From contig NZ_JAPUVI010000086.1 of NCBI RefSeq assembly GCF_029255285.1, positions 1 to 64,000 of the forward strand: a stretch of DNA of 64,000 nt, read 5' to 3'. Of the stretch, positions 1 to 64,000 are shown piece by piece. The notes beneath the pieces are model-generated. The model was not told the origin of the DNA. It made no database searches and saw nothing but the letters and a program-made list of their open reading frames with translations. Source of the DNA: Accumulibacter sp. GTDB taxonomy: Bacteria; Pseudomonadota; Gammaproteobacteria; Burkholderiales; Rhodocyclaceae. The first letter of the stretch is position 1, and the number at the start of each line of letters is the position of its first letter. A program made the translations under genes and the position numbers.

Positions 1-216
1 CATCGAATAGATCATGATGCCGAAAACCACGACGAACAGAATCGTGATGACGATCATGAAGTGATTGTGAATCTCGAGCGTGTCACGGGCGAGCGGCGTG
101 ACCGGCTTGGGGAAGTTCCAGCTGTAATCGGCAAGCGCAAGTGATGGGAGCACTGCCACGAGCAGAACTGGAAACGAAATACCCACCCGCTGGCAGAAAC
201 GATTAAGGATCTTCAA
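1..216 (-). CDS. coxB: Cytochrome c oxidase subunit II, N-terminal part (runs off the left edge)
   Basis: Only the first 72 codons are in the window. They encode a signal peptide ending near Ala28-Leu-Ala, the mature N-terminus D-Y-S-W-N-F-P-K-P, and the start of the first membrane helix after E-I-H-N-H-F. This is the typical start of bacterial subunit II of the aa3-type oxidase, which carries the CuA centre and accepts electrons from cytochrome c. The CuA ligands lie outside the window. The start codon is TTG; I chose it because AAGGAGA sits six bases upstream and the signal peptide begins directly after it. The gene follows a DUF2244 gene by 28 nt on the same strand, a common order in Betaproteobacteria, so the two are probably co-transcribed. 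Confidence 0.85.
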   Translation of the reverse strand, partial: MKILNRFCQRVGISFPVLLVAVLPSLALADYSWNFPKPVTPLARDTLEIHNHFMIVITILFVVVFGIMIYSM

Positions 217-244
217 TTTGTCTCCTTGGAGTATTTGGTCGGGG

Positions 245-718
245 TTAAGCGGCACCCAGATTTTGTTTCAGCTCTTCGGCGAGCGCCATTTTCTGCTCTT
301 CGGTCAACAGGCTGCCCACTTCGACTTCTTTGCCATGCGAGCGGATCAGCAAGCGATGGCAGTTCTGCCCCGGGGGCTTGACATACTGCAAATGCGCCCA
401 GTACGGCTGGAACTCGTGGCGCTCCACCTGCGTGCCGCGACGCGTTTCTATGGTCAGCTGCCCTGACTCGAGGGTTATCCTCTCGAAGTCGTCGGCCGCC
501 GACTCAGTGCGGCGCAGCGCCCACCACAGAAAAGCAAGTTCCAGTCCGGCGAACGGAATCACCGGCCAGGCACCAAAAAACGAAAAAACGCAAGCGATCC
601 CCCCGGATACCACCGCCGTGAAGAGAAACAGGCGCTTTCGCCCCGCCACCGAAAGAGAGTGGTTCGGCCGGGCCACCCACGTTCTGCCCGCAAGCGTTTG
701 TGCTGCCACCAGGCTCAT
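245..718 (-). CDS. DUF2244 family membrane protein upstream of coxB
   Basis: This 157-residue protein has a two-helix hydrophobic hairpin at about residues 30-70, followed by a soluble domain of about 85 residues rich in charged strands (D-D-F-E-R-I, T-R-R-G-T, and S-H-G-K-E-V-E-V-G). This is the DUF2244 pattern. The function is unknown, but the family usually sits beside cytochrome oxidase genes, so a role in oxidase assembly or maturation is inferred. An in-frame ATG-less extension continues to 823, but the ATG at 718 has GGGGGAG five bases upstream and is the better start. An FNR-like palindrome lies 46-59 nt upstream and may control both this gene and coxB. Confidence 0.8.
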   Translation of the reverse strand: MSLVAAQTLAGRTWVARPNHSLSVAGRKRLFLFTAVVSGGIACVFSFFGAWPVIPFAGLELAFLWWALRRTESAADDFERITLESGQLTIETRRGTQVERHEFQPYWAHLQYVKPPGQNCHRLLIRSHGKEVEVGSLLTEEQKMALAEELKQNLGAA

Positions 719-763
719 CAATCTCCCCCGAATGACCGGACATCCCGCCCCGCCCGGCTGAAC

Positions 764-777
764 TTGACGCAAATCAA
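764..777 (-). promoter_or_regulatory. FNR/ANR/DNR-like operator upstream of the DUF2244-coxB unit
   Basis: The sequence TTGAC-GCAA-ATCAA matches the CRP/FNR-family consensus TTGAT-N4-ATCAA at nine of ten defined positions. Its centre is about 52 nt upstream of the DUF2244 start codon. This suggests oxygen- or NO-dependent control of the oxidase genes by an FNR/ANR/DNR-type regulator. No convincing -10 element was identified, so activation cannot be told from repression. Confidence 0.5.
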
Positions 778-965
778 GGTATCGAGACAGCAAGAGTAAC
801 ATAAAAACGCGGTTTGTTGGCAAGAAGTCGGGGTAACATTATGATTGCATTCGCCTTAAGGAACGTCGATGGTGCTCCGCAACATCGACGTCCGCGACCA
901 TTTGACGCGCCCTCCAAGCGCGGCACGGCAATCGCTCCGGGGAGCCTTGTTGCAGCGAACAACGA

Positions 966-996
966 CAAGAAAAAGGCCGGACGAACCGGCCTTTGG
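966..996 (-). terminator. Rho-independent terminator after rpoH
   Basis: Read on the minus strand, AAAGGCCGG and CCGGCCTTT form a nine-pair stem around a five-base loop, followed by TTTTTCTTGTCGTT. It lies 24 nt beyond the rpoH stop codon. Confidence 0.8.
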
Positions 997-1019
997 CGCA
1001 TTGTCCCGTCACTGCCGAG

Positions 1020-1880
1020 TCACACTTCGGCAACCAGCGGCGCCAAGCTGGCGCGCATCCTCACCAGCGCTTTGGCCTCGACCTGGCGTATGCGCTCCGC
1101 CGAGACGCCAAACTCAGCCGCCAGTTCGTGCAGGGTGGCAGGATCGTCGTCGGTCAGCCAGCGTGCCTCGACGATCCGGCGGCTGCGCGGATCAAGCCGT
1201 GCCAGAGCACTTTGCAGACCGTCGTGCTGCAAGCGTTCGCGTGCCCGCGTCGCGAGCACCTGCCCAGGTTCGCTGGAGGTGTCGGCGAGATAGGCGATCG
1301 GGGCAAAGGCCTCTTCGTCGTCCGAGTCGCCGTCCAGAGCCACGTCGTGGCCCGACAGGCGGGCCTCCATTTCACTGACTTCGTCCGGCTTGACGGATAA
1401 ACGGTGGGCAATGTCCGCGACCTGTACCGGACTGAGCGCCTCGCCGTTCTCTTTCATGCTGCGCAGGTTGAAAAACAGCTTACGCTGCGCCTTGGTCGTT
1501 GCCAGCTTGACCATCCGCCAGTTCTTCAGGACATACTCGTGGATTTCGGCCTTGATCCAGTGGATCGCGAAAGAAACCAAGCGCACGCCATGCGCCGGGT
1601 CGAAGCGCTTCACGGCCTTCATCAATCCGATATTGCCCTCCTGGATCAGGTCGGCATGCGGCAACCCATAACCGAGGTAACCTCGTGCGATCGAAATCAC
1701 CAGACGGAGGTGTGAAAGAACCAGTTGCCGCGCGGCGTCAAGGTCGCTCTCCTCGCGGAAGCGAGTTGCCAGACGAAACTCCTCCTCCTGCGTCAGCATG
1801 GGAAACTGTCTGGCCGCCTGGATATAGGCATCGATACTGCCGACTGCGGACACCGTCGGCAAAGCCATGGCTTGCGTCAT
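1020..1880 (-). CDS. rpoH: RNA polymerase sigma-32 (heat-shock sigma factor)
   Basis: At 286 residues the protein has the family's usual length. Region 2 (about residues 50-125) carries the core-binding and -10 recognition segment D-L-I-Q-E-G-N-I-G-L. It is followed by the RpoH box Q-R-K-L-F-F-N-L-R at residues 132-140, which distinguishes sigma-32 from sigma-70 and sigma-38. A region 4 helix-turn-helix near the C-terminus contains E-R-I-R-Q-V-E. It directs transcription of chaperones and proteases. The ATG at 1880 has TAGGAG upstream at a rather long spacing of 12 nt; a second in-frame ATG at 1868 is an alternative. Its promoter overlaps a CIRCE element, so HrcA probably controls the amount of sigma-32. 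Confidence 0.95.
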   Translation of the reverse strand: MTQAMALPTVSAVGSIDAYIQAARQFPMLTQEEEFRLATRFREESDLDAARQLVLSHLRLVISIARGYLGYGLPHADLIQEGNIGLMKAVKRFDPAHGVRLVSFAIHWIKAEIHEYVLKNWRMVKLATTKAQRKLFFNLRSMKENGEALSPVQVADIAHRLSVKPDEVSEMEARLSGHDVALDGDSDDEEAFAPIAYLADTSSEPGQVLATRARERLQHDGLQSALARLDPRSRRIVEARWLTDDDPATLHELAAEFGVSAERIRQVEAKALVRMRASLAPLVAEV

Positions 1881-1913
1881 TTGGATCGATTTCTCCTACA
1901 GGTTAGCAAATAA

Positions 1914-1943
1914 ATTTTAGCACTCACCGCCTGAGAGTGCCAA
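1914..1943 (-). promoter_or_regulatory. Sigma-70-type promoter of rpoH with embedded operator
   Basis: On the minus strand, TTGGCA (1938-1943) and TAAAAT (1914-1919) are separated by 18 nt. They place transcription initiation about 25-30 nt upstream of the rpoH start codon. The whole spacer is covered by the CIRCE repeat, so repressor binding would exclude RNA polymerase. Confidence 0.6.
1917..1943. promoter_or_regulatory. CIRCE element (HrcA operator) in the rpoH promoter
   Basis: TTAGCACTC-N9-GAGTGCCAA differs from the canonical CIRCE inverted repeat TTAGCACTC-N9-GAGTGCTAA at one position, with the exact nine-base spacer. HrcA is the established CIRCE-binding heat-shock repressor. The element overlaps the predicted -35 and -10 boxes of rpoH. 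Confidence 0.9.
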
Positions 1944-1954
1944 CAGTGAAATAA

Positions 1955-1973
1955 GTTCGCTCGCCGAGCGAAC
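1955..1973. repeat. Perfect 8-bp inverted repeat between rpoH and the bufferin operon
   Basis: GTTCGCTC and GAGCGAAC flank a three-base centre in the divergent intergenic region. A T7 run follows only 13 nt later, so it is a poor terminator. It may be an operator for either divergent unit. Confidence 0.4.
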
Positions 1974-2000
1974 GGGACGGGCAACTTTTTTTGTCGTGTC

Positions 2001-2030
2001 TGTAAGTAATTGCCACTCGGCCGCGTCTAA
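2001..2030 (+). promoter_or_regulatory. Possible ECF-sigma promoter of the bufferin operon
   Basis: TGTAAG (2001-2006) and CGTCTAA (2024-2030) are 17 nt apart and resemble ECF-type -35 and -10 elements. They would give a leader of about 65 nt before the precursor gene. Bufferin operons in other proteobacteria are often under ECF sigma factors. No ECF gene is visible nearby, so this rests on motif similarity only. Confidence 0.35.
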
Positions 2031-2101
2031 GCAAGGTCAGGGAAACCGCTGCAGCCGCAAGCGCCTTGACACCACCCAACCCCAATCAAAGGAGAAACGA
2101 C

Positions 2102-2362
2102 ATGTCAACTCAACTGCCTGGTTTCGCTATTGCCGCCGCCGCTGCCGCCCTGTTCGCCGCTGGCACTCTCGTCGCACCCACCGTCAGCGCGGCCGAAGGC
2201 GGCGCCGTCCACTGTGCGGGAATCAACTCGTGCAAGGGCACTTCCGAGTGCAAGACCGCCAAGAGCGAATGCAAGGGGATGAATGCCTGCAAAGGTCAGG
2301 GTTGGGTCGTCAAGGCCAGCGCCAAGGAATGCACCGACGCCGGAGGCAAGGTAGTGAAGTAG
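2102..2362 (+). CDS. bufA2: BufA2-type bufferin precursor (periplasmic Cys-rich copper-binding peptide)
   Basis: This 86-residue protein has an Ala-rich signal peptide ending at about V-S-A-A (residue 31). The roughly 50-residue mature part is rich in Lys, Gly and Cys, with six cysteines in C-A-G-I-N-S-C-K-G, S-E-C-K-T, S-E-C-K-G, N-A-C-K-G and K-E-C-T-D. This pattern is the BufA2 class of ribosomally made, modified metallophores. In characterised bufferins, core cysteines are converted to thiooxazoles by a DUF692 iron enzyme and the product buffers periplasmic copper. The ATG at 2102 is preceded by AAGGAG at seven bases. A strong hairpin separates it from the enzyme genes and would favour excess precursor. 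Confidence 0.85.
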   Translation: MSTQLPGFAIAAAAAALFAAGTLVAPTVSAAEGGAVHCAGINSCKGTSECKTAKSECKGMNACKGQGWVVKASAKECTDAGGKVVK

Positions 2363-2371
2363 ACTCTTCCT

Positions 2372-2420
2372 TGTCGTCCGGCGGCACCGCGCGACAACAC
2401 AGCGGTGACGCCGGACGACA
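2372..2420 (+). other. Long intercistronic hairpin between bufA2 and bufB
   Basis: TGTCGTCCGGCG (2372-2383) pairs perfectly with CGCCGGACGACA (2409-2420). An inner CACCGC/GCGGTG stem extends the structure to about 18 pairs with one mismatch and an 11-base loop. No T-run follows, so it looks like an mRNA 3'-stabilising or partial-attenuation structure rather than a full terminator. Confidence 0.6.
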
Positions 2421-2558
2421 GTGCGGAAGTTGTCGCATTGGTCAGAGCCGCCGCCCACGAGGAGCCTGCCTGGGAGTCTTACGTAGCGGGTGCGTACCGG
2501 CGCGAGGACCGTCGAACGCGACACGCGATGATTAAGACGTGCGAAGGAGAAAGACGCC

Positions 2559-3398
2559 GTGAGCAGCACCATCGAGGGCTTTGGCCTGGGGTTACGCAGC
2601 GAGCACTATGGCGATTTCCGCGCCACCCGCCAACGGGTGGACTGGCTTGAGGTGATCTCTGAAAACTATCTCGTAGACGGCGGTAAGCCCCTTCACTTTC
2701 TCGAATCGATTCGCCAGGACTATCCGATGGTGATGCACGGCGTTTCGTTGTCGATTGGCAGCAGTGACGCGCTCGACACTGACTACCTGCGACAACTCAG
2801 GAGGCTCGCCGACCGTATCGAGCCGGCCTGGGTGTCGGACCATCTCTGTTGGACGGGAACGCGCTCGCTGAATCTGCACGACCTGCTGCCTTTGCCTTAC
2901 AACGTGGCGACACTGCAGCATTTGACACCACGCATCGCGCAGGTGCAGGATGTTCTCGGCCGGGCTCTGGTAATCGAAAACGTTTCCAGCTACGTGCGCT
3001 ACCGCGCGGACGAAATGAGCGAGTGGGAATTCATTCGCGAGCTGGTGAGTCGTACCGGCTGCGAATTGCTGCTCGACGTCAACAACGTCTACGTCAGCAG
3101 CGTGAACCACGGCTTTGATGCGCAGGACTTCATCGACGCCATGCCGGCCTCGGCCGTTCGCCAGATTCACCTCGCCGGCCACGAGGATCATGGCCAGTAC
3201 ATCATCGACACGCACGACCATCCGATCTGCGAAGCGGTCTGGGATTTGTATGCCTACACTGTCCGACGACTGGGTAGGCTCCCGACGATGATCGAGCGTG
3301 ACGACAATATTCCGCCCTTGCACGAGCTGATAGACGAGCTCGATGTGGCACGCTCGGTCGCCCAAGCCGCCCTGAACGAAAGGAAGCGTGCCGCGTGA
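2559..3398 (+). CDS. bufB: DUF692 multinuclear non-haem iron oxidative enzyme (BufB)
   Basis: The 279-residue protein is a full-length DUF692 TIM-barrel member. Candidate iron ligands of the family are visible: His60 (V-M-H-G), Glu140 (I-E-N-V), Asp173 (L-L-D-V-N-N-V), His184 (N-H-G), His204 (Q-I-H-L-A-G-H), Asp217 and His219 (D-T-H-D-H) and Glu246 (M-I-E-R-D). Related enzymes MbnB and BufB install oxazolone or thiooxazole groups on peptide cysteines. Here it would modify the BufA2 precursor. The start is GTG, chosen because AAGGAGA lies seven to eight bases upstream and [12 protein letters not shown] is the usual beginning. It overlaps the next gene by one base. Confidence 0.9.
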
Positions 3399-4171
3399 TG
3401 GTGCTTGCTGAGCTGCAACGGCGTTTTCAGGAGGCCGTTCTGGGCGGGAATCCGCTGCCGGACCTGTTTGCCGGCGAGGAGGAAGGACTGGCTGGCGGTT
3501 TCGATTTGTACCTTCAGGCCTACCGCTCCCGCCTGGCGGCCGCCCTGCGCGACAATTTCCCGGTATTGCATCGGGCGCTCGGCGACGACGCTTTCTCGAC
3601 CCTGGCAGGCGCCTACATCCGAGAACACCCGTCGCGTTTCCGCTCTATCCGCTGGTTCGGCGACTCGCTGACCGACTTTATTGCTCGTTTTCCGGAGCGT
3701 GTCGGGCACCCGGCGTTGCTCGATCTGGCACGCATGGACTGGGCGATGCGCGCCGCCTTCGACGCCGCCGACAGCGCCGCGACCAAGCTCCCGGACCTTG
3801 CCGCGCTGCACGCCGACGAGTGGCCGGAACATCGCTTCCACCTCATGCCGTCGCTGCAAATACTTGATCTGACTTGGGCAGTCGAGCCCCTCTGGAAAGC
3901 CCTCAACGACGATGCCGAGGCCAGGACCGAAGAACCCCAGATTCAGGAACATGCCCTTCTGATCTGGCGTCCGGCCCTCGACTGCTGCTGGCGCTCGGCC
4001 GAGGCCGGCGAAGCGGCCGCCCTGCGCGCCTTGGGAGAAAGTGAAAACTTTGCGCACTGGTGCGCCGCGCTTGCCAAGGCGGGTGAGCCCGAACCGGCGA
4101 TGGCGGCAGCGACGCTGCTCCGCCGTTGGGTCGAGGAAGGTCTGCTGGCCAAAAGCGCGGTGCCGGTATGA
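3398..4171 (+). CDS. bufC: DUF2063 partner protein of the DUF692 enzyme (BufC)
   Basis: The 257-residue protein begins with the DUF2063 N-terminal helical domain: L-Q-R-R-F, then Y-L-Q-A-Y-R-S-R-L, N-F-P-V-L and G-D-D-A-F. It continues into a second, less conserved domain. The family acts as the recognition partner that brings the precursor to the DUF692 enzyme. I chose the ATG at 3398, which shares its A with the bufB stop codon (TGATG); a GTG three bases earlier is possible. The one-base coupling to bufB and the ATGA overlap with the next reading frame show a single translationally coupled operon. Confidence 0.85.
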   Translation: MVLAELQRRFQEAVLGGNPLPDLFAGEEEGLAGGFDLYLQAYRSRLAAALRDNFPVLHRALGDDAFSTLAGAYIREHPSRFRSIRWFGDSLTDFIARFPERVGHPALLDLARMDWAMRAAFDAADSAATKLPDLAALHADEWPEHRFHLMPSLQILDLTWAVEPLWKALNDDAEARTEEPQIQEHALLIWRPALDCCWRSAEAGEAAALRALGESENFAHWCAALAKAGEPEPAMAAATLLRRWVEEGLLAKSAVPV

Positions 4172-4376
4172 AGGCCGAAGCGGCCGGCCTTAGCACCGTG
4201 TGCGCCGCTTGTGGCGCGTCCTTCGTCTGCGCGGCAGCCGCCGGGCTGGCTTCCTGCTGGTGCATGGAAAGGCCGCTGTTGAGCCCGACCCAGGAAACGG
4301 GCGCCGGCTGCTATTGCCCGTGTGCCTGGGGAAACGACTCAGCGCGGCGGCCGACCCGTCATCTCCGGCAGCATGA
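4168..4376 (+). pseudogene. Cys-rich CWC family small protein, apparently frameshifted near its C-terminus
   Basis: An ATG overlapping the bufC stop (ATGA) opens a frame reading C-A-A-C-G-A-S-F-V-C, then C-W-C and C-Y-C-P. This matches the Cys_rich_CWC family, which normally ends in C-x-C-P-x-C-L. In frame, the next residues are C-A-W and the frame runs on to 4434. Shifting by one base just after the proline codon near 4320 gives C-L-G-K-R-L and a stop at 4374-4376, which restores the family motif. A one-base deletion, or a sequencing error, near 4318-4323 is the simplest reading. The function of CWC proteins is unknown; the many cysteines and the bufferin context suggest metal binding. It overlaps the 3' end of the convergent nudB. 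Confidence 0.6.
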
Positions 4377-4794
4377 GAATGGCGTCCCGGTTGCTCCACG
4401 AGAAGCACTTCGCCGCCGCTTCGCGCCAGGGTAGCCAGCAGAAATTGAGATGTTCGGCGCTCGCGATTGTCACCGGCCGGCTGGCTGGAAGCTGTAGCGA
4501 GAAGACGTGCTCGGTGTTGTACAGGACACCCGGGGCGTAGCGGTGGCGCCACTCGGCGAAGATCTCGTAGCGATTGGTCACCTCCCATTGGCACAGATCG
4601 TCCAGCGCCGCCCTGATCCCGGTTTCTTCCGCCACTTCGCGAATGGCCGTGGCCGGTAGGGTTTCACCGTCCTCCTGGCTACCCGTTACCGACTGCCAAT
4701 AGCCCGCGTGTGCGGCGCGCTCCAGAAGCAACACCTGCAAGTCCGGCGTGTGAATCACCACCAGAACCGAGACCGGCCGCTTGAACTGCGTCAT
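4339..4794 (-). CDS. nudB: Dihydroneopterin triphosphate diphosphatase (Nudix hydrolase)
   Basis: The 151-residue protein contains a perfect Nudix box, G-x5-E-x7-R-E-V-A-E-E-T-G-I, at residues 38-60. Length and N-terminal sequence (K-R-P-V-S-V-L-V-V-I-H) match NudB, which removes pyrophosphate from dihydroneopterin triphosphate in folate synthesis. In related bacteria nudB sits just after aspS. Here an RNase/barstar pair lies between them, and the nudB start overlaps the barstar stop by four bases, so all are likely co-transcribed. The 3' end overlaps the convergent CWC frame. Confidence 0.85.
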   Translation of the reverse strand: MTQFKRPVSVLVVIHTPDLQVLLLERAAHAGYWQSVTGSQEDGETLPATAIREVAEETGIRAALDDLCQWEVTNRYEIFAEWRHRYAPGVLYNTEHVFSLQLPASRPVTIASAEHLNFCWLPWREAAAKCFSWSNRDAILMLPEMTGRPPR

Positions 4795-5234
4795 GTCAAG
4801 GTCGGCAGTGTCGCTAGTCCGTCCGCGCGCAAGTCATAGAATACCCACAGTGGCACTTCCTGCGCTTGCCATTCGCCAATTGCGGCGGCGAACACCTGGT
4901 TGAGAAGCTGGAAAGCGGCCGGTGCCTTGGCGTGAAGATTCTCGGCGTGCGCGACGATGAGCACGTAACCCGCTGCCTCACACCAGGAAAAGTCGGTCAG
5001 GCAATCCTTGAGGGCATCGAAGTTATTGCCATACCAGGCGGGAAAGTCGAGGGCGCTCGCCAGTTCGGCCAAAGCGACGTCGATCCGCTGGGCATCGTGA
5101 AAATCGATCTCGAAACAAGCCAGCCCCACGGCCTCGGCAGCTTGCCTGACGGCCAGCCGGCCACTTTCCGGAAGATGGTAAACACCCGCCAAACGGGCGT
5201 CACCAAGCAGTGTCTGTAGAGTCGTCTGGCTCAC
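4791..5234 (-). CDS. Barstar family ribonuclease inhibitor
   Basis: The 147-residue protein contains the barstar-like segment F-E-I-D-F-H-D-A-Q, then F-P-A-W-Y-G-N-N-F-D-A-L-K-D-C-L-T-D, where the Tyr/Trp/Asn/Asp cluster corresponds to the barnase-binding face, and a final strand V-P-L-W-V-F-Y-D. It has no signal peptide. Barstars act in the cytoplasm to neutralise any RNase that fails to be exported. It overlaps the upstream RNase gene by four bases (ATGA), the expected coupling of toxin and inhibitor. An N-terminal stretch of about 35 residues precedes the core barstar fold. Confidence 0.85.
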   Translation of the reverse strand: MSQTTLQTLLGDARLAGVYHLPESGRLAVRQAAEAVGLACFEIDFHDAQRIDVALAELASALDFPAWYGNNFDALKDCLTDFSWCEAAGYVLIVAHAENLHAKAPAAFQLLNQVFAAAIGEWQAQEVPLWVFYDLRADGLATLPTLT

Positions 5235-5638
5235 GGCTGTTGGCGTATGCGGCGGAAGCTGCGGTAATGATCGCTGGTGTAGTAGTACTCCCCGGATGTG
5301 GCCACGTCGCCGCCGCTGCCCTGGCCAGCAACGATCCGCCGCGCACCGCGATCGCGGCTACCGGGTGTCGGTACCGTGTACTCTCGATAATAGCCACGCG
5401 GCTGCCAGGGAAGACGTCGCTCGAAATTCCCGAAGGTCGCGCCATCCTTACGCGGATACGGAAACGGACCACCCTGCTGGATCAGAAGCAAAGTCTGCTG
5501 GGCTTCCGGCGGCAGATCGGCGTAAGCGATGCTCCGCAGGAACTGGCTCTCGCGTGCCGACGTCGCGCCTGCCAGGCCAAACAGCGCGACCAGCGCGGCG
5601 AGTAAGAAGAACCTGAGAATCTCGGCACGCCTGGCCAT
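5231..5638 (-). CDS. Secreted barnase-type guanyl-specific ribonuclease
   Basis: The 135-residue precursor has a basic N-terminus, a hydrophobic core and a likely cleavage site around A-T-S-A-R (residue 28). The mature part has the microbial RNase (N1/T1/barnase) pattern: F-P-Y-P-R-K-D-G-A-T-F, L-P, G-Y-Y-R-E-Y-T-V with the catalytic Glu, D-R-G-A-R-R-I-V with the catalytic Arg, and Y-Y-T-S-D-H-Y with the catalytic His. It should cleave single-stranded RNA outside the cytoplasm. The start at 5638 is eight bases after the aspS stop and overlaps no other gene. Cognate barstar follows at once. A role in nutrient scavenging or competition is inferred. Confidence 0.88.
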   Translation of the reverse strand: MARRAEILRFFLLAALVALFGLAGATSARESQFLRSIAYADLPPEAQQTLLLIQQGGPFPYPRKDGATFGNFERRLPWQPRGYYREYTVPTPGSRDRGARRIVAGQGSGGDVATSGEYYYTSDHYRSFRRIRQQP

Positions 5639-5646
5639 CGTCTCAA

Positions 5647-7449
5647 CTATTCCTTGCCGATCTCGACCTGCGTGGAAACTTTCTGGCGCAGGCGAATGTG
5701 CAGTTCGCGCAGTTGCTTCTCGTCCACGCCGCTCGGCGCCTCGGTCAGCAAACACTGGGCACGCTGGGTCTTCGGGAAGGCGATCACGTCGCGAATGGAC
5801 TCGGCACCGGCCAGCATCGCGACGATGCGGTCCAGACCAAACGCCAAGCCACCGTGCGGCGGCGCCCCGTACTTGAGTGCCTCGAGCAGGAAACCGAACT
5901 TCTGCTGCGCTTCTTCTTCGCCGATACCGAGCGCCTTGAATACCTTCTCCTGCACCGCAGCACGGTGAATCCGCACCGAGCCGCCGCCGAGTTCGGAACC
6001 GTTCAGCGCGAGATCGTAAGCCTTCGCCAAACAATTCCCGGGGTCAGTCTCGAGACGGGCCAGGTGTTCGTCTTTCGGACTGGTGAAGGGGTGATGGCAG
6101 GCCGTCCAGCGCTGCTCTTCCGCGTCGTAGTCGAACATCGGAAAATCGACCACCCAGACAGGCTCCCAGGGATGGCCATTGACGAAGTTTTTCTCGTGCC
6201 CGATCTTGACGCGCAGAGCGCCCAGCGCATCATTGACCACTTTGCGTTTGTCGGCACCAAAAAACAACAAGTCGCCCGACTGGGCGCCGGTTCGCTCGAC
6301 GATGGCCTGTAGCGCCGCGGCGTGCAAATTTTTTACGATCGGCGACTGGAGACCCTTTTCGTTGAGTTGTGTCGCGTCGTTGACCTTGATGTAAGCCAAG
6401 CCCTTCGCACCGTAGATCCCGACGAACTGGGTGTAAGCGTCGATCTCGCTGCGGGTCAGACTGGCGCCACCCGGAATACGCAACGCCGCAACCCGTCCGC
6501 CTTCGCTGTTGGCAACACTGGCAAAGACCTTGAACGGGACATCCCGCAGCACATCGGCGACATCGACGAGTTCGAGAGTGACACGCAGATCGGGCTTGTC
6601 CGAGCCGTAACGTGCCATGGCCTCCGCATACGACAGACGTAGAAAAGGCGCCGGCAGTTCGGCACCGATCGCTTCCCGGAACACCTGGCAAATCAGTTCC
6701 TCCATCAGCTCGATGATCGCCGTTTCGTCCATGAACGACGTTTCGATATCGACCTGAGTGAACTCGGGCTGACGGTCGGCGCGCAAGTCCTCGTCGCGGA
6801 AACACTTGACGATCTGGTAATAGCGGTCGAAACCGGCAACCATGAGCAACTGTTTGAAAAGCTGCGGGGATTGCGGCAGCGCAAAGAACTGGCCCGGATG
6901 AACCCGCGACGGAACCAGATAATCGCGCGCGCCCTCGGGCGTACTCCGCGTAAGCATCGGAGTTTCGATGTCGACGAAGCCGGCGGCGTCTAGGAAGCGG
7001 CGGAAAGCACGCGCCGTCCGGTAACGCAACTGCAGCTTCTCTTGCATCTGCGGGCGGCGCAGGTCGAGCACCCGATGCAACAACCGCGTGTTCTCCGACA
7101 GGTTCTCCTCGTCGAGTTGAAACGGTGGCGTCGCCGACGGGTTGAGAACCTCCATTTCGTAGCAGAGAATCTCGACTTCACCGCTGGCGAGCTGGCTGTT
7201 GACCGTACCCTCGGGGCGCGCCCGGACCTTGCCGCTGACGCGCAGGCAGAACTCGCTGCGCACCGATTCGGCGGTCCTGAACGTAAGAGGGCGATCCGGG
7301 TCGCAGACCACCTGCGCGATCCCCTCGCGGTCGCGCAGGTCAACGAAAATCACCCCTCCGTGGTCGCGGCGACGATGCGCCCAGCCGCAAAGCGTCACCT
7401 CCTGGCCGATGTTCTGTGAGCTGATTTGCCCGCAATAGTGAGTGCGCAT
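5647..7449 (-). CDS. aspS: Aspartyl-tRNA synthetase
   Basis: This is a 600-residue class II synthetase of bacterial length. It starts M-R-T-H-Y-C-G, then an OB-fold anticodon domain with [15 protein letters not shown]. The catalytic domain has motif 2 ([16 protein letters not shown]) and motif 3 (G-L-A-F-G-L-D-R), plus the bacterial GAD insertion. It charges tRNA-Asp, and possibly tRNA-Asn in organisms using GatCAB. The frame is open further upstream to 7521, but the ATG at 7449 has GGAAG upstream and matches the family start. It lies 13 nt after the DUF502 gene. Confidence 0.97.
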
Positions 7450-7462
7450 GCTTCTTCCCAGG

Positions 7463-8104
7463 TTAGTTCCGTTGGTTGATGGCCGCACGACCGGCGGGGC
7501 GCAGCACCGGCGCCACGACACCCATCGAGATCACGTATTTCAGCGCCGTATCGACGCTCATCTCCAACTCGATCACTTCTTTTCGCGGCAACATCAGGAA
7601 AAAGCCGGAAGTCGGGTTGGGCGTCGTCGGCACGTAGACGCTGACGTACTCCCCTTCGAGATGGCGCAGCACCTCGCCACCCGGAACGCCGGTCAGAAAG
7701 GCAATCGTCCATGTACCGCGACGCGGATATTCGATGAGCAGCGCCTTGCGAAAGGCGTTGCCCGATGACGAAAAAAGGGTGTCGGAAACCTGCTTGACGC
7801 TGTTGTAGATCGAGTTGACCACCGGGATGCGGGCCAGCAACCGCTCCCACCAGACGACCAGCCGCTGACCGATGAAGTTGGCCGCCAGCACGCCGGTGAC
7901 GATGATGACCAAAAGCGTCAGCACGGCACCCACCCCCGGAATGTCGAAACCGAGAAGGTTGCGCGGGTGAACCGCGGCCGGCAAAAGGTGCAGCGATTGG
8001 TCCATCGTACCGACGATCAGCGTCAGCACCCAGGCGGTAATCGCCAATGGCACCCAGATCAGCAGACCGGTGATGAAATAACGCTTGATCAACTGTCGGC
8101 GCAC
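7463..8104 (-). CDS. DUF502 family inner-membrane protein
   Basis: The 213-residue protein has two membrane helices in its first half ([12 protein letters not shown] and [15 protein letters not shown]). A conserved soluble part follows with [18 protein letters not shown] and [11 protein letters not shown]. This is the DUF502 signature. The function is unknown, and the gene is routinely found between fmdB and aspS in Betaproteobacteria. I chose GTG at 8104 because AGGAG lies seven bases before it; a TTG at 8092 would begin closer to the usual family start. It overlaps the fmdB end by 16 nt. Confidence 0.82.
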
Positions 8105-8439
8105 GCGCCAGCTCCTGTCGCGCAAGCGGTCGCCGGAGCTTTTTCCGTGCTTTCGGCTTTCTCGGTGCTCGCGGTCTTCTCGGTGCCAGCGACCTTCTCG
8201 GTGCTCGCCGCCTGCTCGGACGCACCGGGCTCCTTGGCGCCTGGCGCCTTGCTCTGGCGATCCTTGAAATCGGTGACATACCAGCCCGTGCCTTTGAGCT
8301 GAAAGCCGGCAGCCGTCACCTGCTTGCCATAGGTCGCCTGCCCACACTGCGGGCAGATGTGCAGCAGCGGATCGCTCAGTTTTTGCAGGTGATCGTTCTC
8401 GAAGCCGCAGGAAGCACAGCGATACGCGTAAATCGGCAT
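8089..8439 (-). CDS. FmdB family zinc-ribbon protein with repetitive tail
   Basis: The 116-residue protein starts M-P-I-Y-A-Y-R-C-A-S-C-G and has a second C-P-Q-C pair at residues 29-32, forming the FmdB zinc ribbon, followed by the conserved L-K-G-T-G-W-Y-V-T-D-F. The tail from about residue 62 is low-complexity and contains four copies of a six-residue unit, [S/G]-T-E-K-x-x. The family is named after a formamidase regulator, but no general function is established. It is the first gene of the fmdB-DUF502-aspS string. Confidence 0.85.
   Translation of the reverse strand: MPIYAYRCASCGFENDHLQKLSDPLLHICPQCGQATYGKQVTAAGFQLKGTGWYVTDFKDRQSKAPGAKEPGASEQAASTEKVAGTEKTASTEKAESTEKAPATACATGAGACADS
8134..8205 (-). 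repeat. Four tandem 18-bp units within fmdB
   Basis: The DNA encodes S-T-E-K-V-A, G-T-E-K-T-A, S-T-E-K-A-E, S-T-E-K-A-P in tandem. Slippage at this coding repeat could change the tail length between strains without breaking the frame. Confidence 0.7.
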
Positions 8440-8538
8440 GACCAACCCTCGGAAAGCGCTGGGAAAAAAAGTGGATTATACGCCAACGGGACGGCGATCC
8501 GCGCCATCCAAGCCGGGCCGAACGACCCCGTGGGAAGC

Positions 8539-9399
8539 CTAAAGCAAGCCGACGTAGGCGCGGGTCAGCGGCTTTCCCCAGAACAGTGCCAAGGCGCCGG
8601 CTGCCGCCAGGTAGGGCCCGAAAGGTATCGGTACACTGCGACCGCGCTTGGCACCGACGATCATCGCGATACCGACCACGGCACCCAGCAGCGACGACAG
8701 GAGGATGGTCAAAGGCAGCATCTGCCAGCCAAACCAGGCGCCAAGTGCGGCGAGCAGCTTGAAGTCGCCGTACCCCATTCCCTCCTTGCCGGTCGTCAGC
8801 TTGAACACCCAGTACACCAGCCACAACGAGAGATAGCCACTGACCGCGCCAATCACCGCCGACTGGAGGTCGGCAAAGATCCCGAACAAGTTGAATAACA
8901 GGCCAGTCCAGAGCAGCGGCAAGGTGATCGAATCGGGCAGCAGCAAGGTGTCGAAGTCGATGCAGGCGAGGACGATCAGGCACCAGACGAGCAGCATCGC
9001 GCCGACTAGTGGCCAGCCATAGCCGAAATGCCAGGCCGCGAAAGCGCAAACGAAGCCACTGATCGCCTCGACCAGCGGGTAGCGGGGCGATATCGGCGCC
9101 CGACAGGCCGAGCAGCGACCGCGCAGAAAAATCCAGCTCAGCACCGGGATGTTCTCCAGGGCGCGGATGGCGTGACCACAGGCAGGGCAGCGCGAGTTCG
9201 GCCGGGCCAACGACAGAGGCTCCTGTACCGGCAAGTCCTCACCGCGGAGTTCGGCGCAATGGACTCGCCAGTCGCGATCCATCATCTTCGGCAGGCGATG
9301 GATCACGACATTGAGAAAACTGCCGACCAACAGTCCACAGACGCCGCACAGCAGGGCGAAAAACGCCGGATCCAGTGCGGCGACCAGCGCGCCAGGCAT
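8539..9399 (-). CDS. pilD: Type IV prepilin leader peptidase / N-methyltransferase
   Basis: The 286-residue polytopic protein has the N-terminal G-S-F-L-N-V-V-I-H-R-L-P motif. A cytoplasmic zinc-binding loop carries two cysteine pairs (C-P-A-C and C-S-A-C) around residues 70-100, typical of the bifunctional enzyme. Catalytic aspartates are in C-I-D-F-D-T-L-L-L-P-D and in G-M-G-Y-G-D-F-K. It cleaves and N-methylates type IV prepilins and general secretion pseudopilins at the inner membrane. The start codon shares a base with the pilC stop (TAATG), giving the operon pilB-pilC-pilD. The coaE-zapD genes that often follow are replaced by fmdB. Confidence 0.95.
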   Translation of the reverse strand: MPGALVAALDPAFFALLCGVCGLLVGSFLNVVIHRLPKMMDRDWRVHCAELRGEDLPVQEPLSLARPNSRCPACGHAIRALENIPVLSWIFLRGRCSACRAPISPRYPLVEAISGFVCAFAAWHFGYGWPLVGAMLLVWCLIVLACIDFDTLLLPDSITLPLLWTGLLFNLFGIFADLQSAVIGAVSGYLSLWLVYWVFKLTTGKEGMGYGDFKLLAALGAWFGWQMLPLTILLSSLLGAVVGIAMIVGAKRGRSVPIPFGPYLAAAGALALFWGKPLTRAYVGLL

Positions 9400-10637
9400 T
9401 ACCCGACGACGGCGCCGAGTTTGAAGATCGGCAGATACATGGCGATCACCATGCCGCCGATGAGCACACCGAGAACGACCATGATCATCGGCTCCATCAG
9501 GCTCGACAGCGCCTCGACGGCATCGTCCACCTCGTCTTCGAAGAAATCGGCCACCTTGCCCAGCATCGAATCGAGGGCGCCGGATTCTTCGCCGATTGCC
9601 ACCATCTGAGTGACCATGTTCGGAAACAGGTCGACGTTCTGCATCGCCGAAGTGAGGCTGGTACCGGTACTGACTTCGCTCTGGATCTGCCGCGTCGCCA
9701 TCTTGTAGACATAGTTGCCGGCCGCTCCGCCAACCGACTCGAGCGACTCGACGAGCGGCACGCCGGCAGCAAACATGGTCGCCAGCGTACGGGACCAGCG
9801 GGCGATTACCGACTTGCGGATGATGTCGCCGAAAACGGGCAGCCGGAGGAAGAGTCGATCGAAAGCGATCTGCATGGCTTCCGACCGTTTCCAGGCATAA
9901 AAAAAGGCGAAGATCGACCCGCCGATGCCTCCAAAAAGCGCCCACCAGTACTCGACGACGAAGTCCGACATGCCGATCACGATCAGCGTCGGCGCCGGCA
10001 GGTCGGCGCCGAAGCTCTTGAACACTTCCTTGAAAGCCGGAATCACGAAGATCATGATCACCGCCGTGATGATGAAGGCAACGACGATGATCGCGACCGG
10101 ATAGAACAAGGCGGCCTTGATCTTGGACTTGATGCCCATGATCTTTTCCTTGTAGGTGGCCAGTCGATCCAGGAGGCTTTCGAGAATACCGGCCTGTTCG
10201 CCGGCAGCGACCAGGTTGCAATACAGGAGGTCGAACTGCAGCGGGTATTTTCGGAAGGCTTGCGACAGCGAACTGCCGGTTTCCACGTCCGACTTGATGT
10301 CCAGCAGGAGTTTTCCGACGGCCGGATTGTCGTGCCCACGACCGACGATTTCGAATGTCTGCAGGAGTGGTACGCCCGCTTTCATCATCGTCGCCAACTG
10401 CCGCGTAAACAGCGTGATATCCTTTTCGGAGATCGTTCGCCCACCGCGAAAACGCTGCTTGGTGATCTTGCTGACCAACACCCCCTGCCGCCGCAGCGTG
10501 GCCTGGACGACGGTCACACTGGTCGCACGCTGCTCACCACGAATGATTTTGCCCGCTTTGTTCTTCCCTTCCCAGAGAAAAACGTACTCCTTGACTTCCG
10601 TCGGGGCCTTCTTGGTGGATTTGACTGCCGTCGCCAT
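9399..10637 (-). CDS. pilC: Type IV pilus inner-membrane platform protein
   Basis: This 412-residue PilC/GspF protein has the duplicated T2SSF domain, each copy followed by long membrane helices. Family motifs are F-T-R-Q-L-A-T-M-M-K-A-G-V-P-L-L-Q near residue 75 and the matching R-T-L-A-T-M-F-A-A-G-V-P-L-V-E in the second half. The E-E-S-G-A-L-D motif near residue 360 mirrors G-E-Q-A-G-I-L-E in the first copy. It couples the PilB and PilT motors to pilin assembly. I chose the ATG at 10637, preceded by AGAGGG, over an upstream in-frame start at 10682 that would begin inside pilB. Confidence 0.95.
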   Translation of the reverse strand: MATAVKSTKKAPTEVKEYVFLWEGKNKAGKIIRGEQRATSVTVVQATLRRQGVLVSKITKQRFRGGRTISEKDITLFTRQLATMMKAGVPLLQTFEIVGRGHDNPAVGKLLLDIKSDVETGSSLSQAFRKYPLQFDLLYCNLVAAGEQAGILESLLDRLATYKEKIMGIKSKIKAALFYPVAIIVVAFIITAVIMIFVIPAFKEVFKSFGADLPAPTLIVIGMSDFVVEYWWALFGGIGGSIFAFFYAWKRSEAMQIAFDRLFLRLPVFGDIIRKSVIARWSRTLATMFAAGVPLVESLESVGGAAGNYVYKMATRQIQSEVSTGTSLTSAMQNVDLFPNMVTQMVAIGEESGALDSMLGKVADFFEDEVDDAVEALSSLMEPMIMVVLGVLIGGMVIAMYLPIFKLGAVVG

Positions 10638-10650
10638 GCTTCCCTCTTTT

Positions 10651-12366
10651 TCAAGCGTTGGTGCTGCCGAGAACCTCGTCAAGTGAGGTGAGCCCCTGCT
10701 TGACCTTCAGCAAGCCGGAACGGCGCAGGTCGTTGACGCCTTCCTTCCGGGCCTGAATCGCGATATCGAGTTCGGTACCGCTGGCCATGATGATGCGCTG
10801 AATCGCTTCGGTCACCGGCATCACCTCGTACAAGCCGACGCGTCCTTTGTAACCGGTCCCCTTGCAACGCTCGCATCCTCCCGGGCCGTAGAGAAGCCAG
10901 CTACCGTCGAGATCGCTTTCCTCGAAACCGGCATTGAGCAGGGTCTCGATCGGCGTCTCGAGCGGCTTCTTGCATGTGCACAGGCGACGAACCAGCCGCT
11001 GAGCAGTGATCAGCAGGATGCTCGACGCCAGGTTGAAGGTCGGGATCCCCATGTTCATCAAACGCGTCAGCGTGGCCGGTGCGTCGTTGGTGTGCAGGGT
11101 CGACAACACCATGTGGCCGGTCTGCGCGGCCTTGATCGCGATTTCGGCGGTTTCGATGTCGCGAATCTCACCCACCATGATGATGTCGGGGTCTTGACGG
11201 AGAAACGCCTTCAGGGCAACCGGAAACGTCAGTCCGGACTTGTCGTCGACGTTGACCTGATTGATTCCGGGCAGCGGTATCTCCGCCGGGTCTTCGGCCG
11301 TCGCGATGTTGACCCCGGGGCGGTTGAGGATGTTGAGACAGGTATACAGCGAAACGGTTTTCCCGGAACCCGTCGGGCCAGTAACCAGAATCATTCCGTA
11401 GGGCCGCTGAATGGCATCCAGCAAGATCGCCTTCTGCTCCGGTTCGTAACCCAGGGCGTCGATGCCCATGGTGGCGCTGCTCGGGTCGAGAATCCGCAAG
11501 ACGATTTTTTCCCCGTACATCGTCGGCAGAGTGCTGACGCGGAAGTCGATCGCCCGATTCTTCGACAGCACCAGACGCATGCGTCCATCCTGGGGAACTC
11601 GCTTCTCGGCGATGTTGAGGCGTGAGATGACCTTGATGCGCGAAGCGATCTTGTCTTTGATGACGAGCGGCGGCGCGGCCACTTCGCGCAGGATGCCGTC
11701 GGTTCGAAAGCGGATGCGATAGCTCTTTTCGTAGGGTTCGAAGTGGATGTCGGACGCCCCGTCGTTTATCGCGTCGAGCATCATCTTCTGAATGAACCTG
11801 ACCACCGGCGCGTCATCGACTTCGAGGCTGGAGGCATCGTCGACCTTTTCCTGCGCTTGCTCGTCGGTGAACTCGAGGTTGATGTCCTCGCTGGCGAAAC
11901 TCTTCAGGCTATCCTCGACGGACTCCGTCAGCTTGGTGACCAGCGGCGCCAGCTTGTTTTCCTCGACAATCACCGGGTCGACCGCGAGCCCGGTCTGGAA
12001 GCGAATCTCGTCGAGCGCGCGCAGGTTGGTCGGATCGGCAATCGCAATGGCCAGCCGGTTGCCGCGCTTATGCAGAGGAACGACGCGATGCGTCGCGATC
12101 AGCTTGCGGTCAACGGCGCTCTTCTGGAGATTCGCTTCGTCGATGGCGGCAAGATCAAGCAAGGGGTAGCCGAACTTGTCGGCGGCGAAGCGCGCCACGT
12201 CGAGAAAGGTCGCCTTCCTGGCAACCACCATCTGCTCGATCAGCGACGTCTTGCTGGCTGTCGCCTGGGCAAGCATGGTCTCCGCCTCGGCTTCTTTGAG
12301 CCGACCAGCTTGGACTAGCGCACGGGCGAGGCCGCTGAGCGAAGATTGTTGCGGATTGGCTGCCAT
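10651..12366 (-). CDS. pilB: Type IV pilus extension ATPase
   Basis: The 571-residue secretion ATPase has an N-terminal MshEN/T2SSE domain and a C-terminal motor. Visible motifs are Walker A G-P-T-G-S-G-K-T, the Asp box, Walker B with D-I-I-M-V-G-E-I-R-D, the His box T-G-H-M-V-L-S-T-L-H-T-N-D, and a zinc-binding tetra-cysteine element (C-T-C-K and C-E-R-C). It powers pilus extension from the cytoplasmic face. It is the first gene of pilBCD. No strong Shine-Dalgarno precedes the ATG, and the 240-nt upstream region shows no obvious sigma-54 site. Confidence 0.95.
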   Translation of the reverse strand: MAANPQQSSLSGLARALVQAGRLKEAEAETMLAQATASKTSLIEQMVVARKATFLDVARFAADKFGYPLLDLAAIDEANLQKSAVDRKLIATHRVVPLHKRGNRLAIAIADPTNLRALDEIRFQTGLAVDPVIVEENKLAPLVTKLTESVEDSLKSFASEDINLEFTDEQAQEKVDDASSLEVDDAPVVRFIQKMMLDAINDGASDIHFEPYEKSYRIRFRTDGILREVAAPPLVIKDKIASRIKVISRLNIAEKRVPQDGRMRLVLSKNRAIDFRVSTLPTMYGEKIVLRILDPSSATMGIDALGYEPEQKAILLDAIQRPYGMILVTGPTGSGKTVSLYTCLNILNRPGVNIATAEDPAEIPLPGINQVNVDDKSGLTFPVALKAFLRQDPDIIMVGEIRDIETAEIAIKAAQTGHMVLSTLHTNDAPATLTRLMNMGIPTFNLASSILLITAQRLVRRLCTCKKPLETPIETLLNAGFEESDLDGSWLLYGPGGCERCKGTGYKGRVGLYEVMPVTEAIQRIIMASGTELDIAIQARKEGVNDLRRSGLLKVKQGLTSLDEVLGSTNA

Positions 12367-12608
12367 TTTTCTGCAAAAGGACTTTGCAACGCGTTTGGAA
12401 CCAACAGGTCCGGGCTACACCGAGTCGGCCAGCCCGATGATGCATTGACTGAGGGTGTTTGTAAAGCAGGCCAAGCGCCTGCGGCACGCACGCTCCGCCA
12501 GCGCCACGGAATTCGGTCTGCATGCGGCGCGGGGCCCGGTGGCGAGCCCTCTACCGCGGCACTCGCCGCCGTTGCACCGCGCCGGACGACGTGTGCCGCC
12601 GAGCGGCG

Positions 12609-14063
12609 TCACATCAAAACGATGTCGTACTGCTCCTGAGAGTAGCTCGGTTCGGCCTGCAGAGAGATCGGTTTGCCGATGAAGTCGGAAAGCATCGCCA
12701 GGCCTTGCGACTCCTCGTCGAGAAAGCGGTCGATGACCGCCTGGCTGCCGAGCACGCGGTACTCGCGGGCGTTGAACTGACGGGCCTCGCGCAGCAGTTC
12801 GCGCAGAATCTCGTAGCACACGGTGCGCGCCGTCCGCACCTCGCCGCGGCCGCCACAGGTTGGGCATTCCTCGCACAGGACATGGGCCAGCGACTCGCGG
12901 GTCCGCTTGCGCGTCATTTCGACCAAGCCAAGCGCGGTAAAGCCGTTCACCGTCAGACGGGTATGATCGCGCGCCAGCGCCTTGTTGAACTCGCTGAGAA
13001 CCGCCGCCCGGTGCTCCTCGTTCTCCATGTCGATGAAGTCAATGATGATGATGCCGCCGAGGTTGCGCAGCCGCAACTGACGCGCGATCGTCTGAGCCGC
13101 CTCGAGATTGGTCTTGAAGATGGTGTCGTCGAAGTTCCGCACACCGACGAAACCGCCGGTGTTCACGTCGATGGTCGTCATGGCCTCGGTCTGATCGATG
13201 ATCAGGTAGCCGCCTGACTTGAGATCGACACGCCGGGCGAGAGCTTTCTGGATTTCGTCTTCGACGCCATGCAGATCGAAAAGCGGCCGCTCACCGGTGT
13301 AGTGCTCGAGCAACGGCCCCACGTTCGGAGTGTACTCGGCGGCAAAGGCGGTAAGTCGCTGAAAGTTCTCGCGCGAGTCGATGACGATGCGCGCCGTCTC
13401 GGGATTGACGAAATCGCGCAGCACACGCTGCGCCAGCGACAGCTCCTGGTAGAGCAGCGAGGGCGGTGCGGCGGTCGTCGACTGAACCTGAATGTCGCGC
13501 CAGATCTTGCGCAGAAACTCGATGTCCTTGGCCAGTTCGCCTTCCGTCGCGCTTTCCGCCATCGTCCGCACGATGAAGCCGCCCTTTTCGTCGCTGGGTA
13601 CCAGCCGACCCAGTTTCTCACGCAAGGCTTCGCGTTCGGATTCCCGCTCGATGCGCTGCGAAATCCCGATATGCTTGTCCTGCGGCAGATAGACGAGCAT
13701 CCGGCCAGCGATCGACACCTGGGTCGACAGGCGTGCGCCCTTGCTGCCCATCGGATCCTTGATCACCTGCACAAGGATGCTCTGTCCTTCGAACAGCAGG
13801 CGCTCGATCGGCCGTAACGGTTCGTCACTGGTACGCGGTTCGCGAATGTCGGCGACGTGCAGGAAAGCCGTACGGTCGAGGCCGATGTCGATGAAGGCCG
13901 ACTGCATCCCCGGCAGAATGCGAACGATACGCCCGACGTAGACGTTGCCGACGAAGCCGCGGCTGGCGCTGCGTTCGATATGCAGTTCCTGCACGACGCC
14001 CTGGTGGGTGACCGCGACGCGCGTTTCCTGCGGAGTGAAGTTGATCAGGATCTCTTCGGACAT
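12609..14063 (-). CDS. rng: Ribonuclease G
   Basis: The 484-residue protein matches RNase G rather than the longer RNase E. It has an N-terminal S1-like domain (G-N-V-Y-V-G-R-I-V-R-I-L-P-G-M-Q-S-A-F-I-D-I-G), the 5'-sensor and DNase-I-like catalytic region with D-V-N-T-G-G-F-V-G and I-I-I-I-D-F-I-D-M, and the zinc link C-P-T-C-G-G-R-G. It endonucleolytically trims 16S rRNA 5' ends and degrades selected mRNAs. It has no C-terminal scaffold domain. The upstream region is divergent from trhP and only 71 nt long. Confidence 0.95.
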   Translation of the reverse strand: MSEEILINFTPQETRVAVTHQGVVQELHIERSASRGFVGNVYVGRIVRILPGMQSAFIDIGLDRTAFLHVADIREPRTSDEPLRPIERLLFEGQSILVQVIKDPMGSKGARLSTQVSIAGRMLVYLPQDKHIGISQRIERESEREALREKLGRLVPSDEKGGFIVRTMAESATEGELAKDIEFLRKIWRDIQVQSTTAAPPSLLYQELSLAQRVLRDFVNPETARIVIDSRENFQRLTAFAAEYTPNVGPLLEHYTGERPLFDLHGVEDEIQKALARRVDLKSGGYLIIDQTEAMTTIDVNTGGFVGVRNFDDTIFKTNLEAAQTIARQLRLRNLGGIIIIDFIDMENEEHRAAVLSEFNKALARDHTRLTVNGFTALGLVEMTRKRTRESLAHVLCEECPTCGGRGEVRTARTVCYEILRELLREARQFNAREYRVLGSQAVIDRFLDEESQGLAMLSDFIGKPISLQAEPSYSQEQYDIVLM

Positions 14064-14134
14064 GGCGGGGCGATCGGGCTAATGGGTTAGAATCTCTGCT
14101 TGCCGCATTCTACCCTGTCACGCCCCCGCGCCGG

Positions 14135-15445
14135 ATGCCTCAAGCTGCCGCCCTGTCCTCGCCCGAGTTGCTTGCGCCCGCCGGTTCGCTCGCCAGGCTG
14201 CGTACGGCCCTGGCTTTCGGCGCCGACGCCGTCTATGCCGGCCAGCCGCGCTACAGCCTGCGTGTGCGCAACAACGACTTCGGCCGCCTGCCGGAGCTGG
14301 CCAGCGCGATCGCCGAAGCGCACGCGGCGGGCAGGAAGCTCTACGTCGTGAGCAACGTTCTGCCGCACAACAGCAAGATCCGCAGCTATCTGAACGACAT
14401 GGCGCCGGTGGTGGCACTGCGGCCGGATGCGCTGATCCTGGCCGACCCGGGACTGATCGACTTGGTTCGCGAAGCCTGGCCGGAGATGCCGATACATCTT
14501 TCGGTACAGGCGAACACGGTCAATTTTGCGGGCGTGCGCTTCTGGCAGAAACTTGGCATCAGGCGGATCATCCTGTCGCGCGAGCTGTCGCTCGAGGAAG
14601 TGGCCGAGATCCGCCAGGAATGCCCGGACGTCGAGCTTGAAGTCTTCGTCCACGGCGCGCTCTGCATCGCCTATTCGGGTCGCTGTCTGCTCTCCGGCTA
14701 CTTCAACCATCGCGACCCGAATCAGGGCGCCTGCACCAACTCGTGCCGCTGGGAATACAAGGTCAGGACCGGCGAGGAAGATGCGCTTGGCGACGTGCGG
14801 ACCGGAGGCGCGCGCGCGATCCGCGCGGCTGGCGTATCCCTGCTGGAGGAAAAGGAGCGCCCGGGCGAACTGATGCCGATCGACGAGGACGAGCACGGAA
14901 CGTACATCCTGAATTCGAAGGACTTGCGCGCAGTAGAGCACGTCCACCGCCTGACTGAAATCGGTGTGGACTCACTGAAGATCGAAGGCCGCACCAAGTC
15001 GGCTTACTACGTGGCGCGTACCGTACAGGCCTATCGTCGGGCGATCGACGATGCCGTCGCCGGCCACCCCTTCGACCCCACGCTGCTCGGTGAGCTTGAG
15101 GGTCTGGCCAACCGCGGTTACACCGACGGCTTCTATCAGCGCCACCAGGCGCAGGAAACGCAGAACTACCTGCGCGGCCATTCCGAATCCGGGCGCAGCA
15201 TTTACGTCGGCGATGTGCTCGACTGGGACGCGGCACGCAGGCTTGCGCTGGTCGAAGTCAAGAACCGCTTTTCAGTCGGCGATCGCCTGGAGATCATCCA
15301 CCCGAGCGGCAACCGGAAGCTGTCTGTCGAGCGCATGGAAGACCTGCTCGGAATCCACATCGACGTCGCTCCCGGCCACGGGCATCGGGTATGGATTCCG
15401 CTACCGGCGAGACTGCCGGGAGCCATGCTGGCGCGCTTGGTCTGA
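14135..15445 (+). CDS. trhP: Prephenate-dependent tRNA uridine(34) hydroxylase, U32 peptidase family
   Basis: The 436-residue protein starts P-E-L-L-A-P-A-G-S-L-A-R-L and contains the U32 signature E-V-F-V-H-G-A-L-C-I-A-Y-S-G-R-C-L-L. The cysteines that follow (C-T-N-S-C-R-W) probably hold an iron-sulphur cluster. This is the YegQ/TrhP branch, shown in E. coli to hydroxylate wobble uridine to ho5U in the cmo5U/mcmo5U pathway. It is one of the long family members, with a C-terminal beta-barrel extension. It is followed after 15 nt by a glycosyltransferase-like gene, probably in the same transcript. Confidence 0.9.
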   Translation: MPQAAALSSPELLAPAGSLARLRTALAFGADAVYAGQPRYSLRVRNNDFGRLPELASAIAEAHAAGRKLYVVSNVLPHNSKIRSYLNDMAPVVALRPDALILADPGLIDLVREAWPEMPIHLSVQANTVNFAGVRFWQKLGIRRIILSRELSLEEVAEIRQECPDVELEVFVHGALCIAYSGRCLLSGYFNHRDPNQGACTNSCRWEYKVRTGEEDALGDVRTGGARAIRAAGVSLLEEKERPGELMPIDEDEHGTYILNSKDLRAVEHVHRLTEIGVDSLKIEGRTKSAYYVARTVQAYRRAIDDAVAGHPFDPTLLGELEGLANRGYTDGFYQRHQAQETQNYLRGHSESGRSIYVGDVLDWDAARRLALVEVKNRFSVGDRLEIIHPSGNRKLSVERMEDLLGIHIDVAPGHGHRVWIPLPARLPGAMLARLV

Positions 15446-15460
15446 CCCACTCGGCCAACG

Positions 15461-16564
15461 ATGCGTCGTCCGCGGCTTTTCGTCGATGTTTCCGCGCATG
15501 GCTTCGGTCATCTATCGCAGGTCGCCCCGGTGCTCGCTGCCCTGCTCGAACGTCTGCCCGCCTTGCACCTCACCATCCGCAGCGGCCTGCCGAGCGCTAA
15601 CCTGCAGGCACGCATTCCGGCGGACTTCACTCACCTTAGCGAGCGCAGCGATTTCGGCTACGTGATGCACGACGCGGTCAACATCGACCTTCCGGAAACC
15701 GCCCTGGCTTATCGCCGGCAACATGCCGAGTGGGAGGCGCGGGTCGACCGCGAGGCGCGTTTTCTCGCCGACCTGCGGCCCGAACTCGTGCTCAGCGATG
15801 TCGCCTACCTGCCGTTGGCGGGAGCCAAGCGGGCTGGCATCCCGTCGGTGGCCATGTGTTCGCTCAACTGGGCTGATCTGTTCGCCCATTTCTTTGCCGG
15901 CGAGAGCTGGGCGCCAGCCATTCACCGTCAGATGCTGGCCGCCTACAACGGCGCCGCTCGCTTCCTGCGGCTGACGCCGGGAATGCCGATGCCCGATCTG
16001 CGGCGCCGGCAGTCCATCGGCCCGGTTGCCGCCCTCGGCAACGACTGCCGTCGAAGGCTGCACGAGCAGCTTCGCCTTTCCCCGCACGAACGGCTGGTGC
16101 TCATCGCCTTCGGGGGTGTCGGCAAAGAACTGCCGATTGCCAACTGGCCTTGCCGGTCCGGCGTCCGCTGGCTGATTCCACAGGACTGGCAGGTCGAAAA
16201 CCCGTCCTTCACCAGTTTCGAAACTCTTGGCCTGCCGTTTACCGACCTCCTGTGTTCGGTGGACGCCGTGCTGACCAAACCCGGTTACGGCACTTTCACC
16301 GAAGCGACCTGCAATGGCACGCCGGTGCTCTATGTGCGGCGACCGGACTGGCCGGAACAGGATCCTCTGATCGCTTGGCTCGAGCGCCACGGGCGGTGCG
16401 AGGAAATCAGCCCCGACGATCTGGTTTCGGGGTGCCTGCACGAAGCGCTGACGGCCTTGTGGCGGCAACCGGCTCGGCCGGCACCGCGACCTGGTGGTGC
16501 GCAGGAAGCCGCTGCCGTCCTGTTGCCCTGGCTGGCAGGGGCGCCGCGCTTGCCGACGGCCTGA
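15461..16564 (+). CDS. GT-B glycosyltransferase-like protein (MurG/UGT fold), substrate unknown
   Basis: The 367-residue protein begins R-L-F-V-D-V-S-A-H-G-F-G-H-L-S-Q, a glycine-rich loop with a His as in MurG-like GT-B proteins. Its second half has V-L-I-A-F-G-G-V-G and the donor-binding region P-G-Y-G-T-F-T-E-A-T-C-N-G-T-P-V-L-Y-V-R-R, with Glu followed by a Gly-rich turn. There is no signal peptide or membrane helix. This looks like a nucleotide-sugar-dependent transferase or a related enzyme, but I cannot assign the acceptor. It follows trhP closely on the same strand; a metabolic connection is not evident. Confidence 0.65.
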   Translation: MRRPRLFVDVSAHGFGHLSQVAPVLAALLERLPALHLTIRSGLPSANLQARIPADFTHLSERSDFGYVMHDAVNIDLPETALAYRRQHAEWEARVDREARFLADLRPELVLSDVAYLPLAGAKRAGIPSVAMCSLNWADLFAHFFAGESWAPAIHRQMLAAYNGAARFLRLTPGMPMPDLRRRQSIGPVAALGNDCRRRLHEQLRLSPHERLVLIAFGGVGKELPIANWPCRSGVRWLIPQDWQVENPSFTSFETLGLPFTDLLCSVDAVLTKPGYGTFTEATCNGTPVLYVRRPDWPEQDPLIAWLERHGRCEEISPDDLVSGCLHEALTALWRQPARPAPRPGGAQEAAAVLLPWLAGAPRLPTA

Positions 16565-16675
16565 TCCCGCGGCCCTGCCGGACCCGCCGAATATCTTCGC
16601 CGAAACGGCGGAAGCATTGCGCTGACCGGTGTTTTCAGCGGGCGCGGTCGCCCGGTCGAAGACGATCCGGCAGTC

Positions 16676-19348
16676 TCAGCGACGCGCCCGAAATCGCTTT
16701 TCGATACCCACGACGAGATAGGCGAGCGCGCCGACGGCAAAAATCTCGCACCACTGGTGCCAGCCGATCGGTGCCGTGGAAAACAAGCGGTTGAGGAGCG
16801 GCGTATAGGTCAGCAATGCCTGCAGCAGGGCCATGATCAGCACGCCATACCAGACCGCGGCGTTGGAGAACAGGCCCACGGCCAAGGCCGAACGAGTCAG
16901 CGAGCGGCAATTGAACAGGTACATCGCCTGCACGACGACAAAGACGTTGAGAGCCACGGTACGCGCCTCGGCGAGAGGCTCTCCCTGCGCCAGTTCGCGC
17001 AGAAAGAGCCCGAACGAGCCGGCGAGGAGCAACACGCTGACCAGCACGATTCGCCAGACCAGGGCCGCGTCGAGAATCGGCGTGTCCGGAGGACGAGGCG
17101 GACGACGCATGACGCCGTGGTCGATCGGTTCGAAGGCCAGCATGAGGCCGAGAAAGACCGCCGTCGTCATGTTGATCCAGAGAATCTGCAGCGGAGTGAT
17201 CGGCAGCGTGGCGTCGGCGACAATCGCGGCGACGATGACCAGGCCCTCGCCGAAGTTGGTCGGCAGCGTCCAGGTGATGAACTTGACCAGGTTGTCGAAG
17301 ACGCCGCGCCCTTCCTCGACGGCCGCCTCGATGCTGGCGAAGTCGTCGTCGGTAAGCACCATGTCGGCGGCCTCCTTGGCGACTTCGGTACCGGCCAGGC
17401 CCATGGCAATACCGATGTGAGCCTGCTTGAGGGCCGGCGCGTCATTGACACCGTCGCCGGTCATGGCCACCACCTCGCCGTTGGCTTGTAGCGCGCGTAC
17501 CAGGCGAAGCTTCTGTTCGGGTTCGACGCGCGCGAAGACGTTTACCGTGCGCACCACGCCGCGCAGCGCTTCCTCATCGAGCAGTGCCAGTTCGCGGCCG
17601 GTCAACGCGGTGTCGGCCGCCCTGGCAATACCCAGTTGCCGAGCGATCGAGAGCGCCGTGACGGCATGATCGCCGGTGATCATCTTCACGGCGATTCCCG
17701 CGCCGTGGCAGGTTCTGACGGCGGCCACCGCCTTCGGACGTGGCGGATCGATCATGCCGACCAGACCGATGAATTGCAGGCCGGCGTCGGCGCTGGCCGC
17801 GTCGAGGGCCGCTGTCGTTCCCCCGGCAAGGCGCGCCATCGCAAGCACACGCAAACCTTGCGCCGCCATGCCACGGGCGGCGCCTTCGATCTCCGAGCGA
17901 CGCAGTGGTATCGCCTGGCCGTTCGCGTCGAGCATGCTCGTCGAGCGCGGCAGAAGTTGCTCGAGAGCCCCCTTGTAGTAGGCGATTCGCTGACCCTCGA
18001 TCTCGTGCCGTGTCGCCATATACTGGCGCGTCGAATCGAACGGGATCTCGTCCAGGCGCGGAAAGATCTTCTGCAGCGTTCGTTCGTCGAGCCCGGCCTT
18101 GCGGGCGACTACCAGCAGCGCTCCCTCGGTCGGGTCGCCAACGACCTCCCAGTGCCGGTTGACCCGGTTCAGTCCGGCGTCGTTACACAACGCGCCAGCC
18201 AGCAAGCACTCGCGCAAGGCGACGGCGATGCTTTCGCCGTCGCCCACGCGGCCGCTTGGCGAGTAGCCGCTGCCGCTGACCGTCGCGCGGACGCCGCCGG
18301 CGTGAATCTCGCGCACCGTCATCTGGTTTTCGGTCAGCGTGCCGGTCTTGTCCGAGCAAATGACGGTCGTGCTGCCGAGTGTCTCGACGGCCGGCAGCTT
18401 GCGGATGATCGCCCGCCGCTTTGCCATGCGCGACACGCCGATAGCCAAGGTGATGGTCATCGCCGCCGGCAGCCCTTCGGGAATCGCACCAACAGCCAGC
18501 GCGACCGCCGCCATGAACATGGCAAACGCCGATTCGCCGCGCAACATGCCGACCGCGAAGGTGAGTGCTGCCAGCAGACCGATGGCGATCAATAGCCAAT
18601 TGCTGAAAGCGGCCATCTTGCGGGTCAACGGGGTCGACAGATCGGGCGCTTCGGCGATCAGGCGCGAAATGCGGCCGGTTTCCGTGCGATCGCCGGTATC
18701 GACTACGACCCCCGCCCCCAGCCCGCTGATCATCACCGTTCCCGCATAGGCCATGTTGCCGCGCTCGGCGAGCAGCGTGTCGGCGGGTAGCGCGTCGCCG
18801 TGCTTGGCGACGGCCGTCGACTCTCCGGTCAACGCCGATTCGATAGCCTGCAAGTCCTTGGCGCGGAAGAGGCGCAGGTCGGCCGGAACCTTGTCACCGG
18901 CAGCCAGCAGCACGACATCGCCAGGCACCAGAGCGGCCGACGGGAGGCGCTGCTTGCAGCCACCGCGCAGCACCGTGACCTCGCTGCTGACCGAATGGAC
19001 CAGCGCGGCCAGGGCGTTCTCGGCGCGTCCCTCCTGTATGAAGCCGATGATCGCGTTGATCAGCGTGACACCGAAGATAACTCCGGAATCGATCCATTCG
19101 CCGAGAAAGGCGGTGACGGCGCCGGCCGCCAGCAATACCAGAATCAGCGGCTGGACGAACTGAAGCGCAAAGCGCTGCAGTGGCCCCTTGCCTGGCTTCG
19201 GCGAAATTCGGTTCTCACCGTGTATGGCACGGCGAGTAAGCACTTCGCTCTCGGCGAGGCCCTGCTCAAAGCTGGCCTGCAGTCGAGCGGCGGCTTCGTC
19301 GGCCGGAAGGCAATGCCAGGCCACGCGGCCGCCGGTTTGCTCTTTCAT
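16676..19348 (-). CDS. P2-type cation-transporting ATPase, ion uncertain
   Basis: This 890-residue P-type ATPase has an N-terminal cation-ATPase domain, the actuator motif L-T-G-E-S, the phosphorylation motif D-K-T-G-T-L-T with Asp333, and the hinge T-G-D-G-V-N-D-A-P. M4 has P-E-G-L-P and M5 has N-F-G-E, as in Ca2+ pumps. M6 reads N-M-T-T-A where SERCA-like pumps have N-x-x-T-D, so a key Ca2+ ligand is replaced by Ala. Calcium specificity is therefore doubtful; Na+, K+, H+ or Mn2+ are open. The frame extends to 19582. I chose the ATG at 19348 because the following residues match the P2 N-terminal domain and the extension is Arg-rich with no homologous look. Confidence 0.85.
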   Translation of the reverse strand: MKEQTGGRVAWHCLPADEAAARLQASFEQGLAESEVLTRRAIHGENRISPKPGKGPLQRFALQFVQPLILVLLAAGAVTAFLGEWIDSGVIFGVTLINAIIGFIQEGRAENALAALVHSVSSEVTVLRGGCKQRLPSAALVPGDVVLLAAGDKVPADLRLFRAKDLQAIESALTGESTAVAKHGDALPADTLLAERGNMAYAGTVMISGLGAGVVVDTGDRTETGRISRLIAEAPDLSTPLTRKMAAFSNWLLIAIGLLAALTFAVGMLRGESAFAMFMAAVALAVGAIPEGLPAAMTITLAIGVSRMAKRRAIIRKLPAVETLGSTTVICSDKTGTLTENQMTVREIHAGGVRATVSGSGYSPSGRVGDGESIAVALRECLLAGALCNDAGLNRVNRHWEVVGDPTEGALLVVARKAGLDERTLQKIFPRLDEIPFDSTRQYMATRHEIEGQRIAYYKGALEQLLPRSTSMLDANGQAIPLRRSEIEGAARGMAAQGLRVLAMARLAGGTTAALDAASADAGLQFIGLVGMIDPPRPKAVAAVRTCHGAGIAVKMITGDHAVTALSIARQLGIARAADTALTGRELALLDEEALRGVVRTVNVFARVEPEQKLRLVRALQANGEVVAMTGDGVNDAPALKQAHIGIAMGLAGTEVAKEAADMVLTDDDFASIEAAVEEGRGVFDNLVKFITWTLPTNFGEGLVIVAAIVADATLPITPLQILWINMTTAVFLGLMLAFEPIDHGVMRRPPRPPDTPILDAALVWRIVLVSVLLLAGSFGLFLRELAQGEPLAEARTVALNVFVVVQAMYLFNCRSLTRSALAVGLFSNAAVWYGVLIMALLQALLTYTPLLNRLFSTAPIGWHQWCEIFAVGALAYLVVGIEKRFRARR

Positions 19349-19701
19349 TTGGCCGCCTGGTCGGAGCCCAACCGGCGAACCGTCGTGCCGGGCAAGCTCA
19401 CTCCCGGCGTCCATGACACTCCCCAGCCGCTTGCCGACCGCCTGGGCACAGCTGTCGCCCTCGTCCTCGCGCGTGCCAAGTTGGCGGCGGCGCACGACAG
19501 GCCGGTTACCGTCATCTCTACCGAGGTGCTTGCTGCCAGGCGAACGCGCATTTCCGCTGACCTTCATTGAGCTTGTCGACAAATTTTACACCTGCCCAAG
19601 AAGGCGCTGTTCGGCCCGCGTCAACGCATTGATGTAAAATAAACTGTTTACGGCGGGTGCGATTCTTGCTTTTACGCTGCCGGTGATTTCGGAGTCCTGA
19701 A
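19349..19701. other. Divergent intergenic region (353 nt)
   Basis: No supportable gene lies here. It holds an in-frame upstream extension of the P-type ATPase that I judge non-coding, a TTGTCGACAA palindrome at 19573-19582, and an AT-rich segment near 19630-19645 (GTAAAATAAAC...GTTTAC) that may contain the promoter of the next plus-strand gene. I could not place a convincing -35 box. Confidence 0.4.
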
Positions 19702-20646
19702 ATGCTTCCACGGCTGCACGGCAGGTGTCGTCTTCCAGGCTTGATTCTGGCTGCCTTGTTCGCCGGTACGGTCGCCGCACATCCTTTGCTCAATGAGGAT
19801 CACGCACCAGGAAACGTGACGCTGCCGAGCGCCGCGGTCGGAAGTCCACATCCGCTGAACGCGGCCAACGTCGACCAGCGAAGTCCGTCGTCGGACACAT
19901 TGACACGCGGTGGTGGCGAACCCGTTGCTTCGCTGTCCGGACCCGCGCGCTTGGGCAACAAAGAGAACTCAGCCCTGCTGGGGGTCGACGGAAGCGAATC
20001 GCTGAGCGGCCTCTCACGCGCCGCGGTCGACATCCGACCGCAGGAGCTCGCGTCCGCCGCCTCATCGCCACGCGTGGTGCCGCCCACGGCGGGAGAGGTT
20101 CGCGGACCTGGCGAGGATCTTCTGCTGGCGCTGAACGCACTTCAGGAATCGGTAACCGAGGCCCTGGTCGAAGCACTTGACGCGCGGGTTGACCGCGATG
20201 GACGGGTAGTCTTTACCGTGGCCGGCGTCGACGGGTTTCATTTCGTGTCTGAAGCCGGCACGGTGACCGTGGGGCATGGCGATACGGCGCTGACCATCGC
20301 CGCGTCTCCGGAATATCCGCCGACACGGCCAGTGGTGACACAGACGACACCCAGCGCTCAGCCCGATCCTTCGCTCGGCGGCTTCAATCCGGTGCGTAGC
20401 CTCATCGAGTCGGTCAAGGAAATTGCTCAGCATCCGCTGGTCTGGGTGGTAATTTTTTTCCTGCTCGTCGGCAAGATCGCCTTGCTGGTCGCCCATCGTC
20501 GACACCGCAGACGACGGCACCACAGCCACGCGCGACGGCCAGCGCTCCGCTCGAAGGTGAAACGGCGGCGCTCGCGCTCGCGCCAGCAAAGCACCTCGAC
20601 CACGCCAGTCGGCCTGACGAGCAGCGGCTGCCTGCAGGAAGGCTGA
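19702..20646 (+). CDS. Exported single-span membrane protein with very basic C-terminal tail, unknown function
   Basis: I do not recognise this 314-residue protein. It has a signal peptide or anchor (residues about 8-26, ending V-A-A-H-P). A roughly 110-residue stretch rich in Ser, Pro, Ala and Gly follows, then a more ordered segment at about 140-205 (N-A-L-Q-E-S-V-T-E-A-L and G-R-V-V-F-T-V-A-G-V-D-G-F-H-F). A membrane helix around 244-262 precedes a 50-residue tail packed with Arg, His and Lys. The topology suggests a periplasmic domain with a cytoplasmic basic tail that could touch nucleic acid, polyphosphate or ribosomes; that is inference only. It is monocistronic between divergent and downstream units. 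Confidence 0.65.
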   Translation: MLPRLHGRCRLPGLILAALFAGTVAAHPLLNEDHAPGNVTLPSAAVGSPHPLNAANVDQRSPSSDTLTRGGGEPVASLSGPARLGNKENSALLGVDGSESLSGLSRAAVDIRPQELASAASSPRVVPPTAGEVRGPGEDLLLALNALQESVTEALVEALDARVDRDGRVVFTVAGVDGFHFVSEAGTVTVGHGDTALTIAASPEYPPTRPVVTQTTPSAQPDPSLGGFNPVRSLIESVKEIAQHPLVWVVIFFLLVGKIALLVAHRRHRRRRHHSHARRPALRSKVKRRRSRSRQQSTSTTPVGLTSSGCLQEG

Positions 20647-20733
20647 TACCGCCAGGTTTACCTCCCTGGCCTTGGAGTCACCGGGCTGCCAACCGGCGGC
20701 ACGGCACTCGGTAACCGACCCCACGGCTTACGG

Positions 20734-20739
20734 TATACT
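20734..20739 (+). promoter_or_regulatory. Candidate -10 box of gpmI
   Basis: TATACT lies 73 nt upstream of the gpmI start codon. At 17 nt upstream of it, GTAACC is only a weak -35, so the assignment is tentative. Confidence 0.3.
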
Positions 20740-20811
20740 GGGCTGGACGCTCCTGCTTCCAATCCTGCAGGAGCCTGCGTTCCTACCCCTCCACTTCCGC
20801 AGGAATCCATC

Positions 20812-22452
20812 ATGTTGCAGAAATCTGCCTCTTTCCCTGGAATTCAAGGCCCCATCGTCACGATCATCATGGACGGCTACGGCATCGCCACGTCCGATGT
20901 CGGCAGCGCCATCGCCGCCGCCCGCAAACCTACACTCGATCGACTCTTCGCCAACTACCCGAACATCCGTTTGCGCGCCCACGGAGTGGCCGTCGGGATG
21001 CCTTCCGATGATGACATGGGCAACTCAGAAGTCGGCCACAATGCCATCGGCGCCGGTCAGGTCTATAGCCAGGGCGCCGCGCTGGTCGCCGACGCCATCG
21101 CCAGCGGCTCGATCTGGCAAGGCGCTGCCTGGCAGCAAATCGTCGCCGGCGCCAAGGCGGGGCGCGGCGTCATCCACTTCATCGGCCTGTTCTCGGACGG
21201 GAATGTGCACAGTCACGTGGACCACCTGCGGGCCATGATCGTCCGCGCCAGGGAAGAAGGCGTCAGGGCGGTACGGGTACACATCCTGCTCGACGGCCGC
21301 GATGTCCCCGAAACCAGCGCGCTCGACTACGTATTGCCGTTCGAGGATTTTCTCAGCGAAGTGAGCCGCGACGGCTTCGATGCGCAAATCGCCTCGGGCG
21401 GCGGCCGCATGAAGATCACCATGGATCGCTACGAGGCGAACTGGGATATGGTCGCCCAAGGCTGGCAGACGCACGTGTTGGGCGAAGGCGCGCCGTACGG
21501 GAGTGCCGCCGCCGCCATAGAAGCGCTGCGCGCGAGCTTCCCGGGAACGATAGACCAGGATTTGCCGCCCTTCGTGATTACCCGCGACGGTCAGGCGATC
21601 GGGACGGTCGAGGATGGCGACTCGGTGGTGTTCTTCAACTTCCGCGGCGATCGCGCGATCGAAATCACGCGCGCTTTCGAAGAGGCGGGTTTCGACAAGT
21701 TTGCCCGGCGCCGCGTACCGCGCGTGACCTACGCCGGCATGTTGCAGTACGACGGCGACCTCAAGCTTCCCAAGCGCTTCCTGGTCGACCCGCCGGCCAT
21801 TCTCGACACGATGGGCGAATGGTTTGCCAAAGCCGGGATTACGCAATTTGCCTGTTCCGAAACCCAGAAGTTCGGACACGTGACCTATTTCTGGAACGGT
21901 AACCGCTCCAACAAGTTCGACGGCGAGACCTATCAGGAAGTGCCGAGCGACATCGTTCCCTTCGAACAGCGTCCGTGGATGAAAGCCGCCGAGATCGCCG
22001 ACGCCATGATCGACGCTTTGCGGAGTGGTCAGTACCGGACCCTGCGCTGCAACTTCGCCAACGGCGACATGGTCGGGCATACCGGCCACTTCCGAGCCGC
22101 GACCATGGCCATCGAGGCAGTGGACCTGCAACTTGCGCGCATCCTGCCAGTAGTCGACGCGCTCGGCGGCGTGGCGCTGATCACCGCCGACCACGGAAAC
22201 GCCGACGAGATGTACGAAATCGACAAGAAAACCAAGCAACCGGCCAGGAACGCCGATGGCTCCTACAAGGCGAAGACCGCCCACACGCTGAATCCGGTCC
22301 CGCTGATCCTCTACGACAACGTCACCGGAGGCCGGCTAAGCCTGGCGCAAACGGAAACCGCGGGCTTGTCCAACATCGCGGCGACGATCGCTGGGCTTCT
22401 GGGTTTCGAAAAGCACCCGAAGTGGGACGAAAGCTTGCTGCTTGTCGGCTGA
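20812..22452 (+). CDS. gpmI: 2,3-bisphosphoglycerate-independent phosphoglycerate mutase
   Basis: The 546-residue alkaline-phosphatase-superfamily enzyme has the metal-binding start I-I-M-D-G-Y-G. The catalytic Ser is in M-G-N-S-E-V-G-H-N, with metal ligands in L-L-D-G-R-D-V-P, F-N-F-R-G-D-R, N-G-D-M-V-G-H-T-G and T-A-D-H-G-N-A-D-E-M. It interconverts 3- and 2-phosphoglycerate in glycolysis and gluconeogenesis using two Mn2+ ions. It is a little longer than the usual 510-515 residues because of a longer N-terminal region and an insertion before the C-terminal histidines. It stands alone and ends convergent to lysA. Confidence 0.95.
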   Translation: MLQKSASFPGIQGPIVTIIMDGYGIATSDVGSAIAAARKPTLDRLFANYPNIRLRAHGVAVGMPSDDDMGNSEVGHNAIGAGQVYSQGAALVADAIASGSIWQGAAWQQIVAGAKAGRGVIHFIGLFSDGNVHSHVDHLRAMIVRAREEGVRAVRVHILLDGRDVPETSALDYVLPFEDFLSEVSRDGFDAQIASGGGRMKITMDRYEANWDMVAQGWQTHVLGEGAPYGSAAAAIEALRASFPGTIDQDLPPFVITRDGQAIGTVEDGDSVVFFNFRGDRAIEITRAFEEAGFDKFARRRVPRVTYAGMLQYDGDLKLPKRFLVDPPAILDTMGEWFAKAGITQFACSETQKFGHVTYFWNGNRSNKFDGETYQEVPSDIVPFEQRPWMKAAEIADAMIDALRSGQYRTLRCNFANGDMVGHTGHFRAATMAIEAVDLQLARILPVVDALGGVALITADHGNADEMYEIDKKTKQPARNADGSYKAKTAHTLNPVPLILYDNVTGGRLSLAQTETAGLSNIAATIAGLLGFEKHPKWDESLLLVG

Positions 22453-22470
22453 GACAGGTTTTCTGCCGCC

Positions 22471-22507
22471 AAAAAACGCGATTGCCAGGCGGGGTGGCCC
22501 GCCTGGC
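22471..22507 (-). terminator. Terminator of lysA (convergent gpmI/lysA junction)
   Basis: GCCAGGCGGG (22484-22493) and CCCGCCTGGC (22498-22507) form a perfect ten-pair stem with a four-base loop. On the minus strand it is followed, after seven bases, by GTTTTTTGG. The offset T-run makes it somewhat atypical; it may also slow transcription from gpmI. Confidence 0.55.
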
Positions 22508-22519
22508 TGCGGCGCGAGG

Positions 22520-23764
22520 TCAGGGAAGGCGTCGTTCCAGCGCGTAGAGTTCCTCAGCCGTCTCGCGGCGGCGAACGAGGTGTGCCTGGGCGCCATCGAC
22601 CATTATTTCAGCCGCGCGCGGCCGGCTGTTGTAATTCGAACTCATCGCCATGGCGTAGGCTCCGGCCGACATCACCGCCAACAGATCGCCCGCCGCCAAC
22701 GCCAGTTCGCGGCCGTGACCGAGGAAATCACCCGACTCGCAGACCGGCCCGACGACTTCCCAGGGAATGACCTCCCCCGGGCCGGCGACCACCGGGACGA
22801 TGTCGTGCCAGGAACCGTACAAAGCCGGACGCGCGAGGTCGTTCATGGCCGCGTCGACGATGGCGAAACTCTTGACTTCGCCCGGCTTCAGGTATTCGAC
22901 CCGGGTCAGCAGCAGACCGGCATTGCCGACCAGTCGACGGCCCGGTTCGAGCAGCACTCGCAGCCGCCGGCCTTCGAGCTTCCGTAAAAGCGGCTGCAGG
23001 TAGGCCTGGACGGTCGGAACGTCTTCGTCGCGATAACGAATGCCAAGCCCGCCGCCGAGGTCGATATGGCGCAACGTGATTCCCTCACTGGCGAGTTGGT
23101 CGACCAGCGCCAGGATCTTGTCGAGCGCCTCGGCGAAGGGCGCTGGATCGAGCAACTGCGAACCGATGTGGCAGTCGATGCCGCTCACCTCGAGATGCGG
23201 CAGGCTGGCGGCGTGCCGGTACAGGGCCAGAGCGTCGTCGTAGGCGACACCGAACTTGTTCTGCTTGAGGCCAGTCGAGATGTAGGGGTGAGTTTTCGGA
23301 TCGACGTCGGGATTGACGCGCAAGCTGATCGGAGCGATCTTGCCGAGACGGCCGGCGACGGCGTCGAGGCGATCGACTTCGGGTGCCGATTCGACGTTGA
23401 AGCACAGAATGCCGGTCGCCAGCGCCAGTTCCATTTCGGCAGCGGTCTTGCCGACGCCCGAGAAGACGATTCGCCGAGGGTCCGCGCCGGCCGCCAGAAC
23501 ACGCTGCAACTCGCCGCCGGAAACGATGTCGAAGCCAGCGCCACGACGGGCAAAGACATCGAGCACGGCGAGGTTCGCGTTGGCCTTGACGGCGTAGCAG
23601 ACGAGCGCGTCGAAACCGGCAAGTTCGCGCTGGAATTCGTCGAGCGCGCTTTCCAGCGCCAGGCGCGAATAAACCCAGCACGGCGTGCCGAAGCGCCGGG
23701 CCAGATCGAGCAACGAGACGGATTCCGCGTGCAGGACGCCGTTCCGGCGGACAAAGGCACTCAT
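22520..23764 (-). CDS. lysA: Diaminopimelate decarboxylase
   Basis: The 414-residue fold type III PLP enzyme carries the pyridoxal Lys60 in Y-A-V-K-A-N, the H-I-G-S-Q phosphate/substrate motif, the glycine-rich D-L-G-G-G-L-G-I and the substrate motif E-P-G-R. C-E-S-G-D near the C-terminus supplies the catalytic Cys across the dimer. It makes lysine from meso-diaminopimelate. The start overlaps the lptM stop by four bases, giving the compact lptM-lysA unit divergent from cyaY. This arrangement is conserved in many proteobacteria. Confidence 0.95.
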   Translation of the reverse strand: MSAFVRRNGVLHAESVSLLDLARRFGTPCWVYSRLALESALDEFQRELAGFDALVCYAVKANANLAVLDVFARRGAGFDIVSGGELQRVLAAGADPRRIVFSGVGKTAAEMELALATGILCFNVESAPEVDRLDAVAGRLGKIAPISLRVNPDVDPKTHPYISTGLKQNKFGVAYDDALALYRHAASLPHLEVSGIDCHIGSQLLDPAPFAEALDKILALVDQLASEGITLRHIDLGGGLGIRYRDEDVPTVQAYLQPLLRKLEGRRLRVLLEPGRRLVGNAGLLLTRVEYLKPGEVKSFAIVDAAMNDLARPALYGSWHDIVPVVAGPGEVIPWEVVGPVCESGDFLGHGRELALAAGDLLAVMSAGAYAMAMSSNYNSRPRAAEIMVDGAQAHLVRRRETAEELYALERRLP

Positions 23765-23958
23765 CGGGCCGCCTCGCCCGCCGTGCTAGAATCCTTGACC
23801 GTGGTCGCGCCGGGAGTTTTTGCTGTCGCCTCGGCAGAGGGCGTGCTGGCGGCACTTGCCGGTGTCGGCAGTTTTGGCGGCAGCGTCAGTTGCCCTTTGT
23901 GGCCGCAAGCGCCGAGCGCGAAAATGGCCAGCAAGGGCAGGACAAGGGAATGCCACAT
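23761..23958 (-). CDS. lptM: LptM/YifL-like small lipoprotein
   Basis: The 65-residue lipoprotein has a signal peptide ending in the lipobox F-A-L-G-A-C at about residue 17. The mature start C-G-H-K-G-Q-L-T-L-P-P matches LptM (C-G-x-K-G-P-L-x-x-P). The rest is a low-complexity Pro/Ala/Ser/Thr tail. In E. coli, LptM stabilises the LPS translocon LptDE at the outer membrane. An in-frame ATG at 23979 would add seven residues, but 23958 gives the usual short positively biased start. It overlaps lysA by four bases. Confidence 0.8.
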   Translation of the reverse strand: MWHSLVLPLLAIFALGACGHKGQLTLPPKLPTPASAASTPSAEATAKTPGATTVKDSSTAGEAAR

Positions 23959-23995
23959 GGTTCGGGAAGGCCAAAACAAAATATGTTAGCACAGG

Positions 23996-24322
23996 ATGAC
24001 TGATAGCGAATTCGACGAACGCGCCGAGGCCACGTTGACCCGGATCGAAGCCGCACTGGAACGTCGCGGCGCCGATCTGGCCGATCTGGATTTCGAAAGG
24101 CTTAACGACAGCGTGCTCGAAATCGACTGGGCAGGTCGAGGCAAGATCATCGTCAATCGGCACGACGCCGCCCAGGAGATCTGGGTCGCTGCCCGCTCGG
24201 GGGGGTTTCACTACCGCTGGGATGGCAGCCGCTGGCAGGACACACGCAACGACGAAGAACTAATGACGGCGCTGTCGCGTCTCGTATCGGAGCTCGCGGA
24301 AGAGCCCGTGTCGCTCGTTTAG
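23996..24322 (+). CDS. cyaY: Iron-sulphur cluster assembly protein, bacterial frataxin
   Basis: The 108-residue protein has the frataxin fold pattern. An acidic first helix is followed by strands with E-I-D-W-A-G-R-G-K-I-I-V-N-R and Q-E-I-W-V-A-A-R-S-G-G-F-H-Y, then W-D-G-S-R-W-Q-D-T-R. The acidic N-terminal ridge binds iron and contacts IscS, modulating Fe-S cluster formation. It is divergent from lptM-lysA with only 37 nt between the two start codons, so promoters must overlap. Confidence 0.92.
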   Translation: MTDSEFDERAEATLTRIEAALERRGADLADLDFERLNDSVLEIDWAGRGKIIVNRHDAAQEIWVAARSGGFHYRWDGSRWQDTRNDEELMTALSRLVSELAEEPVSLV

Positions 24323-24339
24323 GCGAGGGCTGGTCGGTC

Positions 24340-25740
24340 TCAGAGCGCCAGTTGCAGGCGAACCCCGGCCAGCGTGGCGTTCGGCAAACCGAGGCCCGGG
24401 TTGACGACGCGCTGAATGACTGGTTGCAGCGTCACACCCGGAGTGATTTGCGCCCGGTAGGTCATTTCGACGGCCGTTTCGGCGGCCGAGGACAGCGGCT
24501 CGCCCAACTCGTCGGCCAGCTGCGATCGCCCTTGCGGACCGACATGGGCACGCGTCGCCGCGATACCGAAGATGTCCTTCTCGCGCCCGGCAAAAGGGCC
24601 GCGCAGGCTGAGGCCGCCACTTACCGAGTAGTCGATCGCATTGGTCTTTCCGTCTGTGAAACCGTAACGGAAGAACGCGGTCAGGTCGCGGTTGGAATCC
24701 GGCACCCGGAACACGGTCTGCTCGAGTAGGAGATAGCCCCCCCAATGCGTCGCCAGCAAAGGCTCGCCAAGCGCGTCGACAGCCACGAGTTGTGGGAAGC
24801 GCGGCGCGTAGCGCCACATACCGATGGCCAGCTTGCTGATCGGCTCGAAGTCGCTTTTCTCCTGAGACGCGGGCTGATCTTGCAGCAATCCGGCCTTGAG
24901 CGGGCTGAATCCGATTTCGCCAATGAGCATGCTGCCGACGCCCTTTGGCCAACTGATGTTCGGGCCGGCGGTCGCCACCCGGTCGGAGGGAAGGCCGCGC
25001 GAAATAGCCAGCATGGCGTACCAGGCGGGGTCGGGATCGATACGCAGACGTGCGGCGTACGAACTCGTCGGGTAGATCGATGGGCCGGCCAGACTACCGA
25101 AGTTGGCCGTCTCGGCGGCCATCCCGAACGACGGATGCAGGAAGACGCCCGACGAATCGGTGACGTAGAACTCGCTGTCTATCGGGTACAGGCCGACCCG
25201 AAGCGAGGCTTTGTCGTCGAAAAGCAGTTGTTGCAACCAAGCCTTGAAGATGCCGCTGCGGTTGACCGGTGCCTCGATGTTGTCGACGCCCATCAGGCTG
25301 CCGACATAGTTCAGATTGACCCGGCCGCCGCCGTTGCTGATCACGTGCAGATAGGCGGAGCCACCCCGCCAGCCGAAGAGCTTGTCGCCGTTGACCTGCA
25401 AGATCAAATCGACATGGCCCATGTACGCACCGCCGTGCGTGATACCGCCGCGGTTGTTGCGCAGGTAATCGGCGGTATAGACGAGGTCGGCCTGAAGTCC
25501 CGCGTCGTAGAGTTGTTTGCGGGCACCACCCCAGTCGCCGGTGAGGGTGCCTTCCTGCCAGTTGGGAGTGTCTTCGGCCGCCTCATCGGTTGAGCTTCCG
25601 TCAGGCGTGGCCAGCGCTTCGGTGTCGGCCGGCGGGTCGTTCTCGCTCGCCGAGGCTGGTGCGGCCAGCGGCTGTCCGGTAGCGGCAAAGACCAGAACGG
25701 CGCCCAACAGTGCGGCCAGCGGCTTCCTTTTGGTAAACAT
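24340..25740 (-). CDS. OprB family carbohydrate-selective porin
   Basis: The 466-residue precursor has a signal peptide (cleavage near A-A-P-A-S-A) and a linker of about 35 acidic residues. The OprB barrel starts at L-T-G-D-W-G-G-A-R-K-Q-L-Y-D-A-G, the hallmark of the family. It ends in L-A-G-V-R-L-Q-L-A-L, with alternating hydrophobics typical of the last strand although the final residue is Leu rather than Phe. It should allow passive uptake of sugars across the outer membrane. No sugar-catabolic genes are adjacent, so the substrate is unknown. Confidence 0.88.
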   Translation of the reverse strand: MFTKRKPLAALLGAVLVFAATGQPLAAPASASENDPPADTEALATPDGSSTDEAAEDTPNWQEGTLTGDWGGARKQLYDAGLQADLVYTADYLRNNRGGITHGGAYMGHVDLILQVNGDKLFGWRGGSAYLHVISNGGGRVNLNYVGSLMGVDNIEAPVNRSGIFKAWLQQLLFDDKASLRVGLYPIDSEFYVTDSSGVFLHPSFGMAAETANFGSLAGPSIYPTSSYAARLRIDPDPAWYAMLAISRGLPSDRVATAGPNISWPKGVGSMLIGEIGFSPLKAGLLQDQPASQEKSDFEPISKLAIGMWRYAPRFPQLVAVDALGEPLLATHWGGYLLLEQTVFRVPDSNRDLTAFFRYGFTDGKTNAIDYSVSGGLSLRGPFAGREKDIFGIAATRAHVGPQGRSQLADELGEPLSSAAETAVEMTYRAQITPGVTLQPVIQRVVNPGLGLPNATLAGVRLQLAL

Positions 25741-25915
25741 GGTAGCGGCCTTTCGAGTCGTTTTTCCTGGTGCATAATGCGGCGCTATGTTATCAGTTCC
25801 ACCGATGGATCAGCGGCCCGCGACGGCCCATGCAATGGGGAATCGTCTGGGCAGCGAAGGCCGGGCGAAATGGTTGGCCGCAGGTATCCCAGGAACACAC
25901 GACCACCGACGCGCG

Positions 25916-26656
25916 ATGATTGTTCTCTACACCGATTTCGGCCACGACGACCCCTATGTCGGCCAGATGAAAGCGGCCTTGCTGCGGCACGGACGGCGCG
26001 ATCTTCCGATCGTCGATCTGCTGCATCGAGTGCCGAACTTCGATCCGCAGGCCGGCGCCCACTTGCTGGCGGCGCTGACGCGGAGCTTCGATGCCGGCAC
26101 CGTATTTCTCGCCGTGGTCGACCCGGGAGTTGGTGGGGATCGCCCAGCGGTCGTCTTGGAAGCTGACGACAAATGCTACGTCGGACCGGACAACGGCCTT
26201 CTGTCCGTCGTCGCAGCGCGGGCGCAGACGCGTCGCGTCTGGCGCATCATCTGGCGGCCAGACGGCTTGTCGGCCTCGTTCCATGGCCGCGACTTGTTTG
26301 CCCCGGTCGCCGCCCGGATCGCTGCCGGCGACTGGCCGACCGCGGCGCTCGAGGAATGCGACGGTCTGCAGCATGTGCTGCCGGCGGATGATCTGGCGCA
26401 AGTCCTCTACATCGATCATTACGGCAATGCCATGACCGGCCTGCGGGCGGCCGACCTTCCGAGGAACACCACGCTGACCGCAGGCGGCGCCCACATCGCG
26501 CCGGCGCGGGTGTTCGCCGACGTGCCGCCCGGCCTGCCATTCTGGTACGCGAACAGCGTCGGGCTGGCCGAAATTGCAGTCAATCGCGGCAGCGCGGCGT
26601 CCGTCCTGGCGCTCGCCGTCGGTTCGCCGGTAGCACTGCGGGCGAGCGACGCGTGA
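25916..26656 (+). CDS. S-adenosyl-L-methionine hydroxide adenosyltransferase (SAM hydrolase)
   Basis: The 246-residue protein begins M-I-V-L-Y-T-D-F-G-H-D-D-P-Y-V-G-Q-M-K, the motif of the chlorinase/fluorinase superfamily. It continues with V-V-D-P-G-V-G and G-P-D-N-G-L-L, H-G-R-D-L-F-A-P, and D-H-Y-G-N-A. The Asp/Arg/His set found in hydrolytic members is compatible with hydroxide transfer, giving adenosine and methionine rather than a halogenated product. The physiological role is uncertain. The frame is open upstream to 25787, but the family start at 25916 is preferred although its Shine-Dalgarno is weak. Confidence 0.85.
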   Translation: MIVLYTDFGHDDPYVGQMKAALLRHGRRDLPIVDLLHRVPNFDPQAGAHLLAALTRSFDAGTVFLAVVDPGVGGDRPAVVLEADDKCYVGPDNGLLSVVAARAQTRRVWRIIWRPDGLSASFHGRDLFAPVAARIAAGDWPTAALEECDGLQHVLPADDLAQVLYIDHYGNAMTGLRAADLPRNTTLTAGGAHIAPARVFADVPPGLPFWYANSVGLAEIAVNRGSAASVLALAVGSPVALRASDA

Positions 26657-26776
26657 TCGTCTTGGGCGGCTACCATGATGCGGGTCGTCGCGAGCGGCGT
26701 CACGCCAGCCCCCAAGGACGAGGAACAGCACTATACGGCACCCCCCGTAGACACTAGAGCAGGGAGGAATTAGCCC

Positions 26777-27241
26777 ATGGCCACCCACCGCGAGAGCCGC
26801 GCGCTGGCGCAGTCGTCGCATGTCATCTTCGACATCGTCGCCGATGTCGAGCGCTATCCGGAATTCCTGCCCCTGATCCGCGAAGCACGGATCGTCAAAC
26901 GCTACGCCGACGCTTATGAAACCGAGCAGAGTCTGGCCCTGGGTCTGCTAACCCATCGCTTCCGTACGCGCACCGAACTCGACCGTCCGCATGGCATAAC
27001 CGTCGTCTCCGCTGACCGATCGTTCTGCCGTTTCGACATCCGCTGGCAGTTCGCCTCACTCGGTGATCGGCGCTGCCACGTCGATTTCGCCTTGAACTGC
27101 GAAACGCGCTCCTTGTGGCTGATGCCGGTCGTTCAACTGTTGATTCTGCCGATGGCCAGCAGCATGGTGGCCGCCTTCGAGGCGAGGGCGCAGGCGCTGG
27201 CCGTTGCGGCGGACGATAGGGAAGTGTCCGCCGATCCCTAG
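26777..27241 (+). CDS. ratA: RatA/COQ10-like START-domain protein
   Basis: The 154-residue SRPBCC/polyketide-cyclase protein has the RatA start E-S-R-A-L-A-Q-S, then V-A-D-V-E-R-Y-P-E-F-L-P, followed by the T-R-T-E-L-D and F-A-L-N-C-E-T-R strands of the START barrel. Members have been described as a ribosome association toxin in E. coli and as COQ10 coenzyme-Q-binding proteins in mitochondria; the second role is more general. The ATG has GGAGG upstream. No RnfH-like antitoxin gene, which often follows, is seen here; the next gene is glnS after 167 nt. Confidence 0.8.
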   Translation: MATHRESRALAQSSHVIFDIVADVERYPEFLPLIREARIVKRYADAYETEQSLALGLLTHRFRTRTELDRPHGITVVSADRSFCRFDIRWQFASLGDRRCHVDFALNCETRSLWLMPVVQLLILPMASSMVAAFEARAQALAVAADDREVSADP

Positions 27242-27408
27242 GTTCGCTTCAGGATCGGCCAGATCATCGAACTCCGAAGCCGAGCCGTCGAACCTGTCGC
27301 GGTGTGCTCGCTCAAAGGTCGATGGAGAAGCTTGGCAGAGCGGCAATCCTGGCCGCTTTGTCGCGCTGACCGTTAAAATGCGAGGCTTCGCGAATCAAGG
27401 ACAGCGCT

Positions 27409-29256
27409 GTGAGCCACGAGCCCTCCGACCGTGCGGTGAACTCCGCCGTACTGGCCAGTACCAACTTCATCCGCAACATCATCGAAAGCGATCTCGCCGC
27501 CGGAAAGCACGCGGCCCGCCGCTGGTCGGGCGCTCCTGGACCGGCTGACCAGCAACTGGCCGGGGCACTCGACCCGGCCCGGATTCGCACCCGTTTCCCG
27601 CCGGAGCCGAACGGCTACCTGCACTTCGGTCACGCCAAATCGATCTGCCTCAACTTCGGACTGGCGCAGGATTACGGCGGCCGCTGCCATCTGCGTTTCG
27701 ACGACACGAACCCGGAGAAAGAGGAGCAGGAATATGTCGATTCGATCATCGACGCCGTGCGCTGGCTCGGATTTTCCTGGCAGGAAGAACCTTCCGAAAA
27801 CCAGCCGGCAGGCGAGTGCCATCTCTATTTCGCTTCCAACTATTTCGACTGGATGGCGCAGTTCGCCGAGTATCTGATCACCAGCGGTCACGCTTACGTC
27901 GAGAGCCAGAGCGCCGAGGAAATACGCGCCAGCCGCGGTACGCTCACCGAGGCAGGCAAGGAGTCGGTCTACCGCCAACGCAGCGTAGAGGAAAACCTGG
28001 ATCTTTTCGGGCGCATGCGGGGCGGCGAGTTCCCCGACGGCGCGCACGTCCTGCGCGCCAAGATCGACATGGCTTCAGCCAACATCAACTTGCGCGACCC
28101 GGTGATCTATCGTATCCGTCACGCCAGCCACCACAACACGGGTGATCGCTGGTGCGTCTACCCGATGTATACCTATGCGCACCCGATCGAGGACGCGCTC
28201 GAAAACATCACGCACTCGATCTGCACGCTCGAGTTCGCCGATCAGCGTCCGTTCTACGACTGGCTGCTCGAGCGCCTGGCCGAGGGCGGCCTGTTGCAAC
28301 GCCCGCTGCCGCAACAGATCGAGTTTTCACGCCTCAACCTGACGTACATCGTTCTTTCCAAGCGCAAGCTGATTCAACTCGTCGACGAAGGGCATGTTTC
28401 CGGCTGGGACGACCCGCGCCTGCCGACGCTCGTTGGCGCGCGCCGGCGCGGCTATCCAGCAGCCGGCTTTCGGCTGTTTGCCGAACGCGTCGGGGTTTCG
28501 CGTTCGGATTCGCTGATCGAGTATTCGCTGCTCGAAGACACGATGCGCGAAGTGCTCAACGAGTCCGCCGAACGCCGCGTTGCCGTGCTCGATCCGCTGC
28601 GTCTGATCATCGACAACTATCCCGTCGGCACGAGCGAAGCGTGTTTCGCGCCCAACCATCCGCTAAAACCGGAACTCGGCAAGCGGGCCATGCCCTTCGG
28701 TCGCGAACTGTGGATCGAGCGCGAGGATTTCATGGTTGAGCCGAGCAAGGGCTACCACCGGCTCTACCCTGGCAGCATGGCACGGCTACGCTACGGCTAT
28801 GTCGTCAAGTGCACCGGTTTCGAGGTCGACGAAAGCGGTGAGGTCAACGCCGTCCATTGCGACTATCTGCCTGATTCGAAGAGCGGAACGTCCGGCGCCG
28901 ATCGCTACAAAGTCAAGGGCAACCTGCACTGGGTGGCGGTGGCCGACGCCTATGCGGCCGAGGTCCGCCTCTACGACCGCCTGTTCGCCGTCCCTTCGCC
29001 CGGCGCCCGGCGCGAAGGCGACGCCGAGGATGTCGAGCGTGATTTCCTCGACGACCTCAACCCGGACAGCAGGCGAGTCGTCGGCGCCTGGGTCGAGCCG
29101 GCGCTGAAGCTTGCCAAACCCGAAGAGTGCTTCCAGTTCGAGCGCCACGGGTACTTCGTCGCCGACCGTGTCGAATCGGAGGAAGGGGCGCCCGTGTTCA
29201 ACCGGACGGTGACGCTGCGCGACGTGTGGACAAGCAAGCCCAGCCCGATCAAGTAA
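27409..29256 (+). CDS. glnS: Glutaminyl-tRNA synthetase
   Basis: The 615-residue class I synthetase has the HIGH-type motif H-F-G-H at residues 72-75 inside P-P-E-P-N-G-Y-L-H and the KMSKS-type loop V-L-S-K-R-K. A C-terminal anticodon domain ends near F-Q-F-E-R-H-G-Y-F. It charges tRNA-Gln directly. It begins with GTG, supported by AAGGA seven bases upstream. Between the family segment N-F-I-R-N-I-I and R-F-P-P-E-P-N it carries about 24 extra residues compared with E. coli GlnS. It appears monocistronic. Confidence 0.96.
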   Translation: MSHEPSDRAVNSAVLASTNFIRNIIESDLAAGKHAARRWSGAPGPADQQLAGALDPARIRTRFPPEPNGYLHFGHAKSICLNFGLAQDYGGRCHLRFDDTNPEKEEQEYVDSIIDAVRWLGFSWQEEPSENQPAGECHLYFASNYFDWMAQFAEYLITSGHAYVESQSAEEIRASRGTLTEAGKESVYRQRSVEENLDLFGRMRGGEFPDGAHVLRAKIDMASANINLRDPVIYRIRHASHHNTGDRWCVYPMYTYAHPIEDALENITHSICTLEFADQRPFYDWLLERLAEGGLLQRPLPQQIEFSRLNLTYIVLSKRKLIQLVDEGHVSGWDDPRLPTLVGARRRGYPAAGFRLFAERVGVSRSDSLIEYSLLEDTMREVLNESAERRVAVLDPLRLIIDNYPVGTSEACFAPNHPLKPELGKRAMPFGRELWIEREDFMVEPSKGYHRLYPGSMARLRYGYVVKCTGFEVDESGEVNAVHCDYLPDSKSGTSGADRYKVKGNLHWVAVADAYAAEVRLYDRLFAVPSPGARREGDAEDVERDFLDDLNPDSRRVVGAWVEPALKLAKPEECFQFERHGYFVADRVESEEGAPVFNRTVTLRDVWTSKPSPIK

Positions 29257-29272
29257 GACGAGCGCCGCGCTG

Positions 29273-29626
29273 TTACAGAAGATCCAGCGCCCGCTCGGGA
29301 GGCCGCCCGAGAACGGCCCGGTCGCCGCGCACGACGATGGGGCGCTCGATCAGGATGGGGTGTGTCGCGAGCGCTTCCAGCCACTCGTCGTCGGTCAACG
29401 AACGTCCGGCGTAGCGTTCCTTGAAGATGGCTTCGCCGCGGCGCACGATTGCGGCGGGTGGCATGCCCAGCTTGCGCAGCAGTTGACGCAATTCTTCAAG
29501 CGTCGGAGGCGTTTTCAGATACTCGACGAGTTCGACATCGACGCCCCGCTCGGCGAACAGCTGACAAGCAGCACGACTCTTGGAGCAGCGATTGTTGTGA
29601 TAGATCCGGATGGGCGCATCGTTCAT
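29273..29626 (-). CDS. arsC: ArsC family glutaredoxin-dependent arsenate reductase-like protein
   Basis: The 117-residue thioredoxin-fold protein has the active-site motif Y-H-N-N-R-C-S-K-S-R with Cys14. Conserved arginines near the C-terminus lie in I-E-R-P-I-V-V-R-G-D-R-A-V-L-G-R-P. This is the ArsC/YffB/Spx superfamily, and the motifs fit the ArsC branch that reduces arsenate using glutaredoxin. No arsB, acr3 or arsR gene is near, so a housekeeping role or an arsenate role outside a typical ars operon are both possible. It is convergent with glnS. Confidence 0.8.
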   Translation of the reverse strand: MNDAPIRIYHNNRCSKSRAACQLFAERGVDVELVEYLKTPPTLEELRQLLRKLGMPPAAIVRRGEAIFKERYAGRSLTDDEWLEALATHPILIERPIVVRGDRAVLGRPPERALDLL

Positions 29627-29685
29627 CGGGTAGCCTCGGAGAAAGATCGATCGGAGAGGGTGGGTACGGCATTCCGGCGGCCGGC

Positions 29686-30297
29686 TTAGCGCCAGAGGCT
29701 GAGCGGCGGGTCGGTGATGATCGCCCGCAGGATGTCGCTACGTGACACGAAACCTACCAGCAACTGCGCGTCGTTGACAATCGGCACGCCGTCTACTTGG
29801 TATTCGAGCATCACCCACGCGATGCGACGGATGTCGGTGATCGGATCGGCGCTCACCACCGGGGTCGTCATGACGTCGCTCACCTGCCTCGCCAGCACGT
29901 CGCGCACGCGTCCTTCTTCCACGTTGAGCACGGTCAGCAGGTCGCGCTCGCTGACGATGCCGACCAGGCGATAGCCTGGATCGAGGACCGGTGCCTGATG
30001 AATGCGTCGTTCGAGCAAGACCCGCCAAGCGTGCTCGACGGCATCGGTGCTGGTCAGCGAAACGATTTGCCGCTGCATGATCTGGTAAGCATGGTAGAGC
30101 GGACCCCGGTCGGGGTCGCCGCGCAGCATCGCCCGATAGGCACTGACCGCCTGGGCGGCGGGAGCGCTGAACAGCGGCGCCGGCTCTTGCTCGGCGATCG
30201 GCCGAACGGCGGTGCCGCGATGGACGCCGGCGACCTGGTCCAGCCCTTCGAACGTCCCGTGATAGATCGGGCCGCTCAAGCCATACACCGCAAACAC
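29686..30297 (-). CDS. Tandem CBS-domain protein
   Basis: The 203-residue protein has two CBS domains at about residues 75-135 and 140-200. The characteristic strands are H-Q-A-P-V-L-D...G-I-V-S-E-R-D-L-L and D-G-V-P-I-V-N...G-F-V-S-R-S-D-I-L. An N-terminal stretch of about 70 residues precedes them. CBS pairs bind adenosyl nucleotides and act as energy or redox sensors. No catalytic or membrane domain is fused, so it may bind a partner. It lies 59 nt upstream of the arsC-like gene on the same strand. Confidence 0.85.
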   Translation of the reverse strand: MFAVYGLSGPIYHGTFEGLDQVAGVHRGTAVRPIAEQEPAPLFSAPAAQAVSAYRAMLRGDPDRGPLYHAYQIMQRQIVSLTSTDAVEHAWRVLLERRIHQAPVLDPGYRLVGIVSERDLLTVLNVEEGRVRDVLARQVSDVMTTPVVSADPITDIRRIAWVMLEYQVDGVPIVNDAQLLVGFVSRSDILRAIITDPPLSLWR

Positions 30298-30317
30298 GCG
30301 CGCTCCTCCTCGGGTGA

Positions 30318-30343
30318 AACGAAAAGCCCCGCCGCAGCGGGGC
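30318..30343 (-). terminator. Terminator after the GDSL esterase gene
   Basis: On the minus strand GCCCCGC, a short loop and GCGGGGC form a GC-rich stem followed by TTTTCG. It sits between the esterase stop and the CBS gene start, so those two genes are probably separate units. Confidence 0.6.
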
Positions 30344-30366
30344 CGGGACGACGGTTGCGGCCGATT

Positions 30367-31416
30367 TTACATCGACTGGCGACGAGCCGAAGCGGCCAGG
30401 CCGAAAATGCCGAAGGCGAGCAGGAAAAGCGTCGCGGGCTCCGGCACGGCCGCCCGGAACTGGCTTGCCAGGATTTGGTGACCCGCGGTCGTCGGGTGAA
30501 CACCATCCCAGAACAACCACTTATTCCAGTTGCCGGGGTTGCACTCGCCACTCAGCAGATAGTCCACGCACGCCTTGTCGGTGACTTCGAGGCCATAGGC
30601 CGTCCGGTTGCCGGTCACCCTCTTGAACAGCGCTTCGGTATCGAACTGAACGATTTCGGCCGACGCCAAAGCGGCGTCCAGCAGATCGAGCTGCAGCTTG
30701 AGGTTGGTATTGAACTGGCCGGTCAGGAAAGTCAGACCGGGGGCCTCGGGTTTACCGGCAAAGCCAGGCACTGTTCCGAGATCGGGCATGTTGGGCACCA
30801 GGAAATGCTGCGCGCCGGCCGCGGCGAGTGTTCCGATGGTGGTCAGGATGTTGGCGATGCCGTTGCTGACGACGTTGCCGCCACCCGGAGACCCCGGGAC
30901 GGTCCCCGGAAGCGCGCCGGTCTTGGCACTGTAGAAGACGTCGTTGGGGAACAGCCAGACCACGAAAAGCGATGTCGCCGGATCGAAGACCGGTTTCGCG
31001 GCGGCGAATTCGCCCAGTTGCCAGGCGTTGCTCTTCGCCGAATAGGCGGGCTTCAGAGGATCCGGAACGCTGTCGTTGACCCCGTTGTAACTTGACGCCC
31101 CGGTCGTCGCACCGCCGATCGCATAGTTTGTGCCACCGGCCAGTGACGGCCGGAAGCTCGTATCGCCGGGGTTGTAGCTGTTCCAGAGGTACTCGACGGC
31201 AACCGGACCGTTCGAGTACTGACCGTTATAGTAGGGCGGCGGCGGAAAGGTGACACCGCCTCCCGTTGCCGCCTGACTGACCAGCCCGCTGTTGCCGCCA
31301 TCCGAAAGGCTATCGCCAAAAACGAAAAGGCTGGAGAGCGACTGCAGGGCGGCGTTTGCCGAAACCGGTGCCAGGACCGAGACAAGCAGCGCCGACGTGA
31401 GTAGCAGTTTTTTCAT
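30367..31416 (-). CDS. Secreted SGNH/GDSL esterase with PEP-CTERM sorting signal
   Basis: The 349-residue protein has a signal peptide (residues 1-22, ending S-A-N-A-A). The GDSL block I F-V-F-G-D-S-L-S-D carries Ser36, and the Gly and Asn blocks are N-Y-A-I-G-G-A and F-P-N-D-V-F. The catalytic Asp/His pair is in D-G-V-H-P-T-T-A-G-H. The C-terminus is V-P-E-P-A-T-L, a hydrophobic helix and A-R-R, the PEP-CTERM signal recognised by exosortase. It probably hydrolyses lipids or polysaccharide esters at the cell surface or in the extracellular matrix. The ATG at 31416 has AGGAGG upstream; an earlier in-frame ATG at 31464 would disrupt the signal peptide. Confidence 0.88.
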   Translation of the reverse strand: MKKLLLTSALLVSVLAPVSANAALQSLSSLFVFGDSLSDGGNSGLVSQAATGGGVTFPPPPYYNGQYSNGPVAVEYLWNSYNPGDTSFRPSLAGGTNYAIGGATTGASSYNGVNDSVPDPLKPAYSAKSNAWQLGEFAAAKPVFDPATSLFVVWLFPNDVFYSAKTGALPGTVPGSPGGGNVVSNGIANILTTIGTLAAAGAQHFLVPNMPDLGTVPGFAGKPEAPGLTFLTGQFNTNLKLQLDLLDAALASAEIVQFDTEALFKRVTGNRTAYGLEVTDKACVDYLLSGECNPGNWNKWLFWDGVHPTTAGHQILASQFRAAVPEPATLFLLAFGIFGLAASARRQSM

Positions 31417-31675
31417 CTCGTGTTTCCTCCTGATTTGGGTAAGCGCCGGCATTTGGGCGGCCAATGAGGAATTGCGCTACCGCCGGTCGGGGCCTGATGC
31501 GAGACCGGGATTCAGCCAAGCAAGAATCGAGCTATGCTCACCAACAATCGGATTTAAAGATCTTTAGTTTCGCGTCGGGCAACTCGCGGCAAGGCGGGTG
31601 TAAAATTTCCCGACAGCCGGCACAGCAGGCCGGGTCTTGCCCGCCCGAAGCGAACGGGTAACGCCAAGCCATCCC

Positions 31676-32881
31676 TCACTCAGCGCGCAGGGCCTCGACG
31701 GCGTCGAGCCGCGCGGCGCGCCGGGCCGGCAAAACACCGGCCAGCAGGCCAATCAGAATGGCGATCCCTTCGGCCAGGACAACGAAACTGAGCGGGGTGT
31801 GCACCGGCAGCGCCGGCACCAGGAGGTGAATCGACTGCGCCAACCCCATCCCGAGCAGCAAACCGAGCAGACCACCGAGCGCGGAAAGGGCGATCGCCTC
31901 GCCAAGAAAGAGTCCGAGGATCGTCCGGCGCGGTGCGCCGAGTGCGACCAGCAAGCCGATTTCTCCGGTCCGTTCGGTAACGGCGATGGTCATGATCGTG
32001 ACGATGCCGACGCCACCGACGAGCAGTGAAATGCTGCCAAGCGCACCGACGGCCATGGTCAACACGTCGAGAATGTTCGACAACGTGCGCAACATGTCTT
32101 CCTGCGTCGTGATCGTGAAATCTTCGCGGCCGTGGCGAGCCTTGAGCGTCGCGATGACGCGGGCGCTGACCGCCGCGGCGGGAACGCCTTCCTCGTAGGA
32201 CAGGTCGATTTTCATCACCCCGTCGCGGTTATAGAGTTCGAGGGCGCGCCCGGTCGGGATGTAGGCGGCGTCGTCGAGATCGATGCCAAGAAACTGCCCT
32301 TTCGCTTCGAGGACACCAATGACGCGAAACTGCAGTGTGCCAACCCGAACGCGGGCGCCGAGCGGGTTTTCGGCGCCAAACAGTTCTTCCTTGAGCTTGG
32401 CGCCAAGTACGAGGAAGGCACGCGCGTGTTCCGCGTCTTCGGCCGGCAGGAACTGACCGCTGCGCACCTTGATGCTGAACACCTTGAGCATCTGGGCGCT
32501 GACGCCGTTGATGGTGGTGCGTCGCAGGCGACCGTTGGCGTTGATTTCGGAGTTGCCCCACACGGTGGCAGTCATGCCGGTGATGTGCGGCAGGTGTTCG
32601 AGGGCGCGTGCGTCGTCGAGCGTCAGAGGCCGTACCGAGGTCGGAATGCCCGTCGGCGAATGGCCGGAAGTCCTGGTCTTTCCCGGCGCGACACTGATGA
32701 CGTTGGTACCGAACTGCGTGAACTCGGCCAATACGAAACGGTGGATGCCCTCGCCGATCGAGGTCAGGAGGATCACCGCGGCGATGCCGACGGCGATGCC
32801 GAGCAGCGTCAGGAAGCTGCGCAACCGGTGCGCGGTGATGGCACGCAGAGAGAGTTGCAGCGCGTCGCGCGGGTGGATCAT
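31676..32881 (-). CDS. MacB/FtsX-type ABC transporter permease without adjacent ATPase
   Basis: The 401-residue protein has an N-terminal helix (L-R-S-F-L-T-L-L-G-I-A-V-G), a periplasmic MacB-PCD domain of about 200 residues, and three C-terminal helices with the FtsX segment R-T-G-E-I-G-L-L-V-A-L-G-A. Such permeases work with a cognate ATPase and often an adaptor as mechanotransmission exporters for lipoproteins, peptides or macrolides. Neither partner is adjacent here. Only 345 nt without a gene lie upstream before the divergent thioredoxin gene. The Shine-Dalgarno is weak, as for genes normally translated by coupling. The partner may be elsewhere or lost. Confidence 0.82.
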   Translation of the reverse strand: MIHPRDALQLSLRAITAHRLRSFLTLLGIAVGIAAVILLTSIGEGIHRFVLAEFTQFGTNVISVAPGKTRTSGHSPTGIPTSVRPLTLDDARALEHLPHITGMTATVWGNSEINANGRLRRTTINGVSAQMLKVFSIKVRSGQFLPAEDAEHARAFLVLGAKLKEELFGAENPLGARVRVGTLQFRVIGVLEAKGQFLGIDLDDAAYIPTGRALELYNRDGVMKIDLSYEEGVPAAAVSARVIATLKARHGREDFTITTQEDMLRTLSNILDVLTMAVGALGSISLLVGGVGIVTIMTIAVTERTGEIGLLVALGAPRRTILGLFLGEAIALSALGGLLGLLLGMGLAQSIHLLVPALPVHTPLSFVVLAEGIAILIGLLAGVLPARRAARLDAVEALRAE

Positions 32882-33226
32882 CCTGGGCTCGCCGAACTTT
32901 CTAGCATGAGCGTATGAAGTTCCGTCGGTTTTTCGTCTGCCAAAAAGTGGGCTTCATGCTAGCAGATTTCCCCGCCGCGATCCGGCACCCGACGAGCAAG
33001 GGTCGGCGCCGCCTACCGGCGCTGGCGCGGTCGTTGGAGATGCTGGCCAATAAGTGGCCTCGCGACGGCTGTTCGGCCGGGCGGCGAGTTGGAAAATGCC
33101 TGACGTTCGCGGCGCCGAACCCTATCCTCCCGCGGGACGGAGCCCGAAATTTATTCTCAAGCTGCGGTATGCTTGCCCATGCTTTCTTTTCCCGTCGGAC
33201 ACGCTTACCGCCTTCCTGGAGAGACG
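32882..33226. other. Intergenic region without a supportable gene (345 nt)
   Basis: No protein or RNA gene is convincing here. It contains an inverted repeat, CTAGCATGA (32901-32909) and TCATGCTAG (32954-32962), immediately upstream of the orphan ABC permease. The remainder is GC-rich and shows no ATPase remnant on the minus strand. Confidence 0.5.
32901..32962. repeat. 9-bp inverted repeat upstream of the orphan permease
   Basis: CTAGCATGA and TCATGCTAG are perfect inverted arms 44 bp apart. It could be a hairpin in the permease leader, an operator or a scar; nothing in the sequence decides between these. Confidence 0.45.
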
Positions 33227-33559
33227 ATGCCAGCGCCAGCCATTTATCCCGCACATGAACTGTCGCGCGCCACGCTCGATGCCTGCCAGGAAGCGACAGT
33301 GATCGAGTTCGGCGCCTCATGGTGCGGCCATTGCCGGGCCGCCCGGCCGCTGATCGACGAGGCACTGGCCAGGCATCCGCAGGTCGTTCACTTCAAGGTA
33401 GAAGATGGTCCGGGTCGCCGCCTGGGGCGCTCCTACCAGGTCAAGCTCTGGCCGACACTACTTTTTCTCCGCCAGGGCAAAGAGATGGCGCGCCTCGTTC
33501 GACCGCTCGACGCGAGCGCGATCGAACAGGCTCTGGCGCGGATCGCGACGGGCGAATGA
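33227..33559 (+). CDS. Thioredoxin family protein with CGHC active site
   Basis: The 110-residue single-domain thioredoxin fold has the active site W-C-G-H-C at residues 32-36. The cis-proline loop is in L-W-P-T-L-L-F-L-R, followed by G-K-E-M-A-R-L-V-R-P. It has no signal peptide, so it should act in the cytoplasm. The C-G-H-C motif is less common than C-G-P-C and raises the redox potential in model thioredoxins. The start at 33227 has GGAGAG upstream; the frame reaches 33173. It precedes the RND pump genes by 19 nt and is likely co-transcribed. Confidence 0.82.
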   Translation: MPAPAIYPAHELSRATLDACQEATVIEFGASWCGHCRAARPLIDEALARHPQVVHFKVEDGPGRRLGRSYQVKLWPTLLFLRQGKEMARLVRPLDASAIEQALARIATGE

Positions 33560-33578
33560 CGATCGCCGGCGACAGCAG

Positions 33579-34745
33579 GTGAGGAAGATAGGACGGACCG
33601 TCGTCGCCGTGCTGACGGCGCTTGGATTAGGCGCGTCCTATTGGTACCTCACCCACCGGCCAGCGGAAACGGCACCCGGCAAGGAGCCGCCGCCCGTCCC
33701 CGTACGGCTCTCGCGAGCGGTGGTCGAGAACATGCCAGTAATACTGGAAGTCATCGGCCGTGGCGAGGCTTATGAGAGCGTCAGCCTCAAGTCGCGGGTT
33801 GACGGACAGGTGGCCGCGGTGGTCTTTACCGAGGGGCAGCACGTCAGGCAGGGCGACGAGCTGATACGGCTCGATAAGGTCGATTTCACACTGCGCCTCC
33901 GGCAAGCGGAAGCCAATGTGGCGCGCGACGAAGCACAACTCGGCAAAGCGCGGGCCGACACGACGCGTTACATGGCTCTGCGTGATCGCGGTTTCGTGTC
34001 CGAAGAGAAGGTCAATGAGATGCGCACCAGCGAGGCGGTGGTCGGCGCCGCGCTACGCGCCGATCGGGCCGCACTCGATCTGGCGCGGTCGCAACTTTCC
34101 TACACCAGCCTGCGCGCGCCGTTTGCCGGCGTCGTCGGCGCCCGACTGGTCTCTCCCGGCGCCGCGGTGAAGGCCAACGACACGGTCCTCGCCGTGATCA
34201 ACCGTGTGCGCCCGCTTTACGTCAGCTTTTCCGTTCCCGAAAAGCACCTGCCCCGCCTGCGCGCCGCGATGGCACAGGAAGACTCCGGCTGTCGTGGCTG
34301 TCTGAAGGTCAGCGTCGGACTGCCGGGTGACCGGACTCGGCAATTCGAGGGGGAAGCGCGTTTCATCGACAACGCCGTCGACGTGGCCACCGGCACCATC
34401 CAGCTGAAGGCCGTGCTTGACAATCGGAACGAGGCGCTGACCCCGGGACAGTTCCTCAACGTCGGCCTGACGCTGGACACTCTGCGCGCCGCGGTCGTCG
34501 TGCCGAACGAAGCCGTACAGCAGGGCCCCGACGGACCGTTGGTCTTTGTCGTCAATGCGCAGCGGACGGTCGAGGTGCGCAAGGTCGAAGTGGTCACCAG
34601 CAGCGGGGGCCTGACGGCCGTCACGCGGGGCGTTCAAGCCGGAGAGAACGTCGTCACCGATGGTCACCTTCGCCTCTCGCCCGGTGCCACGGTCCAGGCG
34701 AAGGAAGGCGCTACGGGCGTGCCACTCGCCGAACAGGGGAAATAG
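33579..34745 (+). CDS. RND efflux periplasmic adaptor (membrane fusion protein)
   Basis: The 388-residue protein has a single N-terminal anchor helix (V-V-A-V-L-T-A-L-G-L-G-A-S) instead of a lipobox. The lipoyl halves are in S-R-V-D-G-Q-V and Y-T-S-L-R-A-P-F-A-G-V-V-G. A coiled-coil hairpin lies between residues about 95 and 165, followed by a beta-barrel and a membrane-proximal domain. This is the HlyD/AcrA family, most like MdtA. It links the inner-membrane RND pump to an outer-membrane channel. The start is GTG at 33579 with only a weak Shine-Dalgarno, chosen because it begins just before the anchor helix. Confidence 0.88.
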   Translation: MRKIGRTVVAVLTALGLGASYWYLTHRPAETAPGKEPPPVPVRLSRAVVENMPVILEVIGRGEAYESVSLKSRVDGQVAAVVFTEGQHVRQGDELIRLDKVDFTLRLRQAEANVARDEAQLGKARADTTRYMALRDRGFVSEEKVNEMRTSEAVVGAALRADRAALDLARSQLSYTSLRAPFAGVVGARLVSPGAAVKANDTVLAVINRVRPLYVSFSVPEKHLPRLRAAMAQEDSGCRGCLKVSVGLPGDRTRQFEGEARFIDNAVDVATGTIQLKAVLDNRNEALTPGQFLNVGLTLDTLRAAVVVPNEAVQQGPDGPLVFVVNAQRTVEVRKVEVVTSSGGLTAVTRGVQAGENVVTDGHLRLSPGATVQAKEGATGVPLAEQGK

Positions 34746-34754
34746 GGGTCGCGA

Positions 34755-37700
34755 GTGCAGCTTGCCGAACTCTGCATTCGCCGTCCGGTCATGACGACGC
34801 TGCTGATCGCGGCGCTGGTCATTTTCGGCGTCATTGCCTATCGCGCGCTGCCCGTATCCGAATTGCCGAGCGTCGATTTTCCGACCATTTCGGTCACCGC
34901 CAACCTGCCGGGCGCGTCGCCGGAAACGATGGCCGCGGCGGTGGCGACTCCACTCGAGAGTCAGTTTTCGACGATCGCCGGCCTCGATTCGATGACCTCG
35001 ACCAGCGCCCAGGGATCGACCTCGATCACTCTGCAGTTCACCCTCGACCGCAATATCGACGCCGCGGCGCAGGACGTCCAGTCGGCGATCTCCGCGGCGC
35101 TGCGCAAACTGCCACCGAACCTGCCTTCTCCTCCCTCGTTCCGGAAAGTCAATCCGGCCGACTCGCCCATTTTCTACGTCGCCTTGTCGTCGGCCACCCT
35201 GCCTTTGCCGATCGTCGATGAGTACGCCCAGACGCAACTCGCGCAACGGCTGTCGACCATACCGGGGGTCGCGCAGGTGCAGGTTTTCGGCGCGCAGAAG
35301 TACGCTGTACGCATCCGCGCCAATCCCGACCAGCTGGCGGCCCGCGGAATGGGGATCGACGAACTGCAGCAGGCCGTCGCTCAGGCCAATGTCAATCAAC
35401 CCGTGGGGATGTTCGACGGCAGTCGGCAGACCTTCGCCATCAAGGACAACGGTCAGCTTTCCGACGCCGCCGCCTATCGACCGCTGATCGTCGCCTGGCG
35501 CAATGGTGCGCCAGTTCGGCTGCAAGACGTGGCGACGCCGATCGACAGCGTCGAGAATAACAAGATCGCCAGCTGGAACGTCGACAAACGAGCGATCGTC
35601 CTCGCCATTCAGCGCCAGCCGGGTGCCAACACGATCGAGACGGTCGATGCAATACGCAAAATCCTGCCGGGCTTCAAGGCAAAACTGCCGGCGGCGATCG
35701 ACATGAACATTCTCTACGATCGCAGCCTGTCGATCCGCGACTCGATAGACGACGTTCAGTTCACGCTCGTGCTGGCCAGCTTCCTCGTCCTCGTGGTGAT
35801 TCTGCTCTTCCTGCGCAACCTTTCGGCGACCCTGATCCCCAGCCTCGCACTGCCGATTTCCGTGATCGGCACCTTCGCCGCCATGCAGCTTCTCGGCTAC
35901 AGCCTGGACAATCTCTCGCTGCTCGCCCTGACGCTGGCTGTCGGCTTCGTCGTCGACGATGCGATCGTCATGCTGGAGAACATCGTCAGACACCTCGAGG
36001 CGGGCGAGCCACCTTTCGAAGCCGCGATCAAGGGCGCACGGGAAATCGGCTTCACGATCATCTCGATGACCCTCTCGCTGGTGGCCGTGTTCATCCCGGT
36101 GTTGTTCATGGGCGGAATCGTCGGACGCCTGCTGCACGAGTTCGCCGTAACCATTTGCGTTGCCATCCTGGTTTCCGGCTTCGTCTCCCTGACGCTGACG
36201 CCGATGCTTTGCAGCCGTTATCTCAAACCCGTCGAGTTGGCCGGACATGGGCGCCTGTTCAAGGCTTTCGAGAGCTTTTTCGCCGCCTTGCTAAGGGCTT
36301 ACGAGCGCAGCCTGGGCTGGGCGATGAGCCGGCCGAAGCTCATCCTGGCCAGCCTGGCGGCCAGCCTGGCGCTGACCGTCGTCATGTTCGCCGTGGTGCC
36401 GAAGGACTTCATTCCGAGCGGCGACAGCGGCCGTCTCATAGCTTTCACCGAGGGCGCGCAGGACGCTTCGTTTGCCTCGATGGTCGAACACCAGCGGGCA
36501 CTGGCCGAGATCGTCGCCAAAGACCCGAACATTCGTTCGTTCATGTCGTCGGTCGGAGCCGGGGGAATCCGGCCGACATCGAATACCGGAACGATTTTCA
36601 TGCTCCTCAAACCGCGCGAAGAACGCGAGCTGACGCCCGACGAAATCATCCAGGAACTGCGACCGAAACTGGCGGCGGTGCCCGGAATCAAGGTTTACCT
36701 GCAGAACCCGCCAGTCATCCGCATCGGCGGGCAGATCACGGCGGCGCAATATCAATATACGCTGCAGGACACCGACCTCGATGAGCTCTACCAGTGGACG
36801 CACACCCTGCTCGGCCGGATTCGGCAGTTGCCGGGGTTTGTCGATGTCACCAGCAATCTCAACAACCTCAGCCCGGTGGTCGCGCTCGATATCGACCGCG
36901 ACAAGCTGTCCTCCCTCGGCCTGAGCTTCGCCCAGGTCGAGGATGCCCTGCAGAGTGCTTTCAGCGCGCGCCAGATATCGACGATCTACGGCGCGACCAA
37001 CCAATATCAGGTGATTCTCGAAGTCGCGCCCGATTACCAGGCCGATCCGGCGATGCTTTCGCGCCTCTACGTTCGCGCTACCGGCGGCAAGCTGGTGCCG
37101 CTCGAGACAGTGGCTTCGATCAGCCGCAAGACGCAGGCGTTGACCGTCAACCACCAGGGGCAATTGCCGTCCGTCACCATTTCGTTCAACCTTTTGCCGG
37201 GCGTCTCGCTCGGCGAGGCGGTCGACCGCATCCAGGCGCTGGAGAGCGAGCTGAGCTTGCCGGTGTCGCTGAACACGAGCCTGCAGGGAACCGCGCAGGC
37301 TTTCCAGTCGTCGCTGCAAGGTCTGGGAATCCTGCTCTTGATCGCCGTTCTGGTCGTTTATCTGGTGCTCGGCATCCTCTACGAGAGTTTCGTTCACCCC
37401 CTGACGATCCTTTCGGGTTTGCCTGCCGCCGGTCTCGGAGCGCTGCTGACGCTGTGGTTGTTCAAGGTCGATCTGAGCCTCTACGCCTTCGTCGGCGTCA
37501 TCATGCTGATCGGCATCGTCAAGAAGAATGCCATCATGATCATTGACTTCGCCCTCGACCGGCAGCGCCGCTCCGGGATGCCGGCGCGGCAGGCGATCTC
37601 CGAAGCTTGCCTGATCCGTTTTCGACCGATCATGATGACCACCATGGCGGCGCTGGCCGGAACCTTGCCGATCGCACTCGGAATCGGCGCCGGCGCCGAG

Positions 37701-37847
37701 GTGCGCCGCCCGCTCGGCCTGGCCGTCGTCGGCGGATTGGTCCTTTCGCAGTTCCTGACTCTCTACCTGACGCCAGTGGTGTATCTCTACCTGGAACGTC
37801 TTGGCCAGTGGCGTTCCCGCCAGACGGCCCGCCACCGCCTGGTGTGA
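34755..37847 (+). CDS. RND efflux transporter permease (MdtB/MdtC-like)
   Basis: The 1030-residue pump has 12 membrane helices in two repeats with two large periplasmic porter regions. The N-terminus I-R-R-P-V-M-T-T-L-L and the TM4 proton-relay pair in G-F-V-V-D-D-A-I-V-M-L-E-N are typical of hydrophobe/amphiphile exporters. L-P-V-S-E-L-P-S-V-D-F-P-T-I suggests the MdtBC/MuxBC branch. Substrates cannot be read from the sequence. It begins with GTG ten bases after the adaptor stop. Only one pump gene is present, whereas MdtABC systems have two, and no outer-membrane channel gene follows, so a TolC-type partner must be supplied from elsewhere. Confidence 0.93.
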   Translation: MQLAELCIRRPVMTTLLIAALVIFGVIAYRALPVSELPSVDFPTISVTANLPGASPETMAAAVATPLESQFSTIAGLDSMTSTSAQGSTSITLQFTLDRNIDAAAQDVQSAISAALRKLPPNLPSPPSFRKVNPADSPIFYVALSSATLPLPIVDEYAQTQLAQRLSTIPGVAQVQVFGAQKYAVRIRANPDQLAARGMGIDELQQAVAQANVNQPVGMFDGSRQTFAIKDNGQLSDAAAYRPLIVAWRNGAPVRLQDVATPIDSVENNKIASWNVDKRAIVLAIQRQPGANTIETVDAIRKILPGFKAKLPAAIDMNILYDRSLSIRDSIDDVQFTLVLASFLVLVVILLFLRNLSATLIPSLALPISVIGTFAAMQLLGYSLDNLSLLALTLAVGFVVDDAIVMLENIVRHLEAGEPPFEAAIKGAREIGFTIISMTLSLVAVFIPVLFMGGIVGRLLHEFAVTICVAILVSGFVSLTLTPMLCSRYLKPVELAGHGRLFKAFESFFAALLRAYERSLGWAMSRPKLILASLAASLALTVVMFAVVPKDFIPSGDSGRLIAFTEGAQDASFASMVEHQRALAEIVAKDPNIRSFMSSVGAGGIRPTSNTGTIFMLLKPREERELTPDEIIQELRPKLAAVPGIKVYLQNPPVIRIGGQITAAQYQYTLQDTDLDELYQWTHTLLGRIRQLPGFVDVTSNLNNLSPVVALDIDRDKLSSLGLSFAQVEDALQSAFSARQISTIYGATNQYQVILEVAPDYQADPAMLSRLYVRATGGKLVPLETVASISRKTQALTVNHQGQLPSVTISFNLLPGVSLGEAVDRIQALESELSLPVSLNTSLQGTAQAFQSSLQGLGILLLIAVLVVYLVLGILYESFVHPLTILSGLPAAGLGALLTLWLFKVDLSLYAFVGVIMLIGIVKKNAIMIIDFALDRQRRSGMPARQAISEACLIRFRPIMMTTMAALAGTLPIALGIGAGAEVRRPLGLAVVGGLVLSQFLTLYLTPVVYLYLERLGQWRSRQTARHRLV

Positions 37848-37886
37848 GGCGGCGAACACGGCACGCCAGTCAGCATGCCGCGCGGG

Positions 37887-38876
37887 TCAGCGGTTGAGCG
37901 CTCCCATCATGTTCGCCGGGTAGCGCTCCCCGGCCGCCGCGTCGAGCGGGAACTCGGCGTCCAGCGCGCCTAGTTGCGCTGGCGAAAGGTGGACGGCGAG
38001 CGCGCCGGCATTCTCGTCGAGGTACTTGCGCCGCTTGGTGCCGGGGATCGCCACGATGTCTTCCCCTTGGGTGAGGAGCCAGGCAAGCGCGAGCTGTGCT
38101 GGTGTACAGCCGATCTCGCTGGCCAATGCTTTGACCTTGGCGACGAGGGCGAGGTTTCTGGCGAAGTTTTCGCCCTGAAAGCGCGGGCTCGACCGGCGGT
38201 AGTCGTCGGCCGCGAAATCCTCCGGTCGCGCGATCGCGCCGGTCAGAAAGCCCCGGCCAAGCGGGCTGTAAGACACGAAGCCGACGCCCAGCCTGCGGCA
38301 CGTGTCGAGAACGCCGGTCTCCGGGTCACGCGTCCACAGCGAATACTCGCTCTGCAGTGCGGTTACCGGGTGCTCCCGGTAGGCACGTTCCAGTGTCTCC
38401 GCCGACGCCTCGGAGAGCCCGATGTAGCGCACCTTGCCGGCGCGGACCAAGTCGGCCAGCGCGCCGACGGTTTCCTCGATCGGCACCTTGGGATCGACCC
38501 GATGCTGGTAGTAGAGGTCTATCGTCTCGACACCAAGGCGACGAAGGCTCCCTTCAATGGCGCCGCGGATGTATTCGGGGCGGCTGTCGAAACCGCGCAC
38601 CGACGGGTCGTCGGGGTCGCGCAGAATGCCGAATTTGGTGGCGATGAATACTTCGCTGCGCCGGCCTCGGATCGCCCGACCGACGAGTTGCTCGTTGGTG
38701 TGTGGCCCGTAGATGTCGGATGTGTCGAGAAAGTTGATGCCGAGATCCAGAGCGTGCTGTATGGTCGCGATCGATTCTTCATCGTCGCGCCCGGAATAGA
38801 AGTCGCTCATCCCCATGCAGCCCAGGCCGAGGGTCGAAACTCGCGGGCCGTCGCGGCCCAGTTGGCGTGTCTCCAT
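37887..38876 (-). CDS. Aldo/keto reductase
   Basis: The 329-residue (beta/alpha)8 NADPH-dependent oxidoreductase has the catalytic tetrad Asp51 and Tyr56 (F-L-D-T-S-D-I-Y-G), Lys81 (I-A-T-K-F-G) and His125 (Y-Y-Q-H-R-V-D). [13 protein letters not shown] marks the AKR13/IolS-like branch. It reduces aldehydes or ketones to alcohols; the substrate is unknown. The start ATG at 38876 begins the usual M-E-T-R-Q-L-G and has AGGAGA upstream, favoured over an in-frame ATG at 38915. Confidence 0.9.
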
Positions 38877-39177
38877 CGATGTCCGTCTCCTGCAAGGAAA
38901 AGCCGAGCTTAGCACTTGGCGCGCGCCGGTGGCGGGACGTCCTCGACTTGCCCCGCGATATCAGCCCCGCATGAAGTTGCTGAAGCTGAAGCTTAGACAC
39001 TCGCCTTTCCCGCCGGCCCCGATTCTCGGGGCGGCGAAGGCTGGGAAATGCGACATAGGCGTTCTTGAGCGCCGGTCGATGCCAGGAAAGGCATCTCAGC
39101 ACGTCAAGGAAATGAGCCGTATCCGCATCCAGCAAGACCGGCATCAGCACGCGAAAGCATGTGGTCAATAATCGCAT
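38779..39177 (-). CDS. Doubtful small open frame, hypothetical
   Basis: A 132-codon frame starts at an ATG with GAGAGG six bases upstream and reads [19 protein letters not shown]. It has no recognisable domain. Its last 98 nt overlap the aldo/keto reductase start, where the composition becomes Arg/Pro-rich like an out-of-frame read. Only the first 75 or so codons could be genuine. I list it because of the good ribosome-binding site and because the surrounding 500 nt lack other genes. Confidence 0.2.
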
Positions 39178-39275
39178 GTAGCGCCTCTCATTCAACGCCG
39201 AGAGGACGCGATGAAAACAGGACGAGGGCCAAAGGCAGCGATTCTTAACAGCAGGCGGGCAGGAAACTAGCGGTA

Positions 39276-39313
39276 AACAAAAGCCCCATTCCTTCTCAGG
39301 ATGGGGCTTTGGC
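39276..39313 (-). terminator. Terminator downstream of tRNA-Ser
   Basis: AAAGCCCCAT (39280-39289) and ATGGGGCTTT (39301-39310) form a ten-pair stem with an 11-base loop. On the minus strand it is followed by TGTTTA after the T-rich arm. It lies about 145 nt beyond the tRNA 3' end. Confidence 0.65.
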
Positions 39314-39454
39314 GTGCTTACCGAGTCGTTTACCGCTCTGCATCGTTCTCGGCGATGACGGGGTCGCTGATTTCAACCCGGCACGTGGTCAGTTGCAGGG
39401 CTTTTCCATACTTGCTATGCACCGCCCAGGACTGCCACAAGTAGTTGTTTTTAC

Positions 39455-39542
39455 TGGCGGAGGCGGTGAGATTCGAACTCACGAACGGTTGCCCGTTGCC
39501 GGTTTTCAAGACCGGTGCAATCGACCACTCTGCCACACCTCC
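39455..39542 (-). tRNA. tRNA-Ser (anticodon UGA)
   Basis: The minus-strand sequence starts GGAGGTG and ends CGCCTCC-G-CCA, a seven-pair acceptor stem with an encoded CCA. The anticodon arm CCGGT-CTTGAAA-ACCGG places UGA in the loop. A long variable arm (CAACGGGCAACCGTT region) marks a class II tRNA, and the T arm reads GTGAG-TTCGAAT-CTCAC. It reads UCN codons, chiefly UCA. Confidence 0.95.
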
Positions 39543-39573
39543 AACAGCCTGCCGGGAGTCGGGAAACTTTCGG

Positions 39574-39579
39574 ATGATA
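39574..39579 (-). promoter_or_regulatory. Possible extended -10 box of tRNA-Ser
   Basis: On the minus strand TGC-TATCAT gives an extended -10 element about 32 nt upstream of the mature tRNA 5' end. The -35 position (GGCTCG) is weak. Confidence 0.35.
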
Positions 39580-39643
39580 GCACGGCGACCGCTCTTCGAG
39601 CCGCGCTACTCAGGGACCAGCGCGTGGCAAGCGCTATTCGGCA

Positions 39644-39672
39644 TTGCAACTTTTCCCTTGCTTGGCTAGTCT
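39644..39672 (+). promoter_or_regulatory. Candidate sigma-70 promoter of the BAX-inhibitor-like gene
   Basis: TTGCAA (39644-39649) and TAGTCT (39667-39672) are separated by 17 nt. They would start transcription about 33 nt before the ATG. Confidence 0.4.
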
Positions 39673-39712
39673 TAGCGGCGTAGTCGTACTTCAACTCAAG
39701 GAGGAACACGCA

Positions 39713-40405
39713 ATGCAACCCCAGTATCAGATGACCAACACGGCAACTCGGGAGCTGACGCTGCAGCAGAACAGGGTTCTGCGCAACACGTTCATGCTGC
39801 TCGCCTTGACCATGGTGCCGACCGTCGTCGGCGCACTCCTCGGCGTCCAGTTGCAGTTTTCTTTCTTCGCCGGCAGCCCGTTCCTGTCTTTCGTGCTGTT
39901 TCTCGGCATCGCCTTCGGCTTCATGTGGGGTATCGAGCGCACCAAGGATAGCGCCATGGGCGTCGCCCTGCTGCTCGGCTTTACGTTCTTCATGGGCTTG
40001 ATGCTGTCGCGCATCCTGCAGGTGGCGCTAGGCTTCAGCAACGGAGGCAGCTTGATCGCCATGGCGGCCGGCGGAACCGGGGTGATCTTCTTCACGCTCG
40101 CCGGTGTGGCTACGGTGACCAAGAAGGATTTCAGCTTCCTGGGCAAGTTCCTGTTCATCGGTATGGTTGTCGTCTTGTTGGCGGCGGTGGCCAACATCTT
40201 CTTCCAGATCCCGGCTCTGTCGCTGACCATTTCGGCGCTCGCGGTGATGGTCTTCTCGGCCTACATCCTCTACGACATCAGCCGGATCGTCACCGGTGGC
40301 GAAGACAACTATATTTCGGCGACCCTCGCGGTGTACCTCGACATCTACAATGTCTTCGTCAGCCTGCTCAACCTCCTGATGGTGTTCAGCGGCGATCGAG
40401 ACTGA
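39713..40405 (+). CDS. BAX inhibitor-1/YccA family membrane protein
   Basis: The 230-residue protein has about seven membrane helices. It has the family C-terminal segment S-A-Y-I-L-Y-D-I-S-R-I-V, whose Asp residues form the proposed pH-gated calcium-leak site, and ends with Y-L-D-I-Y-N-V-F-V-S-L-L-N-L. YccA in E. coli modulates FtsH proteolysis. The ATG at 39713 has AAGGAGG eight bases upstream, clearly better than the earlier in-frame ATG at 39644. It forms a single-gene unit with its own terminator. Confidence 0.93.
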   Translation: MQPQYQMTNTATRELTLQQNRVLRNTFMLLALTMVPTVVGALLGVQLQFSFFAGSPFLSFVLFLGIAFGFMWGIERTKDSAMGVALLLGFTFFMGLMLSRILQVALGFSNGGSLIAMAAGGTGVIFFTLAGVATVTKKDFSFLGKFLFIGMVVVLLAAVANIFFQIPALSLTISALAVMVFSAYILYDISRIVTGGEDNYISATLAVYLDIYNVFVSLLNLLMVFSGDRD

Positions 40406-40428
40406 CCGCTTCCCGACCTTTGGTCGAG

Positions 40429-40457
40429 AGGGGTGGCCGGCGGCCACCCCTTTTTAT
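40429..40457 (+). terminator. Rho-independent terminator after the BAX-inhibitor-like gene
   Basis: GGGGTGGCC and GGCCACCCC form a nine-pair stem with a short loop, followed by TTTTTATT. It lies 25 nt past the stop codon and overlaps the very end of the convergent ArnD-like gene. Confidence 0.85.
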
Positions 40458-41341
40458 TGGTCCCTTTCGCCCTCGAGAAAACTCTTCCCCTGTAGCAGGC
40501 GAGGTCCCGTGCGGCCTGGGACGCCGGCGAAGACGACAGCGTGACGGGGCAGCTGCGCAATGTTGCGAGCCGCCAGCACGTCTCGCAGGGCGATCAGTTG
40601 GTGGCCTCTTTGCTGCCACTCGGCGAGGAGGAGTTCGAATGCGCTGCGGAACCGGATTCCCTCCAGTTCGGCACGCAAGGTGAAGACATGGTCACCTCGT
40701 ATCCTGGCGGAAAGCTCCAGAATCCGTTCGACCGCCTGCTCAGCCGACGCGGCCCCGGTGAGCAGCAACTCGTCGAGCGTCGGCAGGGTCGTGGGGACTT
40801 GGGGGCAGCGGACGATTTCGCCGTCTATGACCGGAAAGAAGGGATACTTTCCGCGGCAATCGCTGGCATAGCCGAATCCCAGGCGTTGCGTGAGACGCAA
40901 GGCATGGCGGCTCATCCGCCAACCGGCGGCGCCGTGCGCCGTCGCCGGTTGGCCAAAAATCGCCTCGAAACGCCGCCAGGCATGCGTCATTTCGACCTCG
41001 ATCCAGGGATTGTCGGCTGACAGCACCTTGTCTTCCCAGAGGACGCGATTCCAGGCGTGTATGGCCACCTCGAAACCCGCGTCGCGCGCTTGACGCATGA
41101 TGTCCGCGGCGCGCGTGCCGATATCGGGAGCCGGCAGGATCAATCCATCAAGGCGGGCGGAGAAGTCGTAGTAACGGCAGGGCGAGGACTGGCGCGCTTC
41201 GCGCCCGCTGCAGTCCGGGCCAAGCGAAAAGAAGAAGGTCGCCGACGCTCCGAGCCGCGGCAACAGTTCCAGGAGGAAGGGAACGCCGACGAGCGTCCCG
41301 CGGCAGGTGTCTACGTCGATCTTGAGGGCGATGCGCTTCAT
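40454..41341 (-). CDS. ArnD-like polysaccharide deacetylase family protein with altered metal site
   Basis: The 295-residue protein resembles ArnD, the deformylase of undecaprenyl-phosphate-formamido-arabinose. It starts A-L-K-I-D-V-D-T-C-R-G-T, then T-F-F-F-S-L-G-P-D, A-A-G-W-R-M-S, S-D-C-R-G and Q-V-P-T-T-L-P-T-L-D-E. In ArnD the second NodB motif reads H-A-W-D-H. Here it is H-A-W-N-R, so the second metal-binding His is Arg and the Asp is Asn. The activity is therefore uncertain. No other arn genes are adjacent. The 3' end overlaps the convergent terminator. Confidence 0.78.
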   Translation of the reverse strand: MKRIALKIDVDTCRGTLVGVPFLLELLPRLGASATFFFSLGPDCSGREARQSSPCRYYDFSARLDGLILPAPDIGTRAADIMRQARDAGFEVAIHAWNRVLWEDKVLSADNPWIEVEMTHAWRRFEAIFGQPATAHGAAGWRMSRHALRLTQRLGFGYASDCRGKYPFFPVIDGEIVRCPQVPTTLPTLDELLLTGAASAEQAVERILELSARIRGDHVFTLRAELEGIRFRSAFELLLAEWQQRGHQLIALRDVLAARNIAQLPRHAVVFAGVPGRTGPRLLQGKSFLEGERDQ

Positions 41342-41392
41342 CGTGCCGAGCCCGACGGGTGACGCCTGGTCGCCGACGACGGGTGGTGGCCG

Positions 41393-41764
41393 TCAGACAA
41401 GGAGCAGGCCGACAGCGACCTTGCGGCCTTCACCCACCAGGACGTTGTAAGTCCGGCAGGCCGCCGGCAAATCCATCACCTCCAGCCCTTTCTGGCGCCG
41501 CACCAAGGGTTGCAGCAACTCGGGGCTCGGGAAGCGAAGGCGGTCGCCGGTCCCCAGCAGGACGATTTCGGCATCGAGCGAGGCGAGCCATTCGATGTCA
41601 GCGATGGACAGCGTTTCGAAGGTCGCTTGCGTCCAGTCCGGGATCAGACGATCGGGCAGTACCGCCAGGTTGCCGGTGTGGCGGACGCCGTTTACGCTGA
41701 CATAGCCGGCACCGTAGGCGGAAAAGGTGTTCAGGCCAACGCTGCTGTCGAGCTGCAGTTTCAT
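41393..41764 (-). CDS. Mth938-like (DUF498/NDUFAF3 family) protein
   Basis: The 123-residue single-domain protein has the family pattern F-S-A-Y-G-A-G-Y-V-S-V-N-G near the start and W, D, E-I-V-L-L-G-T-G and N-V-L-V-G-E-G-R-K-V-A-V-G-L-L later. The mitochondrial homologue NDUFAF3 helps assemble respiratory complex I; the bacterial role is not settled. In Betaproteobacteria the gene usually sits divergently from alaC, as here. Confidence 0.85.
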   Translation of the reverse strand: MKLQLDSSVGLNTFSAYGAGYVSVNGVRHTGNLAVLPDRLIPDWTQATFETLSIADIEWLASLDAEIVLLGTGDRLRFPSPELLQPLVRRQKGLEVMDLPAACRTYNVLVGEGRKVAVGLLLV

Positions 41765-41910
41765 GAAAATTGCGGTGCACAGGACGTTAAAGTAGGATTA
41801 TAGCTTTTTTGCTGCAGCCGTTCAGAGTCGGATATCTCGTCGTCGCCGCCCCGCGCCGCGTGTTTGTCGTTTGCCCGACCACTGTCACGATCCTTTTCCG
41901 AGCACCCGCC

Positions 41911-43095
41911 ATGAGAGAGTTTTCGCGCATCAAACGCTTGCCACCCTACGTCTTCAGCATTACCAGCGAGCTGAAGATGGCTGCCCGTCGGCGCGGCGAG
42001 GACATCATCGACATGAGCATGGGGAATCCCGACGGACCGACCCCGCAGCACATCACCGACAAGCTGGTCGAGGCGGCACTGCGCGAGAATACGCATGGTT
42101 ATTCGATCTCGAAGGGGATTCCGCGGCTGCGCAAGGCGATCTGCGACTGGTATCAACGGCGCTACGACGTGAGCTTCGACCCGGAAAGCGAAGCCGTGGT
42201 GACGATCGGTTCGAAGGAAGGACTCGCGCACCTGATGCTGGCCACGCTCGATCGCGGCGACACGGTGCTGGTGCCGAATCCTTCTTACCCGATTCACATC
42301 TACGGGGCGATCATCGCGGGGGCCGACATCCGCTCGGTCCGCATGACGCCCGACGTCGATTTTTTCGAGGAAGTCGAGCGCGCAATCCGCGAGTCGATTC
42401 CCAAGCCGAAGATGATGATCCTCGGTTTCCCGAGCAACCCGACGGCGCGCTGCGTCGACCTCGGTTTCTTCGAGCGTATCGTTGCCCTGGCCCGCCAGCA
42501 CGACATTCTGGTGGTGCACGACCTGGCTTACGCCGACATCTGCTTCGACGGCTACCAGGCGCCGTCGATCATGCAGGTCGCCGGGGCTCGCGAGGTTGCC
42601 GTCGAATTCTTCACCATGTCCAAGAGCTACAACATGGCCGGTTGGCGTGTTGGCTACATGGTCGGCAACCGGGAGTTGTGTCACGCGCTGGTGCGCATCA
42701 AGAGTTACCACGACTACGGAACCTTCACGCCGATCCAGGTCGCTTCGGTGATTGCGCTCGACGGTCCTCAGCAATGCGTCGAGGAAGTGCGCCAACTGTA
42801 CCAGGGAAGGCGCAACGTACTCGCCAAGGGGCTGCATGAGGCCGGCTGGATGGTCGAAGTACCGAAGGCGTCGATGTACATCTGGGCGAAAATCCCCGCC
42901 GCCTACCTGCAGATGGGGTCTCTCGAATTTGCCAAGAAACTGTTGACCGATGCCAAGGTGGCCGTCTCGCCCGGTGTCGGTTTCGGCGAGTATGGCGACG
43001 ATCACGTCCGCTTCGCGCTGATCGAGAACGAAGAGCGTACGCGGCAAGCGGTACGGGGAATCAAGGACATGTTCAGAAAGGACGGGCTGCTCTAG
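41911..43095 (+). CDS. alaC: Alanine transaminase AlaC
   Basis: The 394-residue fold type I PLP aminotransferase has the PLP lysine in [26 protein letters not shown] and H-D-L-A-Y-A-D-I are also present, matching AlaC. It transfers amino groups between glutamate and pyruvate, making alanine. The first 34 codons of the longer frame (from 41809) look non-coding, and the family start [12 protein letters not shown] is at 41911. It is followed four bases later by alaA and then hom. Confidence 0.9.
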
Positions 43096-43099
43096 GCTC

Positions 43100-44338
43100 A
43101 TGGCGATGAAACCGATACTCAAGTCCACCAAACTCGACAACGTCTGCTACGACATTCGCGGCGCCGTGCTGCAGAAGGCCAAGCAAATGGAAGACGAGGG
43201 TCACCACATCGTCAAGCTCAATATCGGCAACCTGGCCGCTTTCGGTTTCGAGGCGCCGGAAGAAATCCAGCTCGACATGATCCGCAACCTGCCGAACGCC
43301 GCGGGCTACTCGGATTCGAAAGGAATCTTCTCGGCCCGCAAGGCGGTGATGCATTACACGCAGCAGAAGCACATCAAGGGCGTCACGCTGGAGGACATCT
43401 ATATCGGTAACGGTGTCTCCGAGCTGATCGTGATGGCCATGAACGCGCTGCTCAATGCCGGCGATGAAGTGCTGGTACCGGCACCCGACTATCCGTTGTG
43501 GACCGCGGCGGTGAGCCTGTCGGGCGGCACGCCTTGCCACTACCTGTGCGACGAGGCAAACGAATGGCTGCCCGATCTCGACGATCTGCGCGCCAAGATC
43601 ACGCCGCGCACACGCGCCCTGGTGGTGATCAATCCCAACAACCCGACCGGCGCCTTGTATCCCCCGAGCGTGCTGCGCGAGATGGTCGCCATCGCGCGCC
43701 AGCATGGACTGATCCTCTACGCCGACGAGGTCTACGACAAGGTGCTCTACGACGGTGCAACGCATACGGCAATCGCTTCGCTGTCCGACGACGTACTGAC
43801 GGTGACCTTCAACGGTTTGTCCAAGAACTACCGCTCGTGCGGCTATCGCGCGGGCTGGATGGTCGTTTCCGGAGACCTGCGCGACGCCCGCGACTATGTC
43901 GAGGGGCTGGACATCCTGGCGTCGATGCGCCTGTGCTCCAACGTTCCGGCACAGCACGCGATTCAGACGGCGCTCGGCGGCTACCAGAGCATCGACGACC
44001 TCATCGCGCCGGGCGGCCGCATGTGCCGCCAGCGTGACCTGGCGCACGCCTTGATCACGGCGATTCCCGGCGTCACCTGCGTCAAGCCCAAGGCCGCCCT
44101 GTACATGTTTCCGCGCCTCGACCGGCGACTCTACCCGATCGACAACGACCAGGATTTCATCGCCGAGCTGCTGCAGGAGGAGCGCGTGCTGCTGGTTCAG
44201 GGCAGCGGCTTCAACTGGCCAGAGCCGGACCACTTTCGCCTCGTCTTCCTGCCCTACGAGGACGACCTGCGTGACGCCATCGGCCGCATCGCGCGTTTCC
44301 TCGCCACCTATCGCAAACGCTTCGGGGCGCCAAGCTAG
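43100..44338 (+). CDS. alaA: Alanine transaminase AlaA-type aminotransferase
   Basis: The 412-residue PLP enzyme is close to E. coli AlaA along its whole length. Shared segments include N-V-C-Y-D-I-R-G, Y-I-G-N-G-V-S-E-L-I-V, A-P-D-Y-P-L-W-T-A-A-V-S-L-S, N-P-N-N-P-T-G-A and L-A-S-M-R-L-C. The PLP lysine lies in N-G-L-S-K-N-Y-R. It makes alanine from pyruvate. The ATG at 43100 starts four bases after alaC; an ATG two codons later fits E. coli AlaA slightly better. Two alanine transaminases in tandem imply co-regulation. Confidence 0.88.
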   Translation: MAMKPILKSTKLDNVCYDIRGAVLQKAKQMEDEGHHIVKLNIGNLAAFGFEAPEEIQLDMIRNLPNAAGYSDSKGIFSARKAVMHYTQQKHIKGVTLEDIYIGNGVSELIVMAMNALLNAGDEVLVPAPDYPLWTAAVSLSGGTPCHYLCDEANEWLPDLDDLRAKITPRTRALVVINPNNPTGALYPPSVLREMVAIARQHGLILYADEVYDKVLYDGATHTAIASLSDDVLTVTFNGLSKNYRSCGYRAGWMVVSGDLRDARDYVEGLDILASMRLCSNVPAQHAIQTALGGYQSIDDLIAPGGRMCRQRDLAHALITAIPGVTCVKPKAALYMFPRLDRRLYPIDNDQDFIAELLQEERVLLVQGSGFNWPEPDHFRLVFLPYEDDLRDAIGRIARFLATYRKRFGAPS

Positions 44339-44410
44339 AGGCCGGCCGCAGGCCTGACTGACGGCCGCCAGCCCCCATCGCCCTCCACAACCTTAAGCGC
44401 ACACTGCCCT

Positions 44411-45721
44411 ATGAAACCCATCAACGTTGGACTGCTCGGCCTCGGCACCGTCGGCGGAGGAACCTACTCCGTACTCAGGCGCAACGCCCAGGAAATCACT
44501 CGTCGAGCCGGCCGGCCGATCGCCGTGAGCGTCGTCGCCGACCGCAAGCTGGCGCGCATTCGCGAGCTGACTGGCGGCAGTTGCCGGGCCACCGACGATC
44601 CCTTTGCCGTCGTCGCCGACCCGGAAGTCGACATCGTCGTCGAGTTGATCGGTGGCGACGACGTGGCCAAGACGCTGGTCATGCAGGCGATCGAGCATGG
44701 CAAACATGTCGTCACCGCCAACAAGGCCCTGCTCGCCAAGCACGGCAACGAGATTTTCGCCGCCGCGCAGAAGCGGGGCGTCATGGTCGCCTTCGAGGCC
44801 GCCGTCGCCGGCGGCATCCCGATCATCAAGGCCTTACGCGAGGGGCTGACGGCCAACCGCATCGAGTGGATCGCCGGCATCATCAACGGCACGACGAACT
44901 TCATCCTGTCCGAGATGCGTGACAAGGGGCTGTCCTTTGCCACGGTGTTGGCGGAGGCGCAGCGTCTCGGCTACGCGGAGGCCGATCCGACCTTCGACGT
45001 CGAGGGGGTGGACGCCGCGCACAAGCTGTCGATCATGTCGGCGATCGCCTTCGGCAACTCGATGAGCTTCGACCAGGCTTTCATCGAAGGCATCAGCCGG
45101 CTCGATGCGGCCGACATCCGCTACGCCGAGCAACTCGGCTACCGCATCAAGCTGCTTGGCATCACCAAGCGCACCGCCGAAGGCGTCGAACTGCGCGTCC
45201 ATCCGACGCTGATTCCCGCCAGGCGGCTGATCGCCAACGTCGAGGGCGCGATGAACGCCGTCCTGGTCAAGGGCGACGCGGTCGGTGCCACGCTCTACTA
45301 CGGCAAGGGAGCCGGCGCCGAACCCACGGCGTCGGCCGTGATCGCCGACCTGGTCGATGTGACGCGGATGCATACCGCCGACCCGGAGCATCGCGTGCCG
45401 CATCTTGCCTTCCAGCCCGACGCGATGGTCGATCTCGCGATCCTGCCAATGGCCGATGTCGTCACGAGCTATTACCTGCGCCTACGCGTCGAGGATCGCC
45501 CCGGCGTTCTTGCCGACGTGACGCGCATCCTTGCCGACGACGGCATTTCGATCGTCGCGATGATCCAGCGCGAGCCGGGGGAAGGCGAAGAACAGACGGA
45601 CATCATCATGCTGACCCACAAGACGCGCGAAAGAAACGTCGATACGGCAATTGCCGGCATCGAAGCCTTGTCGGCGGTCAAGGGACCGATAATTCGCCTG
45701 CGCCTGGAAGATCTGCAGTAA
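44411..45721 (+). CDS. hom: Homoserine dehydrogenase
   Basis: The 436-residue monofunctional enzyme has the N-terminal nucleotide-binding G-L-L-G-L-G-T-V-G-G-G, A-N-K-A-L-L-A, and the catalytic region G-I-I-N-G-T-T-N-F-I-L. A C-terminal ACT domain (L-R-V-E-D-R-P-G-V-L-A-D-V) gives threonine feedback control. It reduces aspartate semialdehyde to homoserine for threonine and methionine. In most Betaproteobacteria thrC follows directly; here 200 nt without a gene and then a convergent histidine kinase gene follow. Confidence 0.96.
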   Translation: MKPINVGLLGLGTVGGGTYSVLRRNAQEITRRAGRPIAVSVVADRKLARIRELTGGSCRATDDPFAVVADPEVDIVVELIGGDDVAKTLVMQAIEHGKHVVTANKALLAKHGNEIFAAAQKRGVMVAFEAAVAGGIPIIKALREGLTANRIEWIAGIINGTTNFILSEMRDKGLSFATVLAEAQRLGYAEADPTFDVEGVDAAHKLSIMSAIAFGNSMSFDQAFIEGISRLDAADIRYAEQLGYRIKLLGITKRTAEGVELRVHPTLIPARRLIANVEGAMNAVLVKGDAVGATLYYGKGAGAEPTASAVIADLVDVTRMHTADPEHRVPHLAFQPDAMVDLAILPMADVVTSYYLRLRVEDRPGVLADVTRILADDGISIVAMIQREPGEGEEQTDIIMLTHKTRERNVDTAIAGIEALSAVKGPIIRLRLEDLQ

Positions 45722-45922
45722 GGCGCTGGCGCACCGAGGGTTTGCCGCAACGCGACCGGTTTCACACCGGCGTCGCGCTTGCCGGACCAAGCACCGCGGT
45801 CGGGACCATGGGAAGCGCCATTCTCGACCGCTCCGGTTTGGGCCGTCTTGGCCAGAGGGTTGCCGCGCCACCCGGGACGCCGGCCGAGGCCAGGCTAAGG
45901 GACCGAATTCACCGACGCCGGC

Positions 45923-47989
45923 TCAGGTTTCGAGGCCGTCGCGCAGGATCTTTTCGATCTTCTCGAAAGCGAAATTCTCGGCATGTTGCCGCAGAAGCTG
46001 CCCAAGCGCCTCGTCCTGCGCCTCCACTCGCGCGATCAACCTGTGGATGCGCTCGACATTCAAGGCGACGACCGCTTCGCCCAGTTCGCGCCGCAATTCT
46101 GATGGCAGCGCCTCGACGTCCGCCCGTTCTGCAACCCGCGACGACCGGTTCACCGTCGCCTCACGCTGGTAACGCACACCCAAGAGCCGCGCCAAGCACG
46201 CGAAGACGTCGGCGCGACGAAATGGCTTGTGCAGAATGTCATCCATGCCCGCCGCCAACATTTCTCCACGCTGCTCGGCGAACACCGAAGCGGTGAGCGC
46301 GACTATCTTGACGTCCTTTCCACCGTCCAGAGCACGGATGCGCCGGGTGGCCTCCAGTCCGTCCATGCCGGGCATGCGTCGGTCCATCCAGATGAAATGG
46401 GGGCGCCACGACTGGAACAACTCGACGCCGCGCAGGCCGTTCTCCGCAGTCTTCACCGGGAACCCTGCTTCTTCCAGCAGCCTGGCAAGCAGCAAGGCGT
46501 TCTCAGGCTGGTCCTCGACAATCAGGATCCGGAACTCCGGCTGGCCTGGCGCCAAGGCGAGAACCTCACCGTCTTCTCCAGGCAAGCCGCTCACTTCGGG
46601 TGCCGACACGGGCTCGATCGGCAGGTCGATAGAGAAGCAACTGCCCTGGCCAATCTCGCTGACGACACGGATTCGGCCGCCCATCAACTCGACGAACTGA
46701 CGTGTAATCGCCAATCCGAGGCCGGTTCCACTGTGCACCGACGCCTGGCCCGCCTGTACGAACGGTTCGAAGATCATCGCCTGTTCCGCCAACGCGATAC
46801 CCGGGCCGCTATCCACCACATCGATGCGCAGGCGGCGACCGTCTGCGCCGCCAGTGGCATCCAGCCGCAGCGTGACCCCACCCTGCTCGGTAAACTTGAT
46901 GGCGTTACCGAGCAGGTTGACCAGCACCTGCCGCAACCGGACTTCGTCGCCCCGAATGTGCGGTGCCACCGGCCCGCGACGTTCCAGGCGCAGATCGAGA
47001 CTCTTTTCGCGTGCGCGCTGCCCCATCATGGCAACGACATCGTTCACCGCCGAGTCGAAGTCAAATGGCGCCACCTCCAAAACGATGCGGCCAGCCTCGA
47101 TCTTGGCCATGTCGAGGATGTCGTTGATCAGGCGCAGCAGGTGTTCACCACTGCGGTTGATGATGTCCAGATGTTCCCGGTCGCGACCGGTGATGACGGC
47201 TTCCCGGCACATCAGCACCGAGAAGCCGAGGATGGAGTTGAGCGGCGTGCGCAGTTCGTGGCTCATGTTGGCCAGGAAGGTGCTCTTGGCCCGGTTGGCC
47301 GTCTCGGCCAACTCTTTGGCATGCTCCAGTTCGGCCGTGCGAACCGCCACCAGTTCCTCGAGGTGATTGCGATAGCTTTGCAACTCCAGTTCCGCACGCT
47401 TGCGTTCGGCGAGTTCGAGCGTCAGCTTCCGGTTGAGGTCGGACAACTCGGCGGTACGCGACTTGATGGTCTGTTCCTGGCGTTCGTAGAGCAGCGCATT
47501 GCGCAACACCAGAGCCAGAATGGTCGACAAAGGCCCAATCAAGGTCGTCGTGGCCGCCAGTTCAGCCTCCTCGGGCAAGCCGAGCAGGAGCAGCCCTCCG
47601 ACGTGGTGAGTACCGACCATCAAGGGCATGGCCATCGTCAGACCCATTCCTTCATCGAGCAGGATGCGCGCCGCTTCCGAAGAGTCGCCGGGACGCCACA
47701 CTTCGACGGCCGGCATGCCCCGGACCATGCCGCATAGGCGGCGAAATCCCGCCGCATCACCGACCGGTTTACGGCGCTTCGGATCGACGCTGACGATCCG
47801 GTAGTCGCTCGCTGCCGAATCGTTGTCGAACTGGATCAACAGCACGCTGCGAGCGGCGGTCATCGCACGTAGTTCCTTGGTCAAATAGCTGCCCGTATTG
47901 CCAGGGTTGTCCGCACGGTCGAGAACGTTGCTCAGAACGTCGATGGTCATGAACGACAGGGCGGGATCGTTGAAAGCGTCCCTGGTCAT
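45923..47989 (-). CDS. Cytoplasmic hybrid histidine kinase (GAF-like, HisKA, HATPase, REC), last gene of the corrinoid operon
   Basis: The 688-residue protein has no membrane helix. A GAF-like sensor region (about 25-165) is followed by a coiled coil (170-235). The HisKA box [10 protein letters not shown] carries phospho-acceptor His244. The ATPase has [16 protein letters not shown] and G-T-G-L-G-L. A receiver domain has Asp536 in [10 protein letters not shown]. The last 80 residues are helical without a clear HPt His. I chose the ATG at 47989, which overlaps the DUF1638 stop (ATGA); a GTG at 48004 is possible. No response regulator is adjacent. Being coupled to corrinoid genes suggests it senses their state. 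Confidence 0.9.
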
Positions 47990-48597
47990 CCCGCTATCGC
48001 CCACTCATCGAGCCGCCCCATCGCCTCGCTGATCGCGCTGTGCAGGCAATCGAGCGGTGTGGCACGTGACTCCCATGGCAGACCGCAATAGTCCGCAATC
48101 GCCCGCAGCTTCTCTTGCGGCACGGACAGCAAGCCAGTATCGAGATAGACGATCAGGCGATGCAAGTCGCCCATCAGCCCTCTGGCATTGGCCCGATCGA
48201 GACCCAACTCGTTCGCGAAGAAGCGCTCGCCTCGCTGCGCCCATTCCGGCAGCAGGAAGTAGGCACCGTCGCGCGCGTCCCGCCGGTAGCGTTCGCGGCC
48301 GAGCAGCAGTTCGGCACAGTTGGCTCCCTTGGTCAGCACGACGCCGGGTTGCGCCGCAAGCTGCCGCATCCCGACGTAGCAGTCGCCATAAACCAGGACC
48401 ACCCCTCGCCCGGTCCTCCGTTCCTCCTCGACGATCGCTTCCAGTTGCTCACCGAGTCTAGCCGGACAAACGTGCAACATGGAGCGCACGACGCGAATCC
48501 GTAGCGCGGGCCAGTGGATCTGCCAGAGCGCCTCGACCTCGGCCGCGAACACCGAGCATACGACCAGCGTCGGTGGACAAGGCCCGCATCCGGTCAC
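47986..48597 (-). CDS. DUF1638 protein in the corrinoid/histidine kinase operon
   Basis: The 203-residue protein fits DUF1638. It has a conserved C-x(n)-E-V start ([10 protein letters not shown]), then [21 protein letters not shown], and [10 protein letters not shown]. The conserved Cys and His residues (H-V-C-P, G-D-C, N-C-A-E) could bind metal or corrinoid. The function is unknown, but the family tends to occur beside corrinoid methyltransferase genes. It overlaps both neighbours by four bases, so it is produced together with them. Confidence 0.82.
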
Positions 48598-49619
48598 CGG
48601 CGATCCCCAGCAAATTCCTCCACCGATTTCCGGAAGGCGTGAATGTTGGCCGGAGGCGTATCGATGTACATGTCACCTTTGCAACTGGCCAGAATGAAGC
48701 GCGGGTCGTCGCGCCGATTCTCCAGTGTCTTGCGGCACACCGCTTCGACATCCGCTGCCGCGGCTCGCCGCATCCACGGTGACGCGGGCCCGCTGAGCAG
48801 AATGGAGTCTGCGCCAAGAAGCCGGCGCGCCCGTTTCAGGTTGTCGCCCTGCGCGAGCACGAAACCGGCGACGGAAGGCAAACCCGACAAAACATCCAGG
48901 TTGGCCACGAGGGGAAATTCCAAATGGTGCAGGACGACCGGCCCATGAACTCGCGCCAAGGTATCAACCAGCACGGGCCGCGAAAACTCCTGCAATATCT
49001 CGCGGGTGACGAAACCTGGCGAAGCGAAGCCGATTGTCCACACGACAAAGGCAGCGCCATCGGCGAAGCAGCGGTTGGCCAGGTCCGCGGCGAAGGGAGT
49101 CACTCGCTGCATGATCGCCTCAGCCGCTGGACGATCGAACAGCAAGGTTTCCAGCCAGGCATCCAGACCCATTACCAGCCCGGGAATGTCGATTGGCGCG
49201 ACGAGAAGCACGGCTACCGGCACTTCGCGCCCGTGTTCGGCGACCACGCGCCGCAACGCCTCCCGCAGGTACGACAGACGCGGATGCCGGTCCGGATCGG
49301 GAAGCGGCAAACCTTTCCATTCGGAGGCCGCCTCGATGGCTGGGGTCGACACCACGGGCGGTCCCTTGTCGAAATAGCGGGCCTTGCTGCCGAATGCCTC
49401 GCCGATCGCGGCGACGATCACGGGGCCGAACAATATGTCCGGGGCAAAGGTTTCGCGTACCGCCGTCTGCCCGCGAGCATAAGCCGCCGGGTCATTGTAA
49501 TGCTCCTCCAGGGAGCAGCCGGTCAAAGCCGCGCTGTACTGGCTCAACGGCATGGTGAACATTCGCCGGTCGGCCATTTCACCCGCCAACAGGCATTGCA
49601 GGCGCTGGAGGCTGTTCAC
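48594..49619 (-). CDS. UroD/MtaA/CmuA family methyltransferase-like protein, atypical metal site
   Basis: The 341-residue TIM-barrel protein belongs to the uroporphyrinogen decarboxylase superfamily, in the branch of MtaA/MtbA/CmuA enzymes that move methyl groups between corrinoid proteins and thiols. Conserved parts are R-M-F-T-M-P, P-D-I-L-F-G-P, K-G-L-P-L-P-D, and the C-terminal F-I-L-A-S-C...T-P-P-A-N-I-H-A-F. In MtaA-type enzymes zinc is bound by H-x-C plus a later Cys. Here the first motif reads L-H-H-L, so the Cys is Leu, while the later Cys is kept. Catalysis may differ, or the protein may only bind its corrinoid partner. It overlaps both neighbouring genes by four bases. Confidence 0.85.
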   Translation of the reverse strand: MNSLQRLQCLLAGEMADRRMFTMPLSQYSAALTGCSLEEHYNDPAAYARGQTAVRETFAPDILFGPVIVAAIGEAFGSKARYFDKGPPVVSTPAIEAASEWKGLPLPDPDRHPRLSYLREALRRVVAEHGREVPVAVLLVAPIDIPGLVMGLDAWLETLLFDRPAAEAIMQRVTPFAADLANRCFADGAAFVVWTIGFASPGFVTREILQEFSRPVLVDTLARVHGPVVLHHLEFPLVANLDVLSGLPSVAGFVLAQGDNLKRARRLLGADSILLSGPASPWMRRAAAADVEAVCRKTLENRRDDPRFILASCKGDMYIDTPPANIHAFRKSVEEFAGDRR

Positions 49620-50335
49620 CGGGCGTCCTCGAAGCGTTCGCCGCGCGCCCAGAGCTCCGCGAAAAGATGGGGCGCTTCGAGCATGTCCGGCGCGGTGCCA
49701 TCTCCCCCCACCTCATCGCACAGCCCGTCGGCAACGAGAAACACGGCGCCGCCCACCGCCAGTTGAATGCGACCGGACAGCCCTCGGGCGTCGAGCTCAC
49801 GCCGGACTTCCTTGATGTTCAGTGCCGTCGTCACGGTCATCGCCGACACGCCGATGACCCGCGCGCCAATCTCGATCGCCTTGTCTACGAACTCGGCCGC
49901 CGGCACATCGTTGCCCAGATCGCAAACGACCCACCCGCTGGAGCGCAGCATCGTCGCCACCATGCGGCGACCCAGGGCATGGAAGTCTTCCTCCGCGTTG
50001 CCGAGAACCACCGGCCCTTTGGCCGTTCTTTGTTCGCTGTTCTGCGCGAACGATCCGGCGGACTTGGTCAACATGTCTTCGGCCACCTTGGCCGCGACAT
50101 AGGCTTGAGCCAGCGAAAAGCGTTCCGAGTTGATACCGCGACCGATTCTTTTCAGGGCCGGCTCGAGAAGATCCTTGTACGCCGCGGCATAACCGTGTCG
50201 CGCAGCCCAGTAGTCGAGCAATTGTCCAGCCCGTTCGCGATCGGCGCGGCTGATTGCGGCCACCAAGGCCCGCCGAATGTTCAGATCGGAAAGCTCGCCG
50301 TCCGGGTGCTCGCCTGGTGTCATCTCGACGTCCAC
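49616..50335 (-). CDS. Corrinoid (B12)-binding protein, MtaC/MtbC-like
   Basis: The 239-residue protein has the usual two modules. A helical cap domain (about 20-95) carries L-L-E-P-A-L-K-R-I-G. The Rossmann-like B12 domain has the base-off ligand motif D117-x-H119-x-x-G122, followed by V-I-G-V-S-A-M-T and L-A-V-G-G-A. His119 should coordinate cobalt. Such proteins carry methyl groups in corrinoid-dependent methyltransfer. It is the first gene of a four-gene overlapping operon with a UroD-like methyltransferase, DUF1638 and a hybrid histidine kinase. No reductive activase (RamA) or substrate-specific methyltransferase (MttB type) is present nearby. Regulation is not visible; I found no B12 riboswitch upstream. 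Confidence 0.9.
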   Translation of the reverse strand: MDVEMTPGEHPDGELSDLNIRRALVAAISRADRERAGQLLDYWAARHGYAAAYKDLLEPALKRIGRGINSERFSLAQAYVAAKVAEDMLTKSAGSFAQNSEQRTAKGPVVLGNAEEDFHALGRRMVATMLRSSGWVVCDLGNDVPAAEFVDKAIEIGARVIGVSAMTVTTALNIKEVRRELDARGLSGRIQLAVGGAVFLVADGLCDEVGGDGTAPDMLEAPHLFAELWARGERFEDAR

Positions 50336-50945
50336 CTATACTATCCGGACACGCCGCGGATCGCGATCGGTGCTAGGCCGACGTTGCCTGCGAGCTGCCG
50401 AGCGCGCGTCCTGGCCGACTGGAGAGCGCGATATCGGCCGCTGGGGTGCCTGGGAGGGATCATTTCACCGCGCTGCGCGGCGTCGATGCGTGTACGCTCG
50501 CATTGAGCCATTGCTACATTGCTACATTGCTAATGTTGGTGCTCCGGTCGTCGGAGCGTTCGTGTGGCATCGTGGGCCCCACTATTCTTGATGCTCGGGA
50601 TGGATGCCAAGCCCATCCGTCAGGCTGTTTCCCTGGCAAATGGTGGCGATCCGGTCACCCGCTGACTGGGCAGGATTCCAAGCAGCGTATAGTTCGTATT
50701 ACATTCTCGACTGAGCAATTGATACCCATGCGAAACCATCGGTGCTGCCTTCGCTTTTCGCTTCACTCATTGAGAGTTGATAGCTTGCCTGTCCGATCGT
50801 CACTCCGGAAGCGCCGGTGTTTGCGCGCCCACGACAGTCGACCCGCCGCGTGCCGAGTCGGACATGCTCCGGAACTTCGGTCTAGCCATGGCCTGACCGC
50901 CGGTACAAGCCGGCGCCGACTCCCTTGCTTCCGCAGGAGGCCCCA
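50336..50945. other. Gene-poor divergent intergenic region (610 nt)
   Basis: The long open frames here on the plus strand have no domain, a Cys/Arg-rich composition and no good start, and are not supported. The region must hold the promoters of the corrinoid operon and of the caspase-like gene. Its only clear structure is a short tandem repeat at 50508-50535. Composition is slightly less GC-rich than in the flanking genes. Confidence 0.5.
50508..50535. repeat. Short tandem repeat (ATTGCTAC, almost three copies)
   Basis: The eight-base unit ATTGCTAC occurs twice and is followed by ATTGCTAA. It lies between the corrinoid operon and the caspase-like gene and could be a regulatory repeat or a slippage-prone tract. 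Confidence 0.6.
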
Positions 50946-53900
50946 ATGACGCGCTTACTGGCCCTCGGGCTGATGCTTCTGGTCTCGCTTGCCTCTGCGC
51001 AGCCGAGTGGTCTGCCGAGCGGACAGCCGTCCGCCAAGCCGGTGTTCACCATCGATCCGGGCGTGCACGCGGGCAACGCGTATCGCCTCGCGACAACGCC
51101 CGACGAACGTCATCTGGTCAGCGTCGGGCTCGACAAGACCATACGCGTCTGGGACGTCGACAGCGGACGGCAAGTGCGGCGACTCATTCTGCCGGTGGCC
51201 GGCCGCCATGACGGGCTGCTTTACGCGCTGTCCCTGTCGCCCGACGGCCGTCTGGCCGCCGTTGGCGGCAGTCTTTACAGCTTCGGCAAGGGACGCTCGG
51301 TGGCCATCGTCTCGCTGCAGGATGGCCGCATCGTAGGCGCTTTTCCCGGTTTCGAGTCACCGATCACGGCGCTTGCCTGGTCGTCCGACGGCCGCCTGCT
51401 GGCCATCGGTTTCGTCGACGACAGTGGCGGCACCGAAAGCGGCCTGCGCATCCTCGAGGTCGACGGCGGCCGCCGTGTGTTCGAGGACCGATCGCTGACG
51501 GGCAACATCTCGGCCCTTGCCTTTCGCGCCGACGGTACGCTCTTCGCGACTTCGCACAACTATCCCGCCGCCAGTCGGGTAGTCCTCTACAAGCCGGCCG
51601 GCACCGGTTTCAACCGCGTCGCCGAGCGCGTCCTGACGGACCGCGGCGCTTTTCGGGCCTACTGGACAGCCGACGAGCGGGCGGTCCTCGTTTTCGGCCA
51701 CGGCCTCTACGATGGCGAATCGCTCGCCGCGCTGCCGTATCGATTGAACCGCAGCGCCATGCCGACGGGCGTTCGCTCGCTGATCGTTCGCGAATCGCCC
51801 GACGGTCGCCATATCTTCGGCGCCGCCCACGCGCGCGACAGCGCCAGCGGGCTCATCCGGCGCTGGAACGGGACGGGCTACCAGCGCCAGGGCTTCGACG
51901 ACCTGCGTGTCCCCGACCGTCGCATCGCCGATGTCGTTGCTTTGCGCAGCGGCGTTCTCGCCTACCTTTCCGAAGACGGCGCGCTTGCCGCGGTCGGCCC
52001 GGACATGCAAATTCTCTGGCGCAACGCGCGCGCGGTGGCCGAACTCGATGGTCATCCCGAAGCGCTGCTGGTTTCCTCCGATGAGCAGCGGGTCGCGCTG
52101 CCGGTACTGGCCGAGCAGAAAGGCCGCCTGCTGGCCTTTACGCTCGACAACCCCGGGTTTGCCGCCGTCGACGCGGCCCGCGAAGCATGGCAGGCACCGC
52201 TGACCAGTCGCTCGGGTATGAATGTGCTGGCCTGGCAGGGGACGAGCGAAGGCACCGTCAATGGCCAGCCGCTTCCGAAAACCAACCGGCGCGAGCGCTC
52301 GCTGTCGGTAGCAGTGCATTCGAGCGAAGCGGCCTTGGTCTATGGATCGTCACAACGCTTCCTGCGCAAGGTAAGCGATCAGGGCGGCGAACTATGGAAA
52401 CGTTACCTGCAGGCCGACGTGGTCGCCGTAAATCTGCTCGAAAAGCGCGCTTTGGTCGTCGCCGCGACCCTCGACGGCTTCATTCATTTGCTGCGTTGGC
52501 GCGATGGCGAGCCACTGATGAGCTATTATCTGCAACCCGGCGACCGCAAGTGGCTGGCCATCTCACGGGCGGGCTATTACGAAGCCGCCATCGGCGCCGA
52601 GGACCATGCTGGCTGGATCGTCAGTAGCGACCCGGGGCGAACGGCCGACTTCTTTCCCCTGTCGCGTTTTCGCGCCACTTATCTGCTCCCGGGAATGGTT
52701 CGCCAGGTCCTTTCCGCTGGCGACCAGCGCCAGGGGATCGGCGCCGCCAAGCGCGAGCGCGGCAACGTGCGGACACTGGAGAGTGCCTCGACCGCCAAGC
52801 CCGCTGGTGATGCTCCGGCGCCATCGGCAGCGCGTCAGACGGCGAACGGGAAATCCGGAACGGGCCGGCCAGCCAGTCCCGACGACGGGCAGGGTCAGGA
52901 AATCAGTGCACCCGCTGTCGACCGTCTGCCGCCAGTGGTCGACATCGTCAGGCCGGGATACGAGGCCAGCGTCAGCAAATCGCCGCTCACGCTGGCTTAT
53001 CGGCTGCGCACGCCGGCCGGTGCACCGGTGATCCGAGTCCGGCTGCGGGTCAATGGCCAGGAAGCGCCGCTCGGCGCCGAGGCCTGGGTTGCGCAACCGG
53101 CCGGCGAGGCGACGCGCGAGCTGACTGTCGAACTGCCGGCCGAGGATGCCGAGTTGCAACTGATCGCCGAGAACGCCCACGGCGCCTCTGTACCGGCCGT
53201 CGTACGCGTGCGCTATCTGGGGGAAAAGAAAGTCGCGGCCGCCGAGAACGACCTCTATGTCCTGGCGGTCGGCGTGTCGGCCTACGACAAGCCTGAGTAT
53301 CGACTGGACCTCGCGGCCAAGGACGCCGCGGACTTTGCGACGCTGATGCGGCGACAGGAGGGAACGATGTACCGCAAGGTGGTCGTCCGCACGCTGGTGG
53401 ACGGCGCGGCGTCGAAACAGGCGGTCGAAGCGGCGCTGGCCTGGCTGAGAGGTGCCGTCCGGCCGCACGATACGGCGATGGTCTTTCTCGCCGGACATGG
53501 CGTCAACGATGGTCGCGGCGAGTATCTCTACCTGCCGCGCGATGCCGACGCGTCGCGCCTCGACGCCACCGGCGTCAGCTTCTCGCTGATCCGCCGGACC
53601 CTGACCAGTCTGCCCGGCCGTACGCTGATGTTCGTGGACACCTGCCACGCCGGCAACGTCATCGGCACAGCGCGCCAGCGGCTCGACAACACCGAGGCCA
53701 TCAACGAACTGGCGAGCGCTGAGAACAACATCGTCGTCTTCGCGTCGTCCGCGGGAACGCAGGAATCGATGGAGGATCCGGCGTGGGGCAACGGAGCCTT
53801 TACCAAGGCTCTGCTCGAGGGCCTGCGCGGCGCGGCCGATCTGAAGAAACGCGGCCGGATCACTTACAAGCAACTCGACGCCTACGTCTCGGACCGCGTC

Positions 53901-53999
53901 GACGAACTGACGCGCGGACTGCAGACGCCGGTCACGCCGGTACTGCAGGGTCTGCCGGATTTCATCATCGTACTGCTTGCCCAGTGGCGACAGCCATGA
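50946..53999 (+). CDS. Large exported WD40-like / caspase-fold (peptidase C14) protein
   Basis: The 1017-residue precursor has a signal peptide cleaved near A-S-A-Q-P. About 550 residues of beta-propeller-like sequence follow, with WD-type repeats such as D-K-T-I-R-V-W-D-V and L-S-P-D-G-R-L-A-A-V. A Pro/Ser-rich linker (about 595-660), an Ig-like segment (about 665-755) and a C-terminal caspase domain (about 765-1015) complete it. The catalytic His851 is in L-A-G-H-G-V and Cys900 in V-D-T-C-H-A-G-N. It is therefore probably an active Arg/Lys- or Asp-specific cysteine peptidase in the periplasm. The ATG at 50946 has AGGAGG upstream. The targets are unknown. Confidence 0.9.
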   Translation: MTRLLALGLMLLVSLASAQPSGLPSGQPSAKPVFTIDPGVHAGNAYRLATTPDERHLVSVGLDKTIRVWDVDSGRQVRRLILPVAGRHDGLLYALSLSPDGRLAAVGGSLYSFGKGRSVAIVSLQDGRIVGAFPGFESPITALAWSSDGRLLAIGFVDDSGGTESGLRILEVDGGRRVFEDRSLTGNISALAFRADGTLFATSHNYPAASRVVLYKPAGTGFNRVAERVLTDRGAFRAYWTADERAVLVFGHGLYDGESLAALPYRLNRSAMPTGVRSLIVRESPDGRHIFGAAHARDSASGLIRRWNGTGYQRQGFDDLRVPDRRIADVVALRSGVLAYLSEDGALAAVGPDMQILWRNARAVAELDGHPEALLVSSDEQRVALPVLAEQKGRLLAFTLDNPGFAAVDAAREAWQAPLTSRSGMNVLAWQGTSEGTVNGQPLPKTNRRERSLSVAVHSSEAALVYGSSQRFLRKVSDQGGELWKRYLQADVVAVNLLEKRALVVAATLDGFIHLLRWRDGEPLMSYYLQPGDRKWLAISRAGYYEAAIGAEDHAGWIVSSDPGRTADFFPLSRFRATYLLPGMVRQVLSAGDQRQGIGAAKRERGNVRTLESASTAKPAGDAPAPSAARQTANGKSGTGRPASPDDGQGQEISAPAVDRLPPVVDIVRPGYEASVSKSPLTLAYRLRTPAGAPVIRVRLRVNGQEAPLGAEAWVAQPAGEATRELTVELPAEDAELQLIAENAHGASVPAVVRVRYLGEKKVAAAENDLYVLAVGVSAYDKPEYRLDLAAKDAADFATLMRRQEGTMYRKVVVRTLVDGAASKQAVEAALAWLRGAVRPHDTAMVFLAGHGVNDGRGEYLYLPRDADASRLDATGVSFSLIRRTLTSLPGRTLMFVDTCHAGNVIGTARQRLDNTEAINELASAENNIVVFASSAGTQESMEDPAWGNGAFTKALLEGLRGAADLKKRGRITYKQLDAYVSDRVDELTRGLQTPVTPVLQGLPDFIIVLLAQWRQP

Positions 54000-54021
54000 C
54001 CTTTTGTGAAAGTCAAGCCTA

Positions 54022-55185
54022 ATGCGTCCCCCACCTCTTGCCGGTCTTCGCGTCCTCGATCTGACACGCCTTTTGCCAGGGCCGCTGGCCAGCATGCACC
54101 TTGCCGACCTTGGTGCTGACGTCGTCAAGATCGAAGACACCGGCGCTGGCGACTACGCGCGCGGCGCCGGCGCGATCCATGGCCAGATCAGCTATTTCCA
54201 GCTCGTCAACCGCAACAAGCGCAGCCTTTGCCTCGACCTCAAGCAGGCGGCGGGAGTCGCCGCCTTCATGCGCCTCGCGGCGACAGCCGACGTCATTCTC
54301 GAGGGCTTCCGCCCTGGCGTTGTAGACAAGCTGGGTATCGGCTACGCGGCCGTCGCGGCGATCAACCCGCGCGTTACTTACTGTGCGATTACCGGCTACG
54401 GGCAGGACGGACCTTACCGCGACCGCGCCGGCCACGACCTCAACTATCTCGCCTATTGCGGGCTGCTCGACCAGATCGGCCTGCCCGGCAGCGCACCGGC
54501 GGTGCCGAATTTCCAGATCGGCGATCTCCTCGGCGGCTCGCTGACCGCGTTGCTCGGGGTGCTGGCCGGGGTCGTCGACGCGCGCCAGAGCGGCCGCGGC
54601 CGTTACGTCGATGTGTCGATGACCGACGCCGTTTTCGCGCACACTCTCTTTCCGCTGCTCGCCGTTCTTGGCCTGGGGCAGGCGCTACCGCGTGGCGAAG
54701 ACGTCCTCTCGGGCGGCATGCCTAGCTACGGCGTCTATGCGACGCGTGACGGCCGATACATGGCGGTTAGTGCGATGGAGCCGAAGTTCTGGCAAGGCCT
54801 TTGCGACGCCATCGAACGCCCGGACCTCAAACCGTTCGCCTTTGCTTGCGGCGCCGACGGCCAGCGTATTCGGCGCGAACTTGAGCTGGCCTTCGCCGAA
54901 CGTAGCTTTGCCGAGTGGACGACCGTCTTCGAGCGCGTCGACTGCTGCGTGACCCCAGTACTGCGCCTCGAGGAGAGTATCGAGAACGCGCAACTGCGGG
55001 CGCGGGCCATGATCGTCGAGGTCGACGGCGTCAAGCAATTTGCCCCGCCGTTCAAGATCAGTGACCTACCCTTCGAGGCTCGGCTGCCACCGCCGGCCGC
55101 GGGCGAGCACAGCGAGGACGTTCTACGGTCCGCCGGTTTCAGTGATCAAGAGATCGGCGGCCTGCGCGCGCAGAAAGTGATCTGA
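54022..55185 (+). CDS. CaiB/BaiF CoA-transferase family protein (alpha-methylacyl-CoA racemase-like)
   Basis: The 387-residue class III CoA-transferase fold has the N-terminal L-R-V-L-D-L-T-R-L-L-P-G-P, the V-K-I-E-D motif, N-R-N-K-R-S-L, and the segment G-H-D-L-N-Y-L-A. That last segment carries the His/Asp pair used by alpha-methylacyl-CoA racemase rather than by true transferases. It likely epimerises 2-methyl-branched acyl-CoAs, or transfers CoA. It starts 22 nt after the caspase-like gene; a functional link is not evident. Confidence 0.85.
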   Translation: MRPPPLAGLRVLDLTRLLPGPLASMHLADLGADVVKIEDTGAGDYARGAGAIHGQISYFQLVNRNKRSLCLDLKQAAGVAAFMRLAATADVILEGFRPGVVDKLGIGYAAVAAINPRVTYCAITGYGQDGPYRDRAGHDLNYLAYCGLLDQIGLPGSAPAVPNFQIGDLLGGSLTALLGVLAGVVDARQSGRGRYVDVSMTDAVFAHTLFPLLAVLGLGQALPRGEDVLSGGMPSYGVYATRDGRYMAVSAMEPKFWQGLCDAIERPDLKPFAFACGADGQRIRRELELAFAERSFAEWTTVFERVDCCVTPVLRLEESIENAQLRARAMIVEVDGVKQFAPPFKISDLPFEARLPPPAAGEHSEDVLRSAGFSDQEIGGLRAQKVI

Positions 55186-55251
55186 TTCCTTCCCACTGCG
55201 TCATGGTCACGCGAGCCGGGCGGCCACCGGGCCAGCGGCGCGACCCCGACA

Positions 55252-56127
55252 TCAGGCGGGCGGCGAGTCCGGTTCGAGCGCCCGAATGGCTAGCACGCCG
55301 ACCGAGATGTTGTCGCTGCCGCCGCGCTCGCGCGCCAGTTGGATGAGTTGCCGGCAGGCTTCCTCCGGCTCCGCAGTATCGACGATGCGGGCGATCTCGC
55401 GCGCATCGACAGTGTCCCACAGCCCGTCGGAACAGAGAACGAAACAGTCGCCAACTTGCGGCGGATCGCCATGCTGAGCGATGACCCACAGCTTCTCCTG
55501 TGTTCCCACGGAACGCAGGAGAACGTTGCGGGCCGGGTGATGGGCCGCCTGCTCGGGGCGGATCAGGCGGTTCTTGACCATCTCTGCCACGAAGCTGTCG
55601 TCCTCGGTGAGCTGCCTGCAGCGACCGGCACGGCAGCGGTACAAGCGACTGTCGCCGACATGGGCAAAGAGTACGCCACTGCCCACCAGAACGAGGGCCG
55701 TGGCCGTCGTGCCCATACCCTCGAGCCTCGAGTCCGCCGCGGCGGCGCGAAACACGGCACCGTTCGCTTCGCGCACCGCCAATGCCAGCGCCTGCGCGGC
55801 GGCGTCGCTCGTTGTCGCGTAATAGTAGCGACAGATCGTCTCGACCGCTATGGCGCTCGCCACTTCGCCTCCGTTGTGCCCACCCATGCCGTCCGCGACC
55901 ACCGCCAGCACACCGAGCCGCCGACGAACTTCGGCATCGCCCGGCGAGACGAAGGCGATCGAATCCTGATTGCTCTCGCGCACGCAGCCGACATCGCTCG
56001 CCATGAACGCGTCGACCACGTAGTCTGGCGGGGTAGCGCGTGGCGCGGCCACGCCACTCTTCCGACCGAACTGACCCGGCCAGAAACGCGACACCGCTCC
56101 CGCCACTCGCGAACTCCACTTGCCCAT
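55252..56127 (-). CDS. PP2C family Ser/Thr protein phosphatase
   Basis: The 291-residue protein shows all PP2C motifs in order: S-D-V-G-C-V-R-E-S-N-Q-D, V-A-D-G-M-G-G-H, G-M-G-T-T-A, A-H-V-G-D-S-R-L-Y, C-S-D-G-L-W-D and R-G-G-S-D-N-I-S-V. The metal-binding aspartates are intact. An N-terminal stretch of about 35 basic residues precedes the domain. Such PrpC/Stp-type enzymes reverse Ser/Thr kinase signalling, often in type VI secretion or cell-wall control. No partner kinase or FHA protein is adjacent. It is convergent with the CoA-transferase gene. Confidence 0.9.
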   Translation of the reverse strand: MGKWSSRVAGAVSRFWPGQFGRKSGVAAPRATPPDYVVDAFMASDVGCVRESNQDSIAFVSPGDAEVRRRLGVLAVVADGMGGHNGGEVASAIAVETICRYYYATTSDAAAQALALAVREANGAVFRAAAADSRLEGMGTTATALVLVGSGVLFAHVGDSRLYRCRAGRCRQLTEDDSFVAEMVKNRLIRPEQAAHHPARNVLLRSVGTQEKLWVIAQHGDPPQVGDCFVLCSDGLWDTVDAREIARIVDTAEPEEACRQLIQLARERGGSDNISVGVLAIRALEPDSPPA

Positions 56128-56494
56128 CTCGATTTCCCTTGCCCTGGAGCAGCGCCCCGCATCACGCGACCACCGGAAGCGACGCCTTCCGGCTTACGGT
56201 TAGCATTGTGCCAGTCCATCCGCCTTCTTCGTATACGTGGCGCAGTCATTTTCCATCGTCGAAACGCCGACGCGCGCCGCCTGACCGCGTGACCTTAGGG
56301 CGCCGTGCGGTGGCTGAGCGCCGCACCGTGGCGGAGAATCGCGACGCACCGGCAAGGTGCATCGCCCGCGCCGCGCGCACCACGCGCTCGCACCGCACGC
56401 CTTCGCTTTCCCCTGATCCAGCGGGCGGCAGACATCCAGGAACATGGCACGATTAGTGCTTCATTCGCAACAACACACACTGGCGGTGAGCATC
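56128..56494. other. Divergent intergenic region (367 nt)
   Basis: I see no gene here. It separates the PP2C gene from the ATP-grasp pair and is GC-rich with scattered CGC/GCG runs. No clear promoter, terminator or RNA was identified. Confidence 0.5.
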
Positions 56495-57910
56495 ATGAGC
56501 GGGAATTCCTACAATGAAATGTACGACGCGGCAGGGACGCTGCGGCCGCACTACCAAGCCTTTGCCGACTGGCTCGCGGCCATGCCGCCAGAGCGCCTGG
56601 CGCGCAAGCGGGCAGAGGCCGACACGGCCTTTCACCGGGTCGGGATCACTTTCGCCGTCTACGGCGAGGAAGCCGGCACCGAGCGCTTGATCCCCTTCGA
56701 CATCATCCCACGCATCATCCCGGCGGCCGAATGGGCCGCGCTGCAGGCAGGTTTGTGGCAGCGTGTGAAAGCGCTCAACGCTTTCCTGAACGACATCTAT
56801 CACGACCAGGAGATCCTGCGTGCGGGAAAAATTCCCGCCGATCAAGTGCTCAACAACGCGCAATTCCGCCGCGAGATGATGGGCGTAGACGTGCCATCCG
56901 GAATCTATGCGCACATTGCCGGGGTCGACATCGTACGCGCCGGGGCGGGCGAATCCTACGTCCTGGAAGACAATCTCCGGGTACCGTCCGGCGTTTCCTA
57001 CATGATCGAAGACCGCAAGATGATGATGCGGCTCTTCCCCGAACTTTTCTCGCGGCATCTGATCGCACCCGTCCAGCATTATCCCGACATGCTGCTCGAA
57101 AACCTGCGCACTGTCGCGCCAAAGGGCGTCAGCAATCCGACGGTCGTCCTGTTGACGCCGGGAGCCTACAACAGCGCCTATTTCGAACACACTTTCCTGG
57201 CGCAGCAGATGGGAATCGAGCTCGTCGAAGGCAGGGACCTCTTCGTCAAGGACGAAACGGTCTTCATGCGCACGACGCAGGGACCGCAACGGGTCGATGT
57301 CATCTACCGCCGGCTGGACGACGACTTCCTCGATCCGCTGGTCTTCAACAAGGAATCGATGCTCGGCGTGCCGGGCTTGCTGTCAGCCTATCGTTCGGGC
57401 CATGTCACGCTGGCCAACGCGATCGGCACGGGAGTGGCCGACGACAAGTCGATTTACCCCTACGTACCGCAGATGATCAGTTTCTATCTCGGCGAAAAGC
57501 CGAAGCTGAAGAACGTTCCGACCTGGATGTTGCGTCAACCGGAGGACCTCGAGTACGCACTGGCACACCTGTCGGAACTGGTGGTCAAGGAGGTGCATGG
57601 CGCCGGCGGTTACGGAATGCTGGTCGGGCCGGCGGCGACCAAGGCCGAGATCGAAGAGTTTCGGGCCCGCATCGTCGCCACGCCGGAGAAATATATCGCG
57701 CAGCCGACGCTGGCCTTGTCGAGCTGTCCAACCTTCGTCGATTCGGGGATCGCGCCGCGCCACCTCGACCTGCGTCCCTTCGTCCTTTCCGGCAAGCAGA
57801 TTGGACTGGTGCCGGGCGGCCTCACACGAGTAGCCTTGCGCGAAGGCTCACTGGTTGTGAATTCATCGCAAGGTGGTGGCACCAAAGACACCTGGGTGCT
57901 GGAAAACTGA
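56495..57910 (+). CDS. Circularly permuted ATP-grasp protein (DUF404/DUF407 type)
   Basis: The 471-residue protein starts Y-N-E-M-Y-D-A-A-G-T-L-R-P-H-Y, the usual opening of this family. It carries H-I-A-G-V-D-I-V-R, Y-V-L-E-D-N-L-R-V-P-S-G-V-S-Y and the later V-V-K-E-V-H-G-A-G-G-Y-G-M, the permuted ATP-grasp motifs. It should form an amide or peptide-like bond using ATP; the substrate is unknown. The family is found with alpha-E and transglutaminase-like genes in predicted peptide-modification islands. I chose ATG 56495 because the alignment begins there; the frame is open to 56444. The next gene starts 18 nt after its stop. Confidence 0.9.
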   Translation: MSGNSYNEMYDAAGTLRPHYQAFADWLAAMPPERLARKRAEADTAFHRVGITFAVYGEEAGTERLIPFDIIPRIIPAAEWAALQAGLWQRVKALNAFLNDIYHDQEILRAGKIPADQVLNNAQFRREMMGVDVPSGIYAHIAGVDIVRAGAGESYVLEDNLRVPSGVSYMIEDRKMMMRLFPELFSRHLIAPVQHYPDMLLENLRTVAPKGVSNPTVVLLTPGAYNSAYFEHTFLAQQMGIELVEGRDLFVKDETVFMRTTQGPQRVDVIYRRLDDDFLDPLVFNKESMLGVPGLLSAYRSGHVTLANAIGTGVADDKSIYPYVPQMISFYLGEKPKLKNVPTWMLRQPEDLEYALAHLSELVVKEVHGAGGYGMLVGPAATKAEIEEFRARIVATPEKYIAQPTLALSSCPTFVDSGIAPRHLDLRPFVLSGKQIGLVPGGLTRVALREGSLVVNSSQGGGTKDTWVLEN

Positions 57911-57928
57911 GCTGGACGGAGAACCGAC

Positions 57929-58861
57929 ATGCTGAGCCGAACTGCCGATCACCTCTACTGGATGGCGCGTTACACCGAGCGGGCGGAAAACCTCGCACGA
58001 CTGCTCGACGTTTCTTACCAGATGTCCCTGGTACCGCAATCGGTCGCCGCACAGAATGAAAACTGGCGCGCCATCCTGGCGCTCAACAGCCTCGAAGCGG
58101 CTTTCGCGCAAGTCTATGCCGAGGTGAATGTCGACAACGTGCTGCGCTTCATGGTTGCCGACCCCGCGAATCCCTCGTCGATCTACACCTGTTTGCGGGC
58201 GGCACGCGAAAACGCGCACGCCGTGCGCGGCACTCTCACCGCCGAAATGTGGGAGAGCGTCAACGCCACCTGGATCGAACTGCGCGAGCAGACTTTCGAG
58301 CAAATTCATTCGCGCGGCGTCAGCGAGTTTTTCGACTGGGTCAAGCTGCGCTCGGCGGTAACGCGCGGGGTGACCTTCGGCACCATGTTGAAGGATGATT
58401 CGCTCCACTTCATCCGCCTCGGCGGCTTGTTGGAGCGTGGTGACAATACGGCCCGCATTCTCGACATGCAGTACCACATCCTGCGCAACGGCGACGAGGG
58501 AGCGAGCGATTTCTACCGCTGGGGTGCTTTGCTGCGTTCGCTCTCGGCCTTCCAGGTCTACCGCAAGGTGTATCGCGACGCGATCACGCCCGGCCGAGTC
58601 GCCGAGTTGCTGATCCTGCGCGTAGATATGCCGCGCTCCCTGCACGCCTGTGCCGACGGCATCGTACGCATGTTGCAGCTGATCGCCAACAACGCTTCGG
58701 CTGAAACCGAGCGCCAAGCCGGCGTTCTGCATGCCGGACTCCATTTTGCGCGCATCGAGGACATCCTGTCCGGCGGCCTGCACGAGTATCTGACCGATTT
58801 TATGGACCGCATCTACGAACTCGGTGACGGCATCAGCCGCGATTTCCTGGTGGCTGCCTGA
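57929..58861 (+). CDS. Alpha-E domain protein (DUF403)
   Basis: The 310-residue all-helical protein starts M-L-S-R-T-A-D-H-L-Y-W-M-A-R-Y-T-E-R-A-E, the DUF403 signature, and contains several E-x-x-R helices and a second R-G-D-N-T-A-R-I-L-D motif. The function is unknown; it is nearly always paired with the permuted ATP-grasp protein as a likely complex. The transglutaminase-like gene that typically completes the cluster is missing: the next 296 nt hold no gene, then tRNA-Val. Confidence 0.9.
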   Translation: MLSRTADHLYWMARYTERAENLARLLDVSYQMSLVPQSVAAQNENWRAILALNSLEAAFAQVYAEVNVDNVLRFMVADPANPSSIYTCLRAARENAHAVRGTLTAEMWESVNATWIELREQTFEQIHSRGVSEFFDWVKLRSAVTRGVTFGTMLKDDSLHFIRLGGLLERGDNTARILDMQYHILRNGDEGASDFYRWGALLRSLSAFQVYRKVYRDAITPGRVAELLILRVDMPRSLHACADGIVRMLQLIANNASAETERQAGVLHAGLHFARIEDILSGGLHEYLTDFMDRIYELGDGISRDFLVAA

Positions 58862-59157
58862 GCGTCCTTTTGGCAATCGGCCGGCTCTGGCGCGCCAGGC
58901 ATCGCCTCGCCCGGCGCCTTGCCCAAGCGCCCGCGCCCGGGCGGCGATTGACCCGACTAAGGACTTGTGATGTAATCCGACTTTGTGTTCGGTGAGTCAT
59001 CTGGGCCGGACCAGGGAGCGCACGAGTTCGCCGCGCCCGTCTGGGCGGCGCGCTGACCGGACGGTGGCCGGAAGGTTTTGTGGTGCTCCGGCTGGCGCGA
59101 TGGCTGCCTGTTGGCAGCCGGTATGCGGTCTGAAGGTCATCCTTGAACCATGAAGCA

Positions 59158-59232
59158 GGGCGATTAACTCAGCGGTAGAGTGCCACCTTCACACGGTGGA
59201 AGTCAGTGGTTCGAACCCACTATCGCCCACCA
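59158..59232 (+). tRNA. tRNA-Val (anticodon CAC)
   Basis: The acceptor stem GGGCGAT/ATCGCCC has discriminator A and an encoded CCA. The anticodon arm CCACC-TTCACAC-GGTGG places CAC in the loop. The T arm is GTGG-TTCGAAC-CCAC. It reads GUG codons, a major valine codon at this GC content. It lies 51 nt upstream of the DUF3579 gene. Confidence 0.95.
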
Positions 59233-59283
59233 CCTCGACAAGACAAGCATTCCCGGCTCACCTCGTTACGACATCACCGAGAC

Positions 59284-61058
<1,775 letters not shown>

Positions 61059-61061
61059 GAT

Positions 61062-61814
61062 TCAGGATCTCAGTTTGTAGCCGCTGCGGAGCAGCGCCAG
61101 TGTCGCCGCCGCGGCGACCAAAAAACTGGTCACGACGACGGCCAGACTGGTTTCCGGCGCGACGTCCGAGACGCCGAAAAAGCCGAAACGAAAGCCGTCG
61201 ATCATATAGAACACGGGATTGAAGCGCGACACCTGCTGCCAGAATTCGGGCAATGAATGAATCGAGTAGAAAACCCCGGAGAGCATAGTCAAGGGCATGA
61301 TCAGGAAGTTCTGAAAGGCTGCCAACTGGTCGAACTTGTCGGCCCAGATGCCCGCGATGATACCCAGGGTGCCCATGATGCCGCCGCCGACGACGATGAA
61401 AGCCAGAATCCAGAGCGGTGCGACAAAGCTAGGCAGGGCAAACCACAAGGTGACCGCCAACACGCCAAGCCCGACCATCAGGCCGCGCAGCATCGCAGCG
61501 ACGACATAGGCGAGAAAGAACTCGACGTAGGAAATCGGCGGCAGAAGGACGAACACCACGCTGCCGGTGACTTTCGACTGGATCAGGCTGGACGAACTGT
61601 TGGCGAAAGCGTTCTGCAAGGCCGACATCATGACCAGGCCGGGAATCAGGAAGGCGGTGTAGGGCACGCCGTGCACCTGTACGTGCGCCTCGAGCACATG
61701 CGAGAAGATCATCAGATAAAGCAGCGCCGTCAGCACCGGCGCGCCGACAGTCTGAAAGCTGACCTTCCAGAAGCGCAGCACTTCCTTGTAGAGCAGGGTC
61801 CGGAAACCGCTCAT
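61062..61814 (-). CDS. ABC-2 type transporter permease (YadH-like)
   Basis: The 250-residue protein has six predicted membrane helices. It has the ABC-2 motif around P-L-T-M-L-S-G-V-F-Y-S and the N-terminal L-Y-K-E-V-L-R-F-W-K. It forms an exporter with the ATPase encoded just upstream, whose stop codon it overlaps by four bases. The substrate is unknown; the conserved association with mla and murA genes suggests an envelope component. Confidence 0.9.
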   Translation of the reverse strand: MSGFRTLLYKEVLRFWKVSFQTVGAPVLTALLYLMIFSHVLEAHVQVHGVPYTAFLIPGLVMMSALQNAFANSSSSLIQSKVTGSVVFVLLPPISYVEFFLAYVVAAMLRGLMVGLGVLAVTLWFALPSFVAPLWILAFIVVGGGIMGTLGIIAGIWADKFDQLAAFQNFLIMPLTMLSGVFYSIHSLPEFWQQVSRFNPVFYMIDGFRFGFFGVSDVAPETSLAVVVTSFLVAAAATLALLRSGYKLRS

Positions 61815-62734
61815 GGCGCGGTCGCCAGGCGATCACTGGCGCTCTGCATGACACCGAGGAAAACGTCCTCGAGGTCCGTCTGCGACAGACGTAGCTCGTC
61901 GATCTGGCAACCTGCCTCGCGGACGGCCGCCAGTAGAGGTTCGATCTCGCTGAGCGTGCTGAGGTGGAAAGTCCAGCAGCCGTCGCTCTCGGTGGCGCGG
62001 CTGCGCAACCGGTTTGGCAGCGACGCCTGGCCGGAGACGCGCAAGCGCAGCGTCTGTCCCGAGAAGCGTGCCAACAGATTACTCGTGGTGTCGAGGGCGA
62101 CGACCCGCCCCTGCTTGAGCATGGCGATGCGCCCGCAGAGCGCTTCCGCCTCCTCGAGGTAGTGCGTCGTCAGGATCACCGTATGTCCATTGCGATTCAG
62201 TCGCCGGACGAACTGCCACAGCCCCTGGCGCAACTCGACGTCGACGCCGGCCGTCGGTTCGTCGAGGACGATGACCGGCGGCTTATGCACCAGCGCCTGG
62301 GCGACGAGAACCCGCCGCTTCATTCCCCCCGACAGACGCCGCATGTTGGTGTCGGCCTTGGCGGTCAGATCGAGGTTGGCGAGAATCTCGTCGATCCAGT
62401 CGTCGTTGTGGCGGATGCCAAAATAGCCGGATTGGATGCGCAAGCTTTCGCGCACCGAAAAAAAGGGATCGAAGACCAGCTCCTGCGGCACGACACCCAG
62501 CAGGCGGCGCGCCGCGCGGTAGTCGGTGACCACGTCGTGTCCGAGCACGCTCAAGCGGCCGGCATCCGGACGCGAAAGCCCGGCCAGGCAGGAGATCAGG
62601 GTCGTCTTTCCAGCACCGTTCGGGCCAAGCAGTCCAAAGAATTCGCCCTCGGCGATCTGCAGCGAAACCCCGGCCAGTGCCACGACGGAAGCGAAGTGCT
62701 TTTCGACCCGGTCGATGGCGACGGCAATGCTCAT
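61811..62734 (-). CDS. ABC transporter ATP-binding protein (YadG-like)
   Basis: The 307-residue ATPase has Walker A G-P-N-G-A-G-K-T-T, the Q-loop V-P-Q-E, the signature L-S-G-G-M-K-R-R, Walker B V-I-V-L-D-E-P-T-A-G and the H-switch T-T-H-Y. A C-terminal extension of about 85 residues may regulate it. It drives the adjacent ABC-2 permease. It starts 34 nt after mlaB. Confidence 0.93.
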   Translation of the reverse strand: MSIAVAIDRVEKHFASVVALAGVSLQIAEGEFFGLLGPNGAGKTTLISCLAGLSRPDAGRLSVLGHDVVTDYRAARRLLGVVPQELVFDPFFSVRESLRIQSGYFGIRHNDDWIDEILANLDLTAKADTNMRRLSGGMKRRVLVAQALVHKPPVIVLDEPTAGVDVELRQGLWQFVRRLNRNGHTVILTTHYLEEAEALCGRIAMLKQGRVVALDTTSNLLARFSGQTLRLRVSGQASLPNRLRSRATESDGCWTFHLSTLSEIEPLLAAVREAGCQIDELRLSQTDLEDVFLGVMQSASDRLATAP

Positions 62735-62768
62735 GGCACAGTGGCGGGCGACGAGACGGCGCCCGCGG

Positions 62769-63074
62769 TCAGGCGAGCGGGAGCAGTTCGGACACGCCGT
62801 AAAGCGCTGCCAGGCTGATCAGGTTGGAGGGCGGATTGACCAAGCGCAGCGTCAGGCCACGTGCGTCGGCGGTACGCAACCAAGCGAGAATGACGCTCAA
62901 AGCCGACGAATCGACGTCGCTGACAGCTGTCAGGTCGAGCCGCGTCGAGCCGGCCGGCGGTGGCGTCCCGCTGGCGCTGGCCAGACAACTGCGGCCGGCG
63001 GCAAGCAGGGCGCGGGCATTGGCGATGACCATGGGCGCCGTGACGCGCAGGGCGCCATTCGAAAGCTCGATCAT
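62769..63074 (-). CDS. mlaB: STAS-domain protein MlaB
   Basis: The 101-residue STAS domain has L-D-L-T-A-V-S-D-V-D-S-S-A-L-S-V-I-L, with the conserved Ser/Asp loop. It is the cytoplasmic regulatory subunit of the MlaFEDB phospholipid transporter. I chose the ATG at 63074, which overlaps the mlaC stop (ATGA); the frame continues upstream inside mlaC. Confidence 0.85.
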   Translation of the reverse strand: MIELSNGALRVTAPMVIANARALLAAGRSCLASASGTPPPAGSTRLDLTAVSDVDSSALSVILAWLRTADARGLTLRLVNPPSNLISLAALYGVSELLPLA

Positions 63075-63685
63075 TTCTTCCCGGTTTCGAGCTGTTTGTT
63101 GCGATTGACCAGCATCTGGATGAGACCGTCGATGCCGTTGTTGCGCACTTCCTGGTTGAACGTGTCGCGGTAGTTGGTGACGAGGCTCACTCCGGCGACG
63201 ATCACGTCGTACACCTTCCAACTGTCGCCCTGCTTTTCCAGGGCGTAATCGAGTTGTACCGGCTTGCTGCCCGGCTGCACGATTTCGGTTTTCACCAGAA
63301 CATCGGTGTCACCCGCTTGCATCTTGGTCGGTTTGTAGGTCACCGTCTGGTTCTTGTACGAGGTCAGCGCATTGGAGTAGGTGCGCACGAGCAGTGTCTT
63401 GAACTCGTCCGCCAAGCGCTTCTTCTGTTCCGGGCTCGCCTTGCTCCAATCGCGCCCGACCGCCAGCGCGGTCATCCGCTGAAAATTGAAATACGGCAGC
63501 ACCTTGGTATCGACCAGCTCGATCGCTTTGCGCGTATTACCGCCCTGGATGTCCTTGTCCTGGCGAACGATGGTCAACACGTCGTCAGTTACGGTACGAA
63601 CCAGGCCATCCGGCGACACCGGCTGGGCCAACACGGGCGACAGCATGACAAACAAACCGAAAAGAAATGGCACGAAGCGCTTCAT
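63071..63685 (-). CDS. mlaC: Periplasmic phospholipid-shuttle protein MlaC
   Basis: The 204-residue precursor has a signal peptide (ending near V-L-A-Q-P). The MlaC/Ttg2D fold follows, with V-L-P-Y-F-N-F-Q-R-M-T-A-L-A-V-G-R-D-W, L-L-V-R-T-Y-S-N-A-L, and W-K-V-Y-D-V-I-V-A-G-V-S-L-V-T-N-Y-R. It carries phospholipid between MlaA at the outer membrane and MlaFEDB at the inner membrane. The start ATG at 63685 begins the signal peptide; an upstream in-frame ATG at 63778 is unlikely. Confidence 0.93.
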   Translation of the reverse strand: MKRFVPFLFGLFVMLSPVLAQPVSPDGLVRTVTDDVLTIVRQDKDIQGGNTRKAIELVDTKVLPYFNFQRMTALAVGRDWSKASPEQKKRLADEFKTLLVRTYSNALTSYKNQTVTYKPTKMQAGDTDVLVKTEIVQPGSKPVQLDYALEKQGDSWKVYDVIVAGVSLVTNYRDTFNQEVRNNGIDGLIQMLVNRNKQLETGKK

Positions 63686-63783
63686 GAGCAGTATCCCGGC
63701 GGCTGAAGTGAGTTTGGTCGACGCCGCCATAGCCGAAGCGGCGCCTGGGAAAAAGAGATAGCGGTAGTAGCGAGGCAAGGCGC

Positions 63784-64000
63784 TTATTCTTCCGGCCGAA
63801 GGCGCGGCGGATCGCCATCGAACACTTCGTTGCGCCTATGCTGCAGGTAGGCGTCGCGAACGTAATTGTACTTGTCGAAAGCGGCTTCCTCGACCACCTT
63901 GTCGGACGGCAGCAGGCTGGCCCGCACGTCGATGTAGCGGACCGCGACCAGGCTGTTGCGCAAGGCCATGTCGTCAACGCGCCAGACCGGATCGAAATAG
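63784..64000 (-). CDS. mlaA: MlaA/VacJ lipoprotein, C-terminal part (runs off the right edge)
   Basis: Only the last 72 codons are present. They read Y-F-D-P-V-W-R-V-D-D, then V-A-V-R-Y-I-D-V-R-A-S-L-L, then D-K-Y-N-Y-V-R-D-A-Y-L-Q-H-R-R-N-E-V, the conserved C-terminal part of MlaA. This protein sits in the outer membrane and removes misplaced phospholipid from the outer leaflet, passing it to MlaC, whose gene follows 98 nt downstream. The start lies outside the window. Confidence 0.9.
   Translation of the reverse strand, partial: YFDPVWRVDDMALRNSLVAVRYIDVRASLLPSDKVVEEAAFDKYNYVRDAYLQHRRNEVFDGDPPRLRPEE

Follow-up and report, generated by a model that had tools for sequence, protein, structure and literature searches.

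A corrinoid protein, a UroD-family protein and a DUF1638 protein as a candidate sensory module for a hybrid histidine kinase in Accumulibacter

B12 is known in signalling mainly from light receptors and riboswitches. In receptors of the CarH and photocobilin kind the B12-binding domain is the sensing part, some of these proteins being fused to other domains (PMC11796333, PMC10979010), and GxxW, EH, GxxH and GxxxP form the light signature of B12 photoreceptors (PMC11796333). The mec cassette of dichloromethane degraders encodes a corrinoid protein, a CmuA/MtaA-family methyltransferase, a histidine kinase and a receiver together (PMC9768040). In Phaeobacter inhibens, a split methionine synthase is accompanied by a RamA-like protein and a DUF1638 protein that adjoins the corrinoid protein; DUF1638 is needed there for B12-dependent methionine synthesis, and the 2018 genetics paper proposes no specific function for it in the passages drawn on here (PMC5764234). 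Ruegeria DUF1638 rises on N-osmolytes and is predicted to help recharge cobalamin (PMC12478193). Type 1 mlp gene clusters, for which a role in methyl-sulfur or selenide metabolism has been proposed, join UroD-superfamily methyltransferase homologs to a corrinoid protein and a reductive activase (PMC10418091).

The locus described here lies in the window, the whole 64,000-nt stretch of Accumulibacter DNA that was analysed (Table 1). Its four genes run on the minus strand in the order corrinoid protein, UroD-family protein, DUF1638 protein and GAF hybrid kinase, and at each junction the start of one gene overlaps the stop of the preceding gene by 4 nt, so that the operon drawn in a preliminary description of this DNA stands at 3/3 junctions. 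The kinase frame opens at GTG 48004; the ATG is the better start, giving the same 4-nt overlap as in the related loci L008 and L009. The preliminary description had also remarked on the missing substrate methyltransferase and activase, and three family searches of the own genome agree, finding no RACo (0 matches to RACo_C_ter), no MttB and no further methyltransferase-type UroD. Divergently from the operon, 50925-53999 (+) encodes a large protein with a repeat-like N-terminus, which has no counterpart on the L008 contig by blastn and contains VDTCHAG, presumably a caspase-like motif.

Table 1. Features of the operon, in window coordinates
Feature	Coordinates	Strand	Remarks
Corrinoid (B12-binding) protein	49616..50335	(-)	239 aa, GTG start
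UroD-superfamily methyltransferase-like protein	48594..49619	(-)	341 aa, GTG start, 4-nt overlap with preceding gene
DUF1638 protein	47986..48597	(-)	203 aa; predicted metal ligands C14, H42, C73, C94
Soluble hybrid histidine kinase	45923..47989	(-)	likely start ATG 47989
Kinase input domain, GAF, about 190 residues	47420..47989	(-)	
Nucleotide homology to L008	45831..50742	(-)	blastn, 92.8% over 4926 columns

A genome search for the four-gene set, suggested earlier as a check, recovered the same order both close by and in another phylum. On an 11.9-kb contig of Ca. Accumulibacter vicinus (L008) the four genes recur with the same order and 4-nt junctions; homology extends beyond the operon by about 400 bp upstream and 90 bp downstream. 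Since blastn finds no further match of that contig in the window at E 1e-10, the operon appears to be a discrete cassette whose surroundings differ between the two genomes. A Desulfobacterales contig (L009) keeps the order and the 4-nt overlap at all three junctions, with corrinoid, UroD-family and DUF1638 proteins 62%, 44% and 52% identical to those of the window and a kinase in which a GAF domain, 47% identical to the N-terminus of the window kinase, is followed by PAS domains. Full-length matches to the window kinase were found in 0/24 other genomes of the genus (at most 28 candidates being scored per genome), which suggests that the module is rare near home.

By Pfam the kinase consists of GAF, signalling helix, HisKA (SHELRTP), HATPase, receiver and a C-terminal tail, the GAF being assigned by a GAF model and a fold search; with the phospho-acceptor His of HisKA, HATPase_c and a receiver in one chain it is a hybrid histidine kinase. 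Its four closest own-genome paralogs are 60-66% identical over the transmitter (about residues 196-690) and no own-genome paralog match covers the input domain, which is kept in L008, L009, L090 and L093; the input thus appears to have been swapped onto a stock transmitter. Several contigs of the genome carry members of this large hybrid-kinase family, which share the transmitter and differ in their N-terminal parts (19 matches at E <= 1e-80, window kinase included).

The signalling neighbours of DUF1638 were surveyed more widely. PF07796 matched in 7/300 genomes of the order, 57/398 of the phylum and 73/297 of the phylum of L009, and 161 of 162 DUF1638 places (our own counted once, L108 left out) were scored with HMMs built here. 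A UroD gene was counted as nearby if it lay within 2.5 kb on the same strand, and a signalling domain (kinase, GGDEF, EAL, HD-GYP-type or PAS) if it was fused to DUF1638 or encoded by the next gene. UroD was nearby at 36/161 places, and a signalling domain was present at 23/36 of these versus 1/125 places lacking UroD, the downstream sequence being limited to about 1.1-1.5 kb at 26 of the 125 (Fisher p 1.2e-17, a value inflated by related genomes, which are not independent). The sole positive counted as UroD-less, L050, has its start 110 bp from the end of a contig and its upstream side beyond it. In 4/23 positives PAS alone stands next door (L054, L061, L070 and L090, the last ending at a contig end). 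Among the 13 UroD places not scored as signalling, L011 has the triad of corrinoid, UroD-family and DUF1638 proteins and no adjacent output gene, L048 and L052 stop at contig ends (the L052 fusion of DUF1638 already reaching GAF), and L066 has a PAS-GAF-PAS protein next by Pfam; the other nine look metabolic (L013, L105, L114, L120, L122, L131, L135 and, twice, L142), as judged by eye from the gene lists of five loci and from script calls only for L122, L135 and L142.

UroD-family proteins of the sensory loci fall into three clades: a window type (4 sequences, support 88/75), a fusion type (8, 100/100) and a RACo type (15, 99/99). Five of six metabolic UroDs in the tree lie outside them; L013, the remaining one, attaches weakly and by a long branch. 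RACo adjoins the corrinoid gene in 12/15 RACo-type loci (L092 and L103 are without it and L089 is cut upstream), suggesting that this variant undergoes redox turnover; the available flanks of window-type and fusion-type loci yielded no RACo. The module occurs in 25 sampled genomes, 20 of them spread over ten families in the phylum of the window and five from the phylum of L009. Three genomes hold two clades each, G308 (L066 and L046), G444 (L055 and L048) and G737 (L089 and L090), as expected of paralogous sensors. Pairwise distances of the three proteins correlate (Spearman 0.65-0.88, 276 pairs), which fits co-inheritance and also shared ancestry, and the GAF domains of the clades resemble one another only weakly.

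The histidine kinase output occurs as a separate gene or fused. DUF1638-kinase fusions lie downstream of corrinoid and UroD genes in L014, L015, L046, L047, L049, L051 and L182 (Azoarcus sp. KH32C), and DUF1638 of L050 is fused likewise. L093 encodes a DUF1638-GAF-PAS-PAS-HD chain whose GAF matches the N-terminus of the window kinase and whose terminal domain is HD_5 and HD by Pfam, plasmid relatives being annotated as HD-GYP. The gene after the triad in L012 encodes PAS-PAS-GGDEF-EAL, and a plasmid of Ca. Thiodictyon syntrophicum (L183, NZ_CP020371.1, 38703-43694) carries a corrinoid-UroD-RACo-GAF-diguanylate cyclase operon with no gene labelled DUF1638 in that stretch. At L075:2550-4355 (-) corrinoid protein and UroD share one 601-aa open frame, either a fusion or an assembly frameshift. 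A PAS protein stands next to the triad in L054, L061 and L070, as the PAS-GAF-PAS protein does in L066, with a kinase 2.2-3.2 kb further on, an arrangement that would make a longer signalling chain. In these four loci an extra gene after the triad, judged by eye, resembles that for a substrate-binding protein.

Such exchange of outputs behind a conserved input is suggestive of a sensory module. Comparative sequence evidence gives a probability of roughly 0.85 that the corrinoid, UroD-family and DUF1638 proteins together make up some kind of sensory module, and it is probable, if less firmly so, that the corrinoid serves as its reporter. The idea that the corrinoid protein and its partner act as a sensor, put forward in the preliminary description, is supported by the conserved order, the DUF1638-kinase fusions and the arrangements of L093 and L012.

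The window corrinoid protein matches PF02310 (E 2.9e-18), with PF02607 just below cut-off, and its nearest solved chain is 1y80 (E 1.6e-20). It carries the cobalt-ligand His motif as DFHALG, and DxHxLG is found in 25/25 sensory corrinoid proteins covering the site. It shares with methyltransferase-cognate (MtbC/MtgC-type) proteins a B12-binding domain with the DxHxxG cobalt ligand; its score against the corresponding NCBIfam model, TIGR02370, is 87.2 bits versus a cut-off of 215.3. Weak structural relatives are 8j2w-8j2y, which we take to be B12 photoreceptors fused to other domains.

The UroD-family protein matches PF01208 (E 3.7e-36), and a profile of 14 sensory UroDs finds MtaA (4ay7, E 4.9e-26) as its best solved match. 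The zinc ligands of MtaA are, we assume, H-x-C and a C-terminal Cys, and this full set is kept by 0/27 sensory UroDs, which makes methyl transfer to a thiol unlikely. The window protein reads VLHHLE at the H-x-C site (HHL, the Cys missing), and it has an SCK displaced by one column from the third site, leaving that single ligand ambiguous; L009 keeps H-x-C and most members of the RACo-type clade only the Cys. The window protein also scores 37 bits against the MtaA/CmuA model TIGR01463 (cut-off 235.4). The UroD fold may serve only ligand binding, and the retention of the barrel in every clade suggests that there is a substrate.

DUF1638 itself scores 95.8 bits against the curated cut-off of 27 for PF07796 (E 3.2e-27). 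Among 157 sequences of the family C73 and C94 are invariant, C14 is kept in 96% (the remainder being gaps) and H42 in 94%, and 142/157 have all four. Nine fusion-clade sequences lack H42, and in 9/9 a Cys stands one position earlier, as it does in KH32C; this swapped ligand argues for a four-ligand metal or Fe-S site, so that DUF1638 is a predicted metal or Fe-S protein. Elsewhere DUF1638 is fused to hydantoinase/oxoprolinase domains (L105:5240-8176, L124:4471-7326), which suggests an activase partnership in metabolic systems.

As a working model, the three proteins would form a cytosolic module whose state is read by the kinase GAF. The UroD-family protein would present the corrinoid-bound cobalamin with a small substrate, probably some methylated compound, and this cobalamin might then be methylated, Co(I) or oxidised; DUF1638 would reset this state or relay it to the GAF, and the GAF would switch the kinase, phosphoryl passing to the kinase receiver and on to a regulator. 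Complex formation, methyl chemistry and relay through DUF1638 are what we infer, and DUF1638 as corrinoid resetter is a guess. Against the module, RACo is missing from the window and L008 genomes, the L009 genome having one elsewhere, and the nine UroD places with no signalling neighbour look metabolic. If the module is a sensor, a methyl donor read through the corrinoid state is put forward tentatively as its likeliest signal; cobalamin redox or oxygen is rather unlikely, some other signal slightly more so, corrinoid supply improbable and light very improbable.

More speculatively, a whole corrinoid methyl-transfer machine may have been turned into a detachable sensor, comprising a methyl-accepting corrinoid protein, a UroD-fold substrate arm, the DUF1638 metal protein and, in one clade, an ATP-driven activase; slow demethylation would measure the methylated compound, and the cobalt state would pass through GAF to kinases, diguanylate cyclases or HD-GYP phosphodiesterases. 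If true, the module would count as an enzyme-cycle sensor, and B12-based signal transduction would gain a new class that has nothing to do with light. By linking kinases and cyclic-di-GMP enzymes to corrinoid methyl chemistry, a recurring module of this kind would allow C1 or methylated compounds, or the cobalt redox state, to be sensed, and DUF1638 would gain a testable metal-binding role.

One locus bears on the signal. The corrinoid-UroD-[DUF1638-kinase] operon on plasmid pAZKH of KH32C, whose DUF1638 part has the motif and scores 22.5 bits, under the Pfam cut-off of 27, has formylmethanofuran dehydrogenase genes on one side and, on the other, a gene cluster for PQQ methanol/ethanol dehydrogenase; fae and Calvin-cycle genes also lie in the vicinity. 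These methanol-oxidation surroundings suggest C1 sensing there; the clue does not generalise, because Fae was found in 0/25 module genomes searched.

The alternative that survives best, though it is unlikely, keeps the sensor and changes the signal: oxidation or photolysis of the corrinoid would itself report cobalamin redox, oxygen or light, and the UroD-family and DUF1638 proteins would only load or shield the corrinoid. The predicted four-ligand site of DUF1638 would suit electron transfer, and the existence of B12 photoreceptors fused to other domains (PMC10979010, PMC11796333) is a further point in favour; the UroD barrel in every clade, suggesting a substrate, speaks against this reading. 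Light had been among the signals first proposed and does not fare well. EH of the light signature is kept in 0/24 sensory corrinoid proteins covering the site (the window helical cap reads LAQAY), and GxxW is missing from the same cap, which reads GRGI; GxxW is found in L009, L093 and those fusion-clade members covering the site. CarH-type light sensing is accordingly unlikely on the residues tested.

Somewhat less probable still is a metabolic corrinoid methyltransferase operon with its own two-component regulator, like the mec cassette, in which the shared operon reflects co-regulation only. That cassette (PMC9768040) and the roles of DUF1638 in Phaeobacter methionine synthesis (PMC5764234) and the Ruegeria N-osmolyte response (PMC12478193) are in its favour. 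However, RACo, MttB and a second methyltransferase-type UroD were not found in the window genome by family searches, DUF1638 shares a chain with kinase or HD-GYP-type domains, outputs swap while the triad stays, and DUF1638 without UroD is almost never beside a signalling domain (1/125). A sensor of corrinoid supply, in which the kinase would read B12 status from whether the corrinoid protein is apo or holo, would explain the presence of a dedicated corrinoid protein, no metabolic partner of which turned up in three family searches; it leaves the UroD-family and DUF1638 proteins unexplained and, as a weak argument, no cobalamin riboswitch lies above Rfam thresholds in 40000-56000, so that it is improbable. 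A chance neighbourhood with no functional link, to which the large paralog family of the kinase transmitter might point, is hardly credible given the same junctions across two phyla and the fusions.

Among known systems, those of Phaeobacter and Ruegeria share the DUF1638 protein, proposed to recharge cobalamin with RamA, and in Phaeobacter also its place beside a corrinoid protein; they are enzymatic, with a RamA-like activase, and the passages drawn on describe no UroD-family protein or kinase (PMC5764234, PMC12478193). CarH and photocobilins likewise sense through a B12-binding domain, but the passages drawn on describe no UroD or DUF1638 partner for them (PMC11796333, PMC10979010), and EH, in the window also GxxW, is missing here. 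The main text of the Type 1 mlp paper is without the words 'histidine kinase', 'sensor' and 'DUF' (PMC10418091). MtaA (4ay7) belongs to the same fold family as the sensory UroDs, and differs in its full zinc set. The remark that no described system of this makeup is known agrees with the open-access literature, where no corrinoid-UroD-DUF1638 signalling module appears among the matches listed; nor was the mec paper (PMC9768040) among the matches listed for DUF1638. From the passages drawn on, the mec cassette is metabolic, with several methyltransferases and a PocR-domain kinase unlike that of the window, and, in encoding corrinoid, CmuA/MtaA-family, histidine kinase and receiver proteins together, it is the nearest precedent in the literature covered here for corrinoid proteins in a kinase operon (PMC9768040).
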